The position numbers and the translations under genes were made by a program. Below, in pieces: positions 1-64,000 of a stretch of 64,000 nt of DNA. Source of the DNA: Mycobacterium sp. UM_WGJ (lineage in GTDB: Bacteria > Actinomycetota > Actinomycetes > Mycobacteriales > Mycobacteriaceae); NCBI RefSeq assembly GCF_000455125.1, contig NZ_AUWR01000008.1, positions 310,001 through 374,000 of the forward strand. Direction: 5' to 3'. The first letter of the stretch is position 1, and each line of letters opens with the position of its first letter. A model generated the notes under the pieces. The model was not told where the DNA came from and did no database searches. It worked only from the letters and a program-made list of their open reading frames with translations.

Positions 1-1481
1 ACCCCGCACTGCGATGCCACCCGGGAGATCAGGGCGGCACGCGCTGCGGCTTCGTCGCGGCCACGGAACTCCGCGGCGATCACCAGTCCCGGACGGATCC
101 CGTCGGTGCCGACTGCCACCACCGCGCCCTCCCGGACCCCACGCACCTGCGCCGCGACCCGTTCGATCTCGGTCGGGAAAACGTTGCGACCTGCGATCGA
201 GATGATCTCTTTGGCCCGGCCGCAGACCACCAGGCCGGCGTCGGTGAGGTAGCCGAGGTCGCCGGTGGCAAACCAGGCGTCCGGGTCCAGCGTCGGCTGG
301 CCGAGGTAGCCCGACATCATTGAGGTTCCGCGGATCTCGATCTCACCGACCTCGCGCTGCGGCAGCTCCTCGTGGTCGTCGGCCACCGGGCGGATCCGGA
401 CCTGCATCCCGGGGATCGGCTCGCCGAGCACCGCGTGTCGGCGGGTGGTCGCAGCGTCCTCGCCGGCCGGGTTGGTCACCTCGTCGTACACCAAGCCGGC
501 GCCAGGTCGCGGCGCCGTCACCGCGCAGGTGGCCTCGGCCAAGCCGTAGGACGGCATCAGCGCACCGGGGTCCAGACGGAACTTGGCCAGCTCGGTGACG
601 AATCGCTCCAGTCCCTCGCAGTCGACCGGTTCGCCGCCGTTGATGGCGACCCGCAGCCGACTCAGGTCCACGTCGGGGACACGCCGGGCGTATTTGCCGA
701 TCACGCTGTAGGCGAAGTTGGGTGCGGCGGTCATGGTGGCCCGGCTGTCGTGCAACCAGCTCAGCCAACGAAACGGCGAAGCGGCAAAGGCCGCCGTCGG
801 CGCCAGCCACTGTTCCGAGCCGGTCAGTGCCGCGCTGAGCAGGAAGGTCAGTCCCATGTCGTGATAGAGCGGCAGCCAGCTGCAGCCGACATCGGCGGCC
901 GGATCGACACCGACATGCTTGCTCAAGCCGGAGACGTTCGCCAGCACCGCGGTCGGTGACAGCTGGGCGGTGCGCGGGGTGCCGGTGGACCCGGCGGTGC
1001 CCTGCAACACCGCGGGTATATCGGCGTCCGCGGTCACCGGTGTGACCGAGCGTCCGGCGCCGGCCGCCGCTGCGACATCAGCCACCGCCAGTGCGCGGCC
1101 GGCCTCCTCCGCCCCCAGCAGGTCCAACACAGGACCGTGACTGAGCACCGTGCTGACCCCAACGCCGTGGAAGCGATCCAGCGTGGCCTGCGCCCATTGC
1201 CCAGGGTCCGCGCCGCGGACCGGTCCCGGCAGGATCGACAGGCTACGGCCGGCCAGCCAGGCGCCCTGGATGGCGGCGACCAGGTCTGCGGTCGGCTCGC
1301 CTACCAGCCCCACGGCCCCGTCGTCGTCGCCGTCGAGGATGCGGGCCGCGATACTCTCGGCGCGGGCGTGCACCTGTCGCCACGGATGGCGCTGCCATAC
1401 GCCCGTGTCGGTGTCGAAGACCACCAGGTCATGCGCCGACCCGGTCATCGCCCGGGTCAGGGCGTCGGCCAGCACGCTCAC
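1..1481 (-). CDS. mbtM: MbtM-like fatty acyl-AMP ligase (3' end missing)
   Basis: Activates a long-chain fatty acid as acyl-adenylate and loads it on the carrier protein MbtL for the lipid tail of mycobactin. I translated the minus strand: the protein begins [11 protein letters not shown] and shows the adenylate-forming P-loop [13 protein letters not shown], as in M. tuberculosis MbtM (FadD33). About 493 codons are present. The family is about 520 residues, so roughly the last 30 residues lie beyond the left edge. The GTG start at 1481 overlaps the mbtL stop by four bases (GTGA), which indicates translational coupling. Two IdeR boxes upstream of mbtL imply iron repression. Confidence 0.88.
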
Positions 1482-1738
1482 GCGTCGGCAGGGGCTTTCG
1501 CCCGGATGGCGGCCTCGAGATCCCCGACTGTGTCGCACGTCAACAGGTCTTCCTCGGACAGCGCCACCCCGAGACGGTCCTCGATGGCCACCATGCCGAT
1601 CGCGAACGCCACCGAATCAAGGCCCACGTCGTCGACCAGGCGCGACTCCGGCGTCACCCGGTTGAGATCGACGTTCAGGTCGTCGCGCAGGATCTCTCGC
1701 AGAGCGACGTTGATGGCATCGGGGACGGAAACGCTCAT
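1478..1738 (-). CDS. mbtL: MbtL acyl carrier protein
   Basis: An 86-residue acyl carrier protein. The phosphopantetheine attachment site is Ser42 in GLDSVAF, followed by the acidic helix typical of carrier proteins. Its product would hold the fatty acyl chain made by MbtM during mycobactin tailoring. It is the first gene of the pair, and mbtM starts inside its stop codon. The ATG at 1738 lies about 30 bp from the nearer iron box. In M. tuberculosis the mbtL-mbtM pair sits in a second mycobactin locus away from mbtI; here it is only about 6 kb from mbtI. Confidence 0.88.
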
Positions 1739-1767
1739 GGTGAGCGACGCTACACCAAAGCCGGAAG

Positions 1768-1786
1768 TAAGGTTAGGCTTGCCCTA
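1768..1786 (-). promoter_or_regulatory. IdeR iron box 1 (mbtL promoter)
   Basis: The 19-mer TAAGGTTAGGCTTGCCCTA closely fits the IdeR/DtxR consensus TWAGGTWAGSCTWACCTWA. On the minus strand it reads GCCTAACCTTA, and its TAACCT can double as the -10 of the mbtL promoter. Iron-loaded IdeR bound here would block transcription of mbtL-mbtM. Confidence 0.8.
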
Positions 1787-1807
1787 CCTGTGACGTCCAA
1801 CACAACG

Positions 1808-1826
1808 TTAGGTTAGGCTTGCCTTT
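1808..1826. promoter_or_regulatory. IdeR iron box 2
   Basis: TTAGGTTAGGCTTGCCTTT has a perfect left half-site (TTAGGTTAGGC) and a weaker right half. It lies 40 bp from box 1, so the two sites are on nearly the same helix face. It sits between divergent mbtL and the secreted-protein gene at 1909 and could influence either. Confidence 0.72.
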
Positions 1827-1908
1827 CATCTTAATTCGTGATTAATGTCAACCCGCGTTCGACATGACAAAAACCTCATAAACGTTGAGGTCACGATAAG
1901 GAGATGCA

Positions 1909-2820
1909 ATGCAGCTCGCCCTGGCCGCAGGATCGACCGATCCCGGCACTGTATCCACCACCCGGGCCACCGGACTCCTGGCCGCCGGGATCGCCCTAGC
2001 CGGCGCCGGCCTGATCGCCGTGCCGACCACTCCGATGGCCGTCTCGGCCAGCCACCACGCCGCAGTCGAGCTCACGGCGACGACCACGGAGAATCTCGAC
2101 GCGCTCATGGAGCTGCTCTCCGGCCCGAACCCGATCTTCTCCGCCATCGGCGAGCTGTCCGGCTACTACGGCCAGCTCGCGAACGACAGCCTGCAGGGGT
2201 CATGGGATGGCATCGAGGGCATGTGGTCGGGCATCGGCCCGATCCGTGGCCTGGAGAACACCCTCCCGGAGATCATCGACTTCCTCAAGGAGGGTGACGT
2301 CACCCACGCCTGGAACCTGATCAACTGGGACATGGTGTTCGGCGCGCAGTACATCTTCCAGCCGCTGTTCAACCGCGTGGTCGATGGCGAAGAGATCACC
2401 GGCATCATGGGAATCGGCACCGACATGAGCCAGGTCTGGACCAACGTGCAGGACCTGTTCGACGACTTCAGCTTCTGGAAGAGCGCCGCCAAGTCGGTGT
2501 GGGAGCCCTTCCTCGGCTTCCAGTTCGCGCTGGCGGAGAACTTCACCAACAACCCTGACCACGTGGCTCAGGACCCGTTCGACGCACTGCTCAACGGCTA
2601 CATCGTGTGGGATGAGGACGGCGGCGTTCCCCGCGCACCGTGGACCGGTCTGCTCACCGAGAACGGCACCTTCGCCTACCTGTTCGACATCCTGCCGGGC
2701 AAGATCGCCGAGGCGTTGACCTCGACCATCCCGGTGCCCGACGTGGACGTCGACCCCGGCGACGCAGCCGCGGCCGCCAGCCTGCTCGACTTCGGTTGGC
2801 TCGACAGCATGTTCAACTAG
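1909..2820 (+). CDS. Secreted or membrane-anchored mycobacterial protein, unknown function
   Basis: A 303-residue protein I cannot assign to a functional family. A hydrophobic Ala/Gly-rich segment (about residues 22-42) suggests export or anchoring. It is followed by AVELTA and an acidic, aromatic-rich body with no recognisable catalytic motif. The start is set by AAGGAG at 1898-1903, five bases before the ATG. It is divergent from mbtL, and two IdeR boxes lie in the shared 170-bp intergenic region, so iron control is possible but unproven. It resembles in style many exported proteins of unknown role in environmental mycobacteria. A strong hairpin follows the stop. Confidence 0.7.
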   Translation: MQLALAAGSTDPGTVSTTRATGLLAAGIALAGAGLIAVPTTPMAVSASHHAAVELTATTTENLDALMELLSGPNPIFSAIGELSGYYGQLANDSLQGSWDGIEGMWSGIGPIRGLENTLPEIIDFLKEGDVTHAWNLINWDMVFGAQYIFQPLFNRVVDGEEITGIMGIGTDMSQVWTNVQDLFDDFSFWKSAAKSVWEPFLGFQFALAENFTNNPDHVAQDPFDALLNGYIVWDEDGGVPRAPWTGLLTENGTFAYLFDILPGKIAEALTSTIPVPDVDVDPGDAAAAASLLDFGWLDSMFN

Positions 2821-2839
2821 CAGGACCGCACAACCGTTT

Positions 2840-2871
2840 CGTGCGGGCTGCGGGCAACCACAGCCCGCACG
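2840..2871 (+). terminator. Hairpin terminator after the secreted-protein gene
   Basis: CGTGCGGGCTG at 2840-2850 pairs perfectly with CAGCCCGCACG at 2861-2871, giving an 11-bp GC-rich stem with a 10-nt loop, 20 bp after the stop codon. No T-tract follows, as is common for mycobacterial terminators. Confidence 0.65.
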
Positions 2872-2931
2872 AGACAGGGCCGGGTTCGCGCCGCCACCGG
2901 CCCGGGCCCGGCTCAAATACATTGCCATTGA

Positions 2932-2947
2932 CTAATGGCACCATTAG
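2932..2947. promoter_or_regulatory. Palindromic operator candidate upstream of the SDR/monooxygenase operon
   Basis: CTAATGGCACCATTAG is a perfect inverted repeat (7-bp arms, 2-bp centre) ending 16 bp before the SDR start. A second palindrome, TGACTCAGTCA, occupies 2952-2962. An operator here would suit the MerR-like regulator encoded at the end of the same operon; that link is inference. Confidence 0.5.
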
Positions 2948-2963
2948 CTGTTGACTCAGTCAC

Positions 2964-3830
2964 ATGATCCTTGGCCGATCGCCGAAACGCAGCCATGGGG
3001 CCTCCGCCGTCGTCACCGGCGCCGGAAGCGGCATCGGAGCCGCCTTCGCCATCGAACTCGCCCGCCGCGGCAGCGCCGTGGTCTGCAGCGATATCGACGA
3101 TGACGCCGCCCGCAGCACCGTCGAGGCCATCGAGAACGCGGGCGGTCGCGCCACCGCCGTGCACTGCGACGTCTCAACGATCGACGAGGTCAGCGCGCTG
3201 GCCGAGGCCGCGCAGTCCTGGTTCGGCCACGCCCCCACCCTGGTGATCAACAACGCCGGTGTCGGCGCCGGCGGGCAGCCGATCGGTGAAATGGCCCTGG
3301 ACGACTGGAACTGGACGCTGGGCATCAACCTGTGGGGTCCGATTCACGGCTGCCACGTCTTCACTCCGATCCTGCGGGACGGTAGCCCCGAGCAATCCCG
3401 TCAGCCCCGCGGCATCATCAACGTCGCCTCCGCCGCGTCGTTCGGCGCCGCCCCCGACATGGCCGCCTACAACGTCAGCAAAGCCGGCGTGTTGTCGCTG
3501 TCGGAGACCTTGGCCGCCGAGCTGTCCGGTACCGGTATCGGGGTCACGGTGCTGTGCCCGACTTTCGTCAAGACCAACATCGTCGAATCCGGCCGGATCA
3601 CCTCTCAATCCAGTGAGGCCGCGAACCTACTCATGCGCTGGACCGGGCTCTCTGCGCAACGGGTCGCCCGTGACTGCCTGGACACCCACGATCGCGGCGG
3701 CCTCTACTGCATGCCCCAGCTGGACGCCAAGATCGGCTGGAACATCAAACGTTTGGCACCGGAGACGTTCACCCGAACCATCGGACTGGCATTCCGTGCC
3801 AGTGCGGCGTTGCCAGGTAGGTCCGACTAA
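2964..3830 (+). CDS. Short-chain dehydrogenase/reductase (SDR)
   Basis: A 288-residue classical SDR that should oxidise or reduce an alcohol/ketone with NAD(P). The Rossmann motif TGAGSGIG spans residues 18-25, NNAG follows near residue 95, and the catalytic Ser and YNVSK (Tyr/Lys) lie near residues 155-173. It is first in a four-gene operon: a diiron protein follows 10 bp downstream, then a flavin monooxygenase and a MerR-like regulator. The partnership recalls the mymA locus, where an SDR sits with a Baeyer-Villiger monooxygenase. The substrate is unknown. There is no clear Shine-Dalgarno before the ATG. Confidence 0.85.
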   Translation: MILGRSPKRSHGASAVVTGAGSGIGAAFAIELARRGSAVVCSDIDDDAARSTVEAIENAGGRATAVHCDVSTIDEVSALAEAAQSWFGHAPTLVINNAGVGAGGQPIGEMALDDWNWTLGINLWGPIHGCHVFTPILRDGSPEQSRQPRGIINVASAASFGAAPDMAAYNVSKAGVLSLSETLAAELSGTGIGVTVLCPTFVKTNIVESGRITSQSSEAANLLMRWTGLSAQRVARDCLDTHDRGGLYCMPQLDAKIGWNIKRLAPETFTRTIGLAFRASAALPGRSD

Positions 3831-3840
3831 GGAGATCACG

Positions 3841-4761
3841 ATGGCTCTCGACATGGACGTCATGCTCACCAAGATCAAGAATCGGCAATGGGCGCTGGCC
3901 GATATCGACTGGGACGCACCGGGAGCCGAGCTGATCCGCCCCGAGATGAAACCCAAGCTCAAGAAGTTCATGGCCGACCTGTGCTGGATCGAAAACATCG
4001 GCGCCCGCGGCTTCGCGGCCATGGCACGCAAGGCGCCCACCGCGACACTGGCCGAGATATACCGCTACTTCCATGCCGAGGAGCAACGTCACGCCAACGC
4101 CGAGCTGGCGCTGATGAAGCGCTGGGGCATGCTCGAAGACGGCGAAATGCCCGAACCCAATGTCAACATCCGGCTGGCCATGCAATGGCTCGACGACTAC
4201 TCCGACGACCTGCCGCTGTCGGTGCTGGGCACGGTGATCCCGATGCTCGAAGTCGCACTCGACGGAGCGTTGCTCAAGTTCTTGCTCGACGAGGTCGAAG
4301 ACCCGGTCTGTCACCAGGTGTTCGAGAAGATCAACAATGACGAATCCCGCCACATTGCCGTTGATTTCGAGGTGCTCGAGATGATCGGCCATGCCGATGC
4401 CCGTCGGCTGGCCATCGAGTTCGTCGGTACCGTCGCCTCCCCGTCGCTGATCGTGGGAGCCCTGATCTCGATCCCGCTGCTCAACCGGATTCGCAACGAG
4501 GTGATCGGTATGGGATTGGATCCGCAACGTCTCTACGCCGCTCTCATGCGATTCACCCAGTTCGGTGAACGCGGCGAACACACCCGGCGGGTGCCGGCCT
4601 ACCAAGTCGTCAAACGCTACTCAGGCTGGATGGCCAACCCCGACAGCCCGTATCACCTGCTGGCCAACCCTGCGGTATGGCTGTCCGGGTTCTATCCCAA
4701 GCGTTTGCTCAAACCCATCCCCAGCTGGTTCAAGGAGCTCACCCACGAGCCGGCGGCCTGA
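3841..4761 (+). CDS. Ferritin-like diiron protein (putative oxygenase or hydrolase)
   Basis: A 306-residue, largely helical protein. HAEEQRH near residue 80 and NDESRH near residue 162 provide paired E-x-x-H type ligands, as in ferritin-like diiron proteins. Databases often label relatives metal-dependent hydrolases; the chemistry is uncertain. GGAG at 3831-3834, directly after the SDR stop, fixes the ATG at 3841; a longer in-frame reading upstream is only a shadow of the SDR gene. The monooxygenase GTG follows two bases after its stop, so the two are coupled. Confidence 0.75.
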   Translation: MALDMDVMLTKIKNRQWALADIDWDAPGAELIRPEMKPKLKKFMADLCWIENIGARGFAAMARKAPTATLAEIYRYFHAEEQRHANAELALMKRWGMLEDGEMPEPNVNIRLAMQWLDDYSDDLPLSVLGTVIPMLEVALDGALLKFLLDEVEDPVCHQVFEKINNDESRHIAVDFEVLEMIGHADARRLAIEFVGTVASPSLIVGALISIPLLNRIRNEVIGMGLDPQRLYAALMRFTQFGERGEHTRRVPAYQVVKRYSGWMANPDSPYHLLANPAVWLSGFYPKRLLKPIPSWFKELTHEPAA

Positions 4762-4762
4762 C

Positions 4763-6232
4763 GTGGCCGGCGGGCACACCTGCCAGACACTGATCGTCGG
4801 CGCCGGCTTCAGCGGAATCGGCGCGGCGATCAAACTGGCCGAAGCCGGCCTGGGCGGCGAGGGCGAGATCATCATTCTGGAGCGCAGCGACCGGGTGGGC
4901 GGGACGTGGCGCGACACCCGCTATCCCGGTGCGGCGTGCGACATTCCGTCGCTGTTGTACTCGTTTTCCTTCGTTGCCAACCCCGGCTGGTCACGGGCCT
5001 ACCCTTCGGCGCGCGAGATCTGTGCGCACATCGAGGACATGGTCGACCGGTTCGACCTGCGCCGCCGTATTCGGTTCGGCACCGAGGTCACCGGACTGGC
5101 TTTCGATGAGAGCACCGGCGCGTGGACGGTAGCGGCCGGTCGCAAGAAATTTCGGGCCCGCACAGTGGTGCTGGCGGCCGGGCCGCTGCCGGACTCCAGC
5201 TTCCCGGCGCTGCGCGGCCTGGAGAGCTACACCGGTCACAAGATCCACAGCGCTCGCTGGGATGACGACTACGACGTCACCGGTAAGAAGGTCGCGGTCA
5301 TCGGAACCGGTGCCAGCGCGGTACAGATCATCCCGGAGCTGGTCGAGCGCGCAGGATTCGTCAAGGTCTTTCAGCGCACGCCGGGGTGGGTGATTCCCCG
5401 ACTGGACATGGCCATGCCGGCCGCGGTGCAAGAGTTGTTCGCCAAAGTCCCAGCGGCCCAACAGCTTGCCCGCCAGACCCTGTTCTGGGGTCATGAGGCC
5501 AGCGCCACGGCACTGGTGTGGAACACCCCGCTCAGCGGACTGGTCGCCCAACTGGGCAAAGCGCACCTGCGCGCGACGGTCAAAGATCCGTGGCTGCGCC
5601 GCCAGCTCACCCCGGACTTCACCCCCGGCTGCAAGCGCATGCTGATCTCCAGCGACTACTACCCGGCGCTACAGCGCGACAATTGCAAGCTCATCTCCTG
5701 GCCGATCGCCACGCTCAGCCCGTCGGGCATTCGCACCAGCGACGGCGTGGAACACCACCTGGACGCCATCGTGTTCGCGACCGGCTACGACGTGCACCTG
5801 ACCGGCCCGCCGTTTCCGGTCACCGGACTCGGCGGCCGGTCGCTGGCCAGCGACTGGAGCGGCGGCGGTCAGGCCTTCAAGAGCATTCAGGCCCACGGCT
5901 ACCCCAATCTGTTCTTCATGACCGGCCCGAACTCAGGGCCGGGCCACAACTCGCTGCTGGTCTACGTCGAAGGCCAGATCGACTACGTGGTGCGTGCTGT
6001 CGGCGCGATCCGCCGCGGAAGCCTGCGCTACCTCGACGTGCGTGACGCTGTGCAACGCCGCCACAACGAGCAGATTCAGCGACGGCTGGGCAAGACGACC
6101 TGGATGTCGGGATGTCGCAGCTGGTACCTGACCGAGGACGGCTTCAACGCGTCGATGTACCCGGGGTTCGCAACGCAGTATCTTCGGCAGATGCGCAGTT
6201 TCCGCCTGTCCGACTACCACGCGGTGGCATGA
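4763..6232 (+). CDS. Baeyer-Villiger type flavin monooxygenase
   Basis: A 489-residue FAD/NADPH monooxygenase. The FAD motif IVGAGFSGIG is at the N-terminus. The fingerprint YTGHKIHSARW matches the Baeyer-Villiger pattern FxGxxxHxxxW, the NADPH motif VIGTGASA follows, and FATGYD lies near the C-terminus. Expected reaction: insertion of oxygen next to a ketone, giving an ester or lactone. The closest relative I recognise in style is MymA, which acts in cell-envelope lipid remodelling. I chose GTG at 4763 because it is two bases after the preceding stop and directly precedes the FAD motif. Its TGA overlaps the ATG of the regulator gene. Confidence 0.85.
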   Translation: MAGGHTCQTLIVGAGFSGIGAAIKLAEAGLGGEGEIIILERSDRVGGTWRDTRYPGAACDIPSLLYSFSFVANPGWSRAYPSAREICAHIEDMVDRFDLRRRIRFGTEVTGLAFDESTGAWTVAAGRKKFRARTVVLAAGPLPDSSFPALRGLESYTGHKIHSARWDDDYDVTGKKVAVIGTGASAVQIIPELVERAGFVKVFQRTPGWVIPRLDMAMPAAVQELFAKVPAAQQLARQTLFWGHEASATALVWNTPLSGLVAQLGKAHLRATVKDPWLRRQLTPDFTPGCKRMLISSDYYPALQRDNCKLISWPIATLSPSGIRTSDGVEHHLDAIVFATGYDVHLTGPPFPVTGLGGRSLASDWSGGGQAFKSIQAHGYPNLFFMTGPNSGPGHNSLLVYVEGQIDYVVRAVGAIRRGSLRYLDVRDAVQRRHNEQIQRRLGKTTWMSGCRSWYLTEDGFNASMYPGFATQYLRQMRSFRLSDYHAVA

Positions 6233-7125
6233 GCACACCGGATCGTCCCGCCAAGCCCGAGTCCATCGCCGCGGTGCTGGCGAACCTGCGGCGGCTCCCG
6301 CGCCGGGTGCGACGCGAGTCCCGCGAAGTGGTCGAGGCCGCGGTCACGCAGCTCTTCGAGATCGTGGTACGCCACCCGGGCGGCAACACGGCATCCCGGG
6401 AGTACCGGATCGACGACCTGGCCCGATTGGGCGGCACCACCACCCGCAACGTGCGGGTGTACCGGGACCGGGATCTGCTCCCACCGCCGCGACGTGTCGG
6501 GCGGATCGCGTTGTACAACGACACCCACCTGACCCGGCTGCGGCTGATCACCTCGATGCTCGACCGCGGCTACACCATCGCGCACGTCAAAGAGATGATC
6601 GGCGCCTGGGAGCAGGGCAAGGACCTCGGCGACATCCTGGGATTGGAAAGCGCGATCGCCGGTAACTGGACCACCGAACGGCCTGAGACCATGCCACGTG
6701 CGGAAGCGGAGCGGCGGATCGGCGACCCGCCGGCGATGCGGCGACTGGTGGCGCTCGGTGTCATCCGCCTCAACGAGACCGACTCGCTGGCCACCATTAC
6801 CCGACCCAAGCTGATCGACGCCTTCAATGAGGTCCGCGGCTACGGCATCGCCATCGACAAGCTCATCGACCTCTACGAACAGACGTTGCCGCACATCGAT
6901 GCGATCAGCCAGATGCTGGTGCGGGCCGGGGCCGAACATGTGCTGACCCGACTGCAGCCTGGGGCGCCGCTGCCGGCCGACACCGAGATCGCCGAGCTGA
7001 TCGGCATGTTGGTGCGATTCCGCACCCAGGCCGTCGCCTCGGTCACGGCCACCTTGGCCGGATCCATCGAGTCGACCATCGAGTCCATGGTCAGTGGCCT
7101 GCTCGCCGAGTCACTGATGCAGTGA
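6229..7125 (+). CDS. MerR-like transcriptional regulator
   Basis: A 298-residue protein. Residues 59-85 form a MerR winged helix (YRIDDLARLGGTTTRNVRVY, then LLPPPRRVG), with the usual recognition stretch LRLITSMLDRGYTIAHVKEM. An extra 55-residue helical N-terminus precedes it, and a long helical effector domain follows, with no obvious cysteine metal site. The ATG overlaps the monooxygenase stop (ATGA). It probably controls this operon, whose promoter carries a perfect palindrome; the inducer is unknown. Convergent with the CsoR-family gene. Confidence 0.8.
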   Translation: MSTPDRPAKPESIAAVLANLRRLPRRVRRESREVVEAAVTQLFEIVVRHPGGNTASREYRIDDLARLGGTTTRNVRVYRDRDLLPPPRRVGRIALYNDTHLTRLRLITSMLDRGYTIAHVKEMIGAWEQGKDLGDILGLESAIAGNWTTERPETMPRAEAERRIGDPPAMRRLVALGVIRLNETDSLATITRPKLIDAFNEVRGYGIAIDKLIDLYEQTLPHIDAISQMLVRAGAEHVLTRLQPGAPLPADTEIAELIGMLVRFRTQAVASVTATLAGSIESTIESMVSGLLAESLMQ

Positions 7126-7144
7126 CGCGAGCCGAGAGCTCGGG

Positions 7145-7458
<314 letters not shown>

Positions 7459-7484
7459 CTCACCGCCCGGGGGGAACCGCGGAT

Positions 7485-8856
<1,372 letters not shown>

Positions 8857-9051
8857 GCAGCGAGGTGCGCCTCGCCCCCAGGAGCGCCACGCAAGCCGCA
8901 TTGCGGTTTCGTTACGCGCCCGGAGTCCGGCCGGAACAGTGACGCCGGGCGGCGCGATTCGATTGCAGTGATGCATTACGAGCGTTCACAATTCGGCATC
9001 AGTCCTCACACAAGGGTTGGCAAGGCCTAAATCCGTGCGGACTCTGGAGTG

Positions 9052-9354
9052 ATGCTAGGTATTCGCAAACTCGTGGGATCGGTGTTCGTAGCGACAGCCT
9101 CCGCGGCAATCGCCGTCGCGCCGACAGGCGTGATGCTGATGACCGGCTCGATGGGCACGCCCGACAAGACCGCGGTCGCTCAACCGCACGGCGCCGGCGG
9201 CCCGGACGGCAACGGCGGCGGAGGCGGCTGTGGCCACGACGCCGGCTGGCAGGGCTGTGGCGGCTTTGTTCCCGGCCAGGGCGGTTTCGGCCACGGCTGC
9301 TTCAACGGCATCTGCGGCAGCTGGGACGGCAACCGCGGTTGGTTCAGCGGCTGA
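9052..9354 (+). CDS. Small secreted Gly/Cys-rich protein, unknown function
   Basis: A 100-residue protein with an N-terminal signal-like hydrophobic segment (LVGSVFVATASAAIAVAP). It is followed by a glycine-rich tail with four cysteines (GGCGHD, WQGCGG, GHGCFNG, GICGSWDG) and several aromatic residues. The four Cys could form two disulfides outside the membrane or bind metal with the His residues. I recognise no family. A GTG at 9049 is an alternative start directly before the ATG. It is divergent from mbtI; the 215-bp intergenic stretch contains an iron box nearer mbtI. Confidence 0.6.
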   Translation: MLGIRKLVGSVFVATASAAIAVAPTGVMLMTGSMGTPDKTAVAQPHGAGGPDGNGGGGGCGHDAGWQGCGGFVPGQGGFGHGCFNGICGSWDGNRGWFSG

Positions 9355-9385
9355 GCGGCCGCTGGACCTACCTGCCGGCGACCCG

Positions 9386-10567
9386 CTATCCCAGCAGGGA
9401 ACGCACCACCGCGTCGGCCAGTAGCCGCCCGCGATCGGTCAGCACCAGCCGCGTGCCGTCGGTGTGCAGCAGCCCATCGCCGATCGCGGTCGCGGCGCGC
9501 TCGCGCTCCTGGGCATCCAGATCCGCCAGCGCCAGCCCATCGCGCAGCCGCAGCCGCAGCATCACGTCCTCGGTGTGCCGGTCGGCATCGGAGAGCTCTT
9601 CGAAGCCGGCCACCGGTAGTGCACCCTGCTCCAGCAGCTGCGCGTAGGTGTTGGGGTGCTTGACGTTCCACCAGCGCAGCGCGCCGTCGTAGCTGTGCGC
9701 GCCCGGCCCCGCACCCCACCATCGGCCGCCGTTCCAGTAGCCCATGTTGTGCCTGCAGGCCGCGCCGGGCCGGCACCAGTTGGACACCTCGTACCAGTCC
9801 ATCCCCGCCGCCCGCAGCCGGCTGTCGACCAGCTCATAGCGATGCGCCGCCACATCGCCCTCGGGGGCGGGTAGCTCGCCCTGCCGCACCCGACGGGCCA
9901 GCGCGGTGCCGTCCTCCACGATCAGGCTGTAGGCCGAGACGTGATCCACACCCGCCTCGAGCGCGGCGTCCACCGAACGCAGCAGATCGTCATCGGTCTC
10001 GCCGGGGGTGCCGTAGATCAGGTCGATGTTGAGGTGCTCGAAGCCGGCGGCCCGCGCCTCGCGCGCCGCCGCGACCGGCCGCCCCGGCGAATGGATGCGG
10101 TCCAGGGTGGCCAGGACGCGCGGCGACACCGACTGCATGCCCAGCGACACTCGGGTGTAGCCGGCGGCAAGGATCGTCTCGAAAAACGCCGGCGACGTCG
10201 ACTCGGGGTTCGCCTCGGTGGTGACCTCGGCCTCGTCAGCCAGACCGAAATGCTTCCGCACCTGGTCGAGCACGCGCGCCAGCCGCGGCCCGCCCAGCAG
10301 CGACGGCGTGCCGCCCCCGACGAAGACCGTGTCGGCCGGCCGGGGACCCAACCGGGCTGCGGCCAGTTCCAGTTCCCTGTCCAGCGCCGCTACCCAGGCG
10401 TCGGGGTTTGCGCCGCCGAGCTCCGCCGGGGTGTAGGTGTTGAAGTCGCAGTAGCCGCACCGGGTGAAACAGAACGGCACGTGCACGTACACCCCGAACT
10501 GGCCGTCGTGGCCGCGCCGGGCCGGCGCCACGTCGGGCAACGCTACGGCAGGCGGGGTCGGGGTCAT
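9386..10567 (-). CDS. hemW: HemW-like radical SAM protein (HemN family)
   Basis: A 393-residue radical SAM protein. The 4Fe-4S motif is C33-x3-C37-x2-C40 in FCFTRCGYCDFN, followed by GGGTPSLL and EANPES, the standard order in the HemN/HemW family. M. tuberculosis annotates the orthologue as hemN, oxygen-independent coproporphyrinogen oxidase. The spacing and short length fit HemW, a heme-trafficking relative, better than true HemN. It lies between the Gly/Cys-rich peptide gene and rpfD. Confidence 0.88.
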   Translation of the reverse strand: MTPTPPAVALPDVAPARRGHDGQFGVYVHVPFCFTRCGYCDFNTYTPAELGGANPDAWVAALDRELELAAARLGPRPADTVFVGGGTPSLLGGPRLARVLDQVRKHFGLADEAEVTTEANPESTSPAFFETILAAGYTRVSLGMQSVSPRVLATLDRIHSPGRPVAAAREARAAGFEHLNIDLIYGTPGETDDDLLRSVDAALEAGVDHVSAYSLIVEDGTALARRVRQGELPAPEGDVAAHRYELVDSRLRAAGMDWYEVSNWCRPGAACRHNMGYWNGGRWWGAGPGAHSYDGALRWWNVKHPNTYAQLLEQGALPVAGFEELSDADRHTEDVMLRLRLRDGLALADLDAQERERAATAIGDGLLHTDGTRLVLTDRGRLLADAVVRSLLG

Positions 10568-10615
10568 GGGGCTCGATCATCCCACGACATCGCGGCGGCG
10601 CTGTTCGTCGGCGCC

Positions 10616-11011
10616 TCAGTCGGCCCGCGCGCCGGGCCCCGGGGTGTCCTGGTAGAGCGTCGTCACATAGTGGGCCAGCGAGCCGACCGGCGAGGCCGCA
10701 CCGGCACCGCCGCGCGACACGCATCCCGACCACGCCCCCGGACCACGGTTGGCCATGATGCGCTTGGCGACGGCGATCTGCTGTTGCTTGGTGGCCTGCG
10801 AGGGCAGTCCCACCCCGCCGTTGGCGTCCCAGTCCGCGGCGCTGATCCGCAGCCCGCCGTAGCCGCCGTCGCCGGTATCGGCCGACCAGTTCCCGCCGGA
10901 CTCGCAAAGGGCGATGGCTTCCCAGTCGATCGGGTCGGCGCCGGCCGCGCCGGACCATTCAGCGGCTCCGACCAGCAGCACGCCGACGGTCAGCGCTGTG
11001 AATTTCCTCAT
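10616..11011 (-). CDS. rpfD: Resuscitation-promoting factor RpfD-like
   Basis: A 131-residue exported muralytic enzyme that cleaves peptidoglycan and promotes regrowth of dormant cells. A signal peptide (about residues 1-25) is followed by the Rpf domain: WEAIALCESGGNW with the catalytic Glu, YGGLRIS, and the second domain cysteine in WSGCVS. Only a short tail follows. The position next to hemW supports the RpfD assignment. Its ATG overlaps the stop of the upstream membrane-protein gene (ATGA at 11008-11011). Confidence 0.9.
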   Translation of the reverse strand: MRKFTALTVGVLLVGAAEWSGAAGADPIDWEAIALCESGGNWSADTGDGGYGGLRISAADWDANGGVGLPSQATKQQQIAVAKRIMANRGPGAWSGCVSRGGAGAASPVGSLAHYVTTLYQDTPGPGARAD

Positions 11012-11556
11012 ACCAACTCCACCTTGCTGGCCAGCCAGCGGCCGTCGACCTTGTCCATGGTCATCCGGATCCGGCTGTGGTCGAGCACCGGTTCGGGGTT
11101 GTCGGCGTTGCGCACCGCCTGGTCGACCAGCAGCACCACCACGGCGTGGCTGCGGTCGGCGCTTTTCAGCACAGCCTCGGCAACGTACCCGCGCGCCGTC
11201 GCCCTGTTGTCGATCAGTTGCTGACGCAGCTGCACGCTGGAGCGGGTGTGCATGGTCCGCAACTGGCCAGTCGATCCGTCGGTGATGTCGGCGAAATCGC
11301 GATCAACGTTGTCGGCGTCGATATTGCTCAGCCGCAACACATATGCCTCGGCGGCCTCCAGCGCCTGCCCACCGGCGAGATGGGTTTGGTAATGCTGGAC
11401 CGCCAACCATCCGCCGCAACCGACGGTAGCCGCCAGCGTCGTCACGGCCAGCCAGCGGCGCAGCTGAGCACGGCCGCTCGTGCGCGGTGGCGGGCCGGCC
11501 ACCGGCGGTGGTTCCCACGCCGGTTCCCATCCGAAGTCGACACTCACGTATCCCAC
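11008..11556 (-). CDS. Single-pass membrane protein (Rv2390c-like, Mce-associated style)
   Basis: A 182-residue protein. A proline-rich cytoplasmic N-terminus is followed by one membrane helix (about residues 33-54, WLAVTTLAATVGCGGWLAV). The external domain of about 120 residues has the look of mycobacterial Mce-associated proteins: helices, then strands ending in DGRWLASKVELV. Function unknown. It is translationally coupled to rpfD and in the same position as Rv2390c, so the pair is likely co-expressed. Confidence 0.75.
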   Translation of the reverse strand: MGYVSVDFGWEPAWEPPPVAGPPPRTSGRAQLRRWLAVTTLAATVGCGGWLAVQHYQTHLAGGQALEAAEAYVLRLSNIDADNVDRDFADITDGSTGQLRTMHTRSSVQLRQQLIDNRATARGYVAEAVLKSADRSHAVVVLLVDQAVRNADNPEPVLDHSRIRMTMDKVDGRWLASKVELV

Positions 11557-11727
11557 CCGCCTTCCGATCGGCTACCTGTCCGCGGTGGCCCGACGCCGAG
11601 TGCCACCGCCCCCGAGCCGTTCCGATCCGCTCCCCCGGCTCGACCGCCGTAGCAGCGAGCACCAGATGAGTTTTGCTCACGCTGATCACAACTTTGCGCC
11701 GGTAAGGAAGATTTTCGGCATCCATGG

Positions 11728-11733
11728 CATAAT
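11728..11733 (+). promoter_or_regulatory. -10 element of a leaderless promoter for the cysteine leader
   Basis: CATAAT lies seven bases before the GTG at 11741. In mycobacteria transcription usually starts six to eight bases after the -10, so the transcript would begin on the G of the start codon, giving a leaderless mRNA. Confidence 0.6.
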
Positions 11734-11740
11734 CGGCGCT

Positions 11741-11836
11741 GTGACCGCCGCCTACTGCACCTCGTCCGGGGTTGCCTTGGTGGCTCGGCGGCATATCGAT
11801 TTCAAGCGTGTCTGCAGCTGTCGCTGTCTGCCTTGA
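11741..11836 (+). CDS. Cysteine-rich leader peptide of the nirA operon
   Basis: A 31-codon reading frame starting with GTG and ending in KRVCSCRCLP. It has three cysteine codons in five near the end, plus one near the start. Leaderless polycysteine leader peptides that attenuate sulfur-assimilation operons when charged tRNA-Cys is low are known in M. smegmatis; this one sits in the right place, about 110 bp before nirA. When cysteine is plentiful the ribosome would finish the leader and the nirA ribosome site would stay folded. When cysteine is scarce, stalling at the Cys codons would open it. Start, codon content and context fit; the regulation is inferred. Confidence 0.72.
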   Translation: MTAAYCTSSGVALVARRHIDFKRVCSCRCLP

Positions 11837-11928
11837 TGTCGTAGAACCGCCCACCTGTATTTTCCAGCTGGCCGCCGGATCTGCGTCGCCGGTGACAGTC
11901 GCCGGTGAACCGCGCTCAATCCCGCCGG

Positions 11929-11944
11929 CTCCTCTTTGAAGGAG
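11929..11944 (+). promoter_or_regulatory. Hairpin sequestering the nirA ribosome-binding site
   Basis: CTCCT at 11929-11933 can pair with AGGAG at 11940-11944, which is the Shine-Dalgarno of nirA six bases before its ATG. Just upstream, an 11-bp direct repeat GTCGCCGGTGA occurs at 11885-11895 and 11898-11908, giving alternative pairing partners. This suits translational attenuation by the upstream leader. Confidence 0.5.
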
Positions 11945-11949
11945 AATCC

Positions 11950-13629
11950 ATGACCGCCACTCCGACTGCTCCCCCGAGCAGGGCAAAGCGCAGCGAAGCC
12001 CAATGGGCGCTCGGCGAGACCGAACCGGTCAACCACAACGAGCAGTTCAAGCAGGAAGACCCGGCGCTGAACGTGCAGGCCCGGATCGTCGATGTGTACT
12101 CCAAGCAGGGGTTCGACTCGATCGCCAAGGACGACCTGCGCGGCCGCTTCCGCTGGATGGGCCTCTACACCCAGCGCGAGCAGGGCTACGACGGCACCTT
12201 CACCGGCGACGAGAACGCCGACCTGCTGGAGGCCAAGTACTTCATGATGCGGGTGCGCTGCGACGGCAAGGCGCTATCGGCCGCCGCGATGCGGACACTG
12301 GGACAGATCTCGGTCGACTACGCCCGCAACACCGCCGACATCTCCGACCGCAACAACCTGCAATATCACTGGATCGAGATCGAGAAGGTCCCAGAGATCT
12401 GGGACCAGCTCGACGCGGTCGGGCTGCAGACCATCGAGGCCTGCGGCGACTGCCCGCGTGGCCTGCTCGGGTCTCCGCTGGCCGGTGAATCGCTCGACGA
12501 GGTGCTCGACCCGTCCCCCGCACTCGACGAGATCGTCCGCCGATACATCGGCAACCCGGAATTCGCCAACCTGCCACGCAAGTTCAAGACCGCCGTCTCC
12601 GGTCTGCCGGACGTCGCCCATGAGATCAACGACATCTCCTTCATCGGCGTCAACCACCCCGAGCACGGCCCCGGCCTGGACCTGTGGGTCGGCGGTGGCC
12701 TGTCCACGAACCCGATGCTGGCTCAGCGCCTGGGCGCCTGGGTGCCGCTGGATGAGGTGCCCGATGTCTGGGAGGCCGTCACGAGCCTGTTCCGCGACTA
12801 CGGCTACCGCCGGCTGCGGTCCAAGGCCCGGCTGAAGTTCCTGGTCAAGGACTGGGGAGTCGAGAAGTTCCGCGAAGTTCTCGAGACCGAGTACCTCAAG
12901 CGCCCGCTGATCGACGGGCCGGCACCCGAGCAGCACACCGCGACCGTCGACCACGTCGGGGTGCAGAAGACCCGCAACGGCCACAACGCGGTCGGGGTGG
13001 CCCCGATCTCGGGCCGGGTGAACGGTGCCACGCTGCTCAAGGTGGCGGAATTGATGGAGCAGGTCGGTTCCGACCGGGCCCGGTTCACGCCGTACCAGAA
13101 GCTGGTCATCCTCGACGTTCCCGACGACAAGGTCGACGGCCTGGTGGCGGAGCTGGACGCGCTGGGCCTGCCGGCCAATCCGTCGCCGTGGCGACGCAAC
13201 CTGATGGCCTGCACAGGACTGGAGTTCTGCAAGCTGTCGTTCGTCGAGACCCGGGTGCGGGCCCAGAGCCTGGTCCCCGAACTCGAGCAACGCCTCGACG
13301 ACCTCAACGCCGTCCTGGACGTGCCGGTCACGGTCAACATCAACGGCTGCCCGAACTCGTGCGCCCGCATCCAGGTCGCCGACATCGGGTTCAAGGGCCA
13401 GATGATCGACGACGGCAACGGCAATTCGGTCCCCGGCTTCCAGGTGCACCTCGGCGGCAGCCTGGGCGCCGACAGCGGGTTCGGCCGCAAGCTGCGTCAG
13501 CACAAGGTCTACAGCGACGAACTCGGCGACTACATCGAACGGGTGGTGCGCAACTTCATCAAACAACGCAGCGCCGGTGAGCGTTTCGCGCAGTGGGCGG
13601 TGCGCGCCGAAGAAGACGATCTGCGATGA
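11950..13629 (+). CDS. nirA: NirA (SirA) ferredoxin-dependent sulfite reductase
   Basis: A 559-residue siroheme/4Fe-4S enzyme that reduces sulfite to sulfide. Cys421 and Cys427 (CTGLEFCKL) and Cys467 and Cys471 (NGCPNSCAR) are the cluster/siroheme ligands. The length matches NirA (about 555). I chose ATG 11950 because GAAGGAG precedes it; an in-frame GTG 45 bases upstream lacks a ribosome site. It is first of the plus-strand sulfur operon; cysH overlaps its stop by four bases. Likely controlled by the cysteine leader at 11741. Confidence 0.94.
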   Translation: MTATPTAPPSRAKRSEAQWALGETEPVNHNEQFKQEDPALNVQARIVDVYSKQGFDSIAKDDLRGRFRWMGLYTQREQGYDGTFTGDENADLLEAKYFMMRVRCDGKALSAAAMRTLGQISVDYARNTADISDRNNLQYHWIEIEKVPEIWDQLDAVGLQTIEACGDCPRGLLGSPLAGESLDEVLDPSPALDEIVRRYIGNPEFANLPRKFKTAVSGLPDVAHEINDISFIGVNHPEHGPGLDLWVGGGLSTNPMLAQRLGAWVPLDEVPDVWEAVTSLFRDYGYRRLRSKARLKFLVKDWGVEKFREVLETEYLKRPLIDGPAPEQHTATVDHVGVQKTRNGHNAVGVAPISGRVNGATLLKVAELMEQVGSDRARFTPYQKLVILDVPDDKVDGLVAELDALGLPANPSPWRRNLMACTGLEFCKLSFVETRVRAQSLVPELEQRLDDLNAVLDVPVTVNINGCPNSCARIQVADIGFKGQMIDDGNGNSVPGFQVHLGGSLGADSGFGRKLRQHKVYSDELGDYIERVVRNFIKQRSAGERFAQWAVRAEEDDLR

Positions 13630-14369
13630 GGCCGCACAGCGAAGCGGAGTTGCGCGAGCTGGCCGCCAAGGGCGCGGCCGAACTCGACGGCGCCAGCGCC
13701 ACCGAGCTGCTGGAGTGGACGGATGCGAATTTTGGCGGGGTGAACGGGCTCGACGCTTCGGGCCGACCCGCCTCCGCCAGCAACTACGTGGTGGCCTCCA
13801 ACATGGCCGACGCGGTGCTGGTGGATCTGGCGGCTAAGGTCCGCGCGGGGGTTCCGGTGCTGTTCCTCGACACCGGCTACCACTTCGCCGAGACCATCGG
13901 CACCCGCGACGCGGTGGAGTCGATGTACGACATCCAGTTGGTCAACGTCACCCCGGAGCAGACCGTCGCGGAGCAGGACGCGGCCCACGGTAAAGACCTG
14001 TTCGGGTCCAATCCGGCGCTGTGCTGCCGGTTGCGCAAGGTCGAGCCGCTGTCGCGTACCCTGCGCAACTACTCGGCGTGGGTCACCGGGCTGCGTCGGG
14101 TGGAAGCGCCAACGCGTGCCAACGCACCGCTGATCAGCTTCGACGAGCAGTTCGGGCTGGTGAAGGTCAACCCGATCGCGGCGTGGTCCGACGAGGAGTT
14201 CGACGCGTACATCGCCGCAAACAATGTGCTGGTCAACCCACTGATCGATGACGGTTACCCATCGATCGGCTGCGCGCCGTGCACGGTCAAGCCGGCGGCC
14301 GGAGCCGATCCGCGCAGCGGACGCTGGGCCGGCCTGGCCAAGACCGAATGCGGGCTCCACGCCTCGTGA
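13626..14369 (+). CDS. cysH: CysH adenylylsulfate (APS) reductase
   Basis: A 247-residue enzyme that reduces APS to sulfite with thioredoxin. The 4Fe-4S ligands typical of APS-type reductases are visible (CCRLRKVEPL and IGCAPCT), and the catalytic cysteine is in ECGLH at the C-terminus. Its product feeds NirA, whose gene overlaps by ATGA at 13626-13629. The next gene, for siroheme synthesis, overlaps its stop by GTGA. Confidence 0.94.
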   Translation: MRPHSEAELRELAAKGAAELDGASATELLEWTDANFGGVNGLDASGRPASASNYVVASNMADAVLVDLAAKVRAGVPVLFLDTGYHFAETIGTRDAVESMYDIQLVNVTPEQTVAEQDAAHGKDLFGSNPALCCRLRKVEPLSRTLRNYSAWVTGLRRVEAPTRANAPLISFDEQFGLVKVNPIAAWSDEEFDAYIAANNVLVNPLIDDGYPSIGCAPCTVKPAAGADPRSGRWAGLAKTECGLHAS

Positions 14370-15088
14370 CCACCACGCTGGTGCTGACCGCACACGGCAG
14401 CCGGGATCCGCGCGCGGCGGCCAACACTCGCGCGATCGCGGGGCACCTGCGCCGGGTGGCGCCCGAACTCGCCGTGCGCGTGGCGTTCTGCGAACACAGC
14501 TCCCCCAACCTGAGCGATGTGCTGCGCGAGACCAGCCACGCCGGCGGTGACACCATCGTCGCCCCCCTGCTGTTGGCCAGCGCCTACCACGCCCGCGTCG
14601 ATATTCCGGCGATGATCGCGGAGTCCGGCGTCGCCGTGCGGGTCGCTTCGACGCTGGGCGAGGACAGCCGCCTGGTGCAGGTTCTCGGCGAACGCCTGTC
14701 GAGCGCCGGGGCTTCGCGATTCGACCCGGAGCTGGGTGTGGTGGTGGTCGCGGTGGGCTCGTCGCGTCCGGTGGCCAACGCGCAGACCGCCACGATCGCA
14801 GCCCCGTTGTCTCGCGGAACGCGTTGGGCCGGAGTGGAAGTCGCCTTCGCCACTGAGGGCCCCCAGCCGTCGGTGCCGGAAGCCGTCGAACGGTTGCGGG
14901 CACGCGGTGCCACCAAGCTGATGATCGCTCCGTGGTTCTTGGCCAACGGCAGGATCACCGACCGGGTCGCCGCCTACGCCGCACAGGTGGGAATCCCGAT
15001 AGCCGAGCCGCTCGGCGCGCACCGCCTGGTGGCCGCGACCGTGCTGGACCGAGTGGAGGCCGCGCTGGCCACCGAGCTGGCTGCCTGA
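14366..15088 (+). CDS. Sirohydrochlorin ferrochelatase-like (CbiX/SirB, Rv2393-like)
   Basis: A 240-residue chelatase that inserts iron into sirohydrochlorin to make siroheme, the NirA cofactor. The first catalytic His is in LTAHGSRDPRA near the N-terminus. A second half-domain repeats the fold with VVVVAVGSSRPVAN and ends with PWFLANGRI. Two CbiX halves in one chain fit SirB/CbiX of this size. The GTG at 14366 overlaps the cysH stop. Convergent with cysA. Confidence 0.85.
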   Translation: MTTTLVLTAHGSRDPRAAANTRAIAGHLRRVAPELAVRVAFCEHSSPNLSDVLRETSHAGGDTIVAPLLLASAYHARVDIPAMIAESGVAVRVASTLGEDSRLVQVLGERLSSAGASRFDPELGVVVVAVGSSRPVANAQTATIAAPLSRGTRWAGVEVAFATEGPQPSVPEAVERLRARGATKLMIAPWFLANGRITDRVAAYAAQVGIPIAEPLGAHRLVAATVLDRVEAALATELAA

Positions 15089-15137
15089 TCGGGTCTATGA
15101 CCACGTGCCGGTCACAGCCCGGACACATCTGGCGCCG

Positions 15138-16175
15138 CTACGCCGGCACCGCCGGCGCTCCCACTGCCGCCACGTCACTCAACGGAGGCACCCGGGTGGC
15201 GCGCACGTAGACGGTGTCCCCCTCGGCCAGCGCGAGCGCTTCGGCATCGCCGCGGGTGATCTGGGCGGTGAACGGCACTCCGGTGGCGGCGTTGGTGAGC
15301 TCGACCCGCACCTCGAAGCCCAGCGCCACCACCCGGTCGACGATGGCGCGCAGCACCCCGACCCCGTCGGCACCGTCTACCGTCGCGGCGGACACCGCCA
15401 TGTCCGGGGTGCGGCCGACCCGGATGTCGTGCGGGCGGACCAAAGCACCGTTGAGTGAAGACACCGCGCCCAAGAACGACATCACGAACGCGTTCGCCGG
15501 AGCGTCGTAGACCTCGGTCGGGGTGCCGAGCTGCTCGATACGGCCCTGGTTCAGCACGGCGATCCGGTCCGCGACGTCCAGCGCCTCGGCCTGATCGTGG
15601 GTGACCAGCACCGTGGTGACATGCACCTCGTCGTGCAGCCGGCGCAGCCAGGCCCGCAGGTCTTCGCGCACCTTGGCGTCCAGCGCCCCGAACGGCTCGT
15701 CGAGCAGCAACACCTGCGGGTCCACCGCGAGGGCACGCGCCAGGGCCATCCGCTGACGCTGACCGCCGGACAACTGGTTGGGATAGCGGGTCTGAAAACC
15801 GCTGAGTCCCACCACTTCCAGCAGGTTGTCGACCTTTTCCTTGATCTCTGCCTTGGGCCGCTTGCGAATCTTGAGCCCGAACGCCACGTTGTCGCGCACC
15901 GTCATGTGCTTGAAAGCCGCGTAGTGCTGAAAGACGAATCCGATCCCGCGCCGCTGCGGCGGCACACCGGTGACGTCGACCCCGTTGATGGTGACCGTTC
16001 CGCTGTCCGGGTGATCCAGGCCGGCGATGGCCCGCAGCAGCGTCGACTTACCCGAGCCGCTGGGGCCCAGCAGCGCCGTCAGCGAACCCGACGGGACCGC
16101 GAAGTCGACGTTATCCAACGCGACGAAGTCGCCGTAGCGCTTGTTCGCCCCACGCACCGTGATTGCGTTGCTCAT
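15138..16175 (-). CDS. cysA: CysA sulfate/thiosulfate ABC importer ATPase
   Basis: A 345-residue ATPase. Walker [10 protein letters not shown] is at residues 37-45, the signature is [15 protein letters not shown], Walker B is [12 protein letters not shown] and the switch is LVTHD. A C-terminal TOBE-like regulatory domain follows (about residues 235-340). It powers sulfate uptake with CysT/CysW and SubI. It is last in the minus-strand operon, its ATG overlapping the cysW stop. Confidence 0.94.
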
Positions 16176-16984
16176 TTGTCTCCCTTTCCGGCCCGAACGT
16201 CGAGCACCACCTGAACGATCAAGACCAACACCGACACTGTCATCAGCAGCGTGGACAAGGCGTAGGCGCCGTATTCGGCGCCGCGGTTGTAGCGGTCAGA
16301 CACCAGCAGCGTCAGCGTCTGGGATTTTCCGGGCAGGTTCGACGACACGATCAACACCGCGCCGTACTCGCCGAGGGTGCGCGCCACCGTCAGCACGATC
16401 CCGTACGTCAACCCCCAACGGATCGACGGCAGCGTGATCCGCCAGAACGTCTGCCACCAGCTCGAGCCCAGCGTGGCCGACGCCTCTTCCATGTCGGTGC
16501 CCAGTTCGTGCAGCACCGGTTCGACTTCCCGGATCACGAACGGCAGCGTGACGAAGATGCTGGCCAGCACGATGCCGGGCAGACCGAAGATGATCTTGAA
16601 GCCCCAGTCGTTCTCGACGAAGCCCAACAGCCCCGCCGATCCCCACAGCACGACCAGCGCCACACCGACGATCACCGGAGAGACCGCGAAGGGCAGGTCG
16701 ATAATCGCCTGCAGTGCGCCCTTGCCGCGGAATTTATTGCGCGCCAACACCAATGCGGTCGGAATGCCGAAGATGACGTTCAGCGGCACCACGATGGCCA
16801 CCACCAGCAGCGACAGCTGCAGCGCTGAGATGGCAGCCGGGGTGGAGATGTAGTCGAAGAACTGCCCGAACCCGGGCGCGAAGCTGCGCCACAGGATCAG
16901 CGACACCGGGACGACCAACAGCAGCCCCACGTAGGCCACCGCCAGGAACCGGAACAGATAGCGGAATTTTCGTGTCGACGTCAT
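16172..16984 (-). CDS. cysW: CysW sulfate ABC permease
   Basis: A 270-residue integral membrane permease with about six helices. It carries the EAA-loop seen in binding-protein-dependent permeases ([21 protein letters not shown]), which contacts CysA. It forms the channel with CysT. One base separates it from the cysT stop, and it overlaps cysA by four bases. Confidence 0.93.
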
Positions 16985-16985
16985 A

Positions 16986-17837
16986 TCAGGACCTCTCCTG
17001 CCGCTTGCTCACGCGCGATCCCAGCACCCGCAACGCGAGCAGCACCAGGAAGGAAACCGCGAGCAGCACCAACGAGATCGCCGCCGCCCCGGTCCGGTCG
17101 TCGTTCTCGATCAGGGTGCGGATCCACTGCGAGGAAACCTCGGTCTTACCGGGCACCGCGCCACCGATCAACACCACCGAGCCGAACTCGCCGATCGCCC
17201 GGGAGAACGCCAGTCCCGCCCCCGTCAACAATGCCGGAGTCAGCGCCGGCAGCACCACGGCGCGGAAGATGGTCAGCCCGGAGGCACCCAGCGACGCGGC
17301 CGCTTCCTCGACCTCCCGGTCGATCTCCAGCAGCACCGGTTGCACCGACCGCACCACAAAGGGCAGCGTGACGAACGCCAACGCCAGGCCGACGCCCCAG
17401 GCGGTGTGCTGCAGGTGCACGTGCACCGGGCTGGCGGGGCCGTAGAGCGCCAGCATCACCAGGCTCGCGACGATGGTGGGCAACGCGAACGGCAGATCGA
17501 TGATCACATCGATGAAGCGCTTGCCAAAGAAGTCGTCGCGCACCAGAACCCACGCGATCAACAGGCCGAACACCAGGTTGAGCACGGTGACGCCGGCCGC
17601 GATCGTCAGCGTCACCCGGAACGACTGCAGTGCCGCGTGCGAGGTGACCGCCAACTCGAAGGCGCGCCATCCGCCGCCGCCGGCCTGCCAGGCGATCGCT
17701 GACAGCGGCGCCAACACGATCAGCGACAGCCACACCGTGGCGGCACCGACGCGCAGCGACACCCCTTCACGCCGGAACCTGGAGTGCGACCCGCCGTCGC
17801 CGAGCCGAGTCTCCTCGGTGACCGGTACGGCGCTCAT
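16986..17837 (-). CDS. cysT: CysT sulfate ABC permease
   Basis: A 283-residue permease homologous to CysW. It has about six membrane helices and the EAA-loop EEAAASLGASGLTIFRAVVLP. I chose the ATG at 17837 (MSAVPVTEE), which overlaps the subI stop by four bases. A longer frame upstream only reads through subI in another phase. Confidence 0.93.
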   Translation of the reverse strand: MSAVPVTEETRLGDGGSHSRFRREGVSLRVGAATVWLSLIVLAPLSAIAWQAGGGGWRAFELAVTSHAALQSFRVTLTIAAGVTVLNLVFGLLIAWVLVRDDFFGKRFIDVIIDLPFALPTIVASLVMLALYGPASPVHVHLQHTAWGVGLALAFVTLPFVVRSVQPVLLEIDREVEEAAASLGASGLTIFRAVVLPALTPALLTGAGLAFSRAIGEFGSVVLIGGAVPGKTEVSSQWIRTLIENDDRTGAAAISLVLLAVSFLVLLALRVLGSRVSKRQERS

Positions 17838-18865
17838 CCGGTGACCCGGGTGTAGATCTTGGTGATGGCGCCGTTCGACTTGTCGAAGAGCGAGTTGTCG
17901 ACAACGTCCCACCCGCCGAGATCGGCGATGGTCCACAGCTTGTCGGGATCCGGGAACGCGTTTCGGAATTCCTCGGCGATGCTCGGGTCGGCCGGACGGA
18001 ACCCGGCTTCGGCCCACAGCCGCTGCGCCGCCGACGTGTACTGGAAATTCTTGAACGCGGTGACGGTGTCAAGGTGGCGACTGGAGGTCACCACAGCCAA
18101 CGGGTTTTCGATCTTGAAGGTCTGCGACGGGTTGACGTGCTCCACCGGCTTGCCCTTGCGCTCGACCGCGATAGCCTCGTTCTCATAGCTGATCAGCACG
18201 TCGCCACTGCCCTGCAGGAACACGTCGGTGGCTTCGCGACCGGAGCCCGGGCGCAGCTTGAAATGGTCACCGACCAGCTTCTCGATGAAGTCCAGGCCGG
18301 CCTGCGGGTTCTTGCCTCCCTCGCTCTTGACGGCGTAAGGAGCCAGCAGATTCCATTTGGCAGATCCAGAACTCAGCGGGCTGGGGCTGATCACCTCGAC
18401 CCCGGGCCGCAATAGGTCGTCCCAGTCGTTGATGTGCTTGGGGTTGCCCTGCCGCACTACCAAAGTCACCACCGAACCGAACGGGATACCCCTGGTGACA
18501 TCGGCGTTCCAGTCCTCGGCGACCTTGCCGGCCTTCACCAATCGGGTGACGTCGGGTTCCACCGAGAAGTTCACGATGTCAGCGGGTTTGCCGCTGGCGA
18601 CCCCGCGGGACTGATCGCCCGATGCGCCATATGAGGTGACGACCTGAACGTCGGCGCCCTCCTCGGTGTTGTAGAAGGCTGGGATCACCTTGCTCCAGCC
18701 GGGTTCCGGAACCGCGTATGCCACCAGCGTCAGGGTGGTGTGCGCTTCGGAGCGCTCGCCACCTCCGACGACATCGCTGGGTCCGCCGCCACACCCGGCG
18801 AGTGTGGTGACTGCCATGGCGGTGGCCAGGGCCAGCGCGATGCTCCGCGCGATGGTGTTGGGCAT
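17834..18865 (-). CDS. subI: SubI sulfate-binding lipoprotein
   Basis: A 343-residue substrate-binding protein. Its signal peptide ends in the lipobox LAGC with Cys25, so it should be lipid-anchored outside the membrane. It is followed by the sulfate-binding fold (LTLVAYAVPEPGWSKVIPAF, SYGASGDQSR, VTLVVRQGNPK). It is first in subI-cysT-cysW-cysA, each overlapping or abutting the next. A possible Cys-Cys leader peptide lies 127 bp upstream. Confidence 0.94.
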   Translation of the reverse strand: MPNTIARSIALALATAMAVTTLAGCGGGPSDVVGGGERSEAHTTLTLVAYAVPEPGWSKVIPAFYNTEEGADVQVVTSYGASGDQSRGVASGKPADIVNFSVEPDVTRLVKAGKVAEDWNADVTRGIPFGSVVTLVVRQGNPKHINDWDDLLRPGVEVISPSPLSSGSAKWNLLAPYAVKSEGGKNPQAGLDFIEKLVGDHFKLRPGSGREATDVFLQGSGDVLISYENEAIAVERKGKPVEHVNPSQTFKIENPLAVVTSSRHLDTVTAFKNFQYTSAAQRLWAEAGFRPADPSIAEEFRNAFPDPDKLWTIADLGGWDVVDNSLFDKSNGAITKIYTRVTG

Positions 18866-18991
18866 TGATGACCTTTCGGGCGATCCGTATCGACGTCGGC
18901 AAGAATGCTTGTCCGTCGGATCGCGAAAGGCGTTCGATTCTCCAGAACGTGCGTCAACAAAGACGACACCGGTACGCCGACGGGTGCGGTA

Positions 18992-19018
18992 TCAGCGACA
19001 ACAGTGCAGGTCGGCCAC
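18992..19018 (-). CDS. Possible Cys-Cys leader peptide upstream of subI
   Basis: The minus strand reads GTG, then Ala-Asp-Leu-His-Cys-Cys-Arg and TGA: eight codons with two adjacent cysteines. It lies upstream of a sulfate-uptake operon, as the nirA leader does. Only a poor -10 (TGATCA) lies about seven bases before the GTG, so the call rests on position and Cys content. Confidence 0.4.
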   Translation of the reverse strand: MADLHCCR

Positions 19019-19145
19019 AGCGGAAGTGATCACGGCGAGCTTCGGGAACGCCAAAAACTGGCGCTGCCGGTCACCGGTCGCTGCGAACATGCGGGGAAGC
19101 ATAACAGAGGCCGGGGCGGGCAGCGTCCAGCCCGGTGCAGCGGGC

Positions 19146-19223
19146 CTAGCGGGTCAGCAACCAGCTGACGATCACCAGCACAATCAGCCCGACCAGCACC
19201 AACGTCACCTGCGAACGAGGCAT
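19146..19223 (-). CDS. 25-residue single-helix membrane microprotein
   Basis: MPRSQVTLVLVGLIVLVIVSW and four more residues: almost entirely one transmembrane helix. Its ATG shares a base with the stop of the gene before it (TGATG at 19221-19225), so it is translationally coupled to that membrane protein. Both are upstream of and co-oriented with the sulfate operon but about 280 bp away. Function unknown. Confidence 0.5.
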   Translation of the reverse strand: MPRSQVTLVLVGLIVLVIVSWLLTR

Positions 19224-19426
19224 CAGCGGACCCCACCGTCGCGACCGTGCCGGACTCGTTCCCGCACCCGAATTCCCTCTCCCAGCACCGCGTCCAGCGC
19301 CGAGGCAAGACCGTAGGCCAGCAACAGCACCACCGGCATCACCACCGCGGTCTGTACCACGAAACCGAGGCCCGACAGCCACAGCTCAACACCGTCCCAC
19401 CAGCCCAGGAAGCCCACCACCCCCAT
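19223..19426 (-). CDS. Small membrane protein (Rv2401A-like position)
   Basis: A 67-residue protein with one or two hydrophobic stretches (WLSGLGFVVQTAVVMPVVLLLAYG) and a basic C-terminus (GIRVRERVRHGRDG), which predicts a cytoplasmic tail. It is in the position of the conserved small membrane protein beside the trehalase gene in M. tuberculosis. The start is uncertain; the ATG has only AAGG three bases upstream, and the open frame extends further. Function unknown. Confidence 0.55.
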   Translation of the reverse strand: MGVVGFLGWWDGVELWLSGLGFVVQTAVVMPVVLLLAYGLASALDAVLGEGIRVRERVRHGRDGGVR

Positions 19427-19551
19427 AACCTTAGCGGCGATCGCAAGTGCGGCGAAGCGGGTCGCCGCCGTGGCCGTGGCGAGCCTGCGGCCGGAGCCAC
19501 GATCGGCCGATCCGGGTAGACGTGCGGCATGCCGCCAGAGATGATGACGGC

Positions 19552-21603
19552 ATGGACCTGCACACCCCGCCGGGCGATGCACCCGCCAAGACCGCCTCGG
19601 AGACCCCCGCGTCCACCGGAGGCACCAGCACCGCGGCTCCGACGCCACCCCCGTTGTCGGCGACCGCCCCAGTGCCGTATGCGGCGACACCGAGTTCGGT
19701 CCGCAATCCGTTTCCCCCGATCGCCGACTACGCGTTTCTGTCGGACTGCGAGAACACCTGCCTGATCTCGGCAGCGGGATCGGTGGAGTGGATGTGCCTG
19801 CCGCGCCCGGACTCCCCCAGCGTCTTCGGTGCGCTGTTGGACCGCAGCGCCGGACATTTCCGGCTCGGGCCCTACGGGGTGTCGGTGCCCGCGGCCCGCC
19901 GCTACCTGCCCGGAAGTCCGATCATGGAAACCACGTGGCAGACCCACACCGGCTGGCTGATCGTGCGGGACGCGCTGGTGATGGGCAAATGGCACGACAT
20001 CGACGCACGATCGCAGACTCACCGGCGCACCCCCACCGACTGGGACGCCGAGCACATCCTGCTGCGCACGGTGCGTTGCGTCAGTGGCACCGTCGAGCTG
20101 ACCATGAGCTGCGAGCCGGCGTTCGACTATCACCGCACCAGCGCCACCTGGGAATACTCGGCCAACGCCTACGGCGAGGCGATCGCGCGGGCCCGGCAGA
20201 ATCCGGATGCCCATCCGACCCTGCGATTGACAACGAATCTGCGGCTGGGACTGGAGGGCCGTGAAGCCCGGGCCCGCACCCGGCTGACCGAGGGCGATGA
20301 CGTCTTCGTGGCCTTGAGCTGGTCGAAACACCCCGCGCCGCAAAGCTATGCCGAAGCCGCAGACAAGATGTGGAACACCACCGAATGCTGGCGGCAATGG
20401 ATCAACATCGGCAACTTCCCCGACCATCCGTGGCGCTCGTACCTGCAGCGCAGCGCGCTGACGCTGAAGGGTCTGACGTACTCGCCGACCGGGGCACTGC
20501 TGGCTGCGCCCACCACATCGCTGCCGGAAACGCCTCAGGGCGAACGGAATTGGGACTACCGATACAGCTGGGTGCGCGACTCGGCATTCACGCTGTGGGG
20601 CCTGTACACACTGGGCCTAGACCGCGAGGCCGACGACTTCTTCTCGTTCATCGCCGACGTGTCCGGCGTGAACAACGGACAACAACACCCGTTGCAGGTG
20701 ATGTACGGCGTCGGCGGGGAGCATGAACTGGTCGAGCAGGAGTTGGACCACCTGTCCGGCTACGACAACGCCCGTCCGGTGCGAATCGGCAATGGCGCCT
20801 ACAACCAGCAACAGCACGACATCTGGGGCACCATGCTGGACTCGGTCTACCTGCACGCCAAGTCTCGCGAGCAGATCCCAGAAACCCTGTGGCCGGTGCT
20901 GAAACGTCAGGTGGAAGAGGCCATCAAGCACTGGCGCGAACCCGACCGAGGCATCTGGGAGGTGCGCGGCGAACCGCAGCACTTCACCTCGTCGAAGGTG
21001 ATGTGCTGGGTGGCGCTGGACCGCGGGTCGAAACTGGCCGAACTGCAGGGCGCGGTCTCCTACGCCAAGCAGTGGCGGGCGATCGCCGAGGAGATCAAGG
21101 CCGACGTGCTGGCCAACGGAGTGGATTCCCGCGGCGTGCTGACCCAGACTTACGGCAGCACCGCACTGGACGCATCGTTGCTGCTGGTGGTGCTGACCCG
21201 CTTCCTGCCGGCCGACGATCCGCGGGTGCGCGCCACCGTCATGGCGATCGCCGAAGAACTCACCGAAGACGGCCTGGTGCTGCGCTATCGCACCGAGGAG
21301 ACCGACGACGGGCTGTCCGGCGCCGAGGGCACCTTCACCATCTGCTCGTTCTGGCTGGTATCGGCACTGGTGGAGATCGGCGAGGTGAGCCGGGCCAAGC
21401 ACCTGTGTGAGCGGCTGCTGTCGTTCGCCAGCCCGTTGCATCTCTACGCCGAGGAGATCGAGCCCCGCACCGGCCGGCACTTGGGCAACTTCCCGCAGGC
21501 CTTCACCCACCTGGCGCTGATCAACGCGGTCGTCCACGTGATTCGGGCCGAGGAGGAGGCCGACTCCACCGGCGGTTTCCAGCCCGCGAACGCGCCGATG
21601 TAG
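19552..21603 (+). CDS. GH15-family trehalase (Rv2402-like)
   Basis: A 683-residue glycoside hydrolase family 15 enzyme. M. tuberculosis Rv2402 and its M. smegmatis orthologue hydrolyse trehalose to glucose. The (alpha/alpha)6 catalytic domain shows NWDYRYSWVRDSAFTLWGL, then REPDRGIWEVRGEPQHFTSSK with the acid Glu, and near the C-terminus GNFPQAFTHLALINA. The first about 60 residues are Pro/Thr/Ala-rich and probably disordered. ATG 19552 is chosen because the homologous body begins soon after; upstream codons overlap a membrane protein gene on the other strand. Confidence 0.9.
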   Translation: MDLHTPPGDAPAKTASETPASTGGTSTAAPTPPPLSATAPVPYAATPSSVRNPFPPIADYAFLSDCENTCLISAAGSVEWMCLPRPDSPSVFGALLDRSAGHFRLGPYGVSVPAARRYLPGSPIMETTWQTHTGWLIVRDALVMGKWHDIDARSQTHRRTPTDWDAEHILLRTVRCVSGTVELTMSCEPAFDYHRTSATWEYSANAYGEAIARARQNPDAHPTLRLTTNLRLGLEGREARARTRLTEGDDVFVALSWSKHPAPQSYAEAADKMWNTTECWRQWINIGNFPDHPWRSYLQRSALTLKGLTYSPTGALLAAPTTSLPETPQGERNWDYRYSWVRDSAFTLWGLYTLGLDREADDFFSFIADVSGVNNGQQHPLQVMYGVGGEHELVEQELDHLSGYDNARPVRIGNGAYNQQQHDIWGTMLDSVYLHAKSREQIPETLWPVLKRQVEEAIKHWREPDRGIWEVRGEPQHFTSSKVMCWVALDRGSKLAELQGAVSYAKQWRAIAEEIKADVLANGVDSRGVLTQTYGSTALDASLLLVVLTRFLPADDPRVRATVMAIAEELTEDGLVLRYRTEETDDGLSGAEGTFTICSFWLVSALVEIGEVSRAKHLCERLLSFASPLHLYAEEIEPRTGRHLGNFPQAFTHLALINAVVHVIRAEEEADSTGGFQPANAPM

Positions 21604-21628
21604 TGCGCTTGTCACGCCGGTCCCGCCT

Positions 21629-22393
21629 CTACCCGCTGATGTTGCGCACCTTGTCCAACATCGCGCGGGCCAGGTCAGCGGCGGTGCTGTCCCCCGCAGG
21701 TGGCGCCCCCGAGTGTTCCTCCTCGTCGACGAACCAGAACACGTCGACATCGACGACACAGTTCACCCGCGCCGCGAGCGCCCGCGAAACCCGTAGTCCC
21801 GCCTCGCCATCCACGCTGGTTCGCACCGTGGCCACCAATACCGCGTCCTGGTCGGAGACGTCGGTGATCTCACCGCTGGCCTCGTCGTCAGTCCCGCTGT
21901 CCCGCGTCACCACTACCCCGTCACAGCTGCCCCACTGCTGAGCGAACTTCTCGAAGAGCGCGTCGGCGTCTGCGGAACTGTCCAGCGCGATCACCGCCTC
22001 GGCCACCCCGGTCAGCGGCGAATCCTCGTCGCTTGAGCTGTCCCAGAACTCGTGGGCCACGTCGCGCACCGTCGCGACGCTGTAAACGCTGCGCTGGCCG
22101 CCCACCGCTGCACCGACGCAGTCTCCCGGCTCCGCCGATGCCCAGGCGTCGGGCAGATCGTCGAGGCCGCCGAACCGCGGCGGCAGGGTGAGATCACTGC
22201 GGAAAGGCCGGCCGGTCAGCTTCGACAGCTCTGAGTCGTCGAGCAGGACCTGACGGACCGCCATCCCGGTCACGGGCGTCGGCGCCAATCCGGGGGCGGG
22301 CCGGACGGTTCCGGCAACCACCGTGGTGCACCCACCGGCCAACAGCGCGACTGCCGCAGCGCCCGCCGCGACTGCGCCTGCCCGGACGGCCAC
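21629..22393 (-). CDS. lppR: LppR-like lipoprotein with PknH-type sensor domain
   Basis: A 254-residue lipoprotein. The lipobox LAGGC has Cys22. The body resembles the extracellular sensor domain found in PknH and several Lpp proteins: an N-terminal LLDDSELSKLTG, paired cysteines (GDCVGAA, GSCDGV, RVNCVVDV) and a C-terminal ARAMLDKVR. It probably senses or binds something at the cell surface; the ligand is unknown. The GTG start shares one base with the lepA stop (TAGTG), so it is coupled to lepA. Confidence 0.78.
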   Translation of the reverse strand: MAVRAGAVAAGAAAVALLAGGCTTVVAGTVRPAPGLAPTPVTGMAVRQVLLDDSELSKLTGRPFRSDLTLPPRFGGLDDLPDAWASAEPGDCVGAAVGGQRSVYSVATVRDVAHEFWDSSSDEDSPLTGVAEAVIALDSSADADALFEKFAQQWGSCDGVVVTRDSGTDDEASGEITDVSDQDAVLVATVRTSVDGEAGLRVSRALAARVNCVVDVDVFWFVDEEEHSGAPPAGDSTAADLARAMLDKVRNISG

Positions 22394-24279
22394 TACTTCT
22401 TGGCCTTATCCCCGGCAGAGCCCCCACTGTCGGTCGACAGCGCCGCGACGAACGCCTCCTGCGGCACGTCGACCCGGCCGATGGTCTTCATCCGCTTCTT
22501 GCCCTCTTTCTGCTTCTCCAGCAGTTTGCGCTTACGGGTGATGTCACCGCCGTAGCACTTGGACAGCACGTCCTTACGGATGGCCCGGATGTTTTCGCGG
22601 GCAATGATTCTCGAGCCGATCGCGGCCTGCACCGGAACTTCGAACTGCTGACGCGGAATCAGTTCCTTGAGCTTGGTGGTCATCTTGTTGCCGTAGGCCG
22701 AAGCCGAGTCTTTGTGGACGATCGCACTGAACGCGTCCACCGCCTCGCCCTGCAGCAGGATGTCGACTTTGACCAAGTCGGCCTCCTGCTCGCCGGCCTC
22801 TTCGTAGTCCAGGCTGGCGTAGCCCCGCGTGCGCGACTTCAGCGAATCGAAAAAGTCGAAGATTATCTCGCCCAACGGCATCGTGTAGCGCAGTTCGACA
22901 CGTTCCGGAGAGAGGTAGTCCATGCCGCCGAGTTCCCCACGGCGAGACTGGCACAGTTCCATGATGGTGCCGACGAACTCGCTCGGGGCGATCACGGTGG
23001 TCTTGACGACCGGCTCAAAGACGGTGCGGATCTTGCCTTCCGGCCAGTCCGACGGGTTGGTGACGACGATCTCGCTGTTGTCTTCAGCGATCACCCGGTA
23101 GACAACGTTGGGCGAGGTTGAGATCAGGTCGAGGTTGAACTCGCGTTCCAGCCGCTCTCGGGTGATCTCCATGTGCAGCAGGCCCAGGAAGCCGCACCGG
23201 AAGCCGAAGCCCAATGCCACCGAGGTTTCCGGCTCGTAGGTCAGGGCAGCATCGTTGAGCTGCAGTTTGTCCAGCGCCTCGCGCAGGTTCGGGTAGTCAG
23301 ACCCGTCGACCGGGTAGAGCCCGGAATAAACCATCGGCTTGGGCTCGCGGTATCCGGTGAGCGCCTCGGTGGCCCCGCCCCGGGCAGTGGTGACGGTGTC
23401 GCCGACCTTCGATTGACGCACGTCCTTCACACCGGTGATCAAGTAACCCACCTCGCCCACGCCAAGGCCCTTGGTGGCCTTGGGTTCCGGGGAGACGATG
23501 CCGACCTCGAGCAGCTCGTGGGTGGCACCGGTGGACATCATCGCGATCTTCTCGCGAGGGGTGATCTTGCCATCGACGACCCGGACATACGTGACCACTC
23601 CGCGGTAGATGTCATAGACGGAGTCGAAGATCATCGCCCGTGCCGGCGCGTCGGCGTCGCCGGTGGGCGCCGGCACCTGCTTCACCACTTCGTCGAGCAA
23701 CTCGGCCACGCCTTCGCCGGTCTTACCGGAGACTTTCAGCACGTCTTCGGGCTCGCACCCGATGATGTGGGCCAGTTCCGCGGCGTAACGCTCCGGGTCG
23801 GCCGCGGGCAGGTCGATCTTGTTGAGCACCGGGATGATCGTGAGCTCACGGTCCAGCGCCAGGTACAGGTTCGCCAGGGTCTGGGCTTCGATGCCCTGGG
23901 CGGCGTCGACCAGCAGAATGGCGCCCTCGCAGGCCTCCAGCGCGCGCGACACCTCGTAGGTGAAGTCGACGTGACCGGGGGTGTCGATCAGGTGCAGCAC
24001 GTAGTCGCCGGCTTCAGCTCCGTTACGCGGGCCCGTCTCCGGGTCGTCCTTGACCGTCCAGGGCAGCCGAACGTTCTGCGCCTTGATGGTGATGCCGCGT
24101 TCCCGCTCGATGTCCATTCGGTCCAGGTACTGGGCACGCATCGATCGGTCGTCGACGACGCCGGTGAGCTGCAGCATCCGGTCGGCCAGGGTGGATTTGC
24201 CATGGTCGATGTGGGCGATGATGCAGAAGTTCCGTATCTGCGCCGGCGCGGTGAAGGTCTGGTCGGCGAAACTGCTGAT
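22393..24279 (-). CDS. lepA: LepA (EF-4) ribosomal back-translocase GTPase, apparently starting at AUC
   Basis: A translation GTPase of about 628 residues that remodels stalled ribosomes. The G1 motif AHIDHGKST, then DTPGHVD and NKIDLP, and the LepA-specific C-terminus ([13 protein letters not shown]) are clear. The first ATG, at 24177, lies after the G1 motif, so it cannot be the start. Upstream the frame stays open for [19 protein letters not shown] but meets TAA about ten codons before that, with no ATG, GTG, TTG or CTG start in between. ATC at 24279 has AGGAG six bases upstream and is my best start. A sequencing error is the alternative. Confidence 0.88.
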
Positions 24280-24465
24280 GGGGATCTCCTGGTGAGGCGA
24301 GTTGTGGCGTTACCAGGGTATCGAGTCGAGCCGGTGCGGACCCAATCGCACCGGCCCGGGGCCACCCCGCCGGCGCCGTCGCATGTGAACCGCACACCCT
24401 GGAGCCGAGCAGGTGGCCCACCCGGCTCCAGGTGGACTTCGGAAGAGGCCAGGCCCGGCAAGGCG

Positions 24466-24495
24466 AAACCCCCGGAGACCCAGTCCCGGGGGTTT
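24466..24495 (-). terminator. Terminator of the first secreted paralog
   Basis: AAACCCCCGG (24466-24475) pairs with CCGGGGGTTT (24486-24495), a 10-bp stem with a 10-nt loop. It lies 15 bp past the stop of the gene ending at 24511. Its arm sequence is nearly the same as in the terminator of the second paralog. Confidence 0.75.
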
Positions 24496-24510
24496 GCGCT
24501 TAGCACCGGT

Positions 24511-25080
24511 TTACATGTCGAGCCCGAACCCGAAGTACCCGCCCAGATCTGCCAGGCCGGCCTCGAAGAAATTGGTGAAGTCGGCGAAGACGCCGTCACC
24601 GGCCAGCCCGTCGATGATCCCGCTTTCCGAACCGAACAGGTAGTTGCCGGCGTCTTCGAGCTGAATCTCGTCACCACCGGTCATCAGTGCGAACAACAAG
24701 ACGTTGCTGGCGTCGTAGAACTGCGTCAGCGCACCGTTGAACAAGCTGTAGGAGCCCGGGTCCGAAGACATTTCGCTTTCCCAATTCGGGCCGAACAGCA
24801 TGGCCGCGAAGGTCGCGTTATCCGCCAAGTCGTCTGCGGAAATGGTGCTGAACGACAGCGGGTCAGCGAGCGTGGGCGCGCCGGGGGTGATCAGGTCGCT
24901 GTCGACACCCGACGCCGAGGCCTGGGCTCCGAAGAGCCAGTTCATCGACTGAACCTGACCCAACAGGATGTTGCTGAAGTCCGGAAGGTTGTCGGTCTCC
25001 TCGTCGGCGGCGGCCGCCAACGGCGCCAACGCGAGTGCCGCACCAGCGACAAAACTGCCGATCACGCCGAATTTACGCAT
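24511..25080 (-). CDS. Secreted protein, tandem paralog A, unknown function
   Basis: A 189-residue exported protein. A signal peptide (MRKFGVIGSFVAGAALALAP) ends near residue 22, and an acidic mature chain follows. Shared blocks with the next gene: NWLFG near residue 50, DPGSYSLFNGALTQF with LLFALM near residue 115, and a C-terminal aromatic DLGGYFGFG. There is no cysteine in the mature part and no known catalytic motif. The ATG is chosen for the GGGGGA ribosome site eight bases upstream and the signal peptide. I do not recognise the family. Confidence 0.75.
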   Translation of the reverse strand: MRKFGVIGSFVAGAALALAPLAAAADEETDNLPDFSNILLGQVQSMNWLFGAQASASGVDSDLITPGAPTLADPLSFSTISADDLADNATFAAMLFGPNWESEMSSDPGSYSLFNGALTQFYDASNVLLFALMTGGDEIQLEDAGNYLFGSESGIIDGLAGDGVFADFTNFFEAGLADLGGYFGFGLDM

Positions 25081-25384
25081 GTTGATCCCCCAAAATCCCC
25101 TACATACTGGCCGGCGGCTAATTTTCCCGTCCCCACCGGCGGCTCCCCCCAGCAACGTTGCTGTAAGCCGGGTTAAATCTAACAAGCACCTGTGACTAAC
25201 GCAAGTGAATGTTCACTTTCACTTTGGTTTCCTCGAGTCCTTGCCCCATGCTGGGCCCGCAGTGAGCGGGATTTACGCACGTCGGCGCGTTTCATGGACC
25301 ACAAAATGGGCGGCGCATTACACAGCGTTGGATGATGAGGAAATTTTCAAGTGAACGACCGGCCCGACGCTGCCGCAGCCGACG

Positions 25385-25414
25385 GAACCCCCGGAGACGA
25401 TCCTCCGGGGGTTC
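25385..25414 (-). terminator. Terminator of the second secreted paralog
   Basis: GAACCCCCGGAG (25385-25396) pairs with CTCCGGGGGTTC (25403-25414), a perfect 12-bp stem with a 6-nt loop. It lies 15 bp past the stop of the gene ending at 25430. The rest of the 304-bp stretch between the two paralogs (25081-25384) shows only AT-richer promoter-like sequence for paralog A. Confidence 0.8.
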
Positions 25415-25429
25415 GGCTTCGGGCGGCGG

Positions 25430-25984
25430 CTAGGAGTCGAAGACGCCGAAGTAGCCCAGCAGGTCGCCCCAGGCGAACTGGAAATAGCTCATGGCTTCCG
25501 CCCAGCCGGTGTCGGCGCCGTTGGCGATGGCCTCCATGCTGCTCCCGCCGAACAGGTCGCCGGTGCCGCCGTCCCAGTCGAGCACGGCGCCGTTGTTCAT
25601 CATCGCGTACAGCAGCGAGTTGATGCCGTCGTCGAACGGGACCATCGCACCGTTGAAGACGCTGTAGGCACCGGGGTCGGTGGCCAGTCCGGCTTCGAAC
25701 GGATTGAACCCGTAGACCAGGTGAGCGAACGGGGTTGTGCCATTGTCCTGAACCGTCGAGACCGCCGCCGGTTTGATGATGTCGAAGCCCTGCGGACCCA
25801 CGGTGACGTCCGTGGAAGGGACGCCCGCCAGGAAGGTGTCGGTCCCGAACAGAAAGTTCATCGTCCCGATCTCACTGGTGACGACCGGCGCCAACGGGTC
25901 GGTGTCGGCCGAGGCCAAGGGCGCCAAGACAAACGCCGCGCCGGCGGCGAAGCCACCGACGACGACGATTTTGCGCATGTTCAT
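25430..25984 (-). CDS. Secreted protein, tandem paralog B, unknown function
   Basis: A 184-residue exported protein paralogous to the gene at 24511. The signal peptide MNMRKIVVVGGFAAGAAFVLAP ends at ASA, with an acidic mature region. It has the same order of blocks: MNFLFG, DPGAYSVFNGAMVPF, LLYAMM and DLLGYFGVF. The ATG at 25984 has GAAAGG eight bases upstream; a second ATG two codons later is possible. Each paralog has its own promoter region and terminator, so they are separate units. Function unknown; a surface or envelope role is a guess. Confidence 0.75.
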   Translation of the reverse strand: MNMRKIVVVGGFAAGAAFVLAPLASADTDPLAPVVTSEIGTMNFLFGTDTFLAGVPSTDVTVGPQGFDIIKPAAVSTVQDNGTTPFAHLVYGFNPFEAGLATDPGAYSVFNGAMVPFDDGINSLLYAMMNNGAVLDWDGGTGDLFGGSSMEAIANGADTGWAEAMSYFQFAWGDLLGYFGVFDS

Positions 25985-26570
25985 GTTCAATGCCTTTCGC
26001 GATGTCTCTTTGGGCGGTAGTCCGCCCCAGGAGCCCCCCGGCCCCCTCACTGAAAGCCACAGGGGCTCTGTCAGTTTCACTACTCCGGTTGCGATGTAGA
26101 CGCTGCGTGATAGTTGCGCAAATCCATATACCTCCTGATAGCCCCTCGGTGCATAAGAAGACCCGGGCGATCACCCCCCGACTCAGCCAAAGGCATCAGC
26201 TGCCGGCGAACGCGTTGCCGTACATGCCGTTCCGGGCGGTGACTTACCCCAGCTCAAGCACCCCCGGAGGAAAGCCAAGACCCTCCCCAGACTGCAGTTT
26301 TCGGCGACTTCCACTCCCCGATTGAGATCTTCCGTCCGGCTGACGCCCCGGATGTAGCTGCGCCGGCCCGGTGAAAAGAAGCCCCCGGTTAATCAATATT
26401 CCCGTACCGTACGCCGATGGGTCTCTGCGGACAACACAAGTGGCGCTTCAGTTTTCGTACAGATTCCTGTGCCTTTTGGTTACGTTGGCGTCAAGGAAAC
26501 GCCGCCGCTGAGACGGCGTCGCGGCGGCCGGAAACCAGTGCCAGAAACGGGTTTCGCCTATGCTGCGAGC
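25985..26570. other. 586-bp intergenic region without a convincing gene
   Basis: No reading frame here has both a ribosome site and coding character. It holds the paralog B promoter at its left end. Near its right end is a perfect GC hairpin (GCCGCCGC at 26501-26508 with GCGGCGGC at 26521-26528). TATGCT at 26559-26564, six bases before the ATG of the next gene, suggests a leaderless promoter. Confidence 0.5.
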
Positions 26571-27197
26571 ATGGCTTCCCCGCGGAAGACCCCATGGCAG
26601 TCGGTGCAGCGATTCGCAGAGAACCTGGTGTTCAACGAAGCCCCACGGTTCATCCGCCAACTCGAGCAGGCACCGCAGGTACAGCAGCGCATCCAGCGCG
26701 GTATCGAGCAGGGCATCAAGATCGGTCTGGACATCCTCAGCGGCGCGACCTCGGAGCCGGCTACGGAGATCGCCGCCGGCCGTCCAGTGACCGACAGCAG
26801 TGTTCCCACCGCGCACCGGGCACGCCGGCTCGTCTACGCCCCCGACCTCAACGGTCGCGCCGACCCCGGCGAGATCGTCTGGACCTGGGTGGCCTACGAG
26901 GACATTGCGGGCCAGGGGCCCTTACAAGGAGAAGACCGGCCGGTGTTGGTCGTCGGCCGCGACCGCAACATGCTGCTGGGCCTGATGCTGTCCAGCAGGC
27001 AACGGCATGCCGAGGACCCGAACTGGGTCGGCATCGGCGCGGGCAGCTGGGATGACGCTCACCGGGTCAGCTGGGTGCGGCTTGACCGGGTGCTAGACGT
27101 GCCCGAGGAGTCGATCCGGCGCGAAGGCGCCATTCTGGAGCGTTCGGCGTTCGATGTGGTGGCAGCCCGACTGCGCAGCGACTACGCGTGGAGCTGA
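26571..27197 (+). CDS. PemK/MazF-like fold protein (Rv2405-like)
   Basis: A 208-residue protein. The N-terminal 75 residues are helical. The C-terminal part (about 80-200) looks like the PemK/MazF beta-barrel: VYAPDLNGRADPGEIVWTWV, DRPVLVVGRDRNMLLGLMLSS and SWVRLDRVLDVPEESIRREGA. No antitoxin gene is adjacent, so I would not call it a working toxin. The ATG follows a -10-like TATGCT by six bases, suggesting leaderless expression. An in-frame upstream ATG at 26469 is unlikely because that segment is Arg-rich and low-complexity. Confidence 0.72.
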   Translation: MASPRKTPWQSVQRFAENLVFNEAPRFIRQLEQAPQVQQRIQRGIEQGIKIGLDILSGATSEPATEIAAGRPVTDSSVPTAHRARRLVYAPDLNGRADPGEIVWTWVAYEDIAGQGPLQGEDRPVLVVGRDRNMLLGLMLSSRQRHAEDPNWVGIGAGSWDDAHRVSWVRLDRVLDVPEESIRREGAILERSAFDVVAARLRSDYAWS

Positions 27198-27209
27198 CGC
27201 TGCAACCGG

Positions 27210-27638
27210 CTAGCCCTGGGCGATGTAGTCGCGCAGTTGCTCGTGCTCGGCTTGCAACTCTTCCATTCGAGACTTGACGACGTCGCCGATGCTGACGATC
27301 CCGGCCAACCGGCCGTTTTCGAGCACCGGTATGTGACGCGCACGGTGCTCGGTCATCAACATGCTGACCTCGTCGGCGGTGTCGGTCTTGGCGCAGGTCG
27401 CCACCAGGCGGGTCATGATGGCCGACACCGGCCGAGCCAACAGACTGGCGCCGTGGACGTGCAGCTGGCGTACCACGTCACGCTCGGAGGCCACCCCCTC
27501 CAGGCCCTCATGTCCGATCACCACCATCGCCCCGATGTTGTGCTCAGCCAAGCCTGCCAGCAACTCCATGACCGTGGCATCGGGGTGGATGGTCACTACC
27601 GCCGCACCCTTGTTCCGTAATACGTCCGCGATCCGCAT
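27210..27638 (-). CDS. Two-CBS-domain protein (Rv2406c-like)
   Basis: A 142-residue protein made of two CBS motifs: about residues 8-60 (VVTIHPDATVMELLAGLAEHNIG) and 73-128 (ADEVSMLMTEHRARHIPVL, GIVSIGDVVKSR). Such stand-alone CBS pairs bind adenine nucleotides and act as energy sensors; the partner is unknown. Convergent with the PemK-like gene and divergent from the RNase Z-like gene. Confidence 0.85.
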   Translation of the reverse strand: MRIADVLRNKGAAVVTIHPDATVMELLAGLAEHNIGAMVVIGHEGLEGVASERDVVRQLHVHGASLLARPVSAIMTRLVATCAKTDTADEVSMLMTEHRARHIPVLENGRLAGIVSIGDVVKSRMEELQAEHEQLRDYIAQG

Positions 27639-27764
27639 CGAAGCCTCCCGCCGCAGTGATCTGCTTCACACCAGGCTAGGCCATTTGGCCGAACAGGGGG
27701 CGCCGAAAGCAAAACTCGGCCGATCCCGTGGCGCGCGGGCGGCATCTGTGGCATATGTGACGTC

Positions 27765-28622
27765 ATGACGATCGAGATCACCCTGCTGGGCACCGGAAGT
27801 CCGATCCCCGACCCGAACCGCGCCGGCCCGTCGACCCTGATCCGAGCCGGGGGCCAGCAACTGCTGGTCGACTGCGGACGCGGTGTTCTGCAGCGTCTGG
27901 CCGCGGCTGGGGCCTCGGCCAGCAGTCTGTCGGCGCTGCTGCTCACCCACCTGCACAGTGACCACATCGCCGACCTGGGCGACCTACTGATCACCCGCTG
28001 GGTCACCACCTTCACGCCCGACGCTCCGCCGCTGCCAGTCATCGGACCACCGGGCACCGCAGAGGTCGTTGAGGCGACTCTGCGCGCCTTCGGTCACGAC
28101 ATCGGCTACCGCATTGCTCACCACGACGATCTGACCGCCCCTCCCCCGGTCGACGTGCAGGAATACACCACCGGACTGGTCTGGGACCGCGACCAGGTGC
28201 GGATCACCGTGGCGCCCACCGACCACCGGCCGGTGACACCTACCATCGGCTTCCGAATCGAGCACTCCGACGACACCGGGACCGCCTCGGTGGTGATGGC
28301 CGGCGACACCGTGCCCTGCGACAGCCTCGACGAGCTGGCGGCCGGAGCCGGTGCGTTGGTGCACACCGTCATCCGCAGCGACCTCATCGCGTTGCTGCCC
28401 CAGCAGCGCATCCGCGATATCTGCGACTACCACTCCTCGGTGGCCCAGGCTGCCGCGACCGCCAAACGGGCCGGGGCGGGCATTCTGGTGCTGACCCACT
28501 ATGTGCCCGCCATCGCGCCCGGGCAGGAAGAGCAGTGGCGGGCGCTGGCCGCCGCGGAGTTCGACGGGCCGATCGAACTCGGCGACGACCTGCACCGAGT
28601 CGAGGTGACCGCCCGCAGCTGA
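27765..28622 (+). CDS. RNase Z-like metallo-beta-lactamase fold hydrolase (Rv2407-like)
   Basis: A 285-residue MBL-fold enzyme. The zinc motif HLHSDH lies near residue 65, preceded by [15 protein letters not shown] and LLVDCGRG, the N-terminal pattern of RNase Z/ElaC. MAGDTVPC gives the next metal ligand and LTHYVP the last His. RNase Z trims tRNA 3' ends; relatives also include phosphodiesterases and arylsulfatases, so the substrate is not certain. No Shine-Dalgarno is seen; a leaderless transcript is possible. Confidence 0.83.
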
Positions 28623-28722
28623 GGCGAGTTGGGGAGTTACCGAACCAGCTGGTACCCTGAACAGCTGTTGCTCCCGCCTCGGGAGGCAAACCCAACTCAA
28701 GCTTTTGCGAAGGAATTACTCC

Positions 28723-28983
28723 GTGGCCAACATCAAGTCGCAGGTGAAGCGCAACCGGACCAACGAGCAAGCCCGGCTGCGCAACCAGTCGGTGAAGTCG
28801 GCGGTGCGCACCGCGATCCGTGCCTTCCGCGAGGCCGCCGCCGCCGGCGACAAGGACAAGGCCGGCGTGCTGCTGGTCTCGACCAGCCGCAAGCTGGACA
28901 AGGCCGCCAGCAAGGGCGTCATCCACAAGAACCAGGCCGCCAACAAGAAGTCGGCGCTGGCGAAGGCGCTCAACCAGCTCTGA
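28723..28983 (+). CDS. rpsT: Ribosomal protein bS20
   Basis: An 86-residue small-subunit protein that binds 16S rRNA, with the standard S20 start [14 protein letters not shown] and the C-terminal [21 protein letters not shown]. The GTG at 28723 is chosen because it begins the family sequence and has AAGGA upstream; a 6-codon longer reading has no support. A terminator follows. Confidence 0.96.
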
Positions 28984-29006
28984 CCTAGCGGATAGCCCGC
29001 AAGCGC

Positions 29007-29037
29007 AGGCCCCTGATTCCACCCGGAACAGGGGCCT
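29007..29037. terminator. Bidirectional terminator between rpsT and holA
   Basis: AGGCCCCTG (29007-29015) pairs with CAGGGGCCT (29029-29037), a perfect 9-bp stem with a 13-nt loop, between convergent rpsT and holA. It can serve both strands. Confidence 0.78.
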
Positions 29038-29051
29038 TCGTGTTGCCTGGA

Positions 29052-30014
29052 TCAGCGGTCGGCCAACTCGGCGACGCCGCGTACCGCGGCCTCCAAGGCG
29101 TAGTCGGCGTCGGCAGCGGCGCCCTTGACGTCGGCGTTGAGGGCGGCCACCAGCCGCACCGCTGCCGCTATCGTTCCCGGCGACCAAAACCGGGCCTGCT
29201 TCTGCGCCTTCTGCACCCGCCAGGGCGGCATGCCCAAGTCACCGGCCAGCCGGTAGGGGTCACCGGACTTGGCCCGCACCCGCGCGATGGTGTGAATCGC
29301 TTCGGCCAGCGCGTCGGCCAGCACCACATGCGGTTCGCCACGGATCATCGCCCAGCGCAGAGCCTCGGTGGCACCGGCGAGGTCGCCCACGACCGCCCGA
29401 TCGGCGACGTCGAACCCTTTCACCTCGGCTTTGCCGCTGTGATAGCGGCGCACGGCGATGGCGTCGACGTGCCCGCCGGTGTCCGCGACCAGCTGCGAGC
29501 AGGCCGAGGCCAGTTCGCGGATGTCCGAACCCACCGCATCGAGCAGCGCCGTCACGCATGCGTCGTCGACCCGGACCTTGAGCCCGCGGAACTCGGCACG
29601 CACAAAGTCAGCACGCTCAGCGGCCTTAGTGATGCGCGCACAGGTGTGCACTTCGGCGCCGAGTTCCCGCAACTGCCCGGCCAGCGCCTTGGCCCGACCC
29701 GCACCCGAATGCACCACCACCAGCACGGTGCCCGGCGGGACATCCTCGGCCGTGGCAGCGATCAGCGCCACCGCCTCCTTGCCTGCTTCGGCCGCGGCCT
29801 CGAGCACCACCACCCGTTCGTCCGCGAACAGCGAGGGGCTCAGCAGCTCGGCGAGTTCGCCCGCCTCGACCTCACCGGCACGCAACCGGTCAACCGGGAT
29901 ATCGGTGCTGCCGGCCTGCGCCCGCACCCCGGCAAGCACCTGGCCAACGGCCCGTTCGACCAGCAGTTCCTCGTCCCCGAGGATCAGATGCAGTGGCGAA
30001 ACCGATTGGCTCAC
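29052..30014 (-). CDS. holA: HolA DNA polymerase III delta subunit
   Basis: A 320-residue clamp-loader subunit that opens the sliding clamp. N-terminal [16 protein letters not shown], then [13 protein letters not shown], and C-terminal [30 protein letters not shown] match the HolA family. It follows comEC by 12 bp, so it is probably the last gene of comEA-comEC-holA. Confidence 0.9.
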
Positions 30015-30026
30015 CCGCCAATCGTG

Positions 30027-31589
30027 TCACGCTGCACCGACTCCCGCCCAGCCGGTCAACACCTGCGCGGCCGACCACGCCAGCAGGCACAGCCCCAATG
30101 CGGCCAGCACCCGGCGGCACCACCGCCATCGCCAACAGATCACCACCAGGACTGCTGCTGCGCCGACCCCGACGACGCCCGCTGCGCCCTGCGGCACCGG
30201 CACGGTGGCGGCGGGGAGTCCGCCCGCCCAGCGTGCGACACGGCACACCCACCACAACTCCGGTCCGGTGAAACGGATCAACAGGTAGGCGCCTGCCGGC
30301 CACCACCCGCACAGCACCGCGGCCGCGCTGCCGAGCACGGTGATCGGCGCGACCAGCGCCGCAACCGCAAGGTTGGCCACTGTACTGACCAGGCTGAGCC
30401 GGCCGGAGATACCGGCGATCAACGGCGCGGTGACCAGGTTGGCCGCCCACGCCACGCAGACCGCGGCGGCCAGCGGTCGAGGCCAGCCATGCGCCTCCAG
30501 CCGGGCCGTCCAGACCGGCGCGAGGAGCACCAGCGCCGCGGTGGCCACCACCGACAGCGCGAAACCGACGTCGACGGCCAGGTGCGGGGCCAACGCCAGC
30601 AGCACCAGCACACTGGCCGCCAGACTCGGCACCGCCTGGCGGTTGCGCGCTGACAGCACGCCCAACAGCGCAATGGCGCCCATCACCGCCGCCCGCAACA
30701 CGCTGGCGGTGGGCTGCACGACGATCACGAATGCGACCAAGGCGCCCCCGGCCAGTACCGCGGCGGCCCGCGGCCCGACCAGCCGCGCTGAAAACAGCAC
30801 CGCACCGCACACGATCGTCACGTTGGCCCCGGAGACCGCCATCAGATGCGTCAACCCCGCGGCCCGAAAGTCCCGGCCGGTGGCGGCCGTGATCGCGGTG
30901 GTGTCGCCGAGCACCAACGCGGGCAGCATCCGGGCCTGCTCGGCGGGCAGCACTCGCGTGGCGGCGGCCGCGAACCGGGCCCGAACCCGATGCGCTGCCC
31001 GCGCCACGGGCCCGGGCTGCCCGCGCACCGGAGCGCCGCTGGCGGTGAGCATCGCCACCGACAGATCCCGCCGAGCTGGGCGGGCGACCTTGGCGCGGAA
31101 CGTCATCGACTGGCCGACCATCACCTCGCCGAATTCGACGCCGGAGGCGAATACCAGCACCCGGCCCGAAGCGACGGCGTCGTCGAGGCGCTGCAAGGTG
31201 GCCCGGAACATCACTCGCCGGGCGCCGGCGGGCAGTGGACTCTCATTCGGGGTGACCGTCACCGCCGCGGTGGTGCCGAACAACGCCGCGATCGGGTGGT
31301 GCTCGACGGCGGCGGTACGCAAGGCAACAGCCCATCCGAAGCCCGCACCCGCCATCGATGCCGCGGCAATCGCCGCACCCACCAACCGCCGGCCCGGGTG
31401 CCCCCGCCGTCCGGCGGACCGACCCAGCACGCCCGCGGCCACAGCCAGCAGGGCACACAGCACGGCCAGCACGCCGCCGATCTGCCACTGGATGCCGGCC
31501 GCGGTGATCAGCCAGCCCACCACCGCCGCCGGCACCAGCCGAACGTCGAGGCGAGCCGTCGGCGCCGGTTCGGTCGCTGGCGACGTCAC
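30027..31589 (-). CDS. comEC: ComEC/Rec2-like DNA-uptake channel protein
   Basis: A 520-residue polytopic membrane protein with about ten helices. The competence-domain signature is clear: AAGLTHLMAVSGANVTIVCG followed by RAAVMGAIALLGVLSARNRQA. It lacks the C-terminal metallo-beta-lactamase domain of many ComEC proteins and is therefore short. In transformable bacteria ComEC passes single-stranded DNA across the membrane. It is coupled to comEA, whose stop lies two bases upstream. Confidence 0.88.
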   Translation of the reverse strand: MTSPATEPAPTARLDVRLVPAAVVGWLITAAGIQWQIGGVLAVLCALLAVAAGVLGRSAGRRGHPGRRLVGAAIAAASMAGAGFGWAVALRTAAVEHHPIAALFGTTAAVTVTPNESPLPAGARRVMFRATLQRLDDAVASGRVLVFASGVEFGEVMVGQSMTFRAKVARPARRDLSVAMLTASGAPVRGQPGPVARAAHRVRARFAAAATRVLPAEQARMLPALVLGDTTAITAATGRDFRAAGLTHLMAVSGANVTIVCGAVLFSARLVGPRAAAVLAGGALVAFVIVVQPTASVLRAAVMGAIALLGVLSARNRQAVPSLAASVLVLLALAPHLAVDVGFALSVVATAALVLLAPVWTARLEAHGWPRPLAAAVCVAWAANLVTAPLIAGISGRLSLVSTVANLAVAALVAPITVLGSAAAVLCGWWPAGAYLLIRFTGPELWWVCRVARWAGGLPAATVPVPQGAAGVVGVGAAAVLVVICWRWRWCRRVLAALGLCLLAWSAAQVLTGWAGVGAA

Positions 31590-31591
31590 AC

Positions 31592-32443
31592 TCAGACACG
31601 AACCAGGGCACGCAGCTTCTCCAGGCGCGCCGGGCCGATTCCGTCAACGTCGCCGAGCTGATCGACGCGGGTGAACTTCCCGTGACTGTCGCGCCAGGCC
31701 ACGATCGCCGCCGCGGTCACCGGCCCCACCCCGGGCAGGGCGTCGAGTTGCTCGACCGTCGCGGTATTGAGGTTCACCGGCTCGCCCGGTTCCTGGTGGG
31801 GCTCTGGACCGGTGGGGACCGTGCTGGTGCGGGGTGCTGCCGGTCCCGGTGAGCCGGCACGCACCGAACTGCCCAGCACCGGCAGTCCCGCCGGCGGCGC
31901 CAGACCGACCACGATCTGTTCGCCATCGACTAAGGGCCGGGCCAGATTCAGTCCGACCGTATCCGCACCGTCGAGGGCCCCGCCGGCCGCGGTCAGGGCA
32001 TCGGCGATGCGCGATCCGGGCGACAACGTCGCCAGGCCCGGCTTCTGCACCAGACCGACCACGCTGACCACGACCTGCTCGGCGGTCGGTGCCGCGGCGC
32101 CGGCGGCCGCTTCGTCGGTGCGCGGGCCGGCTGTCGAAACCATCTCCACCGGAGGCAGTTTCGCGCTCAGCACGGGCGCCGGCTGATCACGCAGCACGGT
32201 AAACACCGTGATGAGCACCGCCACCGCGGCGATCACCGCCAAGGCGATCGCCGCAGCTTTGCCTGGGTCGGCCCGCACTTTGCCAAGCCAGCCCGCGTCG
32301 GCCGCGCCGTCCGGAAGCCAATGCGGCAGCAACGAATTCTGGTCATGGTCGTCGTCGGTGTCGGCGGTGCGCTCACCACAGTCGGGTTCCGGAAGCAGTC
32401 CGAGCCGACGCTGCAGCCGCTCTGCGGGTGGTTCTGGTGCCAT
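31592..32443 (-). CDS. comEA: ComEA-like DNA-binding membrane protein
   Basis: A 283-residue protein. One membrane helix (about residues 60-80, AAAIALAVIAAVAVLITVFTV) is followed by a linker and an SLBB-like domain (VSVVGLVQKPGLATLSPGSRI). It ends in tandem helix-hairpin-helix DNA-binding motifs (LNTATVEQLDALPGVGPVTA, VDGIGPARLEKLR). It should present DNA to ComEC. First gene of comEA-comEC-holA. Confidence 0.88.
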   Translation of the reverse strand: MAPEPPAERLQRRLGLLPEPDCGERTADTDDDHDQNSLLPHWLPDGAADAGWLGKVRADPGKAAAIALAVIAAVAVLITVFTVLRDQPAPVLSAKLPPVEMVSTAGPRTDEAAAGAAAPTAEQVVVSVVGLVQKPGLATLSPGSRIADALTAAGGALDGADTVGLNLARPLVDGEQIVVGLAPPAGLPVLGSSVRAGSPGPAAPRTSTVPTGPEPHQEPGEPVNLNTATVEQLDALPGVGPVTAAAIVAWRDSHGKFTRVDQLGDVDGIGPARLEKLRALVRV

Positions 32444-32544
32444 GCGCCGACGGTAGGCGCCGGCACGGTCCCTCCGGCTCGCTCAGTGCTCGATCCACAC
32501 TGATCTGTGGATCAACCGCAGACTGTGCGCAACCAGCGGTGGCG

Positions 32545-33081
32545 CTAGGAATTCAGCCACTCCCCGACGTCTTGGGAGATACCCGACGACGGCGCATAGC
32601 GGACCTTTGCCGCGGTAACCCCGGTGGGCAGCGCGAAGACCACGCAACCGGTGTTCGACGAGCCGGCGGGGATCAGGAACCAGCCGTAGGCGAAGTCCTT
32701 GCACTCGGTCACGGTGGCGAAATCGGCGTGGTAGTTCTGGTCGTCAGAACCCACCACCGTGACGTCGCTGTTGCTGTTGCCGACGATGGTCGTCGTCCCG
32801 GCGTTCTCGATCCGCAGCTTGGTCGCGAGATAGGTCTTGCCCGCCGTGCCCCAGCCGTTCGGGACGGTCGCCGGTGCGATGACCTCCGTCAACGTCACGG
32901 CGATCTTCTGCCCGCCGATGCGCATCAAGTCCAGCGTTTGGCCGATGTGCGCGGGCGGTCGCGGGGCCGGTGTCTGCCGGGCCCCCGGCGATGAGTCCGA
33001 CTGGGGCTTCTCCGCGGTCCCCGCCGAGCACGACACGAGAGACAAGACCAGGACACAGAGCGCGACGAGCCACCGTCTCAT
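32545..33081 (-). CDS. DUF4352-like lipoprotein
   Basis: A 178-residue lipoprotein. The signal peptide ends in the lipobox LVSC with Cys18, then a Ser/Pro-rich linker leads to a beta-sandwich domain of the DUF4352 type (TYLATKLRIENAG, NYHADFATVTECKDF, SSNTGCVVFALPTG). Two cysteines there may pair. Function unknown; such domains occur in exported immunoglobulin-like proteins. ATG 33081 is preferred because the signal peptide starts there; a GTG eight codons earlier is possible. Divergent from the acyl-CoA dehydrogenase pair. Confidence 0.75.
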   Translation of the reverse strand: MRRWLVALCVLVLSLVSCSAGTAEKPQSDSSPGARQTPAPRPPAHIGQTLDLMRIGGQKIAVTLTEVIAPATVPNGWGTAGKTYLATKLRIENAGTTTIVGNSNSDVTVVGSDDQNYHADFATVTECKDFAYGWFLIPAGSSNTGCVVFALPTGVTAAKVRYAPSSGISQDVGEWLNS

Positions 33082-33190
33082 GCGGTCCAGCCTACAAAAG
33101 CGCACGCTACGCCCTCCCCCGAACCGCCGCGGAAGTGGCGATTAGGGTGCATACCAACCGTGAGTTCACCCAACCAACCGGGAGGTCGAC

Positions 33191-34351
33191 GTGAGACTGG
33201 CACTGAGCGCGGAGGAGGCAGCGTTCCGCGACGAAATGCGGACCTTCTTCACCACCGAGATCCCGGCTGACATTCGCGAACGCAGCCGGTTGGGTCATTC
33301 GAACTTTCCCGACGACATCGTCACCACCCAGCGCATCCTCAACGCCAACGGCCTGGCGGTACCGAACTGGCCGGTCGAGTGGGGCGGCAAGGACTGGACG
33401 CTGACCCAGCACCAGATCTGGCACGACGAGATGCAGCTGGCGTCGGTGCCCGAACCGCTGACCTTCAACGCCAAGATGGTCGGCCCGGTCATCGCGGAAT
33501 TCGGCTCCCAGGAGATCAAGGAACGCTTCCTGCCCGCCACCGCCAACCTGGACATCTGGTGGTGCCAAGGCTTCTCCGAGCCAGAAGCCGGCTCCGACCT
33601 GGCAAGCCTGCGCACCACAGCGGTGCGTGACGGCGACAGCTACATCGTCAACGGGCAGAAGACCTGGACCACGCTCGGCCAGTACGCGGACTGGATCTTC
33701 TGCCTGGTGCGAACCGACCCGCAGGCACCCAAGAAACAGGCTGGCATCTCCTTTTTGCTATTCCGGGTCGACACACCGGGCGTGACCATGCGGCCGATCA
33801 AGCTGATCGACGGCGGCTACGAGGTCAACGAGGTGTTCTTCTCCGACGTGCGGGTGCCCGCCGATCAGCTGGTCGGTGAGGAGAACCACGGCTGGACCTA
33901 CGCGAAGTTCCTGCTGGGCAACGAGCGGACCGGCATCGCCGGAGTGACCCGCACCAAGGTCCGTGTCGCCGAACTCAAGCAGCGCGCCGAGGCGTTGGGG
34001 GCCCTCGACGACCCGTTGTTCGCCGCCCGGGTCGCCGAACTCGAGAACGATCTGCTGGCGCTCGAGCTCACCCAGATGCGAGTGTCGAGCGACTCCGCCG
34101 ACGGCAAGCCGAACCCGGCGTCATCGGTGCTCAAGCTGCGGGGCAGCCAGCTGCAGCAGGCCGCCACCGAGCTGTTCGTGGAGCTGGCCGGTCCCGATGT
34201 TCTGCCCTTCGAGGCAGGCGACGGCATTGCCACGCCCGCCTGGGCACAGGATGCGGCACCGACGTACCTGAACTACCGCAAGACTTCGATCTACGGCGGC
34301 AGCAACGAGGTACAGCGCACCATCATCGCGTCGACCATTCTCGGCCTTTAG
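33191..34351 (+). CDS. Acyl-CoA dehydrogenase (FadE family), first subunit
   Basis: A 386-residue flavoprotein that introduces a 2,3 double bond in an acyl-CoA. The FAD/substrate motif GFSEPEAGSDLASL is near residue 137, NGQKTWTT follows, and the C-terminal YGGSNEVQRTI is typical of the subunit that contacts FAD. It is followed 14 bp on by a second, shorter dehydrogenase, the arrangement of mycobacterial alpha2-beta2 heterotetramers that degrade sterol side chains and similar branched substrates. Substrate not determinable here. The GTG start has GGGAGG upstream. Confidence 0.88.
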   Translation: MRLALSAEEAAFRDEMRTFFTTEIPADIRERSRLGHSNFPDDIVTTQRILNANGLAVPNWPVEWGGKDWTLTQHQIWHDEMQLASVPEPLTFNAKMVGPVIAEFGSQEIKERFLPATANLDIWWCQGFSEPEAGSDLASLRTTAVRDGDSYIVNGQKTWTTLGQYADWIFCLVRTDPQAPKKQAGISFLLFRVDTPGVTMRPIKLIDGGYEVNEVFFSDVRVPADQLVGEENHGWTYAKFLLGNERTGIAGVTRTKVRVAELKQRAEALGALDDPLFAARVAELENDLLALELTQMRVSSDSADGKPNPASSVLKLRGSQLQQAATELFVELAGPDVLPFEAGDGIATPAWAQDAAPTYLNYRKTSIYGGSNEVQRTIIASTILGL

Positions 34352-34365
34352 GAGGTATGACAGCT

Positions 34366-35475
34366 ATGGACTTCCAACTCAGCGACGAGCAGGTTCTGCT
34401 GCGCGACACCACCCGTTCGATGTTGTCGGGCTATGACACTGAGACCCGTAACAAGGTCATCGAGGCCGATCCCGGATTCAACCCGGAGGTGTGGAAGCAA
34501 CTGGCGGACACCGGGATTCTCGGTCTGGGTTTCGACCCGCAGGAATCCGGCCCGCTGGAGATCATGGTGGTGCTCACCGAGATCGGCCGGCGGGTGGCGC
34601 CGGAGCCCGTCGTACACGGGGCACTCGGGCCGGGCGCGCTGATCGCCGAGCGCGGCACCGCCGAGCAGCGCGCGCTGCTCGACACCGTCGCCGAAGGCGA
34701 GCGGATTCTGGCGTTCGCCCACACCGAACCGGGTATGCGGGGAACCGCAGGCAAGGTGACCACCACAGCGGTGCCGCAAGGTGATTCGTGGCAGCTGAGC
34801 GGACGTAAGAACCCGGTGCTGACCGGGGATCGCGCCGACACATTCGTCGTCAGCGCTGCATTGCCCGATGGCGGGACCGGACTGTTCCTGGTCGAGGCAA
34901 GCGCCGACGGCGTGGCCCGTCAGCCCTACCGGACCTTCGACGGCCAGCGCGGCGCCCAGCTCGACTTCGCCGATGCCCCGGCCACTGCGCTGGGTGAGGC
35001 CACCGATGCCTCGGCCGCCATCGAGCGCGCCGTCATCCGCATCTCCTCGGCACTGTGCGCCGAGGCGGTCGGCGCGATGGAAGAGGCCTTGCGGCTGACC
35101 ACCGACTACCTCAAGACACGCAAGCAGTTCGGGGTCACCCTCAACACCTTCCAGACGCTGACCCAGCGTGCCGCCGACATGTACGTGTCGCTGGAGTTGG
35201 CCCGCAGCATGAGCATGTACGCGGCGATGTCGCTCGCCGACGGCAACTACGACCCGGTGATCGCGGCGCGCGCCAAGCTGCAGGTCGGCCGGTCCGGGCG
35301 CCACATCGCTCAGGAGGCCATCCAGTTGCACGGCGGGATCGGGGTGACCTGGGAATACCCGGTCGGGCACTACGCGGCCCGGCTCACCGCGATCGACCAC
35401 ACCCTGGGTTCGTCGCAGGATCAGCTGCACGTGCTCATCGACAACCTGAGCAGCTACGACCTGGCGAAGCTGTAG
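34366..35475 (+). CDS. Acyl-CoA dehydrogenase (FadE family), second subunit
   Basis: A 369-residue partner dehydrogenase. It lacks the strong GFSEPEAGSD motif of its neighbour (here AFAHTEPGMRGT) and shows the C-terminal QLHGGIGVTWEYPVGHY pattern. Loss of motifs in one partner is usual in alpha2-beta2 FadE complexes. AGGAGG at 34350-34355 overlaps the preceding stop and is ten bases before this ATG; another ATG at 34357 is only one base from it. Convergent with eis. Confidence 0.87.
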   Translation: MDFQLSDEQVLLRDTTRSMLSGYDTETRNKVIEADPGFNPEVWKQLADTGILGLGFDPQESGPLEIMVVLTEIGRRVAPEPVVHGALGPGALIAERGTAEQRALLDTVAEGERILAFAHTEPGMRGTAGKVTTTAVPQGDSWQLSGRKNPVLTGDRADTFVVSAALPDGGTGLFLVEASADGVARQPYRTFDGQRGAQLDFADAPATALGEATDASAAIERAVIRISSALCAEAVGAMEEALRLTTDYLKTRKQFGVTLNTFQTLTQRAADMYVSLELARSMSMYAAMSLADGNYDPVIAARAKLQVGRSGRHIAQEAIQLHGGIGVTWEYPVGHYAARLTAIDHTLGSSQDQLHVLIDNLSSYDLAKL

Positions 35476-35479
35476 CAGC

Positions 35480-36697
35480 CTAAAAGCCGAAACCGATTTG
35501 GGCGGCGACGTCGTGGGCGAACGCCGCATCCAGACGACGCACCAGGGCATCGTCGCGACACCGTAGCCTGCCGGCTCTGGCAAGCGACGATGCCCGGTGC
35601 GCGCCGAAATACAGGCTGCCCAGCACATCCAGGTCCAGCTCCACCTCGGTGTCCGCCTCGGTCGGGGCGCACTCGGCGACCCCCTTGCGTATTGTGAGCG
35701 CGAATCGCCCACCATCGCTGCGGAAACCGTCACGCACCGCCACGACGAAGGACAGCTCGGGCAGGTCCACGGTGTAGCGGCGGGCCATGAGCACAGCGGG
35801 GATGTCCATCATCCGCAGCCATAGACCGTCCGAACGCCCAGTGGTGGTGGCCAGCCGGGTATCGGTCAGCAGGTAAGGCATGGAGTCGTCGGGGTAGGTC
35901 TCGACGACGATCTTCCCCATCAGGTCCAACCCGAGCAGCGCCCGCCACAGTGCGGCGTGTGCCTCCGGGGTCACCGCCCGGAACTCCTCGACTCGCACCG
36001 TCTTTGGCTCACCGGCGTGCACGCGGTAGAGCACATAGCCGTCGGGATGCAGCATCGCGAGCCATTCGGTGCCGCCCTCGCGGGTGTTCTCCCGGTCGGC
36101 GAGCAGGTCATCCCAGAGCACCAGTGGGCGCGCCAAACCGCCCGGGACTCGCTGGCGCCAGCGCTGGTAGATCACCGCGAACTCGTCGCGGCTGTCGGCC
36201 GCTTTGACCAGCCGTACCCCGCCGGGGTCGGGCGCGTCGGGATGCAGCTGGGCGAAGCGCCGGTCGATGGTCAGCTCGTGGTCCACCGTCGCCGGACCGT
36301 AGCCGAACCGCCCGTAGATGCCGCCTTCGCTGGCCGTCAACGCCGCAATCGGATAACCCGAATCGGCTATGCGCCTGTGCAATTCGGTATACATCATTCG
36401 CAGCACGCCGCGGCGGCGGTGAGTCGGAGCCACCACGACGTAGCTGACCCCCGCCGCCGGCAGCACCGCCCCGCCGGGCACGGTCAGCTCCAGATCCAAA
36501 TAGCCCGACATGCCGACCACCGCATCGCCGTCGCAAACTACCAGGGAACTGTCGGGCGAGGTCAGGGTCCGCCAGGCGGCCATCGACTCGGCGTCCCAGT
36601 CCTCACCGAAGCCGACAGCGCCCAGCACTGCCATCGCTGCCCAATCGTCATCGGTGGCGGTCCGCAGGGTCAATGGTGGCGATACCTTGCCGGTCAC
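35480..36697 (-). CDS. eis: Eis-like N-acetyltransferase
   Basis: An acetyl-CoA-dependent N-acetyltransferase of about 405 residues. In M. tuberculosis Eis acetylates aminoglycosides and host proteins. The GNAT core is evident: [13 protein letters not shown] binds acetyl-CoA, and [15 protein letters not shown] follows. The SCP2-like C-terminal domain ends in [20 protein letters not shown] and the free C-terminal aromatic FGF, which acts as the catalytic carboxylate in Eis. The start is uncertain: GTG 36697 is given; TTG at 36673 ([11 protein letters not shown]) aligns better with Eis; the frame extends to 36754. Confidence 0.9.
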
Positions 36698-36772
36698 GTC
36701 GATCGAGGCTGCCACAAACGCTCGGGGACCGCACCCGAATAATGTGGGATACACCCGTCACCGAGGAGCATG

Positions 36773-37828
36773 ATGCCCGCTGCCACCCGCCCGCTTCGCG
36801 TCATTCAATGGACCACCGGAAACATCGGGCAACGCTCGTTGCACGCCATCATCGGTAGGCCCGACATGGAGCTGGTCGGCGTCTACGCCCACGGCAAGGA
36901 CAAGATCGGGGTGGATGCCGCCGAGCTGGCCGGCTGGCCGGAACCCACCGGCATCACCGCCACCAACGACATCGACGCCCTGATCGCACTGAAGCCCGAT
37001 GCGTGCTGTTACAACCCGCTGTGGCCGAGCATCGACGAACTGGTCCGGCTGCTGGAAGCCGGGGTGAACGTGTGCTCGACGGCGGCCTGGATCACCGGGG
37101 GCAAACAGAGCGCGCAAGACCGCAGACGCATCGAGGACGCCTGCCGGGCCGGCAACTCGACGATGTTCGGCAGCGGCGCGCACCCGGGGCTGACCAACAT
37201 GGTCGGAATGGTGCTGTCCGGGGCGTGCGAGCGGGTCGATGAAATCCGGATCACCGAATCGGTGGACTGCTCGACCTACGAGTCGGCGGCCACCATGGCG
37301 GCGATGGGCTTCGCGCAGGATCCCGCCACCCCCGGGTTGGCCGAAAGCGTCCGTCGCGAAAGCGAAGTCTTCGCCGAGTCGGCGGCGATGATGGCCCATG
37401 CGATCGGCGCGCGGTTGGACCGCATCACCTTCGATGTGCAGTTCACTGCCGCGACCGGCGACAGCGATCTGGGCTTTATGAAGATCCCGGCGGGCACCGT
37501 CGGCAGCGTCTTCGGTTATCACCGCGGCTGGGTCGGCGATCACAACGTGGTCAGCGTCGGCTTCAACTGGATCATGGGCGACCAGGTCATCCCGCCCAAG
37601 CCGGTGGCGCACGGCCACGTCATCCAGGTGTTTGGGCTGCCCAATATGCGCACCGTCATCAACTGCCTGCCGCCGAAGGAGTGGAACGAGCCGAATTTCA
37701 ACGGTTTGGGCTCGATCTACACGGCGATGCCGGTGACCAACGCGGTGCCGGCGGTGGTCGCGGCGGAACCGGGCATCGTCACGCTGGCCGATCTGCCCCC
37801 GATCACGGGCCGCGCCGGCGTGCTCTAA
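36773..37828 (+). CDS. DapB-fold NAD(P)-dependent reductase, substrate unknown
   Basis: A 351-residue protein with an N-terminal Rossmann motif (VIQWTTGNIGQRSL) and DapB-like topology, as in proteins annotated dihydrodipicolinate reductase-like or diaminopentanoate dehydrogenase. It is longer than true DapB (about 245) and lacks its SGTTG signature, so lysine synthesis is unlikely. Conserved-looking blocks include STAAWITGG and FGSGAHPGLTNM. AGGAG lies four bases before this ATG; another ATG directly upstream at 36770 is too close to it. Divergent from eis. Confidence 0.75.
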   Translation: MPAATRPLRVIQWTTGNIGQRSLHAIIGRPDMELVGVYAHGKDKIGVDAAELAGWPEPTGITATNDIDALIALKPDACCYNPLWPSIDELVRLLEAGVNVCSTAAWITGGKQSAQDRRRIEDACRAGNSTMFGSGAHPGLTNMVGMVLSGACERVDEIRITESVDCSTYESAATMAAMGFAQDPATPGLAESVRRESEVFAESAAMMAHAIGARLDRITFDVQFTAATGDSDLGFMKIPAGTVGSVFGYHRGWVGDHNVVSVGFNWIMGDQVIPPKPVAHGHVIQVFGLPNMRTVINCLPPKEWNEPNFNGLGSIYTAMPVTNAVPAVVAAEPGIVTLADLPPITGRAGVL

Positions 37829-37846
37829 GCGGCCGGAGCGCCGAAT

Positions 37847-38434
37847 CTACACCTGCCGGTTGGCGGTGACCGCCCCCGTCGCTGCGTCGACGTTGACGTC
37901 TCGCTCGGCCAGGTTGTCGTCCCACACGTCGGCTTCCCAGATGACCGTGCCGTTCATGTCGAGCAGGCTCAGCTCGGTGATCGAACTGTTGGGCACTGCC
38001 CGCAGTACGCGCTCCACGGCGCTGCGGTAGTCCAGATGGGTGCCGGCCACATTGGCGCGCCGCTTGGCCTTGTCGGCGTTGCTGTCGTCAGTCGCGTCGG
38101 GGCCGACCAGCACGGACACCCCATCAGAGTCGACCTTGACCTGGTGTTCGGTGCCGTCTGGAGTGACCACCCCGGCCTTCCAGGTACCGGCGTCGCTGGT
38201 CTGACTCTCGATGAAGATCAACACGCTGTTGGGTACTTGCGCGATCGCGAGGTCACCGGCGCGAAGCAGGGTCTGCGGATCGGGCGGCGCGTCGGGGCGA
38301 GTCCACGACGCCTCAGGGGCCGATGCCTCCTGCGAGGACGCGCCGGACGCGCCCCTGCCGCTGCACCCGGACAGCATCAGCACTGCCACGATGACCACGG
38401 CACCGAATCGGACGACTTTCCCCAGAGCGTGCAT
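37847..38434 (-). CDS. Lipoprotein with a PepSY-like domain
   Basis: A 195-residue lipoprotein. The signal peptide ends with LSGC (Cys24), a Ser/Ala/Pro linker follows, and the C-terminal half (about residues 120-195) ends with TVIWEADVWDDNLAERDVNVDAATGAV, the hallmark of PepSY-type domains. Family members may inhibit peptidases or sense the cell surface; the role here is unknown. It lies between the reductase gene, convergent, and mmpS, divergent. Confidence 0.72.
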   Translation of the reverse strand: MHALGKVVRFGAVVIVAVLMLSGCSGRGASGASSQEASAPEASWTRPDAPPDPQTLLRAGDLAIAQVPNSVLIFIESQTSDAGTWKAGVVTPDGTEHQVKVDSDGVSVLVGPDATDDSNADKAKRRANVAGTHLDYRSAVERVLRAVPNSSITELSLLDMNGTVIWEADVWDDNLAERDVNVDAATGAVTANRQV

Positions 38435-38665
38435 CAGCGGCCATGCTACTGAAGTCTGAGCGTTGGCGCTGAACTCGAGGCGGACGTCGGTGCCCGCGCG
38501 CCAGCCCGGGCCGAGTCAGCGGATCTTGCGTTCCTTAGCCAAGCGAAGGTTATGCTGCCGAAGGGCGCGATTCGCGGAACCATCGATGCTTCCGCCGAAG
38601 CCGGGGGGAACAGACCGTCCAGCGCCGACGTTCAACCGCATTATCGACAGGCGGAAGGCGGTGAG

Positions 38666-39109
38666 ATGGCGAAAATCTCGGCCGCCGGCATGCTTAAACG
38701 GTATTGGATTCCACTGGTCTTCATCGTGGTCATCGCGATCTCGAGTGTGATCGTCAGCCGACTGCACAAGGTGTTCGCCTCAGAAGACCTCAATCCCCAC
38801 GCCGGTGCCGGCATCGAAATCGTCCAGTTCAACCCGAAATACGTGGCCTACGAGGCCTTCGGGCCGCCGGGTACCACCGCCGACATCAACTACTGGGACG
38901 CCGAGGCCAACGTCCATCAACTCACCGGCGTGCCCCTGCCGTGGACCTACACGGTGGTCACCGTACTGCCCGCCGTGATGGCCAACATGATCGTGCAGGG
39001 CAACACCGGTGAGATCGGCTGCCGTATCAAGATCGACGAACGGCTGCTTGACGAACGTCGTGCCACCGGCCTCAATGCCCAGACCTTCTGCCTGGTGAAG
39101 TCCGGATGA
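38666..39109 (+). CDS. mmpS: MmpS membrane accessory protein
   Basis: A 147-residue MmpS protein. A cytoplasmic start is followed by one membrane helix (YWIPLVFIVVIAISSVIV, about residues 15-32). The periplasmic beta domain shows the family motifs VQFNPKYVAYEAFGPPGT, INYWD, GNTGEIGCRI and a C-terminal Cys. It is the partner of the downstream MmpL transporter, with its stop overlapping the mmpL ATG. ATG 38666 has GGAAGGCGG upstream; a longer frame to 38552 is unlikely. MmpS4-type proteins assist siderophore export; no good iron box is seen here. Confidence 0.87.
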   Translation: MAKISAAGMLKRYWIPLVFIVVIAISSVIVSRLHKVFASEDLNPHAGAGIEIVQFNPKYVAYEAFGPPGTTADINYWDAEANVHQLTGVPLPWTYTVVTVLPAVMANMIVQGNTGEIGCRIKIDERLLDERRATGLNAQTFCLVKSG

Positions 39110-42024
39110 TCAAAAAGATCAAAGATCAGCTGGACAGCCGGCAGGATCCGCACGTCAAGCGGCCGTTCTTCGCGCACATGCTGCGAATATTCGCGGTGCC
39201 GATCATCATCATCTGGATCGTCCTCACGGTGCTGGTGAATGTCCTTGTGCCCCAGCTGGAAGTCATCTCCGAGGAACACTCCGCGCCGCTCGCGCCCGTC
39301 GATGCGCCGTCGATGATCGCCAGCAAGCTGGTCGGTGAGAACTTTCAGGAATACAAATCCAACAGCACCGTGATGATGGTGGTGGTGGGCGAGGAAGAAC
39401 TCGGCGATGCCGCTCACCATTACTACGACGAGATCGTCGCGAAGCTGGTTGCCGACACAGCCCATGTCGAACACGCCCAGGACTTCTGGCGGGACCGACT
39501 GACCGCGGCAGGCGTGCAGAGCTCCGACGCCAAGGCCGCCTACATCATGCTCAACCTGGTCGGCAACCAGGGCATGACCGAGGCCAATGATTCGGTCGTC
39601 GCGGTCCGGCAGGCCATCGACGACACCCCAGCTCCGCCCGGGGTTCAGGCCTACGTCGCCGGGCCGGCCGCGCTGACTGCTGATCTGCGGCAGATCGGCG
39701 ACTCCAGTCTGGTCAAGATCACCCTGTTCACCATCGGCGCGATCGCGATCATGCTGCTGATCGTCTTCCGATCGGTGTCGGCGATGCTGACCCAGCTGTT
39801 TCTGACCCTGCTCGAGCTGATCTGTGCTCGCGGCGTCGTCGCGGTCCTCGGCTACAACGACGTCATGGGCCTGACCACGTTCGCGGTCAACATCATGGTG
39901 ATGCTCGCGATCGCAGCAGGCACGGACTACGGCATCTTTCTCATCGGCCGGTACCGGGAAGCCCGGCTGGCCGGCGAGGACCGGATCGATGCGTACTACA
40001 CCACCGTGCGCAGTGTCACGCCGGTGGTGTTGGGTTCGGGTCTGACCATCGCCGGGGCGTCGGCGATGCTGTATTTCACCCGGCTGCCCTACTTCCACAC
40101 CATGGGCATTCCGGTCTCGGTAGGCATGCTCGTGGTGGTCGCGGCCGCCCTCACCCTGGGGCCTGCCATGCTGGTGGTGGTCACCAGCTTTGGCCTGCTT
40201 GACCCCAAAAGAGCCAGGCCGGGCGGGTTCTGGCGCCGGGCCGGCGTGTCGGTGGTGCGCTGGCCGGGGCCGATCGCGGTGGCCAGCCTGGCCATCATCC
40301 TGATCGGTCTGGTCGCCCTGCCGGGGTTCAAACCCGGTTACGACGACCGCAAGTATCTGCCCCAGGACACCCCGGTCAACGTGGCCTATGCCGCTGCGGA
40401 GAAACACTTCTCGGCGGCCCGGATGGCGCCGGACATCACCATGGTCGAATCCGACCACGACATGCGCAATCCGGCCGACATGCTGGTGCTGGACCGGGTC
40501 GCCAAGAACATCATGCGGGTGGTCGGGATCGGGATGATCCAGGACATCACCCGACCGCTGGGGATTCCGCTGCAGCACAGCTCGATACCGTTCCAACTCA
40601 GCGTCTCCAACCAGCTGATGATCCAGAACATGAAGACGCTCAAGGACCGGATCAAGGACATCGACACCATCTCCCAGCAACTCGACAAGGACATCGAGTT
40701 GCTGATCCAGATGTACGGGTACCTCCAGGAGGTCGACCGCACGTTCGACGACACGGCCGAGGTCACCCGAAACACGGTGGACGTCTCCGACCGGATCCGC
40801 GACCACATCGCGGAGTTCGACGATCAGTTTCGCCCGCTGCGCTCCTACTTCTACTGGGAGCCGCACTGTTTCGACATCCCGATGTGCAACGCGCTGCGCA
40901 ACACCTTCGACGCCACCGACGGCATCGACCAACTCGCCGAGCAGTTGCACTACCTGTCCGACGACATCACCAAGACGGCACGCCTGCTGCCGCAGGCGGT
41001 CGAACTGCTGCCGGCCGTGGTCGACACCATGCGGATCATGCGCGGACTGGTGCTGACGGTGCACTCGACGTTCTCGGCGTTCATCGATCAGATGGAGGAC
41101 CTGAGCAACACCCAGATCATGATGGGTCAGAGCTTCGACGACTCCAAGAACGACGACTTCTTCTACCTGCCCGCAGAGGCGTTCGACAACAAGGACTTCC
41201 AGACCGGTCTCCGGCTGTTCATGTCACCGGACGGCAAGTCGGCACGGTTTTTCGTCACGCACCAGACCTATCCGGCGACCGCGGAGGGCATCAAACGGGT
41301 CGAGCCGGAGCGGATCGCTGCCCAAGAAGCCCTGAAGCAGTCGTCGTTGGCGGACGCCAAGGTCTACATCGGCGGGATGGCCGCTCTCTATGAAGACATG
41401 CAGAACGGCGCCAAGTACGACCTGATGATCGCGGTCGTGGCGTCGCTCACGCTGATCTTCTTGATCATGATGATGATCACCCGAAGCCTGGTGGCCGCAG
41501 CGGTCATTCTCGGCACCGCATCCAGTTCTATCGCCGCGTCTTTCGGCATCTCGGTGTTGATCTGGCAGCACATTTTCGGCCAGCACATCTATTGGGTGAC
41601 ACTGGTGCTGGCGGTGATCGTGTTGCTGGCCGTCGGCTCGGATTACAACCTGCTGCTGGTCTCCCGCTTCGAGGAGGAGATACACGCGGGGCTCAAGACC
41701 GGCTACATACGGGCGATGGCGGGCAGCGGCGGCGTGGTGACCTCGGCGGGCATGGTGTTCGCCGCCACCATGGGCATCATGTTCTTCAGTGATCTCAAGG
41801 CCATCGGCATGTATGGCACCACCGTGGCAATCGGTTTGCTGCTGGATACCTTCGTGGTCCGGGCGTTCTTCATGCCGTCGATCGCCACGTTGTTGGGCAA
41901 GTGGTTCTGGTGGCCGCAGGTGGTCCGGCCGTGGGGTCCCAACAAGAACGTTCGCGGGATCGCGGCACACACCCCGCGTGAAGAGTCCACCGACACAGAC
42001 AGATTCGCGGCGCCCGCGCAGTAG
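39106..42024 (+). CDS. mmpL: MmpL RND-family lipid/siderophore transporter
   Basis: A 972-residue RND transporter. There is one N-terminal helix, a large periplasmic loop, then two clusters of helices each holding the proton-relay Asp-Tyr pair: TDYGIFLIGRYREAR near residue 275 and SDYNLLLVSRFEEE near residue 848. Length and the coupled MmpS suggest the MmpL4/MmpL5 group (siderophore, glycopeptidolipid or drug export), but the cargo is unknown. The ATG overlaps the mmpS stop. Convergent with degV. Confidence 0.9.
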   Translation: MIKKIKDQLDSRQDPHVKRPFFAHMLRIFAVPIIIIWIVLTVLVNVLVPQLEVISEEHSAPLAPVDAPSMIASKLVGENFQEYKSNSTVMMVVVGEEELGDAAHHYYDEIVAKLVADTAHVEHAQDFWRDRLTAAGVQSSDAKAAYIMLNLVGNQGMTEANDSVVAVRQAIDDTPAPPGVQAYVAGPAALTADLRQIGDSSLVKITLFTIGAIAIMLLIVFRSVSAMLTQLFLTLLELICARGVVAVLGYNDVMGLTTFAVNIMVMLAIAAGTDYGIFLIGRYREARLAGEDRIDAYYTTVRSVTPVVLGSGLTIAGASAMLYFTRLPYFHTMGIPVSVGMLVVVAAALTLGPAMLVVVTSFGLLDPKRARPGGFWRRAGVSVVRWPGPIAVASLAIILIGLVALPGFKPGYDDRKYLPQDTPVNVAYAAAEKHFSAARMAPDITMVESDHDMRNPADMLVLDRVAKNIMRVVGIGMIQDITRPLGIPLQHSSIPFQLSVSNQLMIQNMKTLKDRIKDIDTISQQLDKDIELLIQMYGYLQEVDRTFDDTAEVTRNTVDVSDRIRDHIAEFDDQFRPLRSYFYWEPHCFDIPMCNALRNTFDATDGIDQLAEQLHYLSDDITKTARLLPQAVELLPAVVDTMRIMRGLVLTVHSTFSAFIDQMEDLSNTQIMMGQSFDDSKNDDFFYLPAEAFDNKDFQTGLRLFMSPDGKSARFFVTHQTYPATAEGIKRVEPERIAAQEALKQSSLADAKVYIGGMAALYEDMQNGAKYDLMIAVVASLTLIFLIMMMITRSLVAAAVILGTASSSIAASFGISVLIWQHIFGQHIYWVTLVLAVIVLLAVGSDYNLLLVSRFEEEIHAGLKTGYIRAMAGSGGVVTSAGMVFAATMGIMFFSDLKAIGMYGTTVAIGLLLDTFVVRAFFMPSIATLLGKWFWWPQVVRPWGPNKNVRGIAAHTPREESTDTDRFAAPAQ

Positions 42025-42044
42025 GCAGGCCGGGGTCGACGCGC

Positions 42045-42887
42045 TCAGGCCCCGCCCGGATCGACATCGACACACACCGCGACGGCACCGGCGCCCACGT
42101 GCAGGGCCAACGTCGGGCACAGGCTGGTGATCACCGCGGGCGCACAGACCGGCAACCGCTCCGCCAGCGCACCGGCGACCTCCTGGGCCCCCTGCGGATT
42201 GGCGACGTGATGCACCGCCAGTGCCGCTGAGCGATCCCCGACCACATCACAGACCCGGTCGATCATCGACGCGACGGCCTTGCTGACGGTGCGGATGCGT
42301 TGCGCCAGAACGAGCTTGCCATCCTCGACCGCCAGCAGCGGTTTGAGCGACAGGGCGGTTCCCAGCCACGCCGCCGCGCTGCCGATCCGGCCGCTGCGCC
42401 GCAGGTTGTCCAGCCGCTGCACCACCATGTAGGCGTGAGCACGCTGCACGGCGGCGTCCGCCGCTTCCGCGACGCCTTGCAGGTCGGCGCCGCCGGCGGC
42501 CGCTCGAGCCGCGGCCAACACCGCGAATCCGGTGCCCATCGCGGCCGATTTCGAGTCGATCACCCGCACGGCGGGACCGATCTGGCCGGCTACCTGCTCG
42601 GCGGTGCCGAACGTCCCGGACAGCGCCGAGGAAATGTGCACCGCCACCACCCCGGAGCCCGCGCTGTAGTCCAGCGCAGTGCGGTAGACCTCCGCCAGCT
42701 CCTGCGGGCCCGCCCCGGATGTGGTGACGCGCTCGCGCGCATAGATGTCCGCGGGCACGTCGTCGACGCCGTCGCGCAGATCGGCTCCGTCGAGCAGGAT
42801 GTGCAGCGGTACCGTGCGAATCCCCCAGCGGTCACGCACCTCGAGAGGCAGGCAGGCCGACGAGTCGGTGATGACGACGACGCTCAT
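42045..42887 (-). CDS. DegV-family fatty-acid-binding protein (Rv2417c-like)
   Basis: A 280-residue DegV protein. VVVITDSSACLP opens the fold, and VAVHISSALSGTFG and RVIDSKSAAMGTGF are the ligand-binding segments. DegV/FakB proteins carry a single fatty acid. It starts six bases after octT, which transfers an octanoyl group, so a role in handling the acyl donor is a reasonable but untested idea. Confidence 0.87.
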   Translation of the reverse strand: MSVVVITDSSACLPLEVRDRWGIRTVPLHILLDGADLRDGVDDVPADIYARERVTTSGAGPQELAEVYRTALDYSAGSGVVAVHISSALSGTFGTAEQVAGQIGPAVRVIDSKSAAMGTGFAVLAAARAAAGGADLQGVAEAADAAVQRAHAYMVVQRLDNLRRSGRIGSAAAWLGTALSLKPLLAVEDGKLVLAQRIRTVSKAVASMIDRVCDVVGDRSAALAVHHVANPQGAQEVAGALAERLPVCAPAVITSLCPTLALHVGAGAVAVCVDVDPGGA

Positions 42888-42893
42888 CGGGGG

Positions 42894-43643
42894 TCACCCC
42901 AACGGGCCGGGCACGCCGGCCTCACCCAGGGCCTTGAGCATCAGGTCGGCGACAGCCCGGTGCGCCTCGAAATTCCAATGGATGCCGTCCGGATTGGCGC
43001 GGCCGCTCATGACCTCGTCGCCCACCGCGGCCTTCAGGTCCACCAGGGGTACATCATGTTCCCGCGACCAGGCCGTGATTGCCCGCACCGTGGGTTCCCG
43101 TCCCTGGTGGGCGCGGCCGTAGGTGTCCGCGATGTGCACCGACGGCAGCGAAGCCACAATGGGAATGCCTGGCCTGTTGAAATCTATTGCACCCCTGGTC
43201 ATCTCGAGATATTCCACGGTGAGATGCGGAGGTAGGGCCGCCCGCGCCACCGGCGAGAGCCGGGGCTGCAGCCAGCCGTAGCCGTCGCGGACCCAACGCC
43301 GCAGCCAGGCCGGCCGCACATAGCGGATCAATTCACGCATGGCCGTCGGCCACACCGAGGGCAGTGAGTCCATCCCGCTGGTGGCGAAGATGACCGCCCC
43401 GGCCCGCGGCAGTGCCGCCCACGCCCGCGGGTCCTGGGTGGACGCCCACCAGACGTCTCGGCTGGTCCAGCCGATGCGACCGATCAGTTCGACATCCCAG
43501 TCCAACTGGCTGGCAACGATGTTCGGCCAGATCCGCGGATCATCGGCGGGCAGCCCGCCGGTGGGCCCGTAATAGGACAGCGAGTCGGCGAAGACCAGCA
43601 GGGTGGGACGGGCTTGCGCGGGCTTCCGCGGTTCAGAGGACAT
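42894..43643 (-). CDS. octT: OctT diglucosylglycerate octanoyltransferase
   Basis: A 249-residue SGNH-fold protein. [14 protein letters not shown] contains the nucleophile Ser block and DGIHWN the His of the catalytic dyad. In mycobacteria OctT adds octanoate to diglucosylglycerate early in methylglucose lipopolysaccharide synthesis. Its ATG at 43643 lies inside the 3' end of gpgP, overlapping by 11 bases; longer frames upstream are gpgP shadow. Confidence 0.83.
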
Positions 43644-44316
43644 CGCTGGCCACCTGTGCGGAGGCGTTCCAGACGTCAAGACGCCATCGCACATCGGCGA
43701 AGTCGTCCTGGTCTGAATCGGTTCCCTCGGAGTATCCGCTGAGCTGGGTCCAGCTGGCGTTGGCCATCCCGCCCAGTGCCGGCCAGTTCTCTACCGGCAG
43801 CCGCAGCAACGCCGCTGTCAGAGCGGCGATCAGCCCGCCGTGGGCGACCAGCACCACCGGCTGATCGGCGTGCTCTGCTCTGCCCCAGTCCGGCTCCCCT
43901 GCCACCAACTCGCGCACCAACGGAACGCTGCGCTCGGCCACATCGATGCGGCTCTCCCCGCCGTGGGGTGCCCATCGGGCGTCGTCACGCCAAGCCAGCC
44001 GGGCGCCCGGTGCGGCGGCGTCGACCTCTTCATGGGTCAGCCCCTGCCAGTCACCCAGATGCGTTTCCCGCAACCTGGTGTCCACTCGGACCTGCAGCCC
44101 GTTGTGCTCGGCCAGCACGGTGGCGGTGTCGTAGGCCCGCCACAGATCCGAGGACACGATCAGCAGCGGGTGTCGTTTGCGCAGCACCTCTGCCGCCGCC
44201 TCCGCCTGCGCCCGACCCAGGTCGCTGAGAACGGTGTCCAGCTGACCCTGCATCCGGCTGCCGGCGTTGAACTCGGTCTGGCCGTGCCGCAGCAGGATCA
44301 GCCTGCGGACCCTCAC
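43633..44316 (-). CDS. gpgP: GpgP glucosyl-3-phosphoglycerate phosphatase
   Basis: A 227-residue histidine phosphatase. RHGQTE (Arg10, His11) starts the active site, and VLVAHGGLI supplies the second His. It dephosphorylates glucosyl-3-phosphoglycerate in methylglucose lipopolysaccharide synthesis, one step before OctT's branch. Overlaps octT downstream and rsfS upstream (ATGA at 44313-44316). Confidence 0.87.
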
Positions 44317-44708
44317 GACGCGTCCTCGGGGGTCGGCTCAGCGGCCGAGTCCGCTAAGTCCACCGGCACCAGCGGGCAGTCCTTCCACAGCCGGTCCAGC
44401 GCGTAGAAGTCCCGCTCGTCCTGGTGCTGGATGTGCACCACGATGTCGACGTAGTCCAGCAGAGTCCAGCGCCCCTCCCGAGTGCCCTCGCGGCGCGCCG
44501 GCTTATAGCCGGCCAGGCGCATCTTGTCCTCGACCTCGTCGACGATCGCGTTGACCTGGCGCTCGTTGGAGGCCGAGGCGATGACGAAGCAGTCGGTGAT
44601 GACCAGTTGCGCTGAGACATCGATCACGACGACGTCATCGGCCAGCTTGTTGGACGCGGCGCCGGCCGCCACGGTGGCCATCCGCACGGCCTCGGGTGTC
44701 GCGGTCAT
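44313..44708 (-). CDS. rsfS: RsfS ribosomal silencing factor
   Basis: A 131-residue protein that binds uL14 on the 50S subunit and blocks subunit joining in starvation. The core [42 protein letters not shown] and [12 protein letters not shown] is standard for the DUF143 family. The ATG at 44708 overlaps the nadD stop by four bases; upstream codons are nadD shadow. Confidence 0.92.
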
Positions 44709-45328
44709 TGTTGGTCTCCGGGGGTCGGTTGGTAGAGGCGGCGCTTGGACACGTACTGGACCACCCCGTCTGGTACCAGGTACCAGATCGGGCGGGATTC
44801 TGCCGCGCGCCGGCGGCAATCGGTAGACGAGATCGCCAGCGCCGGCACCTCGACCAGCGTCAAAGCGTGCGGCGGCAGGGAGCCGAGCGCATCAGCGAGA
44901 TGATCGCCGTTGAGCTCGTAACCGGGCCGGCTCACCCCCACAAACCGCGCCATCTCGAACATCTCCGGCCAATCCTGCCAGGACAGAATGGTGGCCAGCG
45001 CGTCCGCACCGGTGATGAAATAGAGCTCGGCGTCCGGGTTCTGTTCCTGCAGGTCACGCAAGGTGTCTTTGGTGTAGGTCGGACCGCCGCGATCGATGTC
45101 GGCGCGGCTCACCGAGAACCGCGGGTTGGACGCGGTGGCGATCACCGTCATCAGGTAACGGTCCTCCGCGGCGGTGACCCGACGGTCCTTGAGCCACGGC
45201 TGGCCCGTCGGCACGAAGACCACCTCGTCGAGCTCGAACAGGTCGGCGACCTCACTGGCGGCGACCAGGTGGCCATGATGGATGGGATCGAACGTCCCAC
45301 CCATGACTCCCAGCCGCCGTTTTCGCAC
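44705..45328 (-). CDS. nadD: NadD nicotinate-nucleotide adenylyltransferase
   Basis: A 207-residue enzyme making deamido-NAD from nicotinate mononucleotide and [14 protein letters not shown] is the nucleotidyltransferase motif and ISSTDCRRR the second nucleotide-binding block (S-S-T-x-x-R). The GTG at 45328 ([11 protein letters not shown]) is given; the frame is open to 45379. First in the chain nadD-rsfS-gpgP-octT-degV, in which every neighbour overlaps or lies within six bases. Confidence 0.92.
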
Positions 45329-45495
45329 GATAGGCCAGCTTACTTGGGGTCCTCGTCGACCTGAGCGCACTGGTCGCACCGCTCGGCCCCGGCCTAGGCG
45401 GCCGATGCGCCAAACGGCTTTCCGCTTCGGCGTACGCTCACCGAAGGACGCAACCCCCCGTTGCTACCCCGAAGCCAATGCCAATCGTGTAGAAG

Positions 45496-46548
45496 ATGTC
45501 TGTGGAAGATTTTCCGGTGAGCTCAATAGATCGCGCCCAGGCGGCCAAGAACGCCATGGTCAGGCGTTTTTACACGCGTGCCCAGACCAGCGGCGAGATC
45601 CGGCTGCCGGCGGTGCCGAGCATGCTCGAGGAATACGTCACAATGTGCTCTGCCGTGTTCGCCGGCCTGGGCAAACCCTTCAGCGACGACGAACTCGCCC
45701 GCCTCCGAGAAGTCCTGGCGGGCCAACTGGCTGAGGCCTACTCGCACTCACTGCGCTCGCACATCGTCATCTCCTACAACGCCCCGATCGGCCCCACTCT
45801 GGACTACACGGTCCGTGCCCAGTGGAACAGCGTCGCGGACGCGTACGCCGCCTGGCTGGACACGCGGAAGCCACCGCTGTTCGGCACCGAACCCGACGCA
45901 CGGGTCTGGCACCTCGCCTGCGAGGCCGACGATCCGGCCTCCCATCGGGTGCTCGAGATCGGCGGGGGCACCGGGCGTAACGCCCTGGCGCTGGCGCGTC
46001 GCGGTCATCCGGTCGACGTCGTCGAAATGACCCCGAAGTTCGCCGAGATGCTCACGACCGACGCGGCGGCGGAATCCTTGGACGTGCGCGTCATCGTGCG
46101 CGACGTCTTCGAAGACGCCGATGACCTGCGCGACGACTACCAGATGATGGTGCTTTCTGAGGTGTTGACCGATTTCCGGTCCACCGCGGAGCTACGCAGC
46201 CTGTTCGAGCTCGCCGCCCGATGCCTGGCTCCCGGCGGGCGCCTGGTGTTCAACAGCTTCCTGGCGCACGACGGCTACGAACCCGACAGTGCCGCCCGGG
46301 AATTCTGCCAGCAGGTGTACTCGGGTCTGTACACCCGCGCCGAGATGTCGGCCGCGTCGGCCGGCCTACCCCTGCAGCTGCTCTCCGACGAGTCCGTGCA
46401 TGACTACGAGAAAACGCACCTGCCCGAGGGCGGCTGGCCACCCACCAGCTGGTACATCGAATGGATCAGCGGGCAGGACGCGTTCCGCACCACGCGGGAG
46501 GAAAGCCCGATGGAGTTGCGCTGGCTGATCTACCAGCGGACGCACTGA
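45496..46548 (+). CDS. SAM-dependent methyltransferase, target unknown
   Basis: A 350-residue class I methyltransferase. Motif I is VLEIGGGTGRNALALARRG near residue 155, motif II is VDVVEMTP, and LAPGGRLVFNSF lies near residue 250. An unusual helical N-terminus of about 140 residues precedes the fold. The C-terminal ELRWLIYQRTH is distinctive. Only this gene is on the plus strand between long minus-strand runs, so it is a single-gene unit ended by the hairpin at 46557. Substrate unknown. Confidence 0.75.
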   Translation: MSVEDFPVSSIDRAQAAKNAMVRRFYTRAQTSGEIRLPAVPSMLEEYVTMCSAVFAGLGKPFSDDELARLREVLAGQLAEAYSHSLRSHIVISYNAPIGPTLDYTVRAQWNSVADAYAAWLDTRKPPLFGTEPDARVWHLACEADDPASHRVLEIGGGTGRNALALARRGHPVDVVEMTPKFAEMLTTDAAAESLDVRVIVRDVFEDADDLRDDYQMMVLSEVLTDFRSTAELRSLFELAARCLAPGGRLVFNSFLAHDGYEPDSAAREFCQQVYSGLYTRAEMSAASAGLPLQLLSDESVHDYEKTHLPEGGWPPTSWYIEWISGQDAFRTTREESPMELRWLIYQRTH

Positions 46549-46556
46549 GCGACCGG

Positions 46557-46580
46557 GCTGGCCCCTGGAACTGGGCCAGC
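46557..46580. terminator. Hairpin between the methyltransferase and the VWA gene
   Basis: GCTGGCCC (46557 onward, G at 46557 to C at 46564) pairs with GGGCCAGC (46573-46580), an 8-bp stem with an 8-nt loop between two convergent genes. No T-tract follows. Confidence 0.55.
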
Positions 46581-46636
46581 TCCCGGGTCCAGAAGGTCCC
46601 CCGGGCGCCCAAGTGCCGCCGCAAGCGCGACGCGGG

Positions 46637-48079
46637 CTAGACCGGCAGCAGGGCGTCGATGACTCCGGCCAGTTGCTTGGCCGAGCGGCATTCGTGCATC
46701 GCGATCACGTCGCTGTACCGCGGCACCGCGGAATCGCCACTGCCCCACAGATGCGCCGGCTCGGGGTTGAGCCAGTGCGCATGGCGGCTGGCGGTCACCA
46801 GGTGCGACAGCACCTCCACACCTGGGTTTCGGTAATTTGTGCGACCGTCACCGAGGACCAGCAGCGCGCTGCGCGGCGACACCACGTTCGGATAGTTCTC
46901 GGCGAACGAGACGAACGCATTGCCGTAGTCGGAATGGCCGTCGCGGGTGTAGACCCCGGACTCCCGGGTAATCCGCTGGATCGCCACGGCCAGGTCGGCC
47001 TCCGGCCCGAACAGGTGCGTCACTTCGTCGGTCGTGTCGATGAACGCAAACACGCGAACTCTCGAAAACTGTTGCCGCAGCGCATGAACCAATAGCAAGG
47101 TGAAATGGCTGAAGCCGGCGACCGAGCCGGAGACATCGCACAGCACCACCAGCTCGGGTCGCGCGGGACGCGGCTTGCGCAGGACTACGTCGATCGGCAC
47201 CCCGCCGGTGGACATCGACTTGCGCAGCGTCTTGCGCAGGTCGATGGTGCCGGCCCGGGAGCGTCGCCGGCGCGCGGCCAGCCGGGTCGCCAGGGTGCGG
47301 GCCAGCGGCGCCACCACCCGGCGCATCTGGCGCAACTGTTCGCCGGAGGCACGCAGGAACTCGACGTTCTCGCTCAGCTGCGGGATGCCGTACATCTGGA
47401 CGTGTTCGCGCCCCAACTGCTCGGCGGTGCGCCGCTTCGTCTCGGCGTCAACGAGCTTGCGCAGTGCCGCGATCCGCTGCGCCGCCATCGCCTTGGCGAT
47501 CTGCTCCTGAGTGGGACTGGGCTCGTCGCCGTAGGGCGCGAGCAGTCCGGCCAGCAGTTTGCCCTCCAACTCGTCGAGCGCCAGTGCTTTGAGCGCCTGG
47601 TAGGCGGAGTAGGACGGGCCCCGGCTGGAGCGGTATTGCCCGTAGGCGCCGACGATCGCGGCGATCATCGCCGACAACCGGGGATCGGTGTCGGCGAGAT
47701 CGGGATTCGCGGTCAGCAGGTCGAGCAGCATGGCCCGCATGTCCTCGGCGTCCTCCGGCAGCGGCACGGAATCCGACGGATCAGCCTCGTCCCCGTCGAC
47801 CACCACCGCGCGTCCGCCCAGCGCGGCGGGGAACCACAGATCGAACATGGCGTCGTAGGTGTCGCGGTGATCGGGCCGGCGCAGCACCGCGCAGGCCAGC
47901 CCTTCTCGCAGCACTTCCCGGTCATCGAGCCCGATCGCGGTCAACACCCGCCCGGCGTCAACGGTCTCGGAGGGGCCCACCGAAATCCCTTGCCCGCGCA
48001 GCGCTTCCACGAACCCCACCAGATGCCCCGGAATTCCATGCGGGGCAAGAGGTTGCGACGGGCGGGTGCGGCGGACCAT
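46637..48079 (-). CDS. VWA-domain CoxE-like protein (Rv2425c-like)
   Basis: A 480-residue protein. The helical N-terminal part opens with GFVEALRGQGISVGPSETVDAGRVL, typical of the CoxE family. The C-terminal von Willebrand A domain carries the metal-ion site DVSGS near residue 317 and ends GDGRTNYRNPGVEVL. It pairs with the MoxR ATPase upstream, as MoxR-VWA partners usually do in assembling or metallating enzymes; the client is unknown. Its ATG coincides with the last base of the ATPase stop. Confidence 0.87.
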   Translation of the reverse strand: MVRRTRPSQPLAPHGIPGHLVGFVEALRGQGISVGPSETVDAGRVLTAIGLDDREVLREGLACAVLRRPDHRDTYDAMFDLWFPAALGGRAVVVDGDEADPSDSVPLPEDAEDMRAMLLDLLTANPDLADTDPRLSAMIAAIVGAYGQYRSSRGPSYSAYQALKALALDELEGKLLAGLLAPYGDEPSPTQEQIAKAMAAQRIAALRKLVDAETKRRTAEQLGREHVQMYGIPQLSENVEFLRASGEQLRQMRRVVAPLARTLATRLAARRRRSRAGTIDLRKTLRKSMSTGGVPIDVVLRKPRPARPELVVLCDVSGSVAGFSHFTLLLVHALRQQFSRVRVFAFIDTTDEVTHLFGPEADLAVAIQRITRESGVYTRDGHSDYGNAFVSFAENYPNVVSPRSALLVLGDGRTNYRNPGVEVLSHLVTASRHAHWLNPEPAHLWGSGDSAVPRYSDVIAMHECRSAKQLAGVIDALLPV

Positions 48080-48978
48080 CAGTTCAGTCGCAGCTCTCCG
48101 GATGCCCGCACCTGATCGGACTGGTGCTTGAGCACCACTCCCAGGGTGGCAGCGACGGTGGCGTCGTCGATGGTGTCCATGCCCAGGGCCAAGATGGTGC
48201 GGCCCCAGTCGATGGTCTCGGCCACCGACGGCAGCTTCTTGAGCTGCATGCCGCGCAGCACCGCGATGATGCGCACCAGCTCGGCGGCCAGATGCTCGGG
48301 CAGTTCAGGCACCCGCGACAGCAGAATCCGGCGTTCCAGGTCCGGATCGGGGAAGTCGATGTGCAAGAACAGGCAGCGGCGCTTGAGCGCTTCGGACAGT
48401 TCCCGGGTGGCGTTGGAGGTCAACACCGTGAACGGGGTGCGCGCCGCGGTGATCGTGCCCAGTTCCGGAACGGTGACCGCGAAGTCGGACAGCACCTCCA
48501 GCAGCAGACCCTCGATCTCGATGTCGGCCTTGTCGGTCTCGTCGATCAGCAGCACGGTCGGATCGGTGCGCCGGATCGCGGTCAGCAGCGGCCGCGACAG
48601 CAGGAACTCCTCGGAGAACACATCCATCTTGGTGGCGTCCCAGTCACCGCCGTTGGATCCCGACTGGATGCGCAGAATCTGCTTGGCGTGATTCCACTCA
48701 TAGAGCGCCCGGGCCTCGTCGACGCCCTCGTAACACTGCAACCGCACCAGCCCGGACCCGGTGGCCGCGGCCACCGCGCGGGCCAGCTCGGTCTTGCCGA
48801 CCCCGGCCGGACCCTCCACCAGCAGGGGTTTGCCCAGCCGGTCGGCCAGGAACACCGCGGTGGTGGTGGCGGTGTCGGCCAGATACCCGGTTTCGGCCAG
48901 CCGGCGGGCCACGTCGTCGATGTCGGCGAACAGCGGCGCCTGGCGGGCCGGGGTTGCGGGGATGGCGGGTTTGTCCAT
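48079..48978 (-). CDS. MoxR-family AAA+ ATPase (Rv2426c-like)
   Basis: A 299-residue AAA+ ATPase. Walker A is GPAGVGKT, Walker B VLLIDETDKAD, sensor 1 TSN, with LKRRCLFLHIDFPD as the arginine-finger region. The ATG at 48978 has AAGGAG ten bases upstream; an ATG 51 bases earlier lacks one. Works with the downstream VWA protein as a chaperone pair. Confidence 0.88.
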   Translation of the reverse strand: MDKPAIPATPARQAPLFADIDDVARRLAETGYLADTATTTAVFLADRLGKPLLVEGPAGVGKTELARAVAAATGSGLVRLQCYEGVDEARALYEWNHAKQILRIQSGSNGGDWDATKMDVFSEEFLLSRPLLTAIRRTDPTVLLIDETDKADIEIEGLLLEVLSDFAVTVPELGTITAARTPFTVLTSNATRELSEALKRRCLFLHIDFPDPDLERRILLSRVPELPEHLAAELVRIIAVLRGMQLKKLPSVAETIDWGRTILALGMDTIDDATVAATLGVVLKHQSDQVRASGELRLN

Positions 48979-49003
48979 GTGGATGTAGCTCCTTCGAGGC
49001 GCC

Positions 49004-50257
49004 TTAGACGGGACGGGTGTGGCCGTCACCCCACACGATCCATTTGGTCGACGTCAGCTCCGGCAGACCCATGGGGCCCCGGGCGTGCAGCTTCTGGGTG
49101 GAGATGCCGATCTCGGCGCCGAACCCGAACTGCTCGCCGTCGGTGAAGGCCGTGGAGGCGTTAACCATGACCGCGGCCGCGTCGACCTGCTCGCTGAACC
49201 GCTGGGCGGCCGCCATGTTGGTGGTGACGATGGCCTCGGTGTGGCCGGTGCCGTACTCGTTGATGTGGTCGATCGCGTCCTCGAGCCCGTCGACCACCGA
49301 AAGGGCGATGTCCATCGCCAGGTATTCACGACGCAGATGATCCTCGGCGGCGGCATCCTCGGCATCACCGTGCACCGCGACTCCGGCGGCGGTCAACGCG
49401 TCCACCAGCCGCGGCAATGCGGATGCGGCGATCGCCCTGTCGATCAGCAGCGTCTCGGCGGCATTGCAGACACTGGGCCGACGGGTCTTGGAGTTCAACA
49501 GCACCTGTTCGGCGATGTCAAGATCGGCGGCCTCATGGATGTAGACGTGGCAGTTGCCGACACCGGTCTCGATGGTGGGCACCAACGCGTCACGCACCAC
49601 GGCTTCGATCAATCCGGCTCCGCCGCGCGGGATCACCACGTCGACCAGTCCGCGCGCCTGGATCAGATGAGTGACCGTGGCGCGATCCACCGACGAGAGC
49701 AACTGCACCGCGTCGGCGGGCAGGTCCTCGGCCTCCAGAGCGCCACGCAGCACGTCCACCAAAGCCTGGTTGGAGTGGGCCGCCGACGAACTGCCGCGCA
49801 GCAGTGCGGCGTTGCCGGACTTCAGGGTCAGCCCGAATGCGTCGACGGTCACGTTGGGCCGGCCCTCATAGACCATGCCCACCACGCCCAGCGGGACGCG
49901 CTGCTGACGCAGCAGTAGTCCGTTGGGCAGGGTGTAGCCGCGCAGCACCTCGCCGACCGGGTCGGGCAGGCCGGCGACCTGACGCAGTCCCGCGGCGATC
50001 CCGTCGACCCGAGACTTGGTCAGCGCCAGCCGGTCCAGAATGGCCTCGGGAGTGCCGGCGTCACGGGCAGCGGCGACGTCGCGGTCATTGGCGGCCAGGA
50101 TGTCGTCGGCGTGGGCCAGCAGCGCGTCGGCGGCGGCGTTCAGCGCACTGTTCTTGGCCGCCGTGGACAACGCCGTCAGGGAACGCGAGGCGACCCTGGC
50201 GCGGCGGGCGGCGTCATGGACCTCTTGGCGCAGGTCGGGAAGCACGGGGACGCTCAT
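49004..50257 (-). CDS. proA: ProA gamma-glutamyl phosphate reductase
   Basis: A 417-residue enzyme of proline synthesis, reducing glutamyl-5-phosphate to the semialdehyde with NADPH. The catalytic Cys is in [15 protein letters not shown], and [15 protein letters not shown] and [11 protein letters not shown] are ProA signatures. ProB, the preceding enzyme, is encoded 13 kb away at the right edge, as in M. tuberculosis. Confidence 0.94.
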
Positions 50258-50300
50258 CGTGCCAGCGTATCGGCGAACGCCCGATCAGGTAAAACGGCCC

Positions 50301-50412
50301 CGCTGTGTTGACGTGCGGCGACCCGCTTCGACCGGCTCCGCCGCCCTCACGATCGCCGCTGTGTTGACTTACGGCGACCCGCTTCGACCGGCTCCGCCGC
50401 CCTCACGATCGC
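50301..50412. repeat. 56-bp tandem direct repeat (two copies)
   Basis: CGCTGTGTTGAC... at 50301-50356 is repeated at 50357-50412 with two mismatches (54/56), and the next bases start a third copy (CGCTG). Each unit contains GCGGCG and CCGCCGC arms that can fold into a hairpin. The right copy includes the last bases and stop of the channel gene. It could be a MIRU-like intergenic repeat or a local duplication. Confidence 0.8.
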
Positions 50413-51782
50413 CGCTGCGCAACAGCCGTGCGAGGCCGCTGATCGATGATCCGGCCCAGTTCCTGCAGCAACAGCGGCTTGGCCATCACCAGCTCCTCGA
50501 TGTGTTCGCGATCGATGACCACCGCGGTCACCTCCTCCAATGCCCGGGCGTCGAACGGGCTGGCTTGGCGGGTCAGTGTGGTGATCCCGAGAAACGCCCC
50601 ATGGCGCAACGTGGCACCTGGCTGGTCCGGATCCTCGCTGCTGATCCGGACACTGCCGTCGGTCAGAAATGTCATGGCCGTCGGTACCTGACCGGCTTGC
50701 TGCAGTGGTTCGTCGGCGCCATACCGGACGACCCTGGCGTAGGGCACCAGGGCCTGCTGGTCTGCCTCGGTCAGTCGCAGGGCGGGCGCCACCACGGTCC
50801 GCAGCGCCTCGGCCACCCGTTCCGGCGTGCAGAAATCGTCGGTGGCGCCGTCAAGGTGCAGTCCCTCCCGCCGCGAGGCGTACCAGAGCCACCGCTGGAA
50901 GGTTGCCTGCGCAGCGCCGTCGTCGCTGGGTGTGTCGACCGCGATGGCGGTGCGGTACTGGCCGCCACCCAGCGCCGCCGATTCCGGTGCCGCGCCGGTG
51001 GTCCGCATCGGCAGAGCGGTGGCAACGCGCGACAACAACGCGCACACCCGGTCCGGCGGATCGCCGACGGCGAACGAGGTGGTGATCGACACCCGGTGCG
51101 CACCGCTGGATCGGCTGATGTTGGTGAACGAGGTGCCGGCCAGCACCGAGTTCGGCGTGACCTGCAGCCCGTCGGCGGTGCTGATGTGTACCGCGCGCCA
51201 GTTCACTTCCACGACCCGGCCGTGGGCGGTCGGGGTGGACAGCCAGTCGCCAATCCGGAACGGCTGCTCGAAGAGCATGAACAGACCCGAAACGATCTGA
51301 CCGACCGAGTTCTGCAGCATCAGGCCGATAACCACCGACGTCACACCCAGCGCGGTGAACAGGCCGCCGATCTTGGCGTCCCACACCAGGGACAGCGTCA
51401 GGGCCAGGCCCACACCGATCAGCAGGAACCGGGCGACATCGATGAAGATGGTCGGAATGCGGCCCCGCCAGGACCCTTGGGGGGCGCTCTGGAAGAAGGT
51501 GACGTCGAGCACCGCCAGCAACAACACCAGCAACACGAAGCCGAACGCGGTGTAAATGACGCGCAGAGTCGGATCCTCGCCGGGCACGCCGGCCACCTTT
51601 GCCAGCAGCACCAGCAAGGCGCCCAGCGGCAATAGGTAATTACGAGCCAATGCCACCGGCCGGGCCAGGTAGCTGCCTCGGCGCGCCAGCACCCCATGCC
51701 CTTCGGTCAGCGCGACCAGGCCCGCGGGGAATCCGATGGCGACCCCGATCGCCCAGTAGAGCCACGACCCGAAGACGTTCAC
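50403..51782 (-). CDS. MscS-type channel with C-terminal cyclic-nucleotide-binding-like domain (Rv2434c-like)
   Basis: A 459-residue membrane protein. There are about four helices in the first 200 residues, then the MscS pore helix and beta domain (VTSVVIGLMLQNSVGQIVSGLFMLFEQPFRIGD, VVEVNWRAVHI). A C-terminal domain (about 340-455) resembles a cyclic-nucleotide-binding fold. In place of the phosphate-binding cassette Glu (FGE) the protein has LGI, so nucleotide binding is doubtful; an Arg is present in DARAL. Its GTG overlaps the stop of the cyclase gene (GTGA). Its stop lies in the 56-bp repeat. Confidence 0.83.
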   Translation of the reverse strand: MNVFGSWLYWAIGVAIGFPAGLVALTEGHGVLARRGSYLARPVALARNYLLPLGALLVLLAKVAGVPGEDPTLRVIYTAFGFVLLVLLLAVLDVTFFQSAPQGSWRGRIPTIFIDVARFLLIGVGLALTLSLVWDAKIGGLFTALGVTSVVIGLMLQNSVGQIVSGLFMLFEQPFRIGDWLSTPTAHGRVVEVNWRAVHISTADGLQVTPNSVLAGTSFTNISRSSGAHRVSITTSFAVGDPPDRVCALLSRVATALPMRTTGAAPESAALGGGQYRTAIAVDTPSDDGAAQATFQRWLWYASRREGLHLDGATDDFCTPERVAEALRTVVAPALRLTEADQQALVPYARVVRYGADEPLQQAGQVPTAMTFLTDGSVRISSEDPDQPGATLRHGAFLGITTLTRQASPFDARALEEVTAVVIDREHIEELVMAKPLLLQELGRIIDQRPRTAVAQRRS

Positions 51783-53950
51783 GGCGCCTCGGACACTCTC
51801 GGGGCCAATTTCCAGGTCTGTTCCTGGGCGTCACCGACGGTCATGGTGCCGGCCGGAGCGAACTCCGCCGCGTCGTCGAGCATGTCGCGCACCGCCGCGG
51901 TGACGTAGATGCCAGATTCCGGTGTGTGCCTGCGCAACTGGTAGGCGAGGTTGACCGCCGAGCCCCAGAGGTCATAGGTGACACCGGATCGGCCCACCAG
52001 ACCGCTGATGACTTCGCCGGTGTTGACTCCGGCCCACAGGCTCAGCTGGTACCCGGATTTGATGGCGAACCGCTCGACGATCCGTTGCAACTCGGAGGCG
52101 AATTCGACGATTCGGTGCACTCCGTCCAGGCGTGGTGTGGTCAAGCCGCAGCCGGCCAGATAGCCGTTGTACATCGTCCGGATTCGTTCCACGCCAACGG
52201 CTTCGGCTGCCGCGTCGAACTGCCTGACCAAGTCGTCGACGATTGTCACCAATTCGCTCGCGGAGATTTCGGAGGACAATTGATCGATGCCCTGCAGCTC
52301 TGCGTAGATGACAGTGACGTTGTGGTGCACGTCCGAGATAGCCTGCTCGCCCCCGCGATAGCGCCGCACCAGCGATTCCGGCATCAGCGACAACATCAGC
52401 TCGTCGTTCTGCTTGCGCTGCTGGCTGAGCAACTCCTCCTTGGTGCGAAGGCTGTAGCTCATGTCGTTGAACGCCTTGGTCAGATCGCCGATCTCGTCAG
52501 CCGTTCGAGCCGGTACCACGGCGCTGTAATCGCCGGCACTGATCCGTTGGGCGGCGGCCTGCAGCCGCCGGATCGGTTGCAGGAACAGCCGGGCAAGCAA
52601 CATCGCCAGCACACAGATCGCGAAGATCACCCCGGTGGTGGCCAGCACCACTCTCCTACTGAAGGAGGTGACGCCGGAAAAGGCGTCGGAGTACTCCCTG
52701 GTCGCCAGGATCGACCACTGCAGGTCCGAGTTGGGCACGGCCAACGGCGCGTACGCCGTCAGTTCGCGTTTGCCCAAATAGTCGTACCCGGTGGTGAGCG
52801 TTCCGGACTGGCCGCGCTGCGCGGCCTGCAGGCCCGGTCCACCGACCGGCTGCACCAAGGTGGTGGTCCCCAACCGCACCGCGCGGTCCACCGTCGCCTC
52901 AGAGGTTCCCGCCTCCACCGCTTCACGGCGATAGCGCTCGGGATCCTCCAGGAACAACCGCGAATCGGAACGCATCAGGTCGTCCGGACCGGCCAGGTAG
53001 GTCTCGGCGGTGTGGCCCAGCCCGGCCGCATCCCAGTCGCGGTCGACGGTCATGATTCGGGTGATCTTGGCACTGGGCAGCGCCAAGGCCAACACACCCT
53101 CGACCTCGCCCTTGGTGCCCACCGGTGAGACCAGCCAGGCGGTCGGCGCGTCCAGTTGGGGCTGGTAGGGCTGGAAATCGGTGATCCAGACGAAGTTGAC
53201 CGCGTTGGCCGCCAGTGCTTTGCGGTAGGCGTCCCGCAGGCCGGATTCGCGGTAGGGGCCGGTGAGCAGGTTCGTGCCCAGGTCCACACCCTTGTTGACC
53301 GAATAGACCACGTTGCCTTGGGTGTCCAGCAGCAACGCATCCCGGTACTCGTTGAGCTGAACAACCTCGGTGAAGACACCGTTGAACTGGGCATTTGCCG
53401 CTGACCAAGCACTGCCGTCACCCGCATCGTCGAGTTTCTTGGAGTCTCCGGCGAAGCCTGCGGTGTAGTGCGCCTGCAGGTAGCGCTGCGCGTTCGAAGT
53501 GGGCAGGAACGCGGCGACGTCCGCCTTCTCACCGGTGCGTTCGGTCAGCGCCGTGGTGAAGTTGTCGCGGTAATAGCCCACGATGGTCCGCTGCTGCTCG
53601 GGCGTGACCGGAGCATTCGCGAGTTGGTCGAATCCGGCGCTGAACGCCTTGACTGCGGAAGCCGCGGTCACTCCCCCGCTGACGATCACCAGGGCGTTGG
53701 ACATATCGGCGAACAAGCCGGCGACTGCGCGACGCTGCAACTCGCGAGCCTGCACCAGTTTGTTGGTCGCCGCATGCTGCAATTCCTCTGCGCCATACTG
53801 GAACTCGACAAAACCGACCACCGCGACCGAGGCGACGCTGGTCAGCAGCAGGATGATCATCAGCTTGGTCTTGATACTGAGCCGGGCCGCCAGCCGCCGG
53901 TACAGGCGCTCATCGCTCGCCTGAATCACTGTCGACGGTGCGGAGTCCAC
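51779..53950 (-). CDS. Membrane sensor with HAMP and degenerate class III cyclase domain (Rv2435c-like)
   Basis: A 723-residue receptor. It has TM1 about residues 31-50, a large external ligand-sensing domain (Cache-like, about 55-430), TM2 about 433-455 and a HAMP linker (QPIRRLQAAAQRISAGDYSA). The cyclase-like domain occupies about 540-690. Canonical metal-binding Asp residues appear changed: VIYAELQGID has Glu where Asp is usual, and TMYNGYLAG replaces the usual IGDA block. The VNLA block is kept. Catalysis is therefore doubtful. The GTG at 53950 has GGGAG seven bases upstream, which fixes the start over longer frames. Coupled to the channel gene. Confidence 0.82.
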   Translation of the reverse strand: MDSAPSTVIQASDERLYRRLAARLSIKTKLMIILLLTSVASVAVVGFVEFQYGAEELQHAATNKLVQARELQRRAVAGLFADMSNALVIVSGGVTAASAVKAFSAGFDQLANAPVTPEQQRTIVGYYRDNFTTALTERTGEKADVAAFLPTSNAQRYLQAHYTAGFAGDSKKLDDAGDGSAWSAANAQFNGVFTEVVQLNEYRDALLLDTQGNVVYSVNKGVDLGTNLLTGPYRESGLRDAYRKALAANAVNFVWITDFQPYQPQLDAPTAWLVSPVGTKGEVEGVLALALPSAKITRIMTVDRDWDAAGLGHTAETYLAGPDDLMRSDSRLFLEDPERYRREAVEAGTSEATVDRAVRLGTTTLVQPVGGPGLQAAQRGQSGTLTTGYDYLGKRELTAYAPLAVPNSDLQWSILATREYSDAFSGVTSFSRRVVLATTGVIFAICVLAMLLARLFLQPIRRLQAAAQRISAGDYSAVVPARTADEIGDLTKAFNDMSYSLRTKEELLSQQRKQNDELMLSLMPESLVRRYRGGEQAISDVHHNVTVIYAELQGIDQLSSEISASELVTIVDDLVRQFDAAAEAVGVERIRTMYNGYLAGCGLTTPRLDGVHRIVEFASELQRIVERFAIKSGYQLSLWAGVNTGEVISGLVGRSGVTYDLWGSAVNLAYQLRRHTPESGIYVTAAVRDMLDDAAEFAPAGTMTVGDAQEQTWKLAPRVSEAP

Positions 53951-54037
53951 TCGGCGGCTCCCTTCTCCGGTTGCCGGTGGATTTTCACAGTAGGGGATGC
54001 ACCACATTCCACGGCTGCAAATGCGAAGCTGAAACCC

Positions 54038-54898
54038 ATGGCGACGCGGGTGTGCGTAGTGGGCAGCGTGAACGCCGACACCGTCTTCGCCGTCGCCGCG
54101 CTTCCGGCCGCAGGCGAGACGGTGCTGGCCACGGCGCGCAGCACCCACCCCGGCGGGAAGGGCGCCAACCAGGCGGTGGCCGCGGCACGCGCGGGAGCCC
54201 GCGTGCAGTTCGTGGGCGCGGTCGGCGACGATGACGCCGGGCTACTGCTGCGCCGGCACCTGCAGAGCAACGGCGTCGGAACCGCCGGCCTCATGACGGC
54301 GCCCGGGCCCAGTGGCTCGGCGGTCATCATGGTGGACCCGTCCGGGGAGAACACCATCGTGGTGGACCCGGGCGCCAACGGTGCGTGGGCGCTGACTTCC
54401 AGCCAGCGCGACCTGATCGCCGACTGCGACGTGCTGCTGATGCAGTTGGAGATCCCGATCCCGGTGGCCGCCGCGGCCGCCGGGCTCGCCCACGCGCACG
54501 GGGCGACGGTGATCCTCAACGTGTCCCCACCCGCGGCGGACGTGGCGGGGCTCCTCGACCTGGTTGACGTCGCCGTGGTCAACGAGTCCGAATCCGCGCG
54601 ATTCCACCACCAGGTGCCGCACCGGGTCGTCACGCTGGGGTCGCGTGGCGCGCGCTACTCCGGTGTCGACGGCACCGTCGAGGTGCCGTCACCGGTGGTC
54701 GATGCCGCCGACACGTCCGGCGCGGGCGATGTCTTTGCCGGCGTGTTGGCGACCGAATGGGCTGGCGGGGTCGAACGGGCGCTGCAATACGCCTGTGCGG
54801 CTGGGGCGTTGGCGACACTGGTGGTCGGTGCCGGGGACTGCGCGCCGAGCGCTGAGGCGATCAGCGCAGCGCTTGATGCGTTCACGCCCGAACGGTGA
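54038..54898 (+). CDS. rbsK: Ribokinase
   Basis: A 286-residue PfkB-family sugar kinase. GGKGANQAVAAAR is the N-terminal signature, and DTSGAGDVFAGVLA contains the catalytic Asp and anion hole. VNAD at the start and PSGENTIVVDPGAN match ribokinases, so ribose to ribose-5-phosphate is the likely reaction. Divergent from the cyclase gene. No ribosome site is clear, but the protein family begins at this ATG. Confidence 0.87.
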   Translation: MATRVCVVGSVNADTVFAVAALPAAGETVLATARSTHPGGKGANQAVAAARAGARVQFVGAVGDDDAGLLLRRHLQSNGVGTAGLMTAPGPSGSAVIMVDPSGENTIVVDPGANGAWALTSSQRDLIADCDVLLMQLEIPIPVAAAAAGLAHAHGATVILNVSPPAADVAGLLDLVDVAVVNESESARFHHQVPHRVVTLGSRGARYSGVDGTVEVPSPVVDAADTSGAGDVFAGVLATEWAGGVERALQYACAAGALATLVVGAGDCAPSAEAISAALDAFTPER

Positions 54899-54992
54899 AG
54901 ACCCAGGTCGACGTCGGATGCGGGCTGACCGCCCCGGATCCCCCAGTTGTGCCGATCCACCTCGTGCAAAGTGACCATCACGTGCCAGACGA

Positions 54993-55736
54993 TCAGTCCC
55001 GTTTGGCCCGCACCCACTGGATGGTGCCGAAGTTCTTGACCCGAACACTGGTCAGGCCGTGGTGTTCCAGGGTATCGGCGATCTCGTCGTCGTCGAACAC
55101 CCGCGCACCGGCCTTGGGCAGCACCTGCCACAGTCGCGAGGCCGATCCCGCGGTGGGCACCATCAGTGCGAGGCGCCCACCGGGCTTGAGCACCCTCGCC
55201 ATCTCACCCAGCGCCGATACCGGATCGGGGATCAGTTGCAGGACAGCGATCGACACGACCGCGTCGACGGTCTGGTCGCGCAGCGGCAGGTGCTGTGCAT
55301 CGGCACGCAGGAAGCCGGTCTGGGAGCCGGCCTGCACCCGTACCGCCCGGGCCAGCATCGGTGCTGAGACGTCGACGCCCAGGGCCAGACCGTCGGGGCC
55401 GACAGCCTGGGCCAGCGAGGTGGTGATGCTTCCCGGCCCGCAGCCGACATCCAGCGCCACCCCGCCGGCGGGGATCGCCAGCCAGTCGATCGGATGCTGC
55501 CAGGCCTCGAGCAGCCGGCGGGCCACCGCTTGGGCATTGTCGTAGAACATCGACCCGAACGACGAGGCCCACAGCCGCTGGATGGCGCCGGTGTTCTGCT
55601 GTGTGCCCACCTCCCCTGCCTCATCGAGCAGATCGAGATAGCCGCGGCTCACCTGCGGGTCCGACGGTGGATCGCTGAGCAGGGTCATGGCCCGCTGCAA
55701 CGCCGGTGACAACGGAAACCTTCGAATGTCAGCCAT
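54993..55736 (-). CDS. SAM-dependent methyltransferase, target unknown
   Basis: A 247-residue class I methyltransferase with motif I LDVGCGPGSITTSLA near residue 95, LGVDVSAPML, DAQHLPLRDQTVDAVVS and VLKPGGRLALMVP. The first about 80 residues are helical and unlike common UbiE enzymes. It is co-directional with nadE, which ends 16 bp away, so the two may be co-transcribed. No target can be named. Confidence 0.8.
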   Translation of the reverse strand: MADIRRFPLSPALQRAMTLLSDPPSDPQVSRGYLDLLDEAGEVGTQQNTGAIQRLWASSFGSMFYDNAQAVARRLLEAWQHPIDWLAIPAGGVALDVGCGPGSITTSLAQAVGPDGLALGVDVSAPMLARAVRVQAGSQTGFLRADAQHLPLRDQTVDAVVSIAVLQLIPDPVSALGEMARVLKPGGRLALMVPTAGSASRLWQVLPKAGARVFDDDEIADTLEHHGLTSVRVKNFGTIQWVRAKRD

Positions 55737-55751
55737 CCTCGCTGCTCCTTC

Positions 55752-57806
55752 CTACGCCTGCGGAATCTCCCGTTCGATCTCGTCGAGCCAGATCCGCGCC
55801 GACATGTCCGAGGGTGCCCGCCATTCTCCGCGCGGCGACAGCGAACCGCCGTGGGACACCTTGGGCCCGTTCGGCAGCGCCGAGCGCTTGAATTGGCTGA
55901 ACGAATAGAACCGCTGCACAAACACTTTGAGCCAGTGTCGAATATCCGCCAAGGAATAGGCCTGCCGCTTGTCCGCCGGATATCCGGGCGGCCAGGAACC
56001 CGACTCCACGTCATGCCAGGCATGCCAGGCCAAGAACGCGGTCTTGGCCGGGGTGAATCCGTACCGCAGCGCCTGAAACAGCGCGAAGTCCTGCAGCGAG
56101 TACGGGCCCACCTTGTCCTCGCTGCGCTGAATCTCTTCGCCGTCGGTCGCCGGCACCAGTTCGGGGCTGATCTCGGTATTGAGCACCGAGGCCAGTACCG
56201 CGCACACATCGGAGTCGAACTCCCCGGAGTTGATCACCCACCGGATCAGGTGCTGGATCAGGGTTTTGGGCACGCCGCCGTTGACGTTGTAGTGCGACAT
56301 CTGATCGCCTACCCCGTAGGTGGACCAGCCCAGCGCCAGCTCGGACAGGTCGCCGGTGCCCAGCACAATGCCGCCGTGCTGGTTGGCGATTCGGAACAGG
56401 TAGTCGGTGCGCAGGCCCGCCTGCACGTTCTCGAACGTGACGTCGTAGACGGCTTCGCCGCGCGCGAACGGGTGCCCGAGCTCGGACAGCATCAACTTCG
56501 CGGTTTCGCGGATGTCGATCTCCGCGAACGTCACCCCCAGCGCCTTGCTCAGCGCGGCGGCGTTGGCCTTGGTGCGCTCACCGGTGGCAAAGCCGGGCAT
56601 GGTGAACGCGAGAATGTCGCTGCGCGGCCGGTTTTCCCGGTCCATCGCCCGGGCGGCGACAATCAGGGCGTGGGTCGAATCCAGTCCGCCGGAGACCCCG
56701 ATGACCACCTTGGGACAGTTCAGCGCGCGCAGCCGCTGCTCCAGACCGGAAACCTGGATGTTGTAGGCCTCGTAGCAGTCCTGTTGCAGTCGCTGCGGAT
56801 TCGACGGCACGAACGGGAATCGTTCGACCACCCGCCGCAGCCCGATGTCCCCGGCCGGCGGATCCAGCATGAACTCCACCCGCCGGAACGCCTGCACCGC
56901 ATCCCGGTGGTGGCGGCGGTTGTCGTCAAAGGTGCCCATCCGCAGCCGCTCCGAGCGCAGCAGCCCGAGGTCGACGTCGGCGACCGATCGGCGGGGACCG
57001 TTGGGGAACCGTTCGCTTTCGCCGAGCAGCGTGCCGTTCTCCCAGATCATGGTCTGGCCGTCCCAGGCGAGATCGGTGGTCGACTCGCCTTCTCCCGCGG
57101 CGGCATAGACATAGGCGGCCAGGCAGCGCGCCGAGGCCGACCGGGCCAACAGGCAGCGGTCGTCGGCACGCCCGACGGTGATCGGGCTGCCGGACAGGTT
57201 GGCCAGCACCGTCGCGCCGGCCAGGGCAGCCTGGGCGCTGGGCGGCACCGGCACGAACATGTCCTCGCACACCTCGGCGTGCAGCACGAACCCAGGCAGG
57301 TCGGTCGCGGCGAACAGCAGGTCCGGCCCGAACGGGGTCTCTGCGTCGCCCAGCCGGATGAGTCCGCGTTCGTCGGCGCCGGCCGCCAGTTGGCGGCCTT
57401 CGTAGAACTCCCGATAGGTGGGCAGGTAGGACTTCGGCGCGACCCCGAGGATGCGCCCGCGGTGAATGACGACCGCGGTGTTGTACACGCGATGCGCGTA
57501 GCGCAGTGGCGCTCCCACCACCAGGACCGGCAGTAGCTCCGCCGAGGCCGCGACCACGTCGAGCAGTGCCGCCTCGACGGCGCTGAGCAGGCTGTCCTGC
57601 TGCACGATGTCGTCGATGGAGTATCCCGACAGGGTGAGTTCGGGAAACACAGCCAGCGCGACGCCGTCGTCGTGGCAGTCGCGCGCCAGCTGTAGCACCG
57701 ACTCGGCGTTGGCGGCCGGGTCGGCGAGCGTGGTGCGGTGCGTGCAGGCGGCAACCCGCGCGAACCCGTGCCGGTAGGCGTTGTAGAAGTCCCCAGAATG
57801 CTCCAT
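55752..57806 (-). CDS. nadE: NadE glutamine-dependent NAD synthetase
   Basis: A 684-residue enzyme converting deamido-NAD to NAD with glutamine nitrogen. The glutaminase triad is Glu56 (FPELTLSGYS), Lys125 (APKSYLPTY) and Cys180 (HAEVCEDMF). The synthetase half shows SGGLDSTHAL near residue 365 and ends NGPKVSHGGSLSPRGEWRAPSD. Length fits M. tuberculosis NadE (679). ATG 57806 chosen; another ATG three codons upstream is possible. Confidence 0.95.
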   Translation of the reverse strand: MEHSGDFYNAYRHGFARVAACTHRTTLADPAANAESVLQLARDCHDDGVALAVFPELTLSGYSIDDIVQQDSLLSAVEAALLDVVAASAELLPVLVVGAPLRYAHRVYNTAVVIHRGRILGVAPKSYLPTYREFYEGRQLAAGADERGLIRLGDAETPFGPDLLFAATDLPGFVLHAEVCEDMFVPVPPSAQAALAGATVLANLSGSPITVGRADDRCLLARSASARCLAAYVYAAAGEGESTTDLAWDGQTMIWENGTLLGESERFPNGPRRSVADVDLGLLRSERLRMGTFDDNRRHHRDAVQAFRRVEFMLDPPAGDIGLRRVVERFPFVPSNPQRLQQDCYEAYNIQVSGLEQRLRALNCPKVVIGVSGGLDSTHALIVAARAMDRENRPRSDILAFTMPGFATGERTKANAAALSKALGVTFAEIDIRETAKLMLSELGHPFARGEAVYDVTFENVQAGLRTDYLFRIANQHGGIVLGTGDLSELALGWSTYGVGDQMSHYNVNGGVPKTLIQHLIRWVINSGEFDSDVCAVLASVLNTEISPELVPATDGEEIQRSEDKVGPYSLQDFALFQALRYGFTPAKTAFLAWHAWHDVESGSWPPGYPADKRQAYSLADIRHWLKVFVQRFYSFSQFKRSALPNGPKVSHGGSLSPRGEWRAPSDMSARIWLDEIEREIPQA

Positions 57807-57863
57807 TGCCCCCATTGTCGCCCGGACTGTGTCAACGTGCAGCTTTCGGGTATCACCAGGGGC

Positions 57864-58403
57864 ATGACCGATACCGCGGTAATCGTCGTCGACATGCTCA
57901 ACTCCTACCGCCATGCCGACGCCGAACAACTGGCCGACAACGTCGCACAGATCGTCGAACCGCTGGCCGACCTGGTGGAACGCAGCCGGGCCGCCGATGA
58001 TGTCGACCTGATCTACGTCAACGACAACTACGGCGACTTCACCGCTGGATTCGCCCAGATCGCCGCGTCGGCGCTGGATGGCTCCAGACCCGAACTGGTG
58101 CGGCCCATCGCCCCGGTAGCCGGCGACCGGTTGATGACCAAGGTGCGACACAGCGCCTTCTACTCCACTCCGCTGGAGTATCTGCTGGGCCGGCTCGGCA
58201 CCCAGCGGTTGATCCTGACCGGGCAGGTCACCGAGCAATGCATCCTCTACACCGCTCTGGACGCCTATGTCCGGCACCTTCCGGTGGTGATACCGGTCGA
58301 CGCGGTCGCCCACATCGACGCCGCACTGGGTGCCGCCGCACTGGAGATGATGTGCCGCAACATGGCTGCCGAGCAGTCGACCGCCGCGAAGTGCCTACGC
58401 TAG
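57864..58403 (+). CDS. Isochorismatase-family cysteine hydrolase
   Basis: A 179-residue protein with the Asp-Lys-Cys triad of the family: VVDMLNSY (Asp), MTKVRHSAF (Lys) and GQVTEQCILYTA (Cys). Relatives include nicotinamidases and other amidases. Divergent from nadE and followed four bases later by a sirtuin, so a nicotinamide-related role is attractive. However, the zinc-binding pattern of PncA is not evident, so the substrate stays open. Confidence 0.83.
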   Translation: MTDTAVIVVDMLNSYRHADAEQLADNVAQIVEPLADLVERSRAADDVDLIYVNDNYGDFTAGFAQIAASALDGSRPELVRPIAPVAGDRLMTKVRHSAFYSTPLEYLLGRLGTQRLILTGQVTEQCILYTALDAYVRHLPVVIPVDAVAHIDAALGAAALEMMCRNMAAEQSTAAKCLR

Positions 58404-58407
58404 CCGG

Positions 58408-59259
58408 ATGGGCGGAACCGAGCCGACGGTCTGCGACCTGCTGACGCTGCTTGCGGGCCGGCGGGTCGCGGTGCTCACCGGCGCCGGCATCTCCACCGAT
58501 TCGGGCATTCCGGACTATCGCGGCCCGGACTCCCCGCCGAGCAACCCGATGACCATCGCCCAGTTCACCGGCGACCAGGTGTTTCGTCAGCGGTACTGGG
58601 CTCGCAACCACATCGGCTGGCGCCACATGGCCGACACCGCACCCAACATCGGGCACTTGGCAGTGGCCGCGCTGGAAGAGGCCGGCGTGGTGAGCGGGGT
58701 GATCACCCAGAACGTCGATCTGCTGCACACCAAAGCCGGGAGCCGGCGCGTGGTGGATCTGCACGGCAGCTACGCCACGGTGATCTGCTTGACCTGCGGG
58801 CAATCCTTGAGCCGAGGCGCGTTGCACGAGCAGCTCGAGCAGCTCAACCCCGGGTTCATCGACCGGGCGGGAAAGCTCGGCGGTATCGCCGTGGCGCCCG
58901 ACGCGGACGCCGTCGTCACCGATACCGCGTCATTCCGTTTCGTCGACTGCCGGCACTGCGGCGGGATACTCAAGCCCGACATCGTCTACTTCGGCGAAAG
59001 CGTCCCCAAAGAGCGCGTCGCCCAATCTTATTCGATGGTCGAGGACGCCGAGGCATTGCTGGTGGCGGGTTCGTCGCTGACGGTGTTCTCCGGCTACCGG
59101 TTTGTTCGCCATGCCGCCGCGCGCGGTGTCCCGGTCGCGATCATCAACCGCGGCCCCACCCGCGGCGATGACTTGGCCGACGTCAAGATCGACGGCGGTT
59201 GTTCACCGGCACTGGCGCTGCTGGCCGCAGAGCTGCCCTGCGAAATTTCGTCGCGGTAA
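58408..59259 (+). CDS. Sir2-family NAD-dependent deacylase
   Basis: A 283-residue sirtuin. GAGISTDSGIPDYRG binds NAD, QNVDLLH follows, and the catalytic His is in DLHGS. Zinc is held by the CLTC and CRHC pairs, and KPDIVYFGESVP closes the site. It releases nicotinamide, which matches the neighbouring hydrolase and nadE. It begins four bases after the hydrolase stop, so the two form an operon. A bit longer than the minimal bacterial CobB. Confidence 0.88.
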   Translation: MGGTEPTVCDLLTLLAGRRVAVLTGAGISTDSGIPDYRGPDSPPSNPMTIAQFTGDQVFRQRYWARNHIGWRHMADTAPNIGHLAVAALEEAGVVSGVITQNVDLLHTKAGSRRVVDLHGSYATVICLTCGQSLSRGALHEQLEQLNPGFIDRAGKLGGIAVAPDADAVVTDTASFRFVDCRHCGGILKPDIVYFGESVPKERVAQSYSMVEDAEALLVAGSSLTVFSGYRFVRHAAARGVPVAIINRGPTRGDDLADVKIDGGCSPALALLAAELPCEISSR

Positions 59260-59307
59260 TCCTCGGTAGCGGCACACAATCGCGGCAAAATCCGGCAGGA
59301 TGCTCGG

Positions 59308-60600
59308 GTGACGAAGCAGCGGCTCACGGCCGACCAGCGCAACTCGTTCCTCGCTGCCGTATTGGGCTGGTCGATGGATGCCTTCGACTACTTCATCGTG
59401 GTGTTCGTCTACGCCGACATCGCCAAGACCTTCGGCCACACCAAGACCGAGGTCGCGTTTCTGACCACCGCCACGCTGGTGATGCGCCCGCTGGGCGCGC
59501 TGCTGTTCGGCCTGTGGGCCGACCGGGTCGGCCGGCGAATACCGCTGATGGTCAACGTGATCTTCTATTCCACGGTGGGGTTCTTGTGTGCGTTCGCGCC
59601 CACCTTCACTGTGCTGGTGATTCTGCGTCTGCTCTACGGGATCGGGATGGGCGGCGAATGGGGGCTGGGCGCCGCGCTGGCCATGGAGAAGATCCCGCCG
59701 GAGCGCCGCGGGTTCTTCTCCGGGCTGCTGCAGGAGGGCTATCTGTTCGGCTACCTGGCCGCCACCCTGGCCTCGCTCCTGGTGAACGACGTGCTGGGGT
59801 TGTCCTGGCGCTGGCTGTTCGGGCTCTCGATCCTGCCGGCCATGGTCAGCCTGCTGATCCGCTACCGGGTGACGGAGTCCGAGATTTGGCAGGCTACCCA
59901 GGACCGGATGCGGTTGACCCAGACCAAGATTCGTGACGTGTTCACCGACGCCAAGGTGATCCGCCGATTCTGCTACCTGGTGTTGCTGATGACGGCGTTC
60001 AACTGGATGAGCCACGGCACGCACGACATCTATCCGACGTTTCTGACCTCCCCCGACGGCGCAGGTCTGTCCCATGTCACGGCCAAGTGGATCGCGGTGA
60101 TCTACAACATCGGCGGGATCATCGGCGGGCTGATCTTCGGCTCGCTGTCACAGCGGTTGGGCCGACGTTACGCGATCATCTGGGCCGCGACGATGGGCTT
60201 ACCGATCGTGCCGCTGTTCGCCTTGTCGCACACCGCGGGCATGCTGTGCCTGGGCTCGTTTCTGATCCAGATCTGCGTGCAGGGCGCCTGGGGCGTGATC
60301 CCGGCGCACCTGACCGAGATGTCGCCGGACGCGATCCGAGGCTTCTATCCGGGCGTGACCTACCAGCTGGGCAATCTCTTCGCCGCGTTCAACCTGCCGA
60401 TCCAGGAGCACTTGGCGGCCTCGCACGGCTACCCGTACGCCCTGGTTGTCACGCTGGTGCCCACGCTGATCGCCGTCATCGTGCTGACCGCGATCGGCAA
60501 GGACGCCACCGGCCGGCGGTTCGGACTGACCGAGCCGGGACCAACCGCATCAGAACGTGCAAGTCATGGCACGGATCCCGTGAATGAAGCTGCCCGCTAG
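59308..60600 (+). CDS. MFS transporter, SHS (sialate/lactate) type
   Basis: A 430-residue carrier with 12 predicted helices. The MFS motif [11 protein letters not shown] lies between helices 2 and 3, and [25 protein letters not shown] matches the sialate:H+ symporter/lactate permease (SHS) group. Likely a proton-coupled monocarboxylate or related acid importer. The GTG start is 48 bp after the sirtuin stop. Its last 51 bases overlap the 3' end of the convergent P450 gene. Confidence 0.82.
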
Positions 60601-61809
60601 ATACTCCGGGTCGCCTGCCTCGATACCCGGCAGTTGATGGAGCAACTCGCCGAAGAGTGCCCGCAGCTGGGCCCGCGCCACATGGGTCCCCAGGCAGTAG
60701 TGCTGCCCGCCGCCGCCGAAACCCAGATGCGGATTCGGGTCGCGGCTCAGATCCAGGCGATCGGGCTGGTCGAACACCTGCGCATCCCAGTTGCCTGACG
60801 CATAGAACATGGCCACCTTGTCGCCGGCCCGAATGGTCTGGCCGCCGAGTTCGTAATCGGTTGCGGCGGTCCGGCGGAAGGTCATCACCGGCGTCGCGTA
60901 GCGGATGAACTCCTCTACCGCGGTCCCGATACGGCGGTCGAAGTCCTCCAGCAGCCACGCGCGTTGCTCGGGGAAGTCGGTGAGCGCCCGCAGGGCATGG
61001 CTGGCGGTCTGGCGGGTGGTGTCGTTGCCCGCCACCGCCAGCAGCACGAAGTAGGCGGACACCTCGGCGTCGGTGAGCCGGTCACCGTCGACCTCGGCGT
61101 TGACCAGGCTGCTGAACAGGTCGTCACCGGGAGTCTCACGGCGTTGCGCGGCCAGCGCGCCGGCGACCTGATGCAGATACATGATGTTTTCGCCCATCAC
61201 CGCCAGCGGGTCGCGCCCGGCGAGGAACACCGGGTCGTTGGTCGATACCAGGGCGTCGGCGGCATGGGCCACCTGCGCACGCTCGGAATCGGGAACGCCG
61301 ACCATGTCGGCCAACGTGCGCAGCGGCAGTTCCTTGGCGCAGTACTCGACGAAGTCGGCCCCACTGCCGGCGGCCTTGAGTTCGTCGACGATGGCCGTGG
61401 CGCTGGCCGTGATCGAGTCCTCGATGCGCCTGATCTGGCGGGGAGTGAACGCAGCGGTGGCCAGTTTGCGCAGTTTGGTGTGCCGGGGCGGATCCATGGC
61501 CAGGAAGGACTGGGTGGTCTCCAGCATCTCCGCGGGGATGTTCTCGAATTGCACACCCTTGCCGGACAGGAACACCTCGTTGGTGCGGCTCACCTCGACG
61601 ATGTCGGCGTGGCGGGTGACCGCCCAATAGCCGGGATCGTCGGGATCGTTGAGCATGGCGTCCTGCACAGGCGGGTGCCAGCTCACCGGACGCTCGGCAC
61701 GCAGCACCGCGAACGAGCGCTCCCGCTCCGCGGCGGTGCTGGACCAGAACGCGCGTGAGGACAGGTCGACCGCGTCGTAGCTGCGCAGCGCGGCGGATGG
61801 TGCGGTCAC
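60550..61809 (-). CDS. Cytochrome P450
   Basis: A 419-residue P450. The heme motif [11 protein letters not shown] holds the Cys ligand, the oxygen-binding helix has [14 protein letters not shown], and the ExxR motif is EEFIRY. CYP124/125/142-like mycobacterial enzymes hydroxylate sterol or lipid ends; I cannot assign the subfamily. GTG 61809 is chosen because AGGAGGT lies a few bases upstream; an ATG ten codons earlier is weaker. Divergent from a TetR gene with a perfect palindrome between. Confidence 0.88.
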
Positions 61810-61863
61810 GAGACCTCCTCGGGGTATGGCCCCGGTCACACCGGGCTCGAACCGACAGTAGGT

Positions 61864-61880
61864 CTAGACAGTCTGTCTAG
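61864..61880. promoter_or_regulatory. TetR operator between P450 and tetR
   Basis: CTAGACAG (61864-61871), T, CTGTCTAG (61873-61880): a perfect 17-bp inverted repeat in the 105-bp divergent intergenic region. It is the natural site for the adjacent TetR protein to control both genes. Confidence 0.78.
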
Positions 61881-61914
61881 TCAAGACGTCGGCCTTGCCG
61901 TTACGCTGCTCGCT

Positions 61915-62550
61915 GTGGCTTCTGTGACCCGCAAGCCCGCCGCCGGCCGCCAGGAGCGGCGCGAGGAGATCGAACGGCATCTCCTCGATGCCACCGAGCG
62001 ACTGATGAGCGCCGGCGCCAGCTTCACCGAACTCAGCGTGGACCGCCTTGCGACTGAGGCCGGCATCTCACGCGCCAGCTTCTACATCTACTTCGAGGAC
62101 AAGGGTCACCTGTTGCGCCGGCTCGCCGGCCAGGTGTTCGGCGATCTCGCCGCGGGGGCCGAGCGCTGGTGGGGCGTGGCGCAGCGCCGCGATCCCGGCG
62201 ATGTCCGCGCCGCGATGGCCGCGATCATCGCCAACTACCGGCGGCATCAACCACTGCTGATCGCGCTCAACGAGATGGCCGGCTACGACCCGCTGGTGGG
62301 CGCCACCTACCGGGACTTGCTGACCGGCATCTCCGGCCGGGTGGCCCAGGTCATCGAAGACGGCCAGGCCGACGGCTCCATTCGCCGCGAGTTGCCCGCC
62401 ACCGCAACCGCCAGCGCCCTCACCTGGATGGTGGAGCGGGTATGTCAGCAGAACCTGCCGGCCCGCGACGCCGACTACGATTCGGAACTCGCCACTGCCC
62501 TGACGGAAATCGTTTGGGGCGCACTGTATCTCAAGCCCACCGATCAGTAG
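61915..62550 (+). CDS. TetR-family regulator
   Basis: A 211-residue repressor. The helix-turn-helix spans about residues 40-61 (LSVDRLATEAGISRASFYIYF). The helical ligand domain ends ALTEIVWGALYL, as in mycobacterial EthR-like proteins. Probably represses the divergent P450 and itself through the palindrome at 61864; the ligand is perhaps the P450 substrate. Its stop overlaps the convergent hydrolase gene. Confidence 0.87.
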   Translation: MASVTRKPAAGRQERREEIERHLLDATERLMSAGASFTELSVDRLATEAGISRASFYIYFEDKGHLLRRLAGQVFGDLAAGAERWWGVAQRRDPGDVRAAMAAIIANYRRHQPLLIALNEMAGYDPLVGATYRDLLTGISGRVAQVIEDGQADGSIRRELPATATASALTWMVERVCQQNLPARDADYDSELATALTEIVWGALYLKPTDQ

Positions 62551-63248
62551 CTCCAGGCCGAGCGGTCATAACTGCGCTCGATACGCCGACGCCTCTTGCG
62601 CCGGGTGGGACAAAACACGTAGGTGAGGTTGCCGCGGGTGACCCGGATGTTGTCGGGACTGTCCAGGTTGACCCGGAAATAGTTGTTGTGCACGGTCACC
62701 AGTCCCAGCAGAGCGTTTCTGACGGCCAACGCGTCGACGTGTGCGGCGGGCAGGTTGGGAAAGTCGGCCATGCCGTCGTATTGGCGGCACAAATCCGTCA
62801 CCGCGAACCGGGTGTCCGCGGGCACACCGACGCCGCCGTAGTCGGGCAGCTTCATGAACGTGACCAGCTTCGGATCGGCCTGGTAGATGCCATGGAACGG
62901 CTGTTCGGGGTTGGCCAGCAGCAGAAACGACACCTTGTCGGTGGGGACCGGCGAGGTCGGCCCCTTCTCGCGCAACCACTTACAGGCGACCTGTGCCCCC
63001 ATGCTCACGGCGTAGACCAGTACGTCGTCGGCATCGGGTGCGGCGCTGAAGTGAGCGGTCAGCATGTCGTCGAGGGCTTGCGCACCGCGCTGCACCGCGG
63101 CGACGGCCGGGACATAGCGCAGGCCCTCGAAGTAGGTGTTGGGGTACTTGACGTTTGTCACGGTCTTGCCCCTGGTGACCGCACCGCGGCACATGAACCG
63201 CAGAAACCCACTCCAGCCGGCCCCGTCGATGGTGAATACGGTGCTCAT
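62544..63248 (-). CDS. PE-PPE-domain serine hydrolase without PE/PPE leader
   Basis: A 234-residue alpha/beta-hydrolase of the PE-PPE C-terminal type. FTIDGAGWSG starts the fold, VKYPNTYF and the nucleophile Ser in YAVSMGAQ follow, LLLANPEQP lies near residue 120, and a His is near VHNNYFR. There is no PE or PPE N-terminal domain and no signal peptide, so it may be cytoplasmic. The C-terminus is very basic (RRKRRRRIERS). Substrate unknown; relatives are esterases. Confidence 0.78.
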   Translation of the reverse strand: MSTVFTIDGAGWSGFLRFMCRGAVTRGKTVTNVKYPNTYFEGLRYVPAVAAVQRGAQALDDMLTAHFSAAPDADDVLVYAVSMGAQVACKWLREKGPTSPVPTDKVSFLLLANPEQPFHGIYQADPKLVTFMKLPDYGGVGVPADTRFAVTDLCRQYDGMADFPNLPAAHVDALAVRNALLGLVTVHNNYFRVNLDSPDNIRVTRGNLTYVFCPTRRKRRRRIERSYDRSAWSY

Positions 63249-63260
63249 GCGGACGAGTTC

Positions 63261-64000
63261 CTAAACTGCGACCAGATCGTCGGCATGCACCACCGGCCGG
63301 CGCGCGTCCGGTGCCAACTCGGCGGTCGAATGGCCGATCATGTCGTCCAGCTCGGCGGCGTCGTAGCCGACCACGCCGCGGGCCACCACGGCTCCGTCCG
63401 GGCCACACAGTTCGACCACGTCGCCGCCGTAGAACCTGCCCGCGACCGCGGTGATCCCGGCCGGCAGCAGGGAGCGCCGGCGATCCAGCACCGCCTCGAC
63501 CGCCCCGGCATCCAGCGTCAGCACCCCGGCCGCGTCGGCGGCGTGACGCACCCAGAACTTGCGTGCCGACAACCGTTGCGCCCGGGGCGCGAAGACGGTC
63601 CCCACCGATGCGTCGGAGAGGGCGGCAGCGGCCTCGCCGGCCGCGGCCAGCAACACCGGAACTCCCGCGTCGGCGGCCAGCAGTGCCGACGACAGTTTCG
63701 ACACCATGCCGCCGGTGCCCAGGTGGCTGCCCTCGCTGGCGACCACATCGGCGAGGTCATCCGGTCCGGCTACCTCGGGGACCAGGCGGGCCGGACCCTT
63801 ACGAGGATCGGAGTCATAGAGGCCGTCGATGTCGGAGAGCAGCACCAGTGCGTCGGCGCCCACCAGATGCGCGACCAGCGCCGAGAGGCGGTCGTTGTCG
63901 CCGAAGCGGATCTCGCTGGTGGCCACGGTGTCGTTCTCATTGACGATCGCCACCGCGTGCAACGCCCGCAGCCGGTCCAGGGTGCGGGCGGCGTTGGTGT
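63261..64000 (-). CDS. proB: ProB glutamate 5-kinase (5' end beyond the edge)
   Basis: The C-terminal 246 codons of glutamate 5-kinase, the first enzyme of proline synthesis. [21 protein letters not shown] and [14 protein letters not shown] are kinase motifs, GTGGMVSKL the conserved glycine loop, and the last about 80 residues are the PUA domain ([20 protein letters not shown]). The frame is open to the right edge. ProA is 13 kb to the left. Confidence 0.92.

Follow-up and report, generated by a model that had tools for sequence, protein, structure and literature searches.

A cysteine-codon leader before nirA-cysH in Mycobacterium sp. UM_WGJ, a probable attenuator orthologous to the Ms4527A leader

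What does a short cysteine-rich reading frame do directly in front of nirA and cysH? The question is raised by the window analysed here, a stretch of 64,000 nucleotides from Mycobacterium sp. UM_WGJ, in which a peptide recognised by the NF042936 profile "Ms4527A family Cys-rich leader peptide" (51.9 bits against a curated cut-off of 45) stands upstream of nirA, which is followed by cysH. The best segment of the window's NirA is 99% identical to that of Mycolicibacter heraklionensis strain 1211594.5 and 96% identical to three other Mycolicibacter records, which places the window in that genus or very close to it. Our reading, to which we give a probability of roughly 0.85, is cysteine-codon attenuation by the Mycolicibacter orthologue of the Ms4527A leader, whichever output is used. 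The leader and the genes behind it are laid out as follows:

11725..11733, + strand: extended -10 element TGG-CATAAT, its TGG conserved in close and distant loci
11728-11733, + strand: CATAAT -10 hexamer
11734-11740, + strand: 7-nt spacer between CATAAT and GTG
11741-11743, + strand: GTG start of the leader frame
11741..11836, + strand: predicted leaderless GTG leader frame with its stop, MTAAYCTSSGVALVARRHIDFKRVCSCRCLP (NF042936, 51.9 bits)
11777..11812, + strand: peptide core LVARRHIDFKRV, selected at the peptide level (pN/pS 0.12)
11813..11827, + strand: Cys tract C-S-C-R-C (TGC AGC TGT CGC TGT), fifth codon TGT
11950..13629, + strand: nirA, sulfite/nitrite reductase family (Pfam NIR_SIR and NIR_SIR_ferr), ATG at 11950
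13593..14369, + strand: cysH, APS/PAPS reductase (NCBIfam TIGR02055 and NF002537 above cut-off)
14279..15088, + strand: CbiX-type chelatase frame after cysH (Pfam CbiX)

A preliminary description of this DNA had claimed a 31-codon GTG frame ending in CSCRC-Leu-Pro and a CATAAT hexamer exactly seven bases before it, and the letters of the window bear out both in every detail. The 31 codons at 11741-11833 read VTAAYCTSSGVALVARRHIDFKRVCSCRCLP (V being the initiator, read as M) and end in CSCRCLP; the TGA stop occupies 11834-11836 and nirA begins 113 nt downstream. The spacing between hexamer and RTG is the one that a transcript beginning on the RTG would need. In the mechanism that we favour, the transcript would start on the GTG, leaderless start and translation having been shown by others for orthologues, and a ribosome would translate the 31 leader codons. 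When Cys-tRNA is short, it would slow on the C-terminal Cys codons, and the slowed ribosome would raise expression of nirA-cysH. The conserved parts of the leader are read directly from the sequence; we infer the cysteine response and a translational output, in which the ribosome site would be released, by analogy with the work on M. smegmatis.

Comparison of orthologous nirA upstream regions, which the preliminary description had proposed, covered the window and the best 80 related nirA loci among the matches listed (81 in total), with a script that accepted only 6-8 nt between hexamer and RTG. In 75 of these 81 loci a CANAAT-type hexamer (in one locus CAGACT) is followed by a Cys-rich frame that has its C-terminal Cys codons in frame. 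Nearly all close relatives examined thus keep frame and Cys codons, and the loss named beforehand as evidence against the leader was not observed. Among these 75 leaders from the matches listed, 63 start with GTG and 12 with ATG, the hexamer lies 7 nt (53), 6 nt (21) or 8 nt (1) from the RTG, and the distance to nirA is about 80-160 nt. The six loci without a parsed leader are L050, L062, L063, L068, L079 and L081. Of these, L079 has the frame with Gly replacing the first Cys, after CACACT, and counts against cysteine attenuation. The other five NirA copies resemble one another at 81-98% and the window's NirA at 76-78%; the leader-bearing copy L042 is 79-81% like them, and two of the five share a record with a leader-bearing nirA. 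Judged by identity and record they look like paralogues, and the absence of the leader from such copies speaks for cysteine attenuation. By eye, imperfect palindromes of the type TTGTG...CACAA are present upstream of these five genes and of two further nirA genes without a recognised leader (L199, L205). A contig titled as a Bifidobacterium breve MAG (L074) also bears a mycobacterial-type nirA locus with leader; this bin is probably mislabelled or contaminated.

At the level of genomes, the NF042936 profile (E up to 0.01) matched 286 of 297 sampled genomes of the genus, 247 above the cut-off, and 320 of 401 genomes of the family in 28 of 31 genera, 121 above the cut-off. The reported cysteine attenuator is thereby confirmed from sequence as nearly universal in the sampled genus and common in the family. 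The profile missed 11 genus genomes. Three of them (G025, G115, G212) yielded no nirA, G111 has the gene broken up at contig ends, and in G015, G127, G253 and G260 it follows a divergent Cys leader. In the other three, G083, G251 and G282, nirA is present and the scan recognised no leader, which counts against the main reading. The 3.3-Mb genome G075 matches both the leader profile and the RNA model described below, and its NirA covers only residues 17-309 at 51% identity with two internal stops. More distant leaders come from the peptide-profile search and were parsed through their RRH, a selection that favours the core; eight of the 40 distant regions were unparsed despite a profile match (L168, L171, L177, L185, L188, L189, L191, L195). 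Loci L082-L111 and L113-L157 lie outside the analysed set.

Which part of the leader would sense cysteine is suggested by its codons. At the fifth tract position, all 70 close (among the matches listed) and all 29 distant distinct leaders that have Cys there use TGT, and some leaders carry further Cys codons after it. In nirA itself, TGC makes up 93% (close) to 100% (distant) of Cys codons, the distant values coming from partial genes, and the fixation of UGU against so UGC-rich a gene argues for cysteine attenuation. Ser at the tract's second position is encoded by AGC in 52 of 52 close leaders (among the matches listed) and 28 of 31 distant ones, against an AGC use of 18-25% in nirA. In four genomes missed by the peptide profile the core is gone, whereas promoter, frame and Cys codons persist: L200-L202 end in RRCCCPALLP and L204 in RCSCCCLL. 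The survival of the Cys codons without the core points to them as the sensing part. L198 is a case on the other side: promoter and start are kept and the Cys codons are out of frame after ARR, by real change or assembly error.

The core ahead of the Cys tract is nevertheless under selection at the peptide level. Across 70 distinct close leaders (among the matches listed), which were not chosen by core, LVARRH(V/I)D(F/L)KRV hardly changes, while the base varies at many of its wobble positions. Over 101 distinct leaders, from a sample of 4000 of the 5050 pairs, pN/pS is 0.12 for the 12-residue core and 0.17 for the Cys tract, and it reaches 1.04 in the N-terminal part; restricted to the 70 close leaders (among the matches listed), the three values become 0.13, 0.15 and 1.22. 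With a pS of 0.51, synonymous change in the core is free. The leader could thus be partly an arrest peptide rather than a codon counter alone, the nascent RRH(V/I)D(F/L)KRV tuning or timing the stall from within the exit tunnel. We regard this as a tentative possibility. It would account for the contrast in pN/pS between core and N-terminal part, distant leaders retain the core though their intercistronic RNA aligns poorly, and the cysA2-type leader described below bears a related RR-x-x-D-L-x-R stretch. However, the four genomes above keep the Cys codons without the core, the distant set is biased towards the core by profile search and RRH parsing, and, with certain codons also fixed, the constraint may partly be one on the RNA.

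How a slowed ribosome would reach nirA is the next question, and the 113 nt between leader and gene contain two structures that bear on it:

11866..11930, + strand: conserved intercistronic hairpin, outer helix P1 11866-11872/11924-11930
11877-11881, + strand: 5' side of its helix P1b
11887-11892/11902-11907, + strand: its helix P2
11929..11944, + strand: local hairpin holding the nirA ribosome site, CTCCT 11929-11933 and AGGAG 11940-11944

The preliminary description had claimed that the ribosome site can be locked in the CTCCT/AGGAG hairpin. As a structure it exists in the minimum-energy fold of the whole leader (z -2.2), and its role as a switch could not be established. A fold of the intercistronic stretch by itself (z -1.4) is without this hairpin: there the ribosome site has UUUUCC, which lies upstream of CTCCT, as its partner. 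Among 55 relatives (from the matches listed) 77.6% of cells are paired, against 41-51% in slid controls, with no covariation, and several relatives, L054 (M. asiaticum) and L065 (M. sherrisii) among them, are without the CTCC side. In 41 of 56 close loci (among the matches listed) the Shine-Dalgarno sequence (SD) is somewhat less accessible than in shuffles (mean 0.30 vs 0.39); in the window (0.31 vs 0.30) and the distant group (0.34 vs 0.30) it is not.

Masking by a ribosome was also inconsistent. Placing a ribosome on the first or the last Cys codon changed mean SD accessibility by 0.003 and 0.016 over the 75 close leaders (among the matches listed) and by -0.025 and 0.022 over 32 distant leaders. 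In the window's free leader the R-R-H codons pair with the nirA start (mean pairing 0.54). Start-codon accessibility is 0.20 there and climbs to 0.86 and 0.95 for the two ribosome positions once the RNA behind the ribosome is excluded, which speaks for cysteine attenuation. The values are only 0.28 and 0.03 if that RNA may pair, and the vanishing of this gain counts against it. Over the 75 leaders (among the matches listed) the change in start accessibility was 0.03 to 0.11 with upstream RNA removed and 0.06 and -0.03 with it kept; in the former case shifts larger than 0.1 went up in 22 and 32 leaders and down in 19 and 11. Given the lack of a consistent SD or start change, a translational switch is possible and unsupported as a family feature by equilibrium folding. 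Two specific pairings were considered and are not claimed. Between the R-R-H codons and the nirA start, strongly paired in the window, mean pairing is only 0.10 over the 75 close loci (among the matches listed), too little for a feature of the family. A trp-like 1-2-3-4 arrangement, in which a frame segment (CGGCGGC or CAGCUG) pairs with the 5' arm of the intercistronic hairpin, is not claimed because L200-L202 are without the core that holds CGGCGGC and because ribosome masking gave no consistent effect.

The larger intercistronic hairpin, absent from the preliminary description, is the better conserved of the two structures. By alignment, the stretch after the leader frame is conserved in mycobacteria; 56 of the 75 close regions (among the matches listed) were non-redundant and 55 were aligned, L071 (Rhodococcus) being left out. 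In these 55 sequences, likewise from the matches listed, 91.0% of cells are paired in the nested hairpin (P1, P1b, P1c, P2) against 23-43% in slid controls, a value favoured by the choice of the structure on the same alignment. Covariation is weak: five pairs change on both sides, as 9 of 500 shuffles also reach, with 3-7 in slid controls, and the covariation score is 0.099 against 0.016-0.055. A covariance model of the element (R1) gave one strong match in its own genome (98.3 bits; the next, 21.6), as expected since the window is in the model, and matched 95 of 98 genus genomes, a set that overlaps in part with the genomes behind the model. Outside the model set, it found the right place in six of nine nirA loci (L198-L206) at E 1e-6 or better. 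In genome G060 a second, weaker match was seen on contig 1 at 4038813-4038928 (E 9.4e-7). Only L159 and L186 of the 40 distant regions reached E 0.001, so the element as modelled is mycobacterial. Searches of 4227 Rfam families gave no match at gathering threshold, with one chance-level match on the other strand in 11560-11980 (E 2.4). A hairpin of at least five pairs around a CAGC loop is present in 19 of the 32 distant loci that were parsed and in 48 of 75 close loci (among the matches listed), where mononucleotide shuffles predict 2.5 and 5.3; the window's copy is without it.

The conserved hairpin between leader frame and nirA would also suit an output by premature transcription termination through Rho within the 113-nt stretch. 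This is compatible with cysteine attenuation and concerns only its last step; we think it unlikely. Seliverstov et al. (2005) suggested Rho for mycobacterial cys leaders in what, in the accessible part of that paper, is called a weak prediction, and the folding above shows no consistent release of SD or start by a stalled ribosome. Against it, no U-run follows the hairpin in the window, and papers citing Canestrari et al. (2020) describe the M. smegmatis system as translational attenuation.

A function of the peptide in trans, for example as a small metal- or thiol-binding protein, is very improbable: selection at the peptide level would fit it, but the frame sits about 80-160 nt before nirA in close loci (among the matches listed), its N-terminal part is unselected and its core is dispensable in some lineages. 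Finally, we scanned both strands of the 64 kb for a -10-like hexamer, 6-8 nt, an RTG and a frame of 12-60 codons. The window holds five such frames, below the shuffle mean of 14.7, and one of the five has at least three Cys within its last ten codons. Since 5 of 100 dinucleotide shuffles contain at least one such Cys-rich frame somewhere, the window sequence alone is only mildly improbable, and the frame is judged real because of its position directly before nirA and its conservation. A chance reading frame, for which those shuffles speak, is already refuted by retention in 75 of 81 nirA loci (among the matches listed) and matches in 28 of 31 genera, and is practically negligible.

TGG precedes the hexamer in 75 of 75 close loci (among the matches listed), forming an extended -10, and in all 32 parsed distant loci, for which the promoter-choosing script favoured TGG. 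Of 200 upstream columns in the 75 loci (among the matches listed), all those above 0.8 bits fall within -59 to -1 of the hexamer, with the consensus TTTTgCTCACcgTGAgC. About 46 nt upstream of the extended -10 lies a further feature missing from the preliminary description:

11673..11691, + strand: conserved dyad TTGCTCACGCTGATCACAA, candidate operator upstream of the leader promoter, single exact match in the genome

Besides this exact match, 19 others were found genome-wide, all at three mismatches; a reversed control pattern gave 9. In distant loci a different dyad, of the type ATTTCCC-N10-GGGAAAT, takes its place: counted by eye, a TTTCCC half-site stands at the same position in 21 of 32 parsed loci, and in five such genomes the nirA site is the best or only match to this pattern within one mismatch. 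L175, L193 and L194 carry TTTGCCTCA...GCAAA there. A literature search by the letters of the dyad returned no mycobacterial paper by title among the matches listed. Together, these parts might form a sensor of three layers, in which a regulator binds the promoter dyad, RRHVDFKRV aids a stall on UGU and the genus-wide RNA element relays the stall to nirA. This is a speculative and rather doubtful combination; if it is true, its novelty would lie in the peptide part and the RNA element.

The nirA leader is also not the only one of its kind in this genome:

18992..19090, - strand: second leaderless Cys leader in the window, MFAATGDRQRQFLAFPKLAVITSAVADLHCCR, before subI; TATGCT 7 nt upstream, ATG, ending ...LHCCR
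L112:843-932, - strand: leader VFARLELVLTKRRAVDLCRTAGCCCCRCR before a cysA2-like operon in the same genome; TAGGCT, 7 nt, GTG
L228:1012-1092: leaderless Cys leader MSRSARFLTAVCLVAHGACCRACSCA before a ROK-family regulator in the same genome; TAGATT, 7 nt

The first, like the dyad, is missing from the preliminary description; subI belongs to a sulfate transporter operon, and the leader matches NF042937 (Ms4533A) with 32.0 bits, just above the cut-off of 31. The L112 leader scores 36.3 bits with NF042934 (cut-off 27), its operon being named by eye from translations. The occurrence of similar leaders before subI, the cysA2-like operon and the ROK regulator within one genome argues for cysteine attenuation. 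Rv0485 is, we take it, a ROK-type regulator as well. A small ORF upstream of Rv0485 is listed in the accessible part of Shell et al. (2015).

A Cys leader of this type before nirA is already known, both in kind and as an orthologue. As far as the accessible parts of these works go, Seliverstov et al. (2005) predicted Cys leaders before mycobacterial cys operons. Shell et al. (2015) described for M. smegmatis and M. tuberculosis a leaderless uORF that precedes nirA/Msmeg_4527 (their Fig. 7C legend), with leaderless transcripts for the nirA-leader orthologues of both species and conserved amino acids, and suggested cysteine attenuation; according to citing papers, Canestrari et al. (2020) found that leaderless frames with Cys codons act as translational attenuators in M. 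smegmatis. The preliminary description was therefore right to recognise the M. smegmatis architecture, the window's leader being the orthologue of the reported one (NF042936; Shell et al. 2015). It shares with the Ms4527A leader and the M. tuberculosis nirA uORF the place before nirA, the leaderless RTG, the peptide family and the Cys tract, and would differ in sequence detail only, the published peptide letters standing outside this comparison. The Ms4533A (NF042937, subI) and cysA2-type (NF042934) leaders likewise are leaderless, carry C-terminal Cys codons and precede a sulfur operon, and differ from the nirA leader in peptide and operon. With the polycysteine leaderless attenuators of Canestrari et al. 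(2020), to judge from the citing papers, the leader shares the architecture and the expected cysteine response, whereas an RNA switch at nirA was not reproduced by equilibrium folding. In the literature searched we met no core selection test, UGU fixation, intercistronic hairpin or dyad, some of which Canestrari et al. (2020) could contain. The leaders of Seliverstov et al. (2005), again by the accessible part, precede cys operons as short frames whose Cys runs lie close to the stop; no conserved hairpins able to act as terminators are reported there. To the known leader the present comparison adds the extended -10 with its dyad, selection on the core, UGU fixation, the intercistronic hairpin and the second Cys leader.
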